Shown piece by piece: positions 1 to 34,278 of a DNA stretch of 34,278 nt. The first letter of the stretch is position 1. Each line of letters starts with the position of its first letter. The stretch is from Bacteroidota bacterium (GTDB taxonomy: Bacteria; Bacteroidota; Ignavibacteria; UBA10030): NCBI GenBank assembly GCA_025454835.1, contig JALONQ010000034.1:1-34278 (forward strand), read 5' to 3'. The position numbers and the translations under genes are program-made. Below the pieces are notes generated by a model, which saw only the letters and a program-made list of their open reading frames with translations, ran no database searches and had not been told where the DNA came from.

Positions 1-69
1 ACGATGAGGGACGCGCTCAGCGTGCCGCAGCTTCGTTCAAACGCACCCAACTCAACTCGAAGTTGGTAA
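1..69 (+). CDS. possible 3' end of an upstream gene (partial)
   Basis: The first frame is open from the left edge to a TAA at 67-69 and its first ten or so codons mostly end in G or C, as in the neighbouring genes. It would encode about 22 C-terminal residues ending in Ser-Arg-Ser-Trp. A second frame is open to a TAG at 93-95 and cannot be excluded. The fragment is too short to assign a function; it may equally be noncoding spacer. Confidence 0.25.
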   Translation, partial: TMRDALSVPQLRSNAPNSTRSW

Positions 70-104
70 TCGACCATTTTTCAGCATCCTGCTAGTATCT
101 GTTC

Positions 105-128
105 ATTGCGTCTTTGCGTCATTGCGTG
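105..128 (+). repeat. 8-bp tandem microrepeat upstream of the E2 gene
   Basis: Three adjacent copies of an octamer with consensus (A/T)TTGCGTC start at 105, 113 and 121. They lie in the spacer about 25 bases before the E2 start codon. The TTTGCGT core is shared with the 9-bp arrays at 1491-1517 and 1572-1607, so all three belong to one family of spacer repeats. Confidence 0.7.
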
Positions 129-153
129 AATCCTTCATTACAGGTGAGTGTGC

Positions 154-1458
154 ATGCTCGTTGACGTCGTGATGCCCAAGATGGGCGAGAGCATCCAGGA
201 AGGGAAGATCCTTCGCTGGACCAAGAAAGTGGGCGAGAAGATCGCCAAGGATGAGACGATCCTCGAGATCAGTACCGACAAGGTCGACTCGGAGATCCCG
301 TCCCCCGTCGGTGGCATTCTGGCGTCCATCGTCGTCGCCGAGCAAGAGACGGTGCCGGTGGGCACCGTGATCGCCAGGGTCGAGACGGATGCTTCGGCCA
401 AGATCGACGCGGCGACACCGGCTGCCGCCTCAGCGCTGGCTGCCTCTGCCGATACTCCGGTGCCGGTCGCCCAAGCTCCCGCGGTCGCTCCCGCCGACGT
501 CCCCGTCCGTGGTTCGGATGACCGGTTCTATTCACCGCTCGTTCGCTCGATCGCGAGGCAGGAAGGTCTGGCCGCCGGAGATCTGGCCCGCATCGCCGGG
601 AGCGGTCTCGGCGGACGCGTGACGAAGCAGGATGTGCTGGCGTATCTCAAGACCCGTCCGACAGGAGGAGCAGCGGTCAGCGCGCCGCGTTTCGATGCCA
701 CCATCCATAAGTTGGATCTGGCCGAGCTGCAGAAGAAGTACCCGGCCCCCCGCCATGAGATCCTGCAGATGGACAACGTCCAGCAGAGGATGGCGGAACA
801 CATGCTCCGGAGCATCGCGACCTCGCCGCATGTGCAGGCCATCGACGAAGTGGATGTCACCGGCCTCGTGAACTACCGGGCCAAGGAAGGGGCCGGCTTC
901 GAGAGGCGCGAAGGCTTCAAGCTGACGTATACGCCGTTCTTCTTTGCAGCCGTCGCCGCCGCGCTCAAGGAATACCCGATCGTCAACAGTTCGGTCGAAG
1001 GCGACAAGATCATCCTGAAGAAGGACATCAACATCGGCATGGCGGTGGCGTCGCCGTCGGGGCTCATCGTGCCGGTGCTGAAGCATTGTGAAGAGAAGAA
1101 CTTCCTCGGCCTGGCGAGGGCCATCAACGACATCGCCCTCCGGACCAGGAACAAGAAGCTCCAGCCCGACGAGATCGCCGGGGGCACCTTCACGATCACG
1201 AACTACGGCATCTTCGGGAACATCATCGGCATTCCGATCATCAATCAGCCGCAGGTCGCCATCCTCGGGACCGGGGCGATCAAGAAGCGCCCGGTCGTTG
1301 TTTCGGATGCTGAGGGGAACGACCTGATCGGCGTCCGGTCGATGATGTATCTGACCCTGTCGTTCGACCACCGGATCATTGACGGCGCGATCGGCGGCCA
1401 GTTCCTGGCGAAGGTGAAGCAGGGGATCGAGGCGTTCGGCTTCCTTTCCATCGGATGA
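154..1458 (+). CDS. 2-oxoacid dehydrogenase complex dihydrolipoyl acyltransferase (E2)
   Basis: This is the E2 core subunit, which carries an acyl group on a swinging lipoyl arm and transfers it to CoA. The 434-residue product has one N-terminal lipoyl domain (about 1-75) with the lipoyl lysine in TDKVDSE (Lys43), and an Ala/Pro-rich linker. A peripheral-subunit (E3/E1) binding domain follows at about 125-165. The acyltransferase domain runs from about 200 to the end, with the catalytic HRIIDG motif (His406, Asp410). An in-frame GTG lies six bases upstream at 148, but the AGGTGAG at 142-148 is correctly spaced only for the ATG at 154. Sequence alone does not separate pyruvate, branched-chain or 2-oxoglutarate specificity, and no E1 or E3 gene lies in the window. 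The next gene, lipA, makes its cofactor. Confidence 0.93.
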   Translation: MLVDVVMPKMGESIQEGKILRWTKKVGEKIAKDETILEISTDKVDSEIPSPVGGILASIVVAEQETVPVGTVIARVETDASAKIDAATPAAASALAASADTPVPVAQAPAVAPADVPVRGSDDRFYSPLVRSIARQEGLAAGDLARIAGSGLGGRVTKQDVLAYLKTRPTGGAAVSAPRFDATIHKLDLAELQKKYPAPRHEILQMDNVQQRMAEHMLRSIATSPHVQAIDEVDVTGLVNYRAKEGAGFERREGFKLTYTPFFFAAVAAALKEYPIVNSSVEGDKIILKKDINIGMAVASPSGLIVPVLKHCEEKNFLGLARAINDIALRTRNKKLQPDEIAGGTFTITNYGIFGNIIGIPIINQPQVAILGTGAIKKRPVVVSDAEGNDLIGVRSMMYLTLSFDHRIIDGAIGGQFLAKVKQGIEAFGFLSIG

Positions 1459-1490
1459 TGCCGGATGCGCTGAGAATTCCCTTGTCGTGA

Positions 1491-1517
1491 ATCGCAAAGG
1501 ACGCGAAGCACGCCAAG
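1491..1517 (-). repeat. 9-bp tandem microrepeat, reverse-oriented array
   Basis: Three adjacent 9-mers of consensus NNCGC(A/C/G)AAG start at 1491, 1500 and 1509. They are the reverse complement of the array at 1572-1607, so the two arrays form an imperfect inverted pair in the 185-bp spacer between the E2 gene and lipA. A transcript of the spacer could fold into a hairpin. Confidence 0.7.
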
Positions 1518-1571
1518 ATCAAGAATTGTGTCAAACGGTGTCAGCGATATAGATCATTTCTGCACCGTCGA

Positions 1572-1607
1572 CTTTGCGTGCTTGGCGTTCTTGGCGCTCT
1601 TGGCGAC
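1572..1607 (+). repeat. 9-bp tandem microrepeat upstream of lipA
   Basis: Four adjacent copies of CTTNGCGNN start at 1572, 1581, 1590 and 1599, just upstream of the preferred lipA start. The array also opens a reading frame that artificially extends LipA by 22 N-terminal residues (from 1578), which is why the later start at 1644 was chosen for that gene. Confidence 0.75.
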
Positions 1608-1643
1608 GATATCCACGAATTCTATCAGGCGGCTCTGTACTCG

Positions 1644-2540
1644 ATGGAGATCATCATCAGCGAAGTTACAGTGAAGGAAGCCGCCCCCGCCGCCCCGCGG
1701 CGCCCGGAGTGGCTGAAAGCCCGGATCCCGGGAGGGGAGACCTACGCCCGCCTGCACGGCATCATGCGCACCCATGGCCTGCATACGGTCTGCGAGGAAG
1801 CCCGGTGTCCGAACATGGGCGAGTGCTGGAACCATGGGACGGCGACATTCATGATCCTGGGCGACACCTGCACCCGGTCGTGCGGGTTCTGTGCGGTCAA
1901 GACCGGCCGGCCCGAGTACGGCCTGGATTGGGACGAGCCCCGGCGCGTCGTCGAAGCGGTCGAGCGCATGGGTATCCGTCATGCCGTCATTACGTCCGTC
2001 AACCGCGACGAGCGCAAGGACGGCGGTGCGCCGATCTTCGCCGAGACCATTCGGCTCATTCGTGAACGCGTCTCCGGTTGCAGCATTGAGGTGCTCATTC
2101 CCGACTTCAAAGGGCATGAGGAAGCGCTCAAGATCGTCCTCGACGCCGCTCCCGACATCCTCAACCATAATCTCGAGACGGTCCCGCGCTTGTATCGCAC
2201 CGTCCGGCCGCAAGCGAATTATCGCCAATCGCTCGAGGTGCTCGACCGATCGAAACGTCGCGGCATGCGCACGAAGACCGGGCTGATGCTCGGTATCGGC
2301 GAGCGGATGGAGGAGGTCGTGGAGGTCATGAAAGACTGCCGGACTGTCGATGTCGACATCCTCACGCTCGGACAATACCTCCAGCCGACGAAGGAACATT
2401 TGCCCATCGATCGGTATGTTCATCCCGACGAGTTCGCGGAGTTGAAACGTATCGGACTGGAGCTGGGATTCAAGCATGTGGAGTCTGGGCCGCTGGTGCG
2501 GAGCTCGTATCATGCGGAGAAGGCAGTTGAGAACAAATGA
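1644..2540 (+). CDS. lipA: lipoyl synthase
   Basis: LipA is a radical SAM enzyme that inserts two sulfurs into octanoyl groups on E2 and GcvH proteins. The 298-residue product shows both iron-sulfur sites. Cys50, Cys55 and Cys61 lie in the [15 protein letters not shown] segment that holds the auxiliary cluster. Cys76, Cys80 and Cys83 form the radical-SAM CxxxCxxC. The RSSYHA motif near the C-terminus supplies the serine ligand typical of the family. The frame stays open upstream to 1578, but those 22 residues come from the spacer microrepeat and do not look like LipA; ATG 1644 gives a normal family length. The gene follows an E2 gene whose product is its substrate. No lipB is visible here. 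Confidence 0.96.
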
Positions 2541-2594
2541 GATGTAAGATGTGAGATGTAAGATGTGAGATGTGAGATGTAAGATGTAAGATGT
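2539..2594 (+). repeat. heptamer array, eight copies of (G/A)AGATGT
   Basis: Eight uninterrupted 7-bp units alternate between GAGATGT and AAGATGT, starting inside the lipA stop codon, followed by a partial ninth unit. The copies differ only at the first base. The array begins the lipA-psd spacer and does not resemble the second heptamer array 27 bases further on. Confidence 0.9.
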
Positions 2595-2620
2595 AAGACT
2601 GAGGCACGGGTCTCCTAAGC

Positions 2621-2662
2621 CTCTTACCTATTCTCTATTCACCATTCTCTCTTCTCTATTCT
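2621..2662 (+). repeat. heptamer array, six copies near CTATTCT
   Basis: Six adjacent 7-bp units (CTCTTAC, CTATTCT, CTATTCA, CCATTCT, CTCTTCT, CTATTCT) occupy the spacer before psd and end 24 bases before its ATG. The period equals that of the array at 2539 but the consensus is unrelated. The region is pyrimidine-rich and has no evident ribosome-binding site. Confidence 0.8.
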
Positions 2663-2686
2663 CGATCCAAGTTCTCCATTGGCCCC

Positions 2687-3337
2687 ATGATCACCCGCTA
2701 CGGATACGACGTCTACTTCACCGTCCTGGCCATCTGCATCGTCGTGGCAGTGCTGGCGCTGCTGTTTGTGGAGCCGAAGTGGCTTCGCTACGGCCTCCTG
2801 CTTCTGTCGATCGCGATGGTGATCTTCGCAACCAATTTCTTCCGCGATCCGGAACGAACGACGCCGGAAGGCGAAGGCTTGATCATCGCACCGGCCGACG
2901 GCAGGGTGCTGCATGTGCGGGACGTGGACCAGCCGGAATACATCGGCGGCCGGGCCAAGGTCGTGGCGATCTTCATGTCACCGCTCAACGTGCACGTGAA
3001 TCGCAATCCGATCAGCGGGACCGTCCGCCATCTCCGATACGTCAAAGGGGAATACTTCGCCGCGTTCGAGGACAAGGCTTCCGAAGCGAACGAGCAGATG
3101 GTCATCGGCATGGAGAACCGGTTCGGCAAGGTCCTGTTCAAGCAGATCGCCGGGTTCGTGGCCAGGCGCATCGTGTGCGAGTTGAAGGACGGCCAGTCGG
3201 TGACGGCCGGAGAGCGGTTCGGCATGATCAAATTCGGCTCACGCGTCGACGTCTACTTCGACCCGAAAGCCGAGGTCCGGGTAAAACCGGGCGACATCAC
3301 TGCCGCGGGCGAGACAGTGCTCGCGACGTATCGTTAA
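2687..3337 (+). CDS. psd: phosphatidylserine decarboxylase (short, archaeal-type)
   Basis: The enzyme decarboxylates phosphatidylserine to phosphatidylethanolamine at the cytoplasmic membrane. The 216-residue proenzyme starts with two hydrophobic segments (about 10-27 and 34-48), followed by the FFRDPER and APADGRVL motifs. The self-cleavage site is Gly184-Ser185 within KFGSRVD; cleavage turns Ser185 into the pyruvoyl cofactor at the start of the small alpha chain. The length fits the short PSD-A class rather than the 300-residue E. coli form. The gene is 18 bases upstream of pssA, which makes its substrate, so the two probably form one operon. Confidence 0.95.
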   Translation: MITRYGYDVYFTVLAICIVVAVLALLFVEPKWLRYGLLLLSIAMVIFATNFFRDPERTTPEGEGLIIAPADGRVLHVRDVDQPEYIGGRAKVVAIFMSPLNVHVNRNPISGTVRHLRYVKGEYFAAFEDKASEANEQMVIGMENRFGKVLFKQIAGFVARRIVCELKDGQSVTAGERFGMIKFGSRVDVYFDPKAEVRVKPGDITAAGETVLATYR

Positions 3338-3355
3338 CCAACCCAAGGCGCCTCC

Positions 3356-4111
3356 ATGAAGATCACGCGAGCGGTCGTTCCGAGTCTCTTCACGACGCTC
3401 AATGTGTTCTGCGGGTTTCTGTCGATCGTCCACGCGAGCGAAGGACGGATCGAGTTGGCGGCCTGGTTCATCATTCTCGCCGGAGTGTTCGACACGCTCG
3501 ACGGACTCATGGCCCGCATCACCCGTTCGTCCAGCCAGTTCGGCGTCGAGCTCGACTCGCTGTCGGACGTCGTCTCGTTTGGAGCCGCTCCGTCGTTCCT
3601 GGTCTGGAAGGTGCATCTGTACCAGCTGGCAGAGTGGGGGTTGATCATCGCGGCCTTCCCGCTCGTCTTCGGCGCCATTCGGCTGGCCCGGTTCAACGTT
3701 CAGCTCGTCGGGTTCGACAAGTCGCACTTCACCGGGATGCCGATCCCGATGCAGGCCATCACCGTTTGCGCCTTCTTGCTCCAGTTTGCGGGGGAGAATG
3801 GCGCCCTGACCGGTTGGCCGAAGGACGCCCTAGCGCCCCTTACCGTGGCGCTTGGCCTCTTGATGGTCAGCCGCGTGAAGTACGACACGTTGCCCAAGTT
3901 GTCGCGCAAGGAAATGGCGAGGCATCCATGGAAGATCGTCAGTTTCGCGATCGCCGGCCTCATCGTCATCTTCTCCAAGGGCGAGTATCTGTTCGGCGTG
4001 TTATCGGTGTTCATCCTGTTCGGCATCGTTCGGGCGGGCGTCTCGAAGCTGCGCCATCAACCCGAGCCCGAGGCCGACGACGAGCCCGAACCGTCCAGCG
4101 TCGATGTTTGA
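3356..4111 (+). CDS. pssA: CDP-diacylglycerol--serine O-phosphatidyltransferase
   Basis: PssA condenses CDP-diacylglycerol with serine to make phosphatidylserine, the substrate of the Psd encoded just upstream. The 251-residue membrane protein contains the complete CDP-alcohol phosphotransferase signature: DTLDGLMAR, then Gly and two further Asp residues in GVELDSLSD, at about residues 44-69. This follows the Dx2DGx2ARx8Gx3Dx3D pattern whose aspartates bind metal. Several hydrophobic helices follow. The C-terminal tail after about 235 is acidic and Pro/Glu/Asp-rich. An AAGGCGCC stretch precedes the ATG. Confidence 0.95.
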   Translation: MKITRAVVPSLFTTLNVFCGFLSIVHASEGRIELAAWFIILAGVFDTLDGLMARITRSSSQFGVELDSLSDVVSFGAAPSFLVWKVHLYQLAEWGLIIAAFPLVFGAIRLARFNVQLVGFDKSHFTGMPIPMQAITVCAFLLQFAGENGALTGWPKDALAPLTVALGLLMVSRVKYDTLPKLSRKEMARHPWKIVSFAIAGLIVIFSKGEYLFGVLSVFILFGIVRAGVSKLRHQPEPEADDEPEPSSVDV

Positions 4112-4138
4112 CCTCACCTGTCCAGTGAAAGGTTATCC

Positions 4139-4390
4139 GTGTATCACGCCAAAGTCGTTGTGACGCTTCGCCGCTCGATCCTTGACCCGCAAGGGAAGGC
4201 CGTCGAGCATGGGATTCACACCCTCGGACACGAGGCCGTCGAGAACGTCCGTATCGGCAAGATGGTGGAGATGCACATCGATGTCGCCTCGAGGGATGAA
4301 GCGGAGCGCATCGCCAAGGATGCCGCCGGCAAGCTCCTGGCGAATCCCGTCATGGAGGACTTTCACGTGACCGTGGAGAAGGTCGGATGA
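4139..4390 (+). CDS. purS: phosphoribosylformylglycinamidine synthase subunit PurS
   Basis: PurS is the small scaffold subunit of the three-part FGAM synthase (PurS, PurQ, PurL) in de novo purine synthesis. The 83-residue product has the characteristic start [10 protein letters not shown], the [12 protein letters not shown] segment and the GK.VE..I pattern of the family. The start is GTG at 4139, with GAAAGG six bases upstream. Its stop overlaps the purQ ATG by four bases (ATGA), so the two subunits are translationally coupled. The large subunit PurL is not in the window. Confidence 0.95.
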
Positions 4391-5127
4391 AACGCGTCCG
4401 GTTCGGCGTCATCGTATTCCCAGGCTCGAACTGCGACCACGATGCGCACCATGTCGCCGGCGCGATCCTCGGTCAGGAGGCGCGGTTCATCTGGCACAAG
4501 GAAGGTTCGATCGGCGACGTTGACGTCGTCATCGTGCCGGGGGGATTCTCGTACGGCGATTATCTGCGCTGCGGCGCCATCGCCCGTTTTTCGCCTGTCA
4601 TGCAGGATGTCGTCCGGTTCGCAAAACGCGGGGGCCTCGTGATCGGTATCTGCAACGGATTCCAGATCTTGACGGAGGCCGCGCTCCTGCCCGGCGTGCT
4701 CCTGCGCAATGCCTCGCTCCGGTTCAGCTGCAAGGATGTGCAGTTGCGCGTGGAACGAACGGACCTTCCATGGACGAACCGATGCACGACGGGCGAGGTG
4801 TTGCGCGTGCCGATCGCTCACGGCGAAGGCAATTTCTTTGCCGAAGCGGAAACGATCAAGCGCATCGAAGGGAACGGCCAGGTGCTGTTCCGATACGCCG
4901 AGCCCGATGGAAGGCTGACGGAGGCTTCGAACCCGAACGGTTCGATCAACAACATCGCCGGCATCGTCAACGAGCAAGGGAACGTGCTCGGCCTGATGCC
5001 GCACCCGGAGCGGGCCTCTGACCCGGCGCTCGGCAACACCGACGGCCGCAAGATCTTTGATTCACTCGTGGCAGCAGTGCTCTCGACACATGCCGGGGCC
5101 CTTGTGGCGCCGGCGGAAAGGAACTGA
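4387..5127 (+). CDS. purQ: phosphoribosylformylglycinamidine synthase subunit PurQ (glutaminase)
   Basis: PurQ is the class I glutamine amidotransferase subunit that supplies ammonia for formylglycinamidine ribonucleotide synthesis. The nucleophile Cys89 lies in GICNGFQIL, and His206 and Glu208 in LMPHPERA complete the triad. The [13 protein letters not shown] segment forms the oxyanion region. At 246 residues it is slightly longer than the roughly 227-residue Bacillus form, with an extra C-terminal Ala-rich tail. It overlaps purS by four bases and is followed two bases later by tatA. Confidence 0.96.
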
Positions 5128-5129
5128 AT

Positions 5130-5336
5130 ATGTTCGGTAACCTGGGAGGCAGCGAACTTTTCCTCATTCTCCTCATTGTGCTGGTCTTCTTCGGCGCCAA
5201 GAAACTGCCGGACCTCGCCAAGGGCCTCGGCCAGGGCATCCGTGAGTTCCGCAAAGCGGCCAAGGATGTGCAGGAAGAGGTGGAGAAGGAGACGAAGAAG
5301 CTCGAAGACTCCACCAAGATCGACGAGAAGAAGTGA
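5130..5336 (+). CDS. tatA: Sec-independent translocase protein TatA/TatE family
   Basis: TatA forms the size-variable pore of the twin-arginine export system. The 68-residue product has an N-terminal transmembrane helix (about 8-22, [14 protein letters not shown]), the [14 protein letters not shown] hinge, an amphipathic helix with the conserved Phe (GIREFRKA), and a charged C-terminal tail. AAAGGAAC precedes the start. The gene sits between purQ and gatA without tatB or tatC, and its stop overlaps the GTG start of gatA (GTGA). Confidence 0.93.
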
Positions 5337-6778
5337 GCGCGTCCGTCACGCACCGTTCCTTCGACCGTATCCGGCAGGACCTGGACGCGGGGAGCACGAC
5401 GGTCGAGGAGATCACGGCCGGCTATTTGGCCGCTGCGGAAGAACGCTCGTCGCTCAACGCCTTCATCAGCCTGTTCGGCCATGAAGCGATGGACCAGGCC
5501 CGCCAGGTCGACCGGAAACGCAAGGCCGGCGCGGCGGGTCCTCTGGCCGGCATGGTCGTCTCGATCAAGGACGCCATCAGCGTTGCCGGGCACCGGCTGA
5601 CGTGCGGCTCGCGGATCCTCGAGAACTTCGTGTCGCCGTACGACGCGACGGTCGTCGCCCGTTTGAAGGCGGCGGATGCCGTCATCCTTGGCAAGACGAA
5701 CCTCGACGAGTTCGCGATGGGCTCGTCGACGGAGCATTCGGCGTTCGGCCGCGTCAAGCACCCGCAGGATCCGGACCTCGTGCCAGGCGGGTCCAGCGGC
5801 GGCTCGGCCGTGGCGGTCGCCGCGGGGCTTTCGACCGCTTCGCTCGGCTCCGACACGGGAGGGTCCATCCGCCAGCCGGCGGCATTCACGGGCATCGTCG
5901 GGCTTAAGCCCACCTACGGCCGCGTTTCACGGTACGGCCTCGTCGCCTTCGCGTCGTCCTTCGACACGATCGGTCCATTCGCCCTGACGGTGGCCGATGC
6001 GGCGCGCGTGCTGCAGGCGATGGCGGGAAGGGACGTATGCGATTCGACCTCATCGTCGACGCCGGTCCCGGACCTGCTCTCGGCCATCGGCCAGCCCGTG
6101 AGAGGTCTGCGCGTCGGATTGCCGAAGGAGTACTACGCGGAAGGTCTGCAGCCCGAGGTGCGCGCGGCGGTGCAGCGCCAGGTGGATCTGCTACGGGATG
6201 CGGGTGCGGTGATCGCCGAGGTCTCGCTGCCGCATTCGGCCTTCACGATCGCCGCCTACTACATTCTCGCCACGGCGGAGGCGTCGTCCAACCTGGCGCG
6301 GTATGACGGAGCCCGCTATGGCTACCGGGCCAAGGACGCCCACGACCTTTCCGAAATGTACCTCCGTTCACGATCGGAGGGGTTCGGCGCTGAAGTGAAG
6401 CGACGCATCATGCTCGGGACGTACGTGCTGTCGGCCGGCTACTACGAGGCGTACTACGGCAAGGGCCAGCGTGTGCGCCGGCTCATCAAAGAGGATTTCG
6501 ACAAGGCGTTCGCCCAGGTCGATTGCCTCGTCACGCCGACGACGCCGTCGACCGCGTTCAAGGCGGGGGAGAAGTCCGGCGACCCGCTCCAGATGTATCT
6601 TTCGGACATCTATACGGTCTCGGCAAACCTGGCGGGCATTCCGGGCATCAGCCTCCCGTGCGGTACCGACGGTGCCGGCCACCCGATCGGCGTCCAGCTG
6701 CTCGGCCGGCAGTTCGACGAACCGACCATTCTTCGCGTTGCCGCCTTTCTCGAAGCGGCCGCTCCATCTCATACCTGA
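5333..6778 (+). CDS. gatA: Asp-tRNA(Asn)/Glu-tRNA(Gln) amidotransferase subunit A
   Basis: GatA is the amidase subunit that releases ammonia from glutamine so that misacylated Glu-tRNA(Gln) or Asp-tRNA(Asn) can be amidated. The 481-residue product shows the Ser-cis-Ser-Lys triad at the positions known for bacterial GatA: Lys79 (VSIKDAIS), Ser154 (PGGSSGGSA) and Ser178 ([12 protein letters not shown]). The start is GTG overlapping the tatA stop by four bases, giving the usual GatA N-terminus. gatB and gatC are absent from the window, so the complex must be completed elsewhere. sucD follows after 11 bases. Confidence 0.96.
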
Positions 6779-6789
6779 TCGAACACACC

Positions 6790-7788
<999 letters not shown>

Positions 7789-7814
7789 GCATCTTGCAGA
7801 CAACTCCATAGCCC

Positions 7815-7856
7815 ACGTTCATCAATCGACATTCGTCAATCGTCAATCGACAATCC
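7815..7856 (+). repeat. heptamer array upstream of ndk (TCAATCG family)
   Basis: Six adjacent 7-bp units read ACGTTCA, TCAATCG, ACATTCG, TCAATCG, TCAATCG, ACAATCC. The last unit ends three bases before the ndk ATG, so the array occupies the position of the ribosome-binding site. No Shine-Dalgarno-like purine run is visible there. Confidence 0.8.
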
Positions 7857-7859
7857 CAC

Positions 7860-8279
7860 ATGGCCATCGAAAGAACCCTCGCGATCCTCAAGCCGGATTG
7901 CGTTCGCAAGAACCTCCAGGGCGAAGTGATCGCCCGCATCCAGAAAGCCGGCTTCAAGGTCCTCGGCATGAAGCAATTGCGCCTCTCGAAGGAACAGGCC
8001 GGCGCGTTCTACGCCGTCCACAAGGGACGGCCATTCTATGACGGACTTGTCGAATTCATGACGAGCGGTCCGTGCATGCCGATCGGGCTCGAGAAAGAGA
8101 ACGCGGTCGCCGACTTCCGGACGCTCATCGGTGCGACCGACCCGAAGGACGCGGCGGAAGGAACGATCCGCAAGCTCTACGCCGACAACAAGGGCGAGAA
8201 TATCGTCCACGGCTCGGATTCGGCGGAGAATGGACGAATCGAGGTCAGCTTCTTTTTCAGCACGGCTGAGATCGTCTAG
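7860..8279 (+). CDS. ndk: nucleoside diphosphate kinase
   Basis: Ndk transfers phosphate from ATP to other nucleoside diphosphates through a phosphohistidine. The 139-residue product aligns over its full length. It begins with [10 protein letters not shown], and the catalytic His117 is in [13 protein letters not shown], the family signature. The C-terminus ends [13 protein letters not shown], close to the normal 140-residue size. It is 71 bases downstream of sucD; ATG 7860 is preceded by a heptamer array rather than a recognisable ribosome-binding site. Confidence 0.97.
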
Positions 8280-8633
8280 GCTCTTCGAAGGCCCGTCTTC
8301 GGCGATCGCCGCGACCGTTGGTATTCGGTCTGCAGCATCCCGCGGGCGGGCCTTTGGATTTCCGTGCCCGCAGCCCCAAGACGGCGGAGGGGAAGACAGA
8401 GGCGAGAGGTCAGAGGACAGTAACCAGTGATCGGTGATCAGTGATCAGTAATCAGTGACTGGTGACCTGTAACTTGGAACCAGGAACCGCCGGAAGCCTG
8501 ATACTAACGCGGCGGAAGCCTCGACAGATCTTTCCGTTGTGCCGACTCACGATCCGCATCTCTCTACCCGATCCCCGATCCTTGGCCCGTGCGAAGCCGA
8601 AGGACCCAATCCCCATTCACTTTCACCCCCCCC
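8280..8633. other. 354-bp spacer between ndk and the NUDIX gene
   Basis: No gene is supported here. The spacer holds a heptamer array (8419-8488). It also has a direct repeat of CGGAAGCCT (8491-8499 and 8513-8521) and two adjacent CCCGATC heptamers (8567-8580). A run of eight or more C lies just before the NUDIX ATG, a possible slippage site. Short open frames here do not resemble known proteins. Confidence 0.6.
8419..8488 (+). repeat. heptamer array, ten degenerate units (AGTGATC family)
   Basis: Ten adjacent 7-bp units run AGTAACC, AGTGATC, GGTGATC, AGTGATC, AGTAATC, AGTGACT, GGTGACC, TGTAACT, TGGAACC, AGGAACC. The phase is kept throughout while the sequence drifts gradually from one end to the other, as expected of an old tandem array. 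Confidence 0.85.
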
Positions 8634-9167
8634 ATGCCCCTGCCCCGCTGGACCCGACTCGCGTCTGATGTCGTCTTCAAGAACCCTTGGTGGACATACC
8701 GCCGAGACACCTTCCGCATGCCGAACGGGCGTGAAGGGGAGTATCATCTTGTCCACACCAACGGCGCGAGCCTGATCATTCCCGTGCGACCCGACGGAAA
8801 GATCGTCCTGGTCAACCAATACCGGTTCCTGTGCGACCGTGATAGCTTGGAATTCCCTTGCGGCGGCGTGAAGGACGGGCATACCTACGATGACACGGCA
8901 CGGATGGAACTGGAGGAGGAGGCGGGCTTCGTAGCGCGGTCGTGGATGATCGCGGGTGAATTTAATCCCTACAACGGCGTGACCGACGAGATCTGCCGGG
9001 TCTATATCGCGCGCGACCTGCGGTCCGTGCCGCCGAAACCCGATGCGACGGAGGAATTCGAGATCGTCGCCTTGAGCCCCGACGAGATCGAGGCGAAGAT
9101 CGTGTCAGGCGTGATGTGGGATGGAATGAGTATCGCGGGATGGTGCGTGGCGAAGAACTATCTCTGA
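8634..9167 (+). CDS. NUDIX hydrolase (ADP-sugar pyrophosphatase-like) with atypical Nudix box
   Basis: The 177-residue product has the NUDT5/ADP-ribose pyrophosphatase layout. Early strands contain IIPVRPDGKIVLVNQYR and EFPCGGVKDG, then the Nudix helix MELEEEAGF, then an AGEFNPYNGVTDE segment. Compared with the Nudix box Gx5Ex7REUxEExGU, the metal-binding EExG core is kept (EEAG), but the first Glu position is His and the Arg before Glu is Met. Activity may therefore be altered, and the substrate cannot be predicted. ATG 8634 fits the family N-terminus; an upstream in-frame ATG at 8589 adds 15 Pro/Thr/Arg-rich residues and lies in spacer sequence. Confidence 0.85.
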   Translation: MPLPRWTRLASDVVFKNPWWTYRRDTFRMPNGREGEYHLVHTNGASLIIPVRPDGKIVLVNQYRFLCDRDSLEFPCGGVKDGHTYDDTARMELEEEAGFVARSWMIAGEFNPYNGVTDEICRVYIARDLRSVPPKPDATEEFEIVALSPDEIEAKIVSGVMWDGMSIAGWCVAKNYL

Positions 9168-9169
9168 CG

Positions 9170-9232
9170 AAATGAGAAATGCTAAGGAACAAATGCTAAA
9201 CGAGGATCGAAGATCGAAGCACAAAATATGAA
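9170..9232 (+). repeat. heptamer array after the NUDIX gene (AAATGCT family)
   Basis: Nine adjacent 7-bp units are readable: AAATGAG, AAATGCT, AAGGAAC, AAATGCT, AAACGAG, GATCGAA, GATCGAA, GCACAAA, ATATGAA. The array starts two bases after the NUDIX stop codon and ends close to the stop codon of the opposing four-helix-bundle gene. Two sub-families (AAATGCT and GATCGAA) are joined without loss of the 7-bp phase. Confidence 0.75.
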
Positions 9233-9239
9233 CGAGAGA

Positions 9240-9611
9240 TCAAGGGTCAAGTTTCTTCGGGATACCGCCCTCGAACTTCGAAATGATGGAACCAAGGATC
9301 CTCATGAGTTGGTTGGCTTCGTCGATGAGTCTCGTCCGGGCGTCTTCTTCCTCGGGTCGACATTCGGTGAGTTCGAGCCAGTATTGTGCTTCCTTGGCCT
9401 CTTTTCGGGCGATGCGCAGTCGCATGAGGAAATCCTTCCGACCCAAAGCTTCGTTGGCCTCTCGATAGTTGGCACCAACGGAGGCTGCCGACCTGATCAA
9501 TTGTCGGCCGGATTCAGTGTTCGTGTCTGAAGAAGGTAGTGATCGGAAGAATGTGAAGACGGCCCTTGAGAACCGCAGTGTCCGGTCTTCAAGGTCATAG
9601 ACCTTTGCCAT
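9240..9611 (-). CDS. four-helix-bundle protein (23S rRNA intervening-sequence protein family)
   Basis: The 123-residue product matches the small four-helix-bundle proteins first found in 23S rRNA intervening sequences and common as free-standing genes in Bacteroidota and relatives. Recognisable features are the DLEDRTLRFSRAV start, LIRSAASVGANYREAN, KDFLMRLRIARKEAKEA, and the TECR...EANQLMRILGSII end. These form four amphipathic helices. No ribosomal RNA lies nearby, so this is the stand-alone form, whose function is unknown. GAGGGGG precedes the ATG on the minus strand. It is the only minus-strand gene in the first 11 kb. Confidence 0.88.
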   Translation of the reverse strand: MAKVYDLEDRTLRFSRAVFTFFRSLPSSDTNTESGRQLIRSAASVGANYREANEALGRKDFLMRLRIARKEAKEAQYWLELTECRPEEEDARTRLIDEANQLMRILGSIISKFEGGIPKKLDP

Positions 9612-9744
9612 GTTCCCCCTCGTTGAGATGTGAGACGCACAAACTTCATGCTTTCCTGCAAAAGAAACAATACCGTACGCAACACGATATGGCGAATAGC
9701 GTCACGGCCCTTTTAGGACTCCTACCTCGTCCTTCAGATCCATC

Positions 9745-9843
9745 TAGCATTTGGACGCTACCGTGCGCATCATGATAAAGCGACTCCCAGCATTCAAGTC
9801 TGAGTCCAAAGCTTGGTCATTTGGATTCGTTTAGCATTTGGAC
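9745..9843 (+). repeat. direct repeats TAGCATTTGGAC upstream of the DUF1343 gene
   Basis: An exact 12-bp repeat occurs at 9745-9756 and 9832-9843. Related CATTTGG or CATTTAG copies lie at about 9818, 9835 and 9850, close to the start of the DUF1343 gene. The spacing of the later copies is about 15-17 bases, unlike the 7-bp arrays elsewhere. The rest of the 254-bp spacer shows no gene. Confidence 0.6.
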
Positions 9844-9865
9844 ACTTCGCATTTAGGATTTGACC

Positions 9866-11086
9866 ATGAAGCCCCTCCTTGCTTTCCTTCTCGCCTTCAC
9901 GATACCCATCTCTGCCCAGGTCCTTTCCGGCGCCGACATTCTCTTGAAGGACCGACTGGACCTCATCAAGGGCAAGCGCCTCGGCGTCGTCACCAATCAT
10001 TCGGCGCTGCTGAAGGACGGCCGGCATCTGGTCGATGCCCTCGCCGCCGTTCCCGGCGTGAAGATCGTGGCCCTCTTCGGGCCCGAGCATGGCATTCGGG
10101 GAGATGCGCCCGACGGCCGCAGCGTCCGTGATACCGTCGACGCAAAGACGGGCGTGCCGATGTATTCGCTGTACGGCCGCATCAATAAGCCGACCCCGGA
10201 GATGCTCCGCGGCGTCGATGTGCTGGTCTTCGACATTCAGGACGTTGGCGCGCGGTTCTACACGTTCATCAGCACGATGTCGCATGCGATGGAGGCGGCG
10301 GCCGAGAACGACATTCCCTACGTCGTCCTCGATCGTCCGAACCCGATCCGCGGCACATGGGTCGAGGGGCCCATCCGTGTGGACACGCTCCGGTCGTTCG
10401 TCGGATTGCACCCGATCCCGATCGCGCATGGCATGACGGTGGGCGAGCTGGCCACGATGTTCAATGAAGAAGGGTGGCTGGCGAATGGCGCTAAGGCCAA
10501 GCTGACGGTCGTGACGTGTGTGGGCTGGAGGCGGGACCAGTGGTACGACCAGACGGGCCTGGCGTGGGTGAAGCCGTCGCCCAACATGGCGACGCTTACG
10601 ACGGCGACCGTCTATCCCGGCACATGTTTGTTCGAAGGGACGAACCTGTCGGAAGGGCGGGGCGTCGAGAAGCCGTTCGAGACCATCGGAGCGCCGTACG
10701 TGGACGGCGAAGCATGGGCCAAGGAGTTGAACGCGCGCTCCCTGCCTGGCGTGCGGTTCGAGCCGGTGCGTTTCACGCCGCGCGAGATCCCGAACGTTGC
10801 CAGCCGCCCGAAGCATCAAGGCGCCGAGTGCGGGGGCGTCGCGTTGATCGTGACCGACCGGGAAAAGCTGCAGCCCGTCCGCACGGCCGTTCACATGCTG
10901 TCAACGATCAAACAGCTGGCCGGCGAGAAGTTCCAGTGGCGGAACAGCAGCATCGACCGGCTTTCGGGAACGCCCGCCCTTCGCCTGGCGGTCGACGCCG
11001 GAAAGCCCGCCGACGAGATCGTGAATTCCTGGAAGCCCGAAACCGAGCAATTCGGTACGACGAGGACGAAGTACCTCCTCTATTAA
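9866..11086 (+). CDS. DUF1343 / NamZ-like exo-beta-N-acetylmuramidase (GH171), secreted
   Basis: The 406-residue product belongs to the DUF1343 family, whose Bacillus member NamZ (YbbC) removes terminal N-acetylmuramic acid from peptidoglycan fragments. It has a signal peptide (about 1-18, ending ISAQ). It then shows LLKDRLDLIKGKRLGVVTNHS and the conserved FGPEHGIRGD with Glu74 in the active-site region. DVLVFDIQDVGARFYT, LDRPNPI, HGMTVGELA and the late EGTNLSEGRG motif follow. ATG 9866 was chosen over the in-frame TTG at 9860 because AGGAT lies just upstream and the signal peptide then starts normally. The likely role is cell-wall recycling outside the cytoplasm. It converges on the transsulfuration pair. 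Confidence 0.9.
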   Translation: MKPLLAFLLAFTIPISAQVLSGADILLKDRLDLIKGKRLGVVTNHSALLKDGRHLVDALAAVPGVKIVALFGPEHGIRGDAPDGRSVRDTVDAKTGVPMYSLYGRINKPTPEMLRGVDVLVFDIQDVGARFYTFISTMSHAMEAAAENDIPYVVLDRPNPIRGTWVEGPIRVDTLRSFVGLHPIPIAHGMTVGELATMFNEEGWLANGAKAKLTVVTCVGWRRDQWYDQTGLAWVKPSPNMATLTTATVYPGTCLFEGTNLSEGRGVEKPFETIGAPYVDGEAWAKELNARSLPGVRFEPVRFTPREIPNVASRPKHQGAECGGVALIVTDREKLQPVRTAVHMLSTIKQLAGEKFQWRNSSIDRLSGTPALRLAVDAGKPADEIVNSWKPETEQFGTTRTKYLLY

Positions 11087-11123
11087 GTTCGATCTCCGAA
11101 GACTTACGATGTGAATACGAAGA

Positions 11124-11144
11124 CCCGCCGGGAATTCCGACGGG
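11124..11144. terminator. possible hairpin terminator between convergent genes
   Basis: CCCGCCGG (11124-11131) pairs with CCGACGGG (11137-11144) around a five-base loop, with one mismatch. It lies 38 bases after the DUF1343 stop and before the convergent lyase gene. There is no strong T-run on either side, so a classic intrinsic terminator is uncertain. Confidence 0.4.
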
Positions 11145-11220
11145 CCCTTGATATTCCTCGAAAATTCGAAATCGACAATTTCAGGCCGAGCGAAGTCGAG
11201 GCCTCGCAATCCGCAATTCC

Positions 11221-12375
11221 TCACGTCCTCCCCAGGGCCTGCTTCAGGTCCTCGATGATATCCTCCACATTCTCGATGCCCACCGAGATCCGCACGAGTC
11301 CGTCCGTCACGCCGATGGCTTGACGCTGTTCGGCGGGCACGGAGGCGTGCGTCATCGTGGCCGGATGTGAGATAAGGGTCTCCACCCCCCCGAGACTCTC
11401 CGCCAACGAGCAGAGTCTGACCCGCTTCAAGAACGACTTCGCCGCCGCGAGGCCGCCAAGGTCGAACGAGATCATCCCGCCGAATCCCCGCATCTGCTTC
11501 TTCGCGAGGTGATGCTGCGGATGGGTGAGCAGACCCGGATAGTTCACCTTTTCCACCTTCCGGTGGCGGGCGAGGAATCGGGCCACCTCCATCGCGTTGG
11601 CGCAATGGCGCTCCATGCGGATCGGCAGGGTCTTGATGCCGCGCAGGCACATCCATGCCTCGAACGGGCTCAGGATGCCCCCGATGGATTTCTGCAGGAA
11701 CCGAAGCCGCTCCGCCAGTTTCTTGTCGTTCAGGATCAGCAAGCCTCCCAGCATGTCGCTGTGGCCGTTGAGGTACTTCGTGGCGCTGTGGACGACGATG
11801 TCGATGCCGTACGAGAGGGGATTCTGCAGATACGGACTGGCGAACGTGTTGTCGACGACGGAGATCAGCTTCTTCGCTTTCGCGATCCGCGCCACCGCCT
11901 TCAGGTCGGTCAATTCGATGGTCGGATTCGTGGGCGTTTCCACGAACAGCATCTTCGTCGTGGGCCGGACATGCTTGCTGATGTTGTCCGGATCGGTCGT
12001 GTCGATGAACTCAAAGTCGAGTTGGAATTGATTCAGCACGAGTTTGCCCAGCCGGTACGTGCCGCCGTACACGTTGCTCGACAGCAGAACGTGGTCGCCC
12101 GACTTCAGGAGGTGGAACAAGGTCGTGATGGCGGCCATCCCCGAACCGAAGGCAAGTCCGTGCTTGACGCCTTCGAGCGCGGCCACGTTCCGTTCGAGGA
12201 CGGTGCGCGTCGGGTTCGAAACTCGAGCGTACTCGTAGCCCTTGTTCACCCCCAGTTCCTGCTGGACGTAGGTCGACGTGAGATGGACGGGGGTCATGAT
12301 ACTGCCGGTGAACGGATCGGGTTCGACGGCGGCGTGAATGGCCTTCGTGGCAAAACCGCGAGGACGTGGTGCCAT
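11221..12375 (-). CDS. cystathionine gamma-lyase / gamma-synthase family enzyme
   Basis: This is a Cys/Met-metabolism PLP enzyme of 384 residues. It has the YARVSNPTR motif (about 49-57), FGSGMAAI, and VEAP-type ETPTNPT. VVDNTFASPYLQNPL and the PLP lysine Lys200 in HSATKYLNGH follow. The next gene upstream on the same strand is cystathionine beta-synthase, ending 10 bases before this start. The two steps would then convert homocysteine and serine to cystathionine and on to cysteine (reverse transsulfuration), which favours gamma-lyase; gamma-synthase cannot be excluded by reading. The frame extends 27 residues upstream into the neighbour, but ATG at 12375 has AAGG eight bases before it. Confidence 0.92.
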   Translation of the reverse strand: MAPRPRGFATKAIHAAVEPDPFTGSIMTPVHLTSTYVQQELGVNKGYEYARVSNPTRTVLERNVAALEGVKHGLAFGSGMAAITTLFHLLKSGDHVLLSSNVYGGTYRLGKLVLNQFQLDFEFIDTTDPDNISKHVRPTTKMLFVETPTNPTIELTDLKAVARIAKAKKLISVVDNTFASPYLQNPLSYGIDIVVHSATKYLNGHSDMLGGLLILNDKKLAERLRFLQKSIGGILSPFEAWMCLRGIKTLPIRMERHCANAMEVARFLARHRKVEKVNYPGLLTHPQHHLAKKQMRGFGGMISFDLGGLAAAKSFLKRVRLCSLAESLGGVETLISHPATMTHASVPAEQRQAIGVTDGLVRISVGIENVEDIIEDLKQALGRT

Positions 12376-12385
12376 GGTGCGGACC

Positions 12386-13732
12386 TTAGCGTGACATGTA
12401 TTCAATGACGTCGTACCGCGTGACGATGCCTGAGACGGCTCCGTCATCTTCGACAAGCACGGCGTGGTGATGATGAGAAAGATGGACGACCGCCGCCTGA
12501 ACGAGGTCGTCGGCCGGAAGGACCGGGAACGGCTCGCGGAGATGTTGCTGCACCGTGTGATCGATCGTGGCCGGGTCGCGCAGGACCGTTCCCATCAGGT
12601 CCGCCTCCTGCACATGCCCAACGCATCGGCCGTTCTCCATGACCGGGAGCTGCGAGACATTGGAACCGGTCATGAGGTCGATGGCCCTGCGCAGGTCCGT
12701 GGTCGGGTCGACGGAGATCACCATTCCCTTGGTCTTCTTGCTTTCGAGGACGTAGCGGAGCGTCACGCGTTCGGGGACAAGGAAGCGGTGCTCGCGCATC
12801 CAGTCGTCGTTGTACATTTTGCTGAGGTATCGTTCGCCGCTGTCGGGAAGGAGGACGACCATGACAGACCCTTGGGGCATGTCCTTCGCCACCTTCAGTG
12901 CGCCGGCCATGGCCGTGCCGCAGGAACCTCCCGCGAACAGTCCTTCTTCGCGGGCGAGACGCCGACCCATGATGAACGATTCCTTGTCGTCCGCTTCGAC
13001 GATGTCGTCAATGTAGTCGAAATTCAGGACACCGGGCAGATGGTCCTGCCCGATCCCTTCGACCTTGTACGTCTTGAAGACCGGCGTGATCTTCTTCGTA
13101 TAGAAGTATTCGCGCAGCACCGACCCTTTCGGGTCGACGCCGACGACGCCGGTGCCAATTCCGCAAACGAAACAATCGATCTGGCCGTCCGTCTGCTGCC
13201 AGATCTCCGGACCCGTGGTGCGATAGTGCGCCTCAGGATTGCGGGGGTTGTTGTACTGATTGGCCAGGAAGGCATTGGGAGTCTCACGAACGATGCGCTT
13301 GGCGACCTCGGTGTAGCTTTCGGGTGAGTCGTGATGTACAGCCGTCGGAGTCACGATCACCTCTGCCCCCATAGCCCGGAGCAGAAGGATCTTCTCCTGG
13401 CTCATCTTGTCGGGCATCGTGAAGACGCACCGGTAGCCCTTCACGGCTGCCGCCAGGGCAAGCCCCATTCCGGTGTTGCCGGAGGTTGCCTCCACGATCG
13501 TACCGCCCGGTTTCAGCCGGCCGTCTCGCTCCGCATCTTCGACGATCTCGACGCCGATGCGGTCTTTGACAGAGCCGCCCGGATTGAGGAATTCCGCCTT
13601 GGCGAAAACCGAGGCCTTCACTTCCGAGGTGATCCGATGGAGTCGAATCAGGGGGGTCGCCCCTATTGCGGAGAGTATGGATTCGTGGTATCGTATGCGG
13701 GTGAGGTCTCTGAGCATGTCCTTCTCGATCAT
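12386..13732 (-). CDS. cystathionine beta-synthase with two CBS domains and a gap in the PLP-phosphate loop
   Basis: The 448-residue product has a fold-type II PLP domain (about 10-320) and paired regulatory CBS domains (about 335-448). The PLP lysine is Lys56 in NPGGSVKDRIG, and EATSGNTGMG with Asn86 binds substrate or cofactor. In place of the usual GTGGTxTG loop plus helix before GVDPxGS, the chain reads GIGTG then directly VVGVDPKGS (junction at residues 195/196, near 13147). About 18 residues typical of the family are missing, without a frame change. Everything else looks intact, so the gene is either a real variant, a recently damaged enzyme, or a sequence error. A second ATG five codons downstream (13717) is an equally good start. 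The lyase gene follows. Confidence 0.9.
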   Translation of the reverse strand: MIEKDMLRDLTRIRYHESILSAIGATPLIRLHRITSEVKASVFAKAEFLNPGGSVKDRIGVEIVEDAERDGRLKPGGTIVEATSGNTGMGLALAAAVKGYRCVFTMPDKMSQEKILLLRAMGAEVIVTPTAVHHDSPESYTEVAKRIVRETPNAFLANQYNNPRNPEAHYRTTGPEIWQQTDGQIDCFVCGIGTGVVGVDPKGSVLREYFYTKKITPVFKTYKVEGIGQDHLPGVLNFDYIDDIVEADDKESFIMGRRLAREEGLFAGGSCGTAMAGALKVAKDMPQGSVMVVLLPDSGERYLSKMYNDDWMREHRFLVPERVTLRYVLESKKTKGMVISVDPTTDLRRAIDLMTGSNVSQLPVMENGRCVGHVQEADLMGTVLRDPATIDHTVQQHLREPFPVLPADDLVQAAVVHLSHHHHAVLVEDDGAVSGIVTRYDVIEYMSR

Positions 13733-13975
13733 GGCAATTGGACTTCAATATATCATTTCGAGACATGATTCAGAATGACCAGGTCAATACGACGTTCCAT
13801 CGCAAGGGCTTCTCCGAATATCGCCAGATCCGCAGGATTTTCGTCGGTTTCGAATCATGTCGTCGTTCATGGTCACTGGCAGGAGTCTTGTAACAGTATT
13901 GCGAGGAATGTGATTGCTTGCACAGCGGTTGTGCGCCGCCCGCCCTAGATTGCTGCTGATCGTTCGAGGAAGAAC
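13733..13975. other. 243-bp divergent spacer, likely two promoters
   Basis: The spacer separates the minus-strand transsulfuration pair from the plus-strand pilin-like operon, so promoters for both should lie here. I see no convincing -35/-10 pair. A short inverted repeat GCACA/TGTGC around GCGGT occurs near 13920-13934. Confidence 0.35.
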
Positions 13976-14479
13976 ATGGGAACTGGACAGATGCTTCTTG
14001 CAACCCTTGCGCTGGCGCTCTTGGGGTCAACGGTCTTGACGCTGAATCGCTCCTCCACGCAGCATGGGACGATCCTGCAACAGACCGAGATCGGCGTCTA
14101 CGGCATTTCGATGGCCACGTCCATCGTCGAGGAAGCACAAGGCCTGGCCTTCGACGAGACCACCGTCGACAACGCCGTGGCTGCGGTCAGCTCTTTGACG
14201 AGCACGATGGGCCCGGAATCGGGAGAGACGACGAGCCCGGTCACGACAAACAACTACGACGACTTCGACGATTTCAACAATCTGAACATGTTGGTCAACG
14301 TTTCCGGCGTCTCCCAGTTCCGGATCCAGGCGCGGGTGTACTACGTGACCCCGACAGCCCCGAACACGGTGTCGGCGTCCAGAACATGGCACAAGCGCAT
14401 GGACGTGACCGTTTCAGCCTTCGGAACGACTGATACCGTTCGCACCTCGTTCATTTTCAGCTATTTCAATTTCCGGTAA
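13976..14479 (+). CDS. PilV/GspI-like minor pilin candidate
   Basis: The 167-residue product begins with a short polar stretch and one hydrophobic helix (about 6-22). It then has a segment reading GISMATSIVEEAQGLAFDE. That resembles the region of PilV/GspI-type minor pilins where a helix with LAxxLLEExRxLPFDE follows the membrane anchor. The rest is Thr/Ser/Asn-rich and beta-like. There is no basic leader with a G/F cleavage site and no Glu at position 5, so processing by a prepilin peptidase is not evident. It is the first of three similar genes with small gaps; GAGGAAG precedes the ATG. The assignment rests on pattern and operon order. Confidence 0.6.
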   Translation: MGTGQMLLATLALALLGSTVLTLNRSSTQHGTILQQTEIGVYGISMATSIVEEAQGLAFDETTVDNAVAAVSSLTSTMGPESGETTSPVTTNNYDDFDDFNNLNMLVNVSGVSQFRIQARVYYVTPTAPNTVSASRTWHKRMDVTVSAFGTTDTVRTSFIFSYFNFR

Positions 14480-14485
14480 GCCGCC

Positions 14486-15103
14486 ATGGGTTCGCAAACG
14501 ATGCTTGATATCGTCGGCTCGTTCTTTATCGGCGGGATCCTGCTGATCATGGCCTTGCGCTTGAACGCATCGGGCATGGAAACGAGCCGCGTCTACAACC
14601 AGAACTTGATCCTTCAGCAGAACATCACAACCCTTGTGCAAATGCTGGAGAGTGACTTTCGCAAGATCGGCTACTGTCGCGACTGGCGCAAGATCCCGGA
14701 CCCGTCGAAGGCCATCCGCATCGCGGACTCGTCGCGCTTCCGGTTCTGGACGGACTACGACAACAACGGGACTCTCGACAGCATCACCTATTACATCGGA
14801 CCCACGAGCGAATTGGTGGACACACCGAATCCACGCGACCGGTTCCTGTATCGTCAGCTGAACAACTCCACGGCCTCACGGATGAACCTGGGAGTGTCGC
14901 AGTTCTCATTGAGGTATCGCGACGCTGAGAACGATCCGTTGCCGTTCCCGGTCTCCGATCCGAGGCTCGTCGCTTATATGGAGATCAACGTCGCGGTCGA
15001 GACGCAGGCGCCATACGATCAGGACTTCATGGCCGACACTTCGCAGTACCAAGTTTACTGGCGGCAGCTTCGGCTTCTCACCAAGAATCTTCGTAATCGT
15101 TGA
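14486..15103 (+). CDS. PilW/GspJ-like minor pilin candidate
   Basis: The 205-residue product starts MGSQTMLDIVGSFFIGG with one hydrophobic helix (about 7-24). It then has the segment LVQMLESDFRKIGYC, which resembles the conserved LxxDLRxAGY stretch of PilW/GspJ proteins. A calcium-site-like acidic run (DYDNNGT) follows near residue 92. The remainder is predicted beta-rich and ends in a basic tail. A class III leader peptide is lacking, as in its neighbours. It lies six bases after the first pilin-like gene and 15 bases before the third. Confidence 0.6.
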   Translation: MGSQTMLDIVGSFFIGGILLIMALRLNASGMETSRVYNQNLILQQNITTLVQMLESDFRKIGYCRDWRKIPDPSKAIRIADSSRFRFWTDYDNNGTLDSITYYIGPTSELVDTPNPRDRFLYRQLNNSTASRMNLGVSQFSLRYRDAENDPLPFPVSDPRLVAYMEINVAVETQAPYDQDFMADTSQYQVYWRQLRLLTKNLRNR

Positions 15104-15118
15104 TCAGCAGAGGATCGC

Positions 15119-16318
15119 ATGGGAAAAGCATCGGTGTTGATGGTCATTGGCTTCAACATGATCTTCATGGCCCTCGGGTTCAACATCGCAAGGGTGTCTA
15201 CGACGGCGTACGAGAATTTCATCGAGTACAATGACCGCTCGACAGCCTTGAAGATCGCTCAGAGCGGCGCCAACATGGCCTGTAGCGAGATCTCGTTCAC
15301 GCCGAACTGGCGCACCGGCTATGCATGGACGGACTATCTCGGCGGGCGCTACAAGGTGGCGGTCAGCGACCTTGATTCGGGCCGCATCAAGGTCAAGGCC
15401 GAATCGGAATTCGCGGAAGAGGAGGCGGTCGTCGAATTGGTGCTCGGGATCAGCTCCTTCTCCAAGTTTGCTTACTATTCGGTGGTCGAGGGGTCGATCT
15501 CTTGGATCACCGGCGACACGGTGCGCGGGCCCTTCCATACGCAGGCGAAAATGACCGTTGCAGGCAGTCCGACCTTCTACGGCAAGGTCACCGCCAAGCT
15601 CGGCCTGACCAAGAGCCCATCTTCCTCCAAACCGAATTTCTACGGCGGCTTCCAGAAGGGTGTGACGATCGACCTGCCGTCCAACCTGAACCCTCTCGTG
15701 GCGGCGGCGGGATCGGGCGGCGCCTACTTCGACAACAAAGACGTTTGGCTGGATTTCAAACCCGACGGTAAAGTGGTGTATCGGATCGGCTCCGCCACGG
15801 CGACACCGACGACGACCACGCTTTCTGCTCTTGCCCCGAATGGCGTGATCCTCTCCAACAACGGATCGCTCCACATCAAGGGAGTCGTGAACGGAAAGGT
15901 GACGATCTCTGCCACGGGATCGACGGGGACGGACGGGATGGTATTCGTTGACTCGTCGGTGACGTACAATTCGAACCCGGCTTCGGGGGCCTCGACAGAC
16001 ATGCTGGGGATCGTTGCCGACAGGAACATCCTCATTGAGGACAATGCCAACAACACCAACGTCACCTTGCATGCCTCCGTTTTCTCGAGAACCGGAGGCG
16101 TCACGGCCGAGAACCACAGTTCTCGGCCCAAGGGCCGACTGCAATTGCTCGGGGGGATGCAGCAGTACCAGAGAGGCGCCGTCGGCACCTTCAGCGGATC
16201 GGGCACACTGGCATCAGGATTCCAGAAGGACTACCAATACGACGAGAGGCTGTATGTTGAACGACCCCCATTCTTTCCGACCACAGGCAGCTATGAGGTG
16301 CTGTCGTGGTATGAATAG
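15119..16318 (+). CDS. PilX/DUF4900-like pilus-associated protein candidate
   Basis: The 399-residue product starts MGKASVLMVIGFNMIFMALG (membrane helix about 5-25). It then has NDRSTALKIAQSGANMACSEI, the pattern of PilX/GspK-type proteins in which an Ala-rich helix follows the anchor. The middle (about 130-330) is rich in Gly, Ser, Thr and Asn with beta-helix-like features, including LGIVADRNILIED. The C-terminal YDERLYVERPPFFPTTGSY resembles the end of DUF4900-type proteins. Such proteins are usually low-abundance components capping a pilus or type II secretion pseudopilus. AGAGGATCGC precedes the ATG. A strong terminator follows. Confidence 0.6.
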   Translation: MGKASVLMVIGFNMIFMALGFNIARVSTTAYENFIEYNDRSTALKIAQSGANMACSEISFTPNWRTGYAWTDYLGGRYKVAVSDLDSGRIKVKAESEFAEEEAVVELVLGISSFSKFAYYSVVEGSISWITGDTVRGPFHTQAKMTVAGSPTFYGKVTAKLGLTKSPSSSKPNFYGGFQKGVTIDLPSNLNPLVAAAGSGGAYFDNKDVWLDFKPDGKVVYRIGSATATPTTTTLSALAPNGVILSNNGSLHIKGVVNGKVTISATGSTGTDGMVFVDSSVTYNSNPASGASTDMLGIVADRNILIEDNANNTNVTLHASVFSRTGGVTAENHSSRPKGRLQLLGGMQQYQRGAVGTFSGSGTLASGFQKDYQYDERLYVERPPFFPTTGSYEVLSWYE

Positions 16319-16345
16319 GCGCTCTTGAGGACTCACCGTTGACAG

Positions 16346-16378
16346 GACCCGGGCAACCCGCCCGGGTCTTCTGTTTTC
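16346..16378 (+). terminator. rho-independent terminator after the pilin-like operon
   Basis: GACCCGGGC (16346-16354) pairs perfectly with GCCCGGGTC (16360-16368) around a five-base loop, followed by TTCTGTTTTC. It lies 27 bases after the third pilin-like gene and ends that operon. Confidence 0.88.
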
Positions 16379-16419
16379 AGAAGGATTGTCATGCATGAAG
16401 AGAATTTGATACCCAAAAC

Positions 16420-16448
16420 TTGACAATACTGATGCTTTTGCCTATTTT
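16420..16448 (+). promoter_or_regulatory. sigma70-type promoter candidate for efp-accB-accC
   Basis: TTGACA (16420-16425) is followed after exactly 17 bases by TATTTT (16443-16448), about 70 bases before the efp ATG and downstream of the previous operon's terminator. The surrounding 100 bases are markedly more AT-rich than the genes. The match is by eye; the group's own sigma factor preferences may differ. Confidence 0.6.
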
Positions 16449-16516
16449 TCGAGCCGTTTTATGGCAAATTGGGTCAGTTTTTGAACGGTTTCTGCAATTT
16501 ACGAGAGAGTGTTTCA

Positions 16517-17077
16517 ATGGCGACGACGGGTGATTTCAGGATCGGGATGGTGATCCGCTTCAACGGGGAGCTTCACAAGATCGAAGAGTATATCCACCGG
16601 ACCCCCGGCAACTTGCGAGCCTTTGTCCAGGCCAAACTGCGTAACCTGCGAAATGGCCGTATCACTGAGACGCGTTTCCGGTCGGGCGAGGAGGTGGAGG
16701 AAGTGCGGATGGAGCAACGGGAATTCCAGTTCCTCTACCACGACGGTGCCTCCTATCAGTTCATGGACAAGCAGAACTATGATCAGATCCCCGTGGACGA
16801 GGCCATTCTGGGCACTCCCGCCAAGTTCATGAAGGAAGGTGAGTCGGTGCAGTTGTTCATCGTTGAAGGGGGTGTCATCTCGGCCGAAGTGCCGTTCAAG
16901 GTGACCCTCAAGGTGACCAACACGGAGCCCGGGGTTCGAGGGGATACGGCCACGAAGACCCTCAAACCAGCCGAGGTCGAGACCGGAGCCACCGTGAACG
17001 TGCCGCTCTTCATCAACGAAGGTGACATGATCCGGGTGGATACGCGCACCGGCGACTACTTGGAACGCGTGAACTGA
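16517..17077 (+). CDS. efp: translation elongation factor P
   Basis: EF-P binds between the P and E sites of stalled ribosomes and helps form Pro-Pro bonds. The 186-residue product has the three beta-barrel domains, including [10 protein letters not shown], and the signature [17 protein letters not shown] near the C-terminus. In domain I the loop reads RTPGNLRAF. Aligned with E. coli KPGKGQAF, the normally modified Lys is Asn32, with Arg34 two residues later. ATG 16517 was chosen over an upstream in-frame ATG (16469) because it starts at the family N-terminus (ATTGDFRIG) after GAGAG. accB follows closely. Confidence 0.96.
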
Positions 17078-17124
17078 CCATGGACGACAGCCCCAAAGAA
17101 CGTCCGACCAATCGGGAGCCATCG

Positions 17125-17580
17125 ATGGAGATCTCGTACATCAAGAAGATCATCAAACTCCTCGAGAGCAGCAGCATCGACGAGATCGAGATCGAGGAAG
17201 AGGGGAAGAAGTTGCGGGTCGCCCGCAACAAGCCAGCGCCCATGACCTATGCGGTCCCGCCGCTTCCGCAGCCGGCGCCGGCGCTCCCGGCGGCCGGTCC
17301 GGCTCCGTCGGCACCGAGCGCCCCGGTCGGGGAGAAGTCCTACCATGAGGTTCGTTCTCCGATCGTCGGCACCTTCTATCGGTCGCCGTCGCCCGACGCC
17401 GACCCATACGTGACGGAAGGGCAGTCCGTCCGTTCCGGACAGGTGCTGTGCATCGTCGAGGCGATGAAATTGATGAACGAGATCGAGTCCGACGTCGAGG
17501 GTGCGGTTGTGAAGATCCTCGTCGAGAACGGCAAGCCGGTCGAATACAATCAGCCGCTCTTTCTGATCGACCAAGGCTGA
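17125..17580 (+). CDS. accB: acetyl-CoA carboxylase biotin carboxyl carrier protein
   Basis: AccB carries the carboxybiotin of acetyl-CoA carboxylase, the first step of fatty acid synthesis. The 151-residue product has an N-terminal helix ([19 protein letters not shown]), a Pro/Ala linker (about 37-68) and a C-terminal biotinyl domain with biotinyl Lys115 in [11 protein letters not shown]. An in-frame ATG at 17080, two bases after efp, would add 15 hydrophilic residues. ATG 17125 was preferred because it matches the usual family start and GGGAG lies eight bases upstream; the longer form is possible. accC follows after 30 bases. Confidence 0.94.
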
Positions 17581-17610
17581 TCGCTCTTCCCCACACACCT
17601 TCGAACGAGC

Positions 17611-18951
17611 GTGTTCAACAAGATCCTCATTGCCAACCGGGGGGAGATCGCGCTCCGGGTCATTCGGGCCTGCCGCGAGCTCGGCATCAAGACGGTCGCC
17701 GTGTATTCCATGGCCGACCGGGATTCCCTCCATGTGCGATTTGCCGACGAGGCAGTGTGCATCGGTCCGCCCCCCGGCAAAGACAGCTACCTGAACATTC
17801 CCCGCATCCTGGCGGCGGCGGAGGTGACGAACGCCGACGCTATCCATCCGGGCTACGGCTTCCTCTCGGAGAACGCCAACTTCGCAGAGATCTGCGCGTC
17901 GTCCGGGCTCACGTTCATCGGACCTTCTCCCGGTGCCATCTCGTCGATGGGCGACAAGGCTCTGGCGAAGGACACGATGCGCAAGGCGGGCGTTCCCGTC
18001 GTTCCCGGCAGCGACGGCGTCATCGCCACGCTGAAGGAAGCGAAAGACGTCGCCCAGGAGGTGGGTTACCCGGTCATCATCAAGGCGACGGCTGGCGGCG
18101 GCGGGCGCGGCATGCGCATTGTGCGTGAGGCCTCCGAGCTTGAGAACGCGTATCGCACGGCGAGTCACGAGGCGGAGACGGCGTTCGGCAATCCCGCCGT
18201 CTACATCGAGAAGTACGTCGAGGAACCCCGGCACGTCGAGATCCAGGTGATGGGCGACCGGCACGGCAACGTCGTTCACTACGGTGAGCGCGACTGCAGC
18301 ATTCAACGCCGTCACCAGAAACTGGTCGAGGAATCTCCGTCCCCGGCCTTGACGCCAGCCCTGCGCGAAGCGATGGGCGCGGCGGCGATCAAGGGGTCGA
18401 AGAGCGTCGACTATGTCGGCGCGGGCACGATCGAGTTCCTCGTCGACAAGCACAAGAACTTCTACTTCATGGAGATGAACACCCGGATCCAGGTGGAGCA
18501 TCCCGTGACGGAGGAGGTCTACGGCGTCGACCTGGTCAAGCAGCAGATCGAGGTCGTGGCGGGCTCGAAGCTCAAGAAGTTCACGGCGAAGCCGCAGTTT
18601 CACGCCATCGAGTGCCGTATCAACGCCGAAGACCCCAACCATGGGTTCCGGCCGTCTCCCGGAAGGATCAACACCCTCCATTTCCCGAGTGGCTTCGGCG
18701 TTCGGGTCGACACGCACGCCTACGACGGCTATGAGATCCCGCCGTATTACGACTCCCTCATCGCCAAGCTGATCGTGCGCAGCACGACGCGCGACGAAGC
18801 GATCGCCAAGATGGCCGGAGCGCTCGAGGAGTTCGTCATTGAAGGACCGAAGACGACCATTGGCTTCCATCAGAAGCTGATGCGGAACGAGCAATTCCGC
18901 AGGGGCGAGTTCGACACCAAGTTCATCGAATCGTTCGATTTCAAGGACTAA
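17611..18951 (+). CDS. accC: acetyl-CoA carboxylase, biotin carboxylase subunit
   Basis: AccC uses ATP and bicarbonate to carboxylate the biotin on AccB. The 446-residue product has the normal family length and begins [23 protein letters not shown]-site features are Lys116 (SMGDK), Lys158 ([14 protein letters not shown] with its glycine loop at 162-167) and the metal and bicarbonate residues in [15 protein letters not shown]. The start is GTG 17611. The order efp-accB-accC is widespread. The carboxyltransferase genes accA and accD are not in the window. Confidence 0.97.
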
Positions 18952-18961
18952 GGACGGAGTG

Positions 18962-19067
18962 TTTCGCGCAGCGGACGCAGTGAGGGCGGCGATCGCGGCA
19001 AGGACCTTGTTTGTGGGTTGTGTTTTGCCGCTGCGGGCTTCGCATCCGTTGCGGGCGCTGCGCGAAA
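18962..19067. repeat. long imperfect inverted repeat between accC and gcvH
   Basis: TTTCGCGCAGCG (18962-18973) is exactly reverse-complementary to CGCTGCGCGAAA (19056-19067), and the intervening 82 bases continue as an imperfect palindrome (CGCGGCAAGG against TTTTGCCGCTGCG). It starts 10 bases after the accC stop. It could end or attenuate the accC transcript, or be a REP-like mobile palindrome. Confidence 0.65.
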
Positions 19068-19106
19068 TGTCTTCGAGACCTTAGTAGAGCACACAGCGAG
19101 GCCACC

Positions 19107-19487
19107 ATGCAATTCCCCGACAACCTGAAATACACCAAAGACCACGAGTGGGTCAAGATCGACGGCGCGACCGGGACGATCGGCATCACGGAGTACGCCC
19201 AGGGTGAGTTGGGCGACGTGGTGTTCGTCGAATTGCCGAAGCCCGGCACGGTCGTCGGCCAGGGCAAGACCTTCGGCACGATCGAAGCCGTCAAGGCCGT
19301 GTCGGACCTGTACGCTCCCCTGAGCGGCGAGGTCATCGAGGTCAACCCGGCGCTGGCTGCGAACCCCGAGACCGTCAACAAGGACCCGTACGGCGCCGGC
19401 TGGATGGTCAAGGTTCGAATGACGCAAGCCTCCGAGGCAGGTGCGTTGCTCGACTCCGCCGCCTACCGCGCGCTCATCGGCAAATAG
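19107..19487 (+). CDS. gcvH: glycine cleavage system H protein
   Basis: GcvH shuttles the aminomethyl group among the P, T and L proteins of glycine cleavage on a lipoyl arm. The 126-residue product has the lipoyl lysine Lys63 in IEAVKAVSDLYAP, the GITEYAQGELGDVVFVELP segment and the NPYGAGW-like DPYGAGWMVKV. ATG 19107 gives the normal N-terminus (FPDNLKYTKDHEW) after GAGG. The upstream open frame to 19011 is Cys/Arg-rich palindrome sequence and was rejected. gcvT and gcvP are not nearby; LipA at 1644-2540 can lipoylate it. Confidence 0.97.
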   Translation: MQFPDNLKYTKDHEWVKIDGATGTIGITEYAQGELGDVVFVELPKPGTVVGQGKTFGTIEAVKAVSDLYAPLSGEVIEVNPALAANPETVNKDPYGAGWMVKVRMTQASEAGALLDSAAYRALIGK

Positions 19488-19491
19488 CGAC

Positions 19492-19569
19492 GTGTCCGTC
19501 GACGCCGTGACACCGGTGGCGCTGCCGGTGAAGATGCGCGCCGTACGGCCGGACGTGCGAACAGCATGA
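19492..19569 (+). CDS. possible 25-codon ORF coupled to the histidine kinase
   Basis: A GTG-started frame of 25 codons ends in a TGA that overlaps the kinase ATG (ATGA at 19566-19569). Most of its codons end in G or C, as in real genes here. There is no ribosome-binding site and no recognisable similarity, so it may be a translational leader, chance, or nothing. Confidence 0.2.
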   Translation: MSVDAVTPVALPVKMRAVRPDVRTA

Positions 19570-21797
19570 ATCAGCGCATTCGTCTTCCTCTCTCGATCGC
19601 CGTCTGGGCGATCCTCATCGGCACGAGCGCCTTGCTGGCGCTCTTCTACGTGGGTTTTCGCGAATCCGTCCGTCTCGAGCACGAAGCCTTCGTACGCCTC
19701 GCCCGCCACGATTCTCTCCTCGAGCGCTCCTACCGTCTCACCTGGGATGCCCACACGTATGCCCGACGGTCATGGCTCGACGGGAAGATCCTTCCTGCCG
19801 CCGCCCCTGGTCTCAGAGCGATCGCGCTGGACCTCGATCAGAGCCGTCGCGCGATCGAAGCAGAGCGCGAAACGTTCGGACCGACCTGGGAGATCGTGAG
19901 CGTCTACCTGGACTCCGTCAACGCGATCCAACGCGCGCTTCGCGAGGTCACAGAACTCGGCCTCCAGCGGGGCGAGGTCTCATCTCCGGCCGCGAGCCTC
20001 ATGCATGACGGCGTCTCGCCGCAGATGGAGCGTTTTCGTCGGCTCAAAGACGAGGTCCACCAGCGGTTTGTGGGCGATCGACTGGCGGCGATCGGGGACG
20101 TGGACCGGCAGATCGAACGCACCTACTCCCGCTGGGCGATCGCGGCGTTCCTGTTCGTTCTCCTCGGCGTTGTGACGACCGTGGTGATTCAGAGTCAGGA
20201 ACGACGAAGGGCGTTGATCATCCAGCAGAAGACGACGGCGGAGGAGCAGTTTCGCGCGCTGGTCGAGCGATCGCAGGACGCGATCGTCATCGTTTCGGAG
20301 GGTGCGGTCGTCTACGTCAATGCGGCGGCCGTACGGATGTTCGAATTCTCCTCTCCCGAGGAGGTCCGCCGTGCCGACCTCTTCGCGCTCATGGGCCCAG
20401 CGGTCCGTGGACTGTTTCAGGACCGTGTGGCCGGCCGCTCGCCCGGCGAGGAGCTTGCCCGAGGTGAAGAAGTGCGGAGCATGACGCAGCAAGGACGGTT
20501 GCTTGACCTCGAGGTCAGCGCGTCAGTGATCACTTGGAACGGTCGGACGGCCGTGCAGGCCACGTACCGCGATGTCACCGGCCGGAAGATGCAGGAGCGC
20601 GAACAAGCCTTGCTGTTGTGGGAACAAGAGGCCTTGAGTCAGATCGACCGACGGCTCATCGGCGTGGTCGACCTGAATCACATTCTCGATGCGATCCTTG
20701 GCCACCTCGTGACGCTGACGAAGGCCCCATGGGCCGGCGTCCTGATGCGAGAGGGAACGTCGCAGCGGTTCCGATGGCGTTCGATGGTGGGGGCGGGAGT
20801 TCCGATGCCTGCAGAACCGTTCGAACTGGCCCCTTCCTTGCGCGCGATCCTCGGCAGCAACGAACCGTTCGTTCTGCACGAAGTGTCGACGCCTCCCGAA
20901 GGCCGGTTGACGGATCTCGCGGGGGTCGAGGCTGAACGCGTCTTGTCTTCCGTCTGGATCCCGCTGAAAGGGAACCCTCACGTTCGAGGTCTCCTGTCGG
21001 TCGGCCACCGGCAGATGCATGATTTCAACCGGCGGGAGCTTCGGCTGCTCGTCTCGCTTGCCGAAAAAATGTCGATCGCCGCGGCCAACGCGTCGCTGTA
21101 TGAGGACCTCCTGGCCCGCGAGCATGATCTCGAGGTCCTGTCGGGCCTGCGCGTGAATGCACAAGAGGAGGAGCGCCGCCGCATCGCCCGCGAGATCCAC
21201 GACGGGCTGGGCCAGATCCTGACGGCCGTGAAGTTCAACGTCGAGATCCTCGAGGATTCTTCGACACTCAACACCGAAGACCGCCGCCGCATCGCAGACG
21301 TGAAGACCCTGCTCGACAACGTCATGAAAGAGGCACGCGAGATCTCGTACAATCTCATGCCCAGCGTGCTCGACGATTTCGGCCTGGCTCCGGCGCTGCA
21401 ATTGCTCGCGGAGCGTTTCGGGGCACAGATGGGCGTTCGCGTGACGTTCGTGGCTCAAGGTATGACCGAGCGACTCCCGGGGCCGGTTGAGATCGCCCTC
21501 TACCGCATCGTTCAGGAGGCGCTGACGAATTCCGTCCGGCACGGCGAGGCCACGCAGGTGGCGATCCAGGCGTTCCGGTCGGGTGGCGAGCTTCGGTTGA
21601 CGATCGAAGACGATGGCCGCGGCATGGACCCCGATCGAGCGGTCGAACGGCGCCTCGTCGGCAGCGGCATCGGTCTGGCGAGCATGCGGGAACGCGTCAA
21701 CTCATTCCGCGGGGTTCTGGACATTGAGAGTTCCCCGGGCAACGGGACCCTGATCTCCGTTCACATCCCGATCGCCTCATCTCCTGAGTTGTCATGA
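19566..21797 (+). CDS. membrane sensor histidine kinase (PAS-GAF-HisKA_3-HATPase)
   Basis: The 743-residue kinase has a membrane helix at about 10-31, a mostly helical extracytoplasmic region (about 32-185) and a second helix (about 189-208). A PAS domain (about 225-340, FRALVERSQDAIVIV) and a GAF domain (about 355-515) follow. The NarX-type HisKA_3 dimerisation domain has phosphoacceptor His545 in RRRIAREIHDGLGQ. The ATPase has the N box (QEALTNSVRHGEA), DDGRGMD and GSGIGLASMRERV. This class pairs with NarL/FixJ regulators, and the next gene, overlapping by four bases, is one. The periplasmic region has the length of a four-helix sensor bundle, but its ligand is unknown. Confidence 0.93.
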   Translation: MNQRIRLPLSIAVWAILIGTSALLALFYVGFRESVRLEHEAFVRLARHDSLLERSYRLTWDAHTYARRSWLDGKILPAAAPGLRAIALDLDQSRRAIEAERETFGPTWEIVSVYLDSVNAIQRALREVTELGLQRGEVSSPAASLMHDGVSPQMERFRRLKDEVHQRFVGDRLAAIGDVDRQIERTYSRWAIAAFLFVLLGVVTTVVIQSQERRRALIIQQKTTAEEQFRALVERSQDAIVIVSEGAVVYVNAAAVRMFEFSSPEEVRRADLFALMGPAVRGLFQDRVAGRSPGEELARGEEVRSMTQQGRLLDLEVSASVITWNGRTAVQATYRDVTGRKMQEREQALLLWEQEALSQIDRRLIGVVDLNHILDAILGHLVTLTKAPWAGVLMREGTSQRFRWRSMVGAGVPMPAEPFELAPSLRAILGSNEPFVLHEVSTPPEGRLTDLAGVEAERVLSSVWIPLKGNPHVRGLLSVGHRQMHDFNRRELRLLVSLAEKMSIAAANASLYEDLLAREHDLEVLSGLRVNAQEEERRRIAREIHDGLGQILTAVKFNVEILEDSSTLNTEDRRRIADVKTLLDNVMKEAREISYNLMPSVLDDFGLAPALQLLAERFGAQMGVRVTFVAQGMTERLPGPVEIALYRIVQEALTNSVRHGEATQVAIQAFRSGGELRLTIEDDGRGMDPDRAVERRLVGSGIGLASMRERVNSFRGVLDIESSPGNGTLISVHIPIASSPELS

Positions 21798-22456
21798 CAA
21801 AGATCCGCGTACTGTTGGCTGACGATCATCCGCTCGTCCGGTCGGGGTTGATGGCCCTGCTCGAACCGCTGAAGGAATTCCTCATCGTCGGCGAGGCGGG
21901 CGACGGACGTGAGGCCGTTGCTCTGACGAAGAAGCTCAAGCCCGACGTGGTGGTCATCGACCTCTCCATGCCCGTCATGTCGGGAGTGGAGGCGACGAAG
22001 ATCATCCGCCAGGAGGTGCCCGCGTCCAACGTGCTTGTGCTCACGATGCACGAGAACGAGGAATATGTCTTCCAGATCCTGCGCTCCGGCGCCGGCGGCT
22101 ATATCCTCAAGAATTGCAGCCGTGAGGAGCTGGCGGCGGCCATTCGTGCTGTGGCCAAGGGAGAGAAGTTCTTCAGCCCGAAGGTCTCGGAGATGATGGT
22201 GCAGGCGTACCTGCGCAAGGCGGAAGCGCGCGAGACGCAGGCTGTGGACCCGACTGAAACGCCTCTGACCCCGCGAGAACGAGAGGTGTTGACGTGTGTG
22301 GCGGAGGGCATGACCAATCAGGAGGTTGCCGAAAAGCTCTTTATCTCGACGCGTACGGTTGAGACGCACAAGACCAACATCATGCAGAAGCTGGGGATCG
22401 AAGACACGGCGAAACTGATCCGATATGCCGTGGAACTGAAAATGAAAGGCCGATGA
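21794..22456 (+). CDS. NarL/FixJ-type response regulator (REC + LuxR HTH)
   Basis: This 220-residue regulator has a receiver domain with acidic pair Asp10/Asp11, phosphoacceptor Asp56 (VVVIDLSMP) and the conserved Lys in GGYILKNCS. A linker leads to a C-terminal LuxR-type helix-turn-helix (about 155-215: LTPREREVLTCVAEGMTNQEVAEKL). It overlaps the histidine kinase gene by four bases, making them a cognate pair. A strong terminator follows, so the two receiver-only genes downstream are likely transcribed separately. Confidence 0.95.
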   Translation: MTKIRVLLADDHPLVRSGLMALLEPLKEFLIVGEAGDGREAVALTKKLKPDVVVIDLSMPVMSGVEATKIIRQEVPASNVLVLTMHENEEYVFQILRSGAGGYILKNCSREELAAAIRAVAKGEKFFSPKVSEMMVQAYLRKAEARETQAVDPTETPLTPREREVLTCVAEGMTNQEVAEKLFISTRTVETHKTNIMQKLGIEDTAKLIRYAVELKMKGR

Positions 22457-22505
22457 CCTCCTTGGAAGCTTGACTTCTTCCAAATATCTTCCATGAGTTG
22501 GGAAT

Positions 22506-22536
22506 GCCCCGAATTCGAGAGATTTCGGGGCTTTTT
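22506..22536 (+). terminator. rho-independent terminator after the kinase-regulator pair
   Basis: GCCCCGAA (22506-22513) pairs perfectly with TTCGGGGC (22524-22531) around a ten-base loop, followed by TTTTTC. It lies 49 bases after the regulator stop codon. Confidence 0.88.
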
Positions 22537-22689
22537 CATTCTCAAAATTGAATGCGAGTTACCCTTAGACCCTCATAAATCCTCGTATTCAAAGAGAATG
22601 CGGGTTTTCTGCGATTCATTCCTGCCTTGCTTCTCCGATCTTCCAACACACGAAAACCCATCTACCTAATCATCCTTGGAGGTTCGGCG

Positions 22690-23085
22690 ATGAACAAGAT
22701 ACGAGTGCTAATAGCCGACGATCATTTCGATTTCCGTCGCGTCGTCCACGATTTTCTGGATCGCCTTCCAAATGTCGAAGTGGTCGGCGAGGCTTCAGAT
22801 GGAGACGAGGCCGTTCGTCAAGTGGAAGCGCTTTCGCCTGATGTCGTGCTCATGGACATCGCCATGCCGCACACATCGGGCCTCGAGGCCACAAAGATCA
22901 TCAAGCGACGATGGCCGCAGTTGCGCGTGCTCATCGCCACAATGCATGACAATCCGATCTACCGTCTGCAGGCCGAGGAGGCCAAGGCCGACCGGTTCAT
23001 TCTCAAGTCCGTGCTGAAGCCCACGCTCGAAGACGAATTCGGCGTGGCGCGTCCGGCTCCGTACCGGCGCGTTTCGGCATTCTAG
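22690..23085 (+). CDS. stand-alone receiver-domain protein (first)
   Basis: The 131-residue product is a single CheY-like receiver domain: Asp10/Asp11, phosphoacceptor Asp56 (VVLMDIAMP), Thr in IATMHD and Lys in RFILKS. Its first 60 residues closely follow the full-length regulator upstream (NKIRVLIADDH; GEASDGDEAV), but the chain stops after a short Arg/Ala tail without any helix-turn-helix. ATG 22690 has GGAGG seven bases upstream; the open frame to 22627 was rejected. It likely acts as a phosphate sink, a relay, or a protein-protein output module. Confidence 0.9.
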   Translation: MNKIRVLIADDHFDFRRVVHDFLDRLPNVEVVGEASDGDEAVRQVEALSPDVVLMDIAMPHTSGLEATKIIKRRWPQLRVLIATMHDNPIYRLQAEEAKADRFILKSVLKPTLEDEFGVARPAPYRRVSAF

Positions 23086-23103
23086 TGTTCGATCTGAAAC
23101 GTC

Positions 23104-23208
23104 CGCGAACAGCTCAACCGCGAACATACGCGAATGTACGCGAATGAACCAGTCCATCATTCAAGTATTCGCGCCTGCCTGCCGCAGGCAGGTCGATTCG
23201 CGCCTGCC
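23104..23208 (+). repeat. cluster of short direct and inverted repeats
   Basis: The spacer between the two receiver-only genes has CGCGAAC at 23104 and 23119. It then has two adjacent 10-mers ACGCGAATG(T/A) (23128-23147), and an exact 13-bp direct repeat ATTCGCGCCTGCC at 23167-23179 and 23196-23208. Between the 13-mers lies a perfect hairpin, CCTGCCTG (23174-23181) with CAGGCAGG (23185-23192). A related CAGGCGGG appears again near 23240. Confidence 0.75.
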
Positions 23209-23330
23209 CGCCACGTGCGGTGCACGTTTCTGGAACATGGCAGGCGGGTTCATTCGCGGTGGTTCAGGAGGATTTTCTCTTGGCAAGTTCCGCTGCACGA
23301 CACACGTTCCACACTTCAAGGATATCCATC

Positions 23331-23705
23331 ATGAGCAACATGACAGTTCTGGTCGCTGACGATCACGCGCTCGTGCGCGGCATGATCAGCGCCTATCTCC
23401 GCTCTCGCCACGATGTGGCCCTCGTATTCGAGGCCGTCGACGGGGTCGATCTGGTGGAGCAGGCGCAGCAGCGACGGCCCGACGTGGTCTTGGTCGACGT
23501 TCGCATGCCCCGGAAGAACGGCCTGGATGCGGCGCGCGAGATTAAAACGGCCCACCCCGATGCCAGGGTCATTGTGATGTCGAACGAAGAATCGTTCCGG
23601 CCGTTGGCGCTGGCTCATCGCGCGGATGCGTTCATCTCGAAAGGCTCGCTGAAAGCGTCGCTCCAGGACCTGCTGAATCCTGCACCTGTGGTCGCGGCCG
23701 CCTGA
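23331..23705 (+). CDS. stand-alone receiver-domain protein (second)
   Basis: The 124-residue product is another receiver-only protein with Asp10/Asp11, phosphoacceptor Asp56 (VVLVDVRMP), Ser in VIVMSNEE and Lys in AFISKGS. It resembles the NarL-type regulator and the first receiver-only protein in layout, and lacks an output domain. AAGGA lies eight bases before ATG 23331; the upstream frame to 23220 reads repeat sequence and was rejected. It ends only 30 bases before the giant secreted protein gene, so the two are probably co-transcribed. Confidence 0.9.
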   Translation: MSNMTVLVADDHALVRGMISAYLRSRHDVALVFEAVDGVDLVEQAQQRRPDVVLVDVRMPRKNGLDAAREIKTAHPDARVIVMSNEESFRPLALAHRADAFISKGSLKASLQDLLNPAPVVAAA

Positions 23706-23735
23706 CGGTGAAGCCGGATCTATTGATCTGAGAAC

Positions 23736-26700
23736 GTGATTCGTCGTTCATCCATAGCGCTCCTGTTCTTCTGCCTCGCCCTCGGCGCGACGTCCATCGT
23801 CAGCGCCCAGGGGAGTGTGGCGAACTACGCCGTGACCCGTACCACGGGGATCACGTACCAGTCGATCGCCGCGACCGGAACGTCCGTCACCTCGTGGCGG
23901 AACACCGCGGGGGGTACGCTCCAGGACGACAATCGGAGCTTCCCGCAGCCGATCGGGTTCGACTTCTGGTACAACGGAACGAGTCACACGACCTTCAGCG
24001 TCTCCACGAACGGCTTCATCGACTTCTCGTCGAACACGGCCAACGGCACCGGCACCAACGCCTTCGGATATGCGAACGCGGCCTTCTCAGGGACGACCGC
24101 GGCGGCGGGAACCTGGCTGACCCTTGCGCCGATCTATGACGACCTGACGACGCAGGGAGCGACCGATCCGCTCGGCAACGGCGTGAAGTACCAGGTCTCC
24201 GGGACCGCGCCATACCGCGTGCTGACCGTCGAATGGATCAACCTGGCCGTGTTCGGCAACACGTCGCCGAGCCTCAACTTCCAGGTGAAGCTGTACGAAT
24301 CGACCGGGATCATTGAGTTCGTGTACGGCACGATGACGGTCGGCACCGGCTGGACGCCCAGCTACAGCTCCGGCATCAATGATTCAGTCACCGCGGCGAT
24401 CTTGGCCGCCGATCTCCTGACGCAGCAAACGGCCAACACGGCCACCTTCAGCAACACGGTCCAGAACAACCTCGCGACGGTCCCCCAGACCAATTCGCGC
24501 ATCCGGTTCTCACCGCCGGTCCCGCGTAGACCGTCGAACCTGACGATCAGCGGGATCACCGGTTCCTCGATGCAACTCAACTGGACCGATGTTGCGACGA
24601 ATGAGGTCCGGTACGCCATCTTCCGCTCCACCGACGGTGTCGAGTATGATCTGGTCTCGCAACTGACCCCCAACAGCGCAACGACCACGGCCACGGGCCT
24701 GCTCGGCAGCACCCTCTACTACTGGCGCGTCATTCCGGTCACGGAAGGCAACGTCGACTCGGCCGCGGCTGCGAGCGACACCACGCTGCAGCCGAGCACC
24801 TTCGTGTCGCAGCAATCCGGGCTGTGGAGCTCGACCTCCACATGGCTGGGCGGAGTGGTCCCCACGACGAACGCAAACGTCATCATCGACAGCAGTCATG
24901 CCGTGACGCTCGACGCCAGCCCGACCGTGAACACGCTGACGGTGGGACAAGGCTCGCGGGCGACGCTGCTGTTCGGCAACAACGCGACGGCGCGGACACT
25001 GACCCTCGTGGGCGACCTGATCGTTTCCGACAGCGCCCGATTCGTCGCGAACGCCGCCTCGCTGACCTCGAGTCACCTCGTGACGACGAGCGGCAACATC
25101 CTGAACAACGGAACGCTCGACTTCGAACCCTCGGGCACCAGCCGGGTGCAGGCCCAGTTCACGAAGGCAGGATCGCAGACGATCAGCGGATCGGGCGACA
25201 CGACGCGCTTCTACCTCGTCGTGCTGAGCATGGGCGCGTCGTCTTCGAACACGCTCGACGTCTTCTCGACGGACTTCCGGACGGGCGGTTCGGGATTCCT
25301 GACGATCCAGAATGGGACCTTCAAGTTCGCGTCGCCACGGTCGATCACCCCGTTCACGACGGCCACGACGGTCCCGCTGTCGGGGGGCCTCTGGGTCGCG
25401 AATCCCTCCGCCGTCGTCTCGACGACGGGCGGCAGCCTGACGGTTCAGGGACTCATCCGGGTCACGTCGGGGCGGCTCGTCATCGGTTCGGCCGCCGACC
25501 ACAGCCTGATCTCGAACGGCGCCACCGTCACCGTCGAAGGCGGAACGCTCGCCATCGCCGGTCGCTTCGACCGGTTCAACGTTGCCGCCACGACGCGCCT
25601 CAGCATGTCCGGAGGCGAACTGCGCGTGCCGACCATCGGTTCGACGAGCACGACGAACGCGCCTTTCATGATGGACGTGGTCGGGTCGCAGTTCGATTGG
25701 TCGGGCGGACGGATCATCATCGAGCGCGAGGGGGGCACGGGGGCCAATGACCTGGGCTATGTGAATACCGGGTCGTCGACGTGGTCGGTCGTCGGCGGCA
25801 CGCTGCAGATCGGATCGTCGTCGACGCCCGCCGTACAGACGATGAGCATCAACACGAACATCCCGGTATTCGACCTTGTCGACAGCAGCGCGAACGCCAC
25901 GGCCCGGCTGCTGACGAACCCTCTGACCGTTCGCAACGACGTCCTCATCGCCGCCGGCACCCTCAACGCGAACAACCTGAACATGACTGTCAAGCGGAAC
26001 TGGACGAATGCCGGCACCTTCACACCGGGAACGGCGACGGTCACGTTCGACAGCACTCTCGCGCAGACGATCACCGATGCTACGGGCGAGACGTTCAACA
26101 ACCTGACGATCAACAAACCCTCGGGCACGATCACGCAATCGGGCCACGTGACCGTGACCGGCACGATGTCGGTCACGTCGGGCATCTACAACGTTGGGTC
26201 TGACACGCTGACGCTCAACGGCGCGTTCACGCTGTCGGATTCGCTCCTGGCCACCTCTGGAACGGTCGGATACCAGCAGGCCGGCGCCGGACAGGCCGTT
26301 CGGGCGGCTGTCTATCGGGACCTGGTATTCGCGGGCGGCACCAAGGTTCTGCCGGCCACCGGAGCCGTGGAGGTGAAGGGGACGTTCGCACCGGGTGCGG
26401 CCAGCGGTCACACGATCACGGGGAGCACGATCGCCTTCACCGGCGCGTCGCAGTCGATCCCGGCATTCCGGTTCAACAACCTGAGCGTGACGGGAACGGC
26501 GCCGACACTCGCCGCAACGGATACGGTCACAGGGGCGTTGAACGTCGGCGGCTCGACGACGCTCAATCTTGGAGCCAACAACCTCGTCGTCAATGGCAAT
26601 GCAACGAATGCGGGCTCGATCACCGGAACCGGTCAGGTGGTACTGGCGGGAGGCTCGTCGCCACATGCGCTGGGCGGAACGGGCACCTACGTACGCCTGA

Positions 26701-29700
26701 CGTTGAACGACGCCCAGGGCGCTGTCGCCTCGGATGATGTAACGGTTTCCGGACAGCTGACGCTGACGAGTGGCGTGTTCTCCAGCACGGCCGATACCGT
26801 GATCATCGGCGCGAGCGGGTCTGTTTCGCGAACGACGGGACATGTCAACGGATACCTTCGAAAGACCGTGCCGACCGGGACCGATGTTCCCGTCTATTTC
26901 GAGCTGGGCGACGCGACCCGGTTCGCACCCGATTCCGTCGTCTTCTCCTCCGTCAGCCAGGGGGGCACGTTGACATCCCGCTCTGTCGGCGCCGAACATC
27001 CGCAGATCGCGACCTCGCCGCTCAACCTGACCGATAACGTGAACCGTTACTGGCAGTTCTACAACGACGGAGTTCTCTATTCCACGCACGCCACCACGTT
27101 CCGCTGGGATGCGGCCGATCAGGATCAGGCGGGGAACGAGTTGGGGTTTGCGACCGCCCGCTACGACGGTGCGGCATGGGATACAACGGCCTCCAGCAAC
27201 CATACGGCCACAAGCCTGCGGTCGGACGGAAACACGATCTTCGCCGAGTATGCCGTCGGCGGGACGACGCCGACGAATGCCTACCGCACGAGGGCGAGCG
27301 GCAACTGGAACGGCACGACCGTCTGGCAGTACTACCACGGTCCTTCAGGTACCTGGCGCGACACGACGGCCTTCCCGACCTCGACCGCCGGACTGATCAG
27401 CATTCGCTCGCCTCATGTCATTGCGGTCAGCGCCGGCGTCACGGTCGATCAGGTATTGATCGAATCTGGGGGACAGGTCACCGTGAACGCCGGACAGACC
27501 TTGACGATCGCGAACGGCGGCGGCACTGACCTGACGGTCTTGGGGACGCTTCGCATCGTGGGCAACGATTTGACCATCAATGCCGGCGCCACGATCGCCT
27601 TTGGAGCGGGCGGCCTCTATCAGCATGCCAAGCATGGCGGCAATATTCCGGTCGCCACATGGGACCCGGCTTCGACGGTCGAGATCGTCGGAGGTGCGGC
27701 TGCGGGCGCCACATTGCCGGGCAACAGGAATCAGGTGTTCGGCAACTTCACATGGAACTACACGACCCAGAATGCGGCCTTGGCGTTGGCGCTGCAACCC
27801 GCCACGATCACGGGTACGTATCGGGTCGTCTCGTCGGGATCCTCGAACGTTCGCCTGCTGAACAATACGACCACCGCTCTGACCATCGGGGGCGATCTGG
27901 TCATTCAGGGCGGCACCGTCCTCGGCAAGAATGCCGGGAACAACACGCAGCCGATCAATGTGGCCGGCGGGTATCAGCAATCAGGCGGAACCTTCACGAT
28001 CAGCGACGGCGCCGCGGACAATGTCAACCTGACTGTGTCGGGCGGCTTCACGAAGTCGGCCGGGACGCTGACGATCTCCACCCAGGCGGCTACGGACAAC
28101 CTGAATATTGCCGGGAACTTCAGCCACACGGGGGGCACGATCACCGAGACCTCTACCGGCACGGCCAACATCGTCTTCAATGGAACCGGCACCCAGACCC
28201 ATACGTCGGGCGGGACCGTCAGCAATCAGATCAACTTCTCCGTCTCCTCGGGCGCGACGCTCGACATGGGGACGAGCGTCATCACGGGCGGTGGTACATT
28301 CACGCTCGCCAACGGCGGCACACTGATCATTGGCTCGACCGACGGCATCACGGCAACGGGCGGAGGGGCCGTCGGCAATATTCAGGTGACGGGCACGAGG
28401 ACCTTCAACACCGGCGCGAACTATGTGTATCGCAACGCAATAGCGGCCCAAGTGACGGGAAGCGGCTTGCCGGCGACGGTGAACAAGCTCACGATCAACA
28501 ACGGGTCGGTGGGAGGCGTAAGCCTCACCGCGAACACTGCAGTCACTGACTCCTTGATCCTGACCGCCGGTCCCCTGACGCTGCCGGCCGGGCGCACGCT
28601 GACCATCACGAATGTGGTGGCCGTCGGGGCCGGTTCGCTCTCGAGCGATGCGACGGCGACCGTGGAGTACAACCGGGGATCGGCCGGTCAATCGGTGCTG
28701 AGCCTGGCTTACGGGAACCTGACGTTCTCCAACTTTGCCAAGATCCTGCCGTCGGGTGTCATGACGATCTCGGGCGCGTTCACGCCAGGCTCGGGTACGG
28801 GGCATGCGATCACCGGCAACACGGTCGAATTCAATGGAGCCGCGCAATCGATCCCCGCGTTCACCTACAACAAACTGCGCGTGTCGGGCAGCGGCCTGAA
28901 GACGGCGACGGGGAACCTGTCGGTCGCCGACTCGCTCATCGCCGTCTCCAGCGATACTCTCCGCGACGGCGGCTTCACGCTCACGTCCAAGGGGAACATT
29001 CTCCTGAACGTCCCGCACGGAGGGACCGGCCGCATCCTGATCACAGGGACGACCTCGACGCCGACGATCGCCGGAAGCGCGAGCTTCGCCAATCTGGAAC
29101 TTGACAACCTGACGTACGGCGCTTCGCTGAACGGCGGAATGACCGTGCGCGGCACGCTGACGTTGACGAAGGGCATCCTGCAGACCGGGAGCGATACGCT
29201 CTTCATGGCCCCGGGCGCGCTGGTCAGCCGTCCGGTCGGTGGCGGACACGTGCGCGGCTTCTTGTCGAAGATCGTGCCGGTCAACGCCTCGCCGCAGAAC
29301 GTGACGTTCGAAGTGGGTGACGCCGCCAGCTACGCTCCGGTCAGCCTCAACTTCACATCGGTCTCCGTGCAGGGCCGCGTCGCTGCGCGAACTCTCGGCG
29401 TGCAACATCCCGACGCTGTCAACTCGGGTCTCGACAGCTCGAAGGGGACCAACCGATATTGGACGCTCGTCAACAACGGCGTCGTCTTTTCGACCTTCAG
29501 CAGTACGCTCACATTCGTGAGCGGCGACATCGACGCCGGGGCGAATCCTGCCTTCTTCTTCGTGCGCCGCAAGTCGGGGAGCGTCTGGAGCGCCGCCACA
29601 AACAACACGCGGGCCTCCTTCTCGACCACGGGTTCCCCCTGGACCGGCTTCGGGGACTTCGTGACCGGCGAGCTCAACGCCATCGTCTACTGGACGGGTG

Positions 29701-32700
29701 CGGCCGGAACGGCGAACTGGGGTGATGCGCTCAACTGGAGCTCGCTCAGCCTTCCGACGGCGGGCAACGACGTCTACTTCACGACGACCGACACCGTGCT
29801 CGTCAATGTTGCGGCCATCGCCCGCAAGTTCGTGATGGAGCACGACAGTGTCCTCTTCCGCATGGTCGACAGCACGCTCACGCTGTCTGACAGCCTCGTG
29901 ATCCGGGGTGGCGAATTCAGGACCGAACGCGATTCGCTGCCATACGCCCCATTCTACGGGCTCACGGGAGGCGTCGTGCACTACGCCCGGACCTCGGGCA
30001 CGCAATACGTCCGCAACACACCCCACTTCGACATCCGATTCAGCGGTGCCGGTTCGAAGGTCATCAGTTCGGCCTTCACCGCCGACCGCAACATGACCAT
30101 CGATGCCGGCGCTCCCGTGACGGTGGCGGATGCCGGTGTGCAGGTCGGAGGGAACTTCACAAACAACGGATCGTTGACGGCGGGGACCGGCACGTACACA
30201 TTCAGCGGAAGCGGCGTCACGCTCGGCGGTTCAAGCATCACGACGCTGGCCAATGCCACGGTCACGGGTTCGGCGACACAAACGGCCCGCCTCACGGTCA
30301 CCGGTTCCGTCTCGGGCGCCGGCTCGCTGACCAACGGGACCAATGCCACGTTGCGGGTGGCGGGTGGCGTCACGGTCGGCACGTTCACGGCAACGGCGGC
30401 GGGCAACACCGTGGAGTACAACGGTGCGGCCCAGGCGGTCCGTGCTACCGCCTATGATCGGCTCCTCCTGTCGACGGGAGGTACGAAGACCGCCGGCGGC
30501 TCGTTCGCCGTGCAGGATAGTCTCGAGATCGCGTCAACCGTGACATTCGCCGACGGCGGGTTCACGATCACGGCGCAAGCGAGCGTGGTGAACGCCGGCA
30601 CCCATTCGGGCTCGGGTTCGATCCGACTGTCGTCGGGCGTCGTCGCTCATCCGGTGAGCGGGGCCGGGACGTTCAGCAACCTCGAATTGAACGACGCGAA
30701 CGGGGCCACGCTCGCGGGTTCCGTGACGACGATCTCAGGCACGCTCACGCTGACGAACGGCCTCCTGACGATCCCAGGTGCCTCCGATACGCTGAGCATT
30801 GGCTCCGGCGGCTCGATCGTCCGTGCGTCCGGCCACGTCGTCGGCACGCTCCGACGCTATGTCGCGTCGGGCGGGTCGAGCATCCTGTATCCCGTCGGGA
30901 CGGCAATCGGCTATCAGCCGGTCCGGCTGCAGTTCGCGTCGGTGACGACGCCGGGCTTCGTGAGCGTGTCGCGGCGGCCGAATGAGCATCCGAACATCGG
31001 AGACCCGACTTCGGTGGCCGATTCGACGAAGAACGTGAACGCTTGGTGGCGATTGGTTCCCAACGGCATCGTACTCGGCGGCAACTTCACCGCGACATTT
31101 GCGTTCGCGAACCCGGCGGAACTCGACGCCGGCGTCTCGCCGACGAGTTCGAACTTCATCGGGCATCGGTGGAGCGGTTCGGCCTGGTCCCTGCCCACGG
31201 TCGGCGACCGGTCGGCCGACAGCACGCGTCTCGACGGGCTGACGGCTTTCGGCGACTTCGTGTTGGCTGACCTTCTCGCCGCCACGATCACCGTGACGAC
31301 AAGCGGCGGTTGGGCCAGCCCGGCCACGTGGCCCGGCGGACGGATCCCGGGGGCCCTCGATACGGTGGTGATCCCGAGTCCATTCACGATCACGCTCGAC
31401 ACCAACGCGACCCTGGCGCAACTTGTGATCCAGACGGGGGGTACGTTCAACGGCGGCACTGACACGCTGACGCTCACGGGCAACCTCACGCTCGACGGAA
31501 CCTGGTCCGGCGGCGGGCTCATCGTCATGACGACGCCGGTCGACACGATCCGCGGCACGGGCTCGACGAGCGGAACGGCCACGCTTCTCATCGATGCGAC
31601 ATCCGTCGTCCATCCGACGGCCGACCTGACGCTCTACGCCGTAACGGTGGCCAACGGTGACACGCTCCGCAACCTCGGAAGCGTGACCGTGACGACGCTG
31701 GATGGTGCAGGGGTTGGAGCGGTGTTCGTGAACGGCGCGACTGCGACGCTGACGATCACGGGGTCGGTCATGTCGACGGGGACGCTCGACGCCTCGGCGA
31801 GTCCCAACTCCGTCATCTACGACAGTCCGAACTCACAGACGATCATCGCCGCCCAGTACCACAACCTGACGATCTCCGGCGCCCGGACCGTCAACACCGT
31901 CACGCTGGAGACGGGCACGATCGGCGTGGCCGGCGCCTTCACGCCTTCCGCGACATACACGTCGGGCAGTTACCTTGCCGCCGGTGACACTCTCGCCTTC
32001 AACGGGACGGGGGCGCAGTTCATTCCCGCCTTCCAGTACGGAACGCTTCGCCTCGACAACAACCGCACGATCAACAACATCACCTTCGACCCGGACGGGA
32101 CGATCGCGATCGGCGAGGCCTTCATCCCCAGCGCGAGCTTCAGTTCCGGTGATTATGTGACGACGTCGAGCAACATCCGGTTCAACGGGGCGGGGGCGCA
32201 GAGCATTCCGACGTTCGCCTACGAGAACCTCGAGGTGGACGGCGGCGGCGTGAAGACCCTGGCTGCTTCGACCACGGTCGGCGATTCGCTCGCGGTGCTC
32301 GCGGCCACCCTGGACCTCGGCACCCTGACGGCGAACCGGGCGACCAGCGGCGGTGCGCTCGTGGTGGCGTCGGGGGCCACGCTGCGTGTGGGCGGTTCCG
32401 CCGGCGGAGAACCGGGGAGTAACTTCCCGACGAACTACGCCTCCGTCCAGCTCAACGGGGCCGTGGACTATAACGGCACCGGAGCGCAGACCGTCGCACC
32501 TCTCCACTACCACGACCTCGTTCTCAGCGGTACCCGCGGGACCAACAACGTCACCCTTCCGGCCGACACGGTCTTTGTCGCCGGCGCCTTCACCGCTTCG
32601 GCGGCCTTCACGAGCGGCTCCTACGTCACGACGAACAACACCTTTGCCTACGACGGCAGCGCCACGCAGACCGTTGCGGCCCCCTTTGCCTACTACAACC

Positions 32701-33407
32701 TGACGTTCGCCGGCAACCGCGGCGCCGGGACTGTCACACTGGCGGCCGACACGGTCCGCGTCGCAAACATCTTCGACCCGCTGGCGACGTTCACCACCGG
32801 CGGGTATAGCGTCGCCTCCAACACCTTCGACTTCGACGGCACGGGGGCGCAGACCGTCCCGGCCTTCCAGTATTTCAACCTCCGCATTTCGGGCAATCGC
32901 GGAGCGAACTCGGTGACGCTGGCCGGGTCCGATACGGTCCACGTTGCCGGTACCTTCGCTCCGCTCGCATCGTTCGCCGGCGGCTCCTACGTGACGACGG
33001 GGAGCTCCTTCGACTACAATGCCGCCGGCGCCCAGGCGGTCGCGGCCTTCGACTATCGATCGCTGACTTTGAGCGGCAGCGGCGTCAAGACGCTGGCCGC
33101 CGGTACCACCCGGATCGCAGCAGACCTGACGCTGGCCGGCTCGGCCTCCGTCAACGCCGTCGCGAACAGTACCACGATCGAATACAATGGCTCGGCGACA
33201 CAATCTGTGGCCGGTGTCGCCTATTACGCGCTCACGTTCAATAACAGCGGCGTCAAGACCCTGAGTGCCTCGGCCTCGACGGCCTCGACGACGACGATCG
33301 CTGCCGCCTCGACCTTCCGCATCACGGCGGCGGGTTCGATGCTGTTTGGCGCCGACATTGAGAACGACGGCATTTTCCAGAATGAAGGAACCATCACCGT
33401 GCCCTGA
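23736..33407 (+). CDS. giant secreted modular beta-repeat protein (3223 residues)
   Basis: The start is GTG, giving a signal peptide (about 1-25, ending VSAQ). An N-terminal beta-sandwich-like domain (about 27-265) precedes an FN3 domain (about 268-352). The rest is three large blocks plus a fourth partial block. Blocks begin with a G8-like module (SG.W....TW..G..P) near 24809, 27292, 29686 and 31294. They contain filament-like strands with the core (F/Y)NG.GAQ(T/S)(V/I)PAF.Y.NL, and close with a module beginning HV.G.L.K.V at residues 1036, 1838 and 2367 and ending NRYW...N.G. The last 500 residues repeat every 60-61 residues. Composition is Thr/Ser/Gly/Ala/Val-rich with almost no Cys. No anchor, barrel or type IX secretion C-terminal domain is seen. 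It is probably an adhesin or surface-layer protein. Confidence 0.9.
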   Translation: MIRRSSIALLFFCLALGATSIVSAQGSVANYAVTRTTGITYQSIAATGTSVTSWRNTAGGTLQDDNRSFPQPIGFDFWYNGTSHTTFSVSTNGFIDFSSNTANGTGTNAFGYANAAFSGTTAAAGTWLTLAPIYDDLTTQGATDPLGNGVKYQVSGTAPYRVLTVEWINLAVFGNTSPSLNFQVKLYESTGIIEFVYGTMTVGTGWTPSYSSGINDSVTAAILAADLLTQQTANTATFSNTVQNNLATVPQTNSRIRFSPPVPRRPSNLTISGITGSSMQLNWTDVATNEVRYAIFRSTDGVEYDLVSQLTPNSATTTATGLLGSTLYYWRVIPVTEGNVDSAAAASDTTLQPSTFVSQQSGLWSSTSTWLGGVVPTTNANVIIDSSHAVTLDASPTVNTLTVGQGSRATLLFGNNATARTLTLVGDLIVSDSARFVANAASLTSSHLVTTSGNILNNGTLDFEPSGTSRVQAQFTKAGSQTISGSGDTTRFYLVVLSMGASSSNTLDVFSTDFRTGGSGFLTIQNGTFKFASPRSITPFTTATTVPLSGGLWVANPSAVVSTTGGSLTVQGLIRVTSGRLVIGSAADHSLISNGATVTVEGGTLAIAGRFDRFNVAATTRLSMSGGELRVPTIGSTSTTNAPFMMDVVGSQFDWSGGRIIIEREGGTGANDLGYVNTGSSTWSVVGGTLQIGSSSTPAVQTMSINTNIPVFDLVDSSANATARLLTNPLTVRNDVLIAAGTLNANNLNMTVKRNWTNAGTFTPGTATVTFDSTLAQTITDATGETFNNLTINKPSGTITQSGHVTVTGTMSVTSGIYNVGSDTLTLNGAFTLSDSLLATSGTVGYQQAGAGQAVRAAVYRDLVFAGGTKVLPATGAVEVKGTFAPGAASGHTITGSTIAFTGASQSIPAFRFNNLSVTGTAPTLAATDTVTGALNVGGSTTLNLGANNLVVNGNATNAGSITGTGQVVLAGGSSPHALGGTGTYVRLTLNDAQGAVASDDVTVSGQLTLTSGVFSSTADTVIIGASGSVSRTTGHVNGYLRKTVPTGTDVPVYFELGDATRFAPDSVVFSSVSQGGTLTSRSVGAEHPQIATSPLNLTDNVNRYWQFYNDGVLYSTHATTFRWDAADQDQAGNELGFATARYDGAAWDTTASSNHTATSLRSDGNTIFAEYAVGGTTPTNAYRTRASGNWNGTTVWQYYHGPSGTWRDTTAFPTSTAGLISIRSPHVIAVSAGVTVDQVLIESGGQVTVNAGQTLTIANGGGTDLTVLGTLRIVGNDLTINAGATIAFGAGGLYQHAKHGGNIPVATWDPASTVEIVGGAAAGATLPGNRNQVFGNFTWNYTTQNAALALALQPATITGTYRVVSSGSSNVRLLNNTTTALTIGGDLVIQGGTVLGKNAGNNTQPINVAGGYQQSGGTFTISDGAADNVNLTVSGGFTKSAGTLTISTQAATDNLNIAGNFSHTGGTITETSTGTANIVFNGTGTQTHTSGGTVSNQINFSVSSGATLDMGTSVITGGGTFTLANGGTLIIGSTDGITATGGGAVGNIQVTGTRTFNTGANYVYRNAIAAQVTGSGLPATVNKLTINNGSVGGVSLTANTAVTDSLILTAGPLTLPAGRTLTITNVVAVGAGSLSSDATATVEYNRGSAGQSVLSLAYGNLTFSNFAKILPSGVMTISGAFTPGSGTGHAITGNTVEFNGAAQSIPAFTYNKLRVSGSGLKTATGNLSVADSLIAVSSDTLRDGGFTLTSKGNILLNVPHGGTGRILITGTTSTPTIAGSASFANLELDNLTYGASLNGGMTVRGTLTLTKGILQTGSDTLFMAPGALVSRPVGGGHVRGFLSKIVPVNASPQNVTFEVGDAASYAPVSLNFTSVSVQGRVAARTLGVQHPDAVNSGLDSSKGTNRYWTLVNNGVVFSTFSSTLTFVSGDIDAGANPAFFFVRRKSGSVWSAATNNTRASFSTTGSPWTGFGDFVTGELNAIVYWTGAAGTANWGDALNWSSLSLPTAGNDVYFTTTDTVLVNVAAIARKFVMEHDSVLFRMVDSTLTLSDSLVIRGGEFRTERDSLPYAPFYGLTGGVVHYARTSGTQYVRNTPHFDIRFSGAGSKVISSAFTADRNMTIDAGAPVTVADAGVQVGGNFTNNGSLTAGTGTYTFSGSGVTLGGSSITTLANATVTGSATQTARLTVTGSVSGAGSLTNGTNATLRVAGGVTVGTFTATAAGNTVEYNGAAQAVRATAYDRLLLSTGGTKTAGGSFAVQDSLEIASTVTFADGGFTITAQASVVNAGTHSGSGSIRLSSGVVAHPVSGAGTFSNLELNDANGATLAGSVTTISGTLTLTNGLLTIPGASDTLSIGSGGSIVRASGHVVGTLRRYVASGGSSILYPVGTAIGYQPVRLQFASVTTPGFVSVSRRPNEHPNIGDPTSVADSTKNVNAWWRLVPNGIVLGGNFTATFAFANPAELDAGVSPTSSNFIGHRWSGSAWSLPTVGDRSADSTRLDGLTAFGDFVLADLLAATITVTTSGGWASPATWPGGRIPGALDTVVIPSPFTITLDTNATLAQLVIQTGGTFNGGTDTLTLTGNLTLDGTWSGGGLIVMTTPVDTIRGTGSTSGTATLLIDATSVVHPTADLTLYAVTVANGDTLRNLGSVTVTTLDGAGVGAVFVNGATATLTITGSVMSTGTLDASASPNSVIYDSPNSQTIIAAQYHNLTISGARTVNTVTLETGTIGVAGAFTPSATYTSGSYLAAGDTLAFNGTGAQFIPAFQYGTLRLDNNRTINNITFDPDGTIAIGEAFIPSASFSSGDYVTTSSNIRFNGAGAQSIPTFAYENLEVDGGGVKTLAASTTVGDSLAVLAATLDLGTLTANRATSGGALVVASGATLRVGGSAGGEPGSNFPTNYASVQLNGAVDYNGTGAQTVAPLHYHDLVLSGTRGTNNVTLPADTVFVAGAFTASAAFTSGSYVTTNNTFAYDGSATQTVAAPFAYYNLTFAGNRGAGTVTLAADTVRVANIFDPLATFTTGGYSVASNTFDFDGTGAQTVPAFQYFNLRISGNRGANSVTLAGSDTVHVAGTFAPLASFAGGSYVTTGSSFDYNAAGAQAVAAFDYRSLTLSGSGVKTLAAGTTRIAADLTLAGSASVNAVANSTTIEYNGSATQSVAGVAYYALTFNNSGVKTLSASASTASTTTIAAASTFRITAAGSMLFGADIENDGIFQNEGTITVP
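31811..33224 (+). repeat. protein-level tandem repeats of about 180-183 bp in the giant gene
   Basis: The core (F/Y)(N/D)G.GAQ(T/S)(V/I)..F.Y..L recurs with starts near 31811, 31992, 32175, 32463, 32643, 32826, 33009 and 33177. Most intervals are 180-183 bases (60-61 codons), with one longer interval of 288. Copies share amino-acid pattern more than exact bases. Between cores, a DTV.VAG.F.P.A.F..G.YV.T segment also recurs. Confidence 0.85.
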
Positions 33408-33434
33408 GGGCCGGGAGGACACCATGAATAGCAG

Positions 33435-33466
33435 ATCCATCATCCATTCACTCATCCACATCCATC
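33435..33466 (+). repeat. ATCCA microrepeat before the last gene
   Basis: Four ATCCA copies lie at 33435, 33442, 33454 and 33460, in the 73-bp spacer just before AAAGGAG (33467-33473), the ribosome-binding site of the last gene. Confidence 0.55.
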
Positions 33467-33480
33467 AAAGGAGCAGCACC

Positions 33481-34278
33481 ATGAAGCACAACACGTTTCC
33501 TTCGCGCACGCTGGCGACGTTGGCCCTGGTCGGACTGACGGTTGCGAGCCTTTCTGCCCAGAATCTCCGGAACCGTGGCACCATCGTGAATACGGGGACG
33601 GCGACCTACAACAGCATCACCAATCACCGCACGGGCACCGGCGGCACCATTGTCAATCGAGGCACCCTGAATTCGAACACCACGTTCGTCAACGGCGACG
33701 GTGCCACGGCTCTCGGTCGGGTCCGTAACTACGTTGGCGGCACCGGGGCCGGAACCGTTCGCGTCACGACTAACTGGAGCAACGGCGGCGGCACATTCGA
33801 CAACGATAGTTTGGGTGGCGGAACCTTCGTCGGCCGACTGCGCATCGGCGGCACGGCCACGGCGACGGGTACGTTCGACACCGATAGCGGAGCGGTGGAG
33901 TATTTCGGGAGCGGGGCGCAGACCATCGTCAGGGCGAGGTATGGCGCTTTGATCGCGTCGGGCAGCAATGTCAAGACGGTGTCCGACACGGTGGTTGTTC
34001 GGGATTCGCTTCGCATCGCGTCGGGGTCGACGCTGCAGTTGGACGCAACGACCGATACGCTGGCGATCCTGAGCGCGACCAACACCAACGCGGGCACGTT
34101 CACTGCGACGTCGGGTGCCGTGAACTATGGCGCCGATGCGGACCAGACGGTCTTTGGCGGCCAGTATCAGCGGCTGTATCTGTCGGGTTCGTCGGCGGCG
34201 CGGTCGAAGACCAGCACGTCGGGCCTGAGCTTCGTGGCCTCCGGTTCGTTGAGCGTGGGTGCGAACGACACGCTGGTG
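33481..34278 (+). CDS. second secreted beta-repeat protein (partial, runs off the window)
   Basis: The frame is open for 266 codons to the right edge with no stop. ATG 33481 has AAAGGAG seven bases upstream and gives a clear signal peptide (about 1-27, hydrophobic TLATLALVGLTVASLSAQ). An in-frame ATG at 33424, with GGGAGG five bases upstream, would add 19 residues before it. The mature part starts with short N.GTI.N.GT repeats, then shows the core VEYFGSGAQTIVRARYGAL and VNYGADADQTVFGGQYQRL, the same motif as in the giant protein just upstream. It is probably a paralogous surface or secreted protein, 73 bases downstream and likely in the same transcript. Confidence 0.85.
   Translation, partial: MKHNTFPSRTLATLALVGLTVASLSAQNLRNRGTIVNTGTATYNSITNHRTGTGGTIVNRGTLNSNTTFVNGDGATALGRVRNYVGGTGAGTVRVTTNWSNGGGTFDNDSLGGGTFVGRLRIGGTATATGTFDTDSGAVEYFGSGAQTIVRARYGALIASGSNVKTVSDTVVVRDSLRIASGSTLQLDATTDTLAILSATNTNAGTFTATSGAVNYGADADQTVFGGQYQRLYLSGSSAARSKTSTSGLSFVASGSLSVGANDTLV

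Follow-up and report, generated by a model that had tools for sequence, protein, structure and literature searches.

Homologous blocks closed by an unnamed module in a giant, putatively surface-exposed protein of an Ignavibacteria bacterium

How is a giant bacterial protein with internal repeats built, and is its repetition a recent product of copying or an old plan in which every part has its place? The window analysed here, the whole stretch of 34,278 nucleotides, raises these questions through one gene, P0001 (23736-33407, plus strand, GTG start at 23736), which encodes a protein of 3,223 residues in whose composition Thr, Gly, Ala and Ser prevail; it has one cysteine, 28 Lys and 41 Glu. 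Here, we show using shuffled-sequence controls, tiled self-comparison, profile searches and comparison with orthologues that three homologous blocks in this protein are real. The protein can be divided as follows:

23736..23810, plus strand: signal peptide, residues 1-25, with likely cleavage, judged by eye, before Gln26 (between IVSA and QG)
23811..24524, plus strand: N-terminal domain, residues 26-263, matched at E <= 1e-50 in four families of the order (19 of 98 genomes)
24525..24785, plus strand: fn3 domain, residues 264-350 (Pfam fn3 E 9e-4, under the cut-off in P0001)
24783..25115, plus strand: G8-like start of block 1, residues 350-460 (10.1 SD similarity to the start of block 4, G8-4)
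25083..26840, plus strand: filament of block 1, residues 450-1035, of which 740-1035 are homologous to blocks 2 and 3
26841..27275, plus strand: closing module 1, residues 1036-1180 (motif and profile match)
27273..27635, plus strand: G8-like start of block 2, residues 1180-1300 (7.0 SD to the start of block 1, G8-1)
27603..29246, plus strand: filament of block 2, residues 1290-1837, of which 1540-1837 are homologous to blocks 1 and 3
29247..29675, plus strand: closing module 2, residues 1838-1980 (motif and profile match)
29658..29945, plus strand: putative G8-like start of block 3, residues 1975-2070 (0.7-2.7 SD, weakly supported)
29943..30833, plus strand: filament of block 3, residues 2070-2366 (block homology; AF2 model beta-helix-like over 2222-2321)
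30834..31259, plus strand: closing module 3, residues 2367-2508 (motif and profile match)
31248..31805, plus strand: G8 domain and first filament of block 4, residues 2505-2690 (Pfam G8)
31803..33317, plus strand: array of eight 61-residue filament units, residues 2693-3194 (period 61)
33153..33404, plus strand: C-terminal end, residues 3140-3223, matching the C-terminus of the giant in the congener G001

The named domains at the block starts are of unequal clarity. Pfam G8 (PF10162) scores 40.7 bits in P0001 against a gathering value of 22.9, in two stretches of which the best lies at 2531-2573, and did not report blocks 2 and 3 individually. The start of block 2 resembles G8-4 (4.9 SD) as well as G8-1, and that of block 3, compared with the other three, is the weakest element of the plan; it is kept at 30-37% in the orthologues of G014, G028, G033 and G080. 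The preliminary description had placed a G8-like start in each block, and this is borne out by the two Pfam stretches and, through similarity, in block 2, but in block 3 otherwise only by look. The G8 and first filament of block 4 are common to G014 (53%) and G054 (47%, 163 bits). Pfam fn3 (PF00041) reaches 19.8 bits in P0001, below its gathering value of 25, and lies over the cut-off in the orthologues of G014 (30.6 bits), G055 (34.4 bits) and G080 (26.6 bits). A Pfam match to Amnionless (E 0.036) is under that family's cut-off and was rejected, and an NCBIfam search of P0001 gave no match at E <= 0.1. The regular 60-residue array announced for block 4 does exist, but its period is 61, and units of the same type also occur inside blocks 1-3, starting at 768, 843 and 898 in the filament of block 1 and at 1642 and 1696 in that of block 2.

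Counted from the GTG, the three histidines at 1036, 1838 and 2367, with intervals of 802 and 529 residues, are exactly where they had been reported. The motif given for the closing modules (HV.G.L.K.V, FE.GDA..YAP, NRYW) closely fits modules 1 and 2, but module 3 reads HVVGTLRRYV, YPVGTAIGYQP and NAWW at these places. In pairwise comparison the closing modules lie 36, 23 and 25 SD above 2,000 shuffles, and the 290 residues ahead of them 25, 14 and 21 SD (pairs 1-2, 1-3 and 2-3), so that the homology of the blocks reaches about 290 residues upstream of each closing module, into the filament. The earlier filament parts (450-740 and 1290-1540) show little similarity to these 290-residue parts (1.3-5.3 SD). 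A self dot-plot had been proposed as a check, with the absence of off-diagonal signal between the blocks as the outcome that would speak against them. Whole-against-whole self-BLAST of P0001 gave no rows, and the check was run with tiles in its place: collinear off-diagonals appear for 851-1046 against 1650-1848 (128 bits), 964-1148 against 1763-1951 (126), 1701-1893 against 2230-2420 (119) and 955-1148 against 2283-2484 (109), compared with a best off-diagonal of 38-50 bits in 20 locally shuffled copies. As signal between the blocks is present, the comparison does not refute them; inside the terminal array it reaches 151 bits. A profile that combines 44 modules of other genomes and leaves out the rows of the window, but whose rows had first been gathered with profiles seeded by the window's modules, finds in P0001 only the three modules above noise, at 139.6, 152.8 and 127.2 bits; on 300 locally shuffled copies its best score is 5.3 bits. 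Shuffles, tiles and outside profile thus uphold the view of the blocks as homologous super-modules.

Are these blocks recent tandem duplications within one genome, kept without functional constraint? Internal homology speaks for such a history, as does the length of the terminal array, eight units against one in the same-family orthologue of G014. However, the closing modules are only 31-38% identical to one another, and at the DNA level the gene holds only two short repeat families, 60-73% alike; in DNA, copies of the terminal array match the reference copy at 61-71% identity. An expansion of the array in the P0001 lineage alone was not upheld, as counts by place cover P0001, the second filament gene and G014; for the f5 orthologues the figure is a total of 8-13 unit matches per protein. 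Comparison between genomes bears on the same question. The orthologues read are those of G014, from the same family of the order (f1), and of G028, G033, G080, G089, G091 and G081, from family f5, the last of which, interrupted by a gap, is spread over three frames. The four orthologues compared piecewise (G014, G028, G033 and G080) run collinear with residues 26-2060 of P0001 at 30-56%. The first interval measures 802, 800, 801, 780, 813, 804, 796 and 804 residues in G000, G014, G028, G033, G080, G089, G091 and G081, and a range of 780-813 residues across eight genomes and two families argues against recent copying. The second interval is 529 residues in P0001, 387, 383 and 386 in G014, G028 and G089, and about 381 in G081, where it was read across a sequence break; block 3 of P0001 is longer than in three orthologues. 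The blocks had been called elastic in length, which suits the second interval and the array, but the first interval hardly changes between species. The third module is matched only weakly (E 2e-5 to 1e-3) in G080, G091 and G033, the first two of which carry a domain of a different kind at this position.

Across genomes the closing modules mostly group by position, which speaks against recent duplication. On a tree of 24 modules the position labels C1, C2 and C3 need 3 changes, compared with a mean of 11.6 after shuffling and none of 200 shuffles as low; C2 is one clade (91/89), and C1 and C3, needing 2 changes each, are not single clades. An earlier tree of 35 rows united C1 of G000, G028 and G014 (90/94), C2 of G000, G014 and G033 (86/79) and C3 of G000 and G014 (100/99), left C2 of G028 and C1 of G033 unplaced, and set C3 of G028 among other modules. 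We therefore give next to no weight to recent duplication: the block plan comes from ancient internal duplication and is now position-specific.

What is the module that closes each block? With about 140 residues, it has no name in the libraries searched, Pfam and NCBIfam, in line with the preliminary description, which could not name it: 47 members yielded no convincing match, only scattered matches of single members with a best E of 0.0062. Titin chains match the module (E 2.9e-7 and 4.9e-5), no single stretch passing by itself, and prompted a profile comparison with the orthologues' own fn3, which gave a probability of 1.4%; kinship with fn3 was rejected. Foldseek with a model of the module found nothing at E <= 0.001 (best E 0.22), and among solved structures VIA-align gave a best Z of 5.5 (alginate lyase), followed by MYDGF and beta-galactosidases at 4.4-4.7, from which we make no assignment. 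A literature search in one library found no description of the module or of these giants. The domain now defined was present in 26 of the 41 genomes examined first, its own genome included, and within the order 47 of 98 genomes have it at E <= 1e-15; it is not confined to P0001. In a sample of 395 genomes of the phylum, 32 have it at E <= 1e-10: 12 from the order, 12 from other parts of the class and 8 from the rest of the phylum. The genome of P0001 holds no copy outside that protein at E <= 0.001. A contig scan for named relatives returned one weak match, with 29% identity, in Azospira sp. I13 (L005, NZ_BFBP01000009.1, 8001-8405), a record named as a betaproteobacterium, which reflects either transfer or a mixed assembly.

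The AF2 model of block 3, made from a three-row alignment of window rows, is poor overall (mean pLDDT 60.2, pTM 0.63), with residues 2222-2321 at mean pLDDT 84-95 and beta-helix-like, and the closing module mostly under 50. Modelled alone from a four-row alignment, the closing module is predicted to be strand-rich (mean pLDDT 58.9, pTM 0.60). Foldseek with the block 3 model found nothing at E <= 0.001; VIA-align gave TibA (Z 13.8) and antigen 43 (Z 12.6) as the best rows, on a scale where the tool itself warns that repeats often give Z below about 13, and the other rows listed are largely beta-helix adhesins, tailspikes and polysaccharide enzymes. In TMEM2, G8 belongs to a continuous right-handed beta-helix that is followed by a beta-sandwich (PMC10206443). 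This architecture and the block 3 model together lead us to interpret each block as a G8-started helix with a sandwich at its end. G8 and filament most likely form a right-handed parallel beta-helix, for which the model offers moderate support, and the closing modules might, more tentatively, be beta-sandwich joints.

Beta-helices are typical of lyases and depolymerases, and several of the VIA rows are beta-helix lyases, epimerases or tailspike depolymerases, so P0001 could in principle be a secreted polysaccharide-active enzyme rather than a rod. It has no enzymatic Pfam or NCBIfam family, however, its composition is dominated by Thr, Gly, Ala and Ser and poor in Lys and Glu, its blocks are repeated and the top VIA rows are adhesins, all of which makes an enzyme very unlikely. 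We rather favour a Sec-exported giant surface protein that is a segmented rod of G8-started blocks. The N-terminal domain and fn3 would form the outer tip or ligand-facing part of this rod; each of the three repeated blocks would be a stiff helix begun by G8 and ended by a closing-module sandwich joint; and a fourth G8-started helix, lengthened by the array of 61-residue units, would run to the C-terminal end, which in this orientation probably lies near the cell. The signal peptide is read by eye from the residues, and from the whole we infer surface exposure and a role in adhesion. The kind of protein, a giant surface rod or adhesin, is already known; its architecture is unusually clear and conserved.

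How would such a protein reach the surface? For Bacteroidetes signal peptides a Q-rule has been described, a Gln after the cleavage site (PMC5837995), and Gln26 after the likely cleavage site fits this rule and favours the signal peptide reading. The own genome has 75 matches to the T9SS type A tail at E <= 0.001, 73 of them over the cut-off. At the C-terminus of P0001 we found no type IX sorting domain and no NCBIfam match at E <= 0.1, and in the whole protein no Pfam autotransporter barrel at E <= 1, which together count against the export reading; the G014 orthologue likewise has no T9SS tail at E <= 0.01. In favour of surface export, two proteins that share the orthologous N-terminal domain, in G024 and G034, have by profile a T9SS type A tail that scores over the cut-off, and other giants with the closing module were read by eye as having such tails. 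Two more giant open frames of the own genome, at 218392 on contig C1 and 37710 on contig C16 (5,788 and 3,120 residues), have T9SS tail matches. The f1 giants and second filament proteins (33270-33404; L039, L037, L043, L109) share a short C-terminal end, approximately NxGTIxVG, which could be the last beta-helix coil or a sorting or anchoring signal. A profile of ten such ends, run on the own genome, matched P0001 itself; its other matches were a frame of 127 residues that reads from the contig C6 edge (E 4e-6), a stretch inside P0001 (E 7e-6) and, more weakly, further internal places. A genome-wide sorting signal was rejected on these few and partly internal matches, and the internal ones mean that the end may be only the last coil.

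The gene stands in a locus with further features:

19566..21797, plus strand: PAS/GAF histidine kinase (Pfam)
21794..22456, plus strand: NarL-type response regulator (Pfam Response_reg and GerE)
23331..23705, plus strand: stand-alone CheY-like receiver, directly upstream of the giant gene (Pfam Response_reg)
33481..34278, plus strand: second filament-type gene, cut by the contig end at 34278, with two clear filament units and one weak

The gene order is conserved in relatives. At E <= 1e-60 the NarL-type regulator is matched in 28 of the 32 genomes of the family, and the stretch from regulator to complete giant could be read in seven genomes (the window, G001, G006, G011, G014, G054 and G055), five of which have the stand-alone receiver in between, G014 and G054 being without it. 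Exceptions are G021, with two receivers and no giant after them, G002, with smaller filament genes, and G016 and G022, where the giant lies 12-15 kb from the regulator; in many other genomes either the contig stops before this point or no comparable gene comes next. The gene accC lies near the regulator on the same contig in six genomes (the window, G001, G014, G054, G055 and G060). As kinase and regulator stand upstream, at the same locus in relatives, the giant locus is probably controlled by this histidine kinase and the response regulators. Contig C6 of the own genome (L131, 58-4740, minus strand) encodes a protein of 1,561 residues that combines eight Big_1 stretches with a dockerin match and a T9SS tail and is probably the third or next gene of the locus, contig C6 being placed after contig C8 because of the gene order in relatives and the 127-residue frame at its edge. 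A GC-rich, inverted-repeat-like stretch (gcctgcctgccgcaggcaggt...) lies at 23150-23270 between the regulator genes and the receiver. Near the kinase-regulator locus of G054 and G009, related transposase-like proteins of about 304 residues (L163 3790-4701, L164 7189-8100), recognised by eye, are possibly insertion elements. The f5 orthologue sits elsewhere, after a protein of about 1,050 residues, which has no Pfam match in G080, where it was tested, and before a protein of about 360 residues and DUF11 proteins. Together with the giant, these f5 neighbours make up a conserved cluster of exported proteins (L104, L106, L107, L113, L034, L048), several of which have, by eye, similar C-termini of roughly [FY]KVx[IV][NKQR].

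Does this locus always display the same rod? Possibly its kinase, regulators, giant and second filament gene are a fixed frame, and close relatives exchange or lose the first ~2,500 residues of the giant and keep its end, in the manner of antigenic or phage-receptor variation. This locus in G001, a congener, encodes a giant of 2,891 residues without the N-terminal domain or closing modules, with weak Ig-like matches (Big_1, Invasin_D3) under their cut-offs, whose very C-terminus matches the last 84 residues of P0001 (37%, 75.9 bits). G055 has a short form of 986 residues that runs from the N-terminal domain through fn3 and G8-1 over the greater part of filament 1 and has no closing module. G054 shares chiefly the G8-4 block, and of its closing-type matches one is clear (E 2e-15) and the others are weaker. 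The tree of the N-terminal domain departs from the families, with G081, an f5 genome with f5-type neighbours, inside four f1 rows (100/99 and 99/98), and the identity of this domain is about equal for f5 (G033, 57%) and f1 (G014, 55%), while accC gives 78-79% against 70-74%. Yet differential loss and unequal rates explain much of this pattern, which draws on one sister genome and on draft contigs; the place of P0001 in the tree (86/78, with a row 30% filled) is unsettled, and the G001 giant has two G8-like matches, of 48.9 and 57.4 bits, close to the 50 bits that shuffles reach, and no Pfam G8. We regard such exchange as tentative. Two copies of the N-terminal domain occur in G055, on different contigs (L108, L109).

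More speculatively still, a fixed, two-component-controlled locus might display an exchangeable giant rod whose ancient N-terminal part of three super-modules moved between families and was swapped against unrelated Ig-like or other rods, the C-terminal end being kept; the surface would be reached without a T9SS tail through the shared short end (..NxGTIxV..), also found on the filament partner proteins and a candidate new sorting or anchoring signal. If exchange of the N-terminal part is true, the locus offers a natural series for studying swapping, tail-less export and regulation of giant surface rods.

Returning to the segmented rod that we favour, P0001 is a clear case of ancient, position-specific super-modules in a giant bacterial protein, as opposed to freely slipping repeats, and it can be set beside several known systems. 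The G8 beta-helix proteins TMEM2, CEMIP and fibrocystin also have G8 followed by strand-rich sequence, but P0001 is bacterial, has four G8-like starts per chain and a closing module that is unrelated by the tests made. TibA, antigen 43, HMW1 and Hap, with which the predicted beta-helix of block 3 aligns best (Z 13.8-10.5), are likewise large, repetitive and exported; P0001, in contrast, is super-modular and has no C-terminal barrel, and its host is of another phylum type, with T9SS. To the T9SS cargo giants of the Bacteroidota it is linked by the type A tail matches of its own genome, by other giants with the closing module and by the tailed homologues of its N-terminal domain in G024 and G034, but P0001 itself is without a tail. 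Finally, periscope proteins have a rod lengthened by tandem units (PMC8201768), as in the P0001 array, but their arrays are highly similar, whereas the units of P0001 have diverged well away from near-identity.
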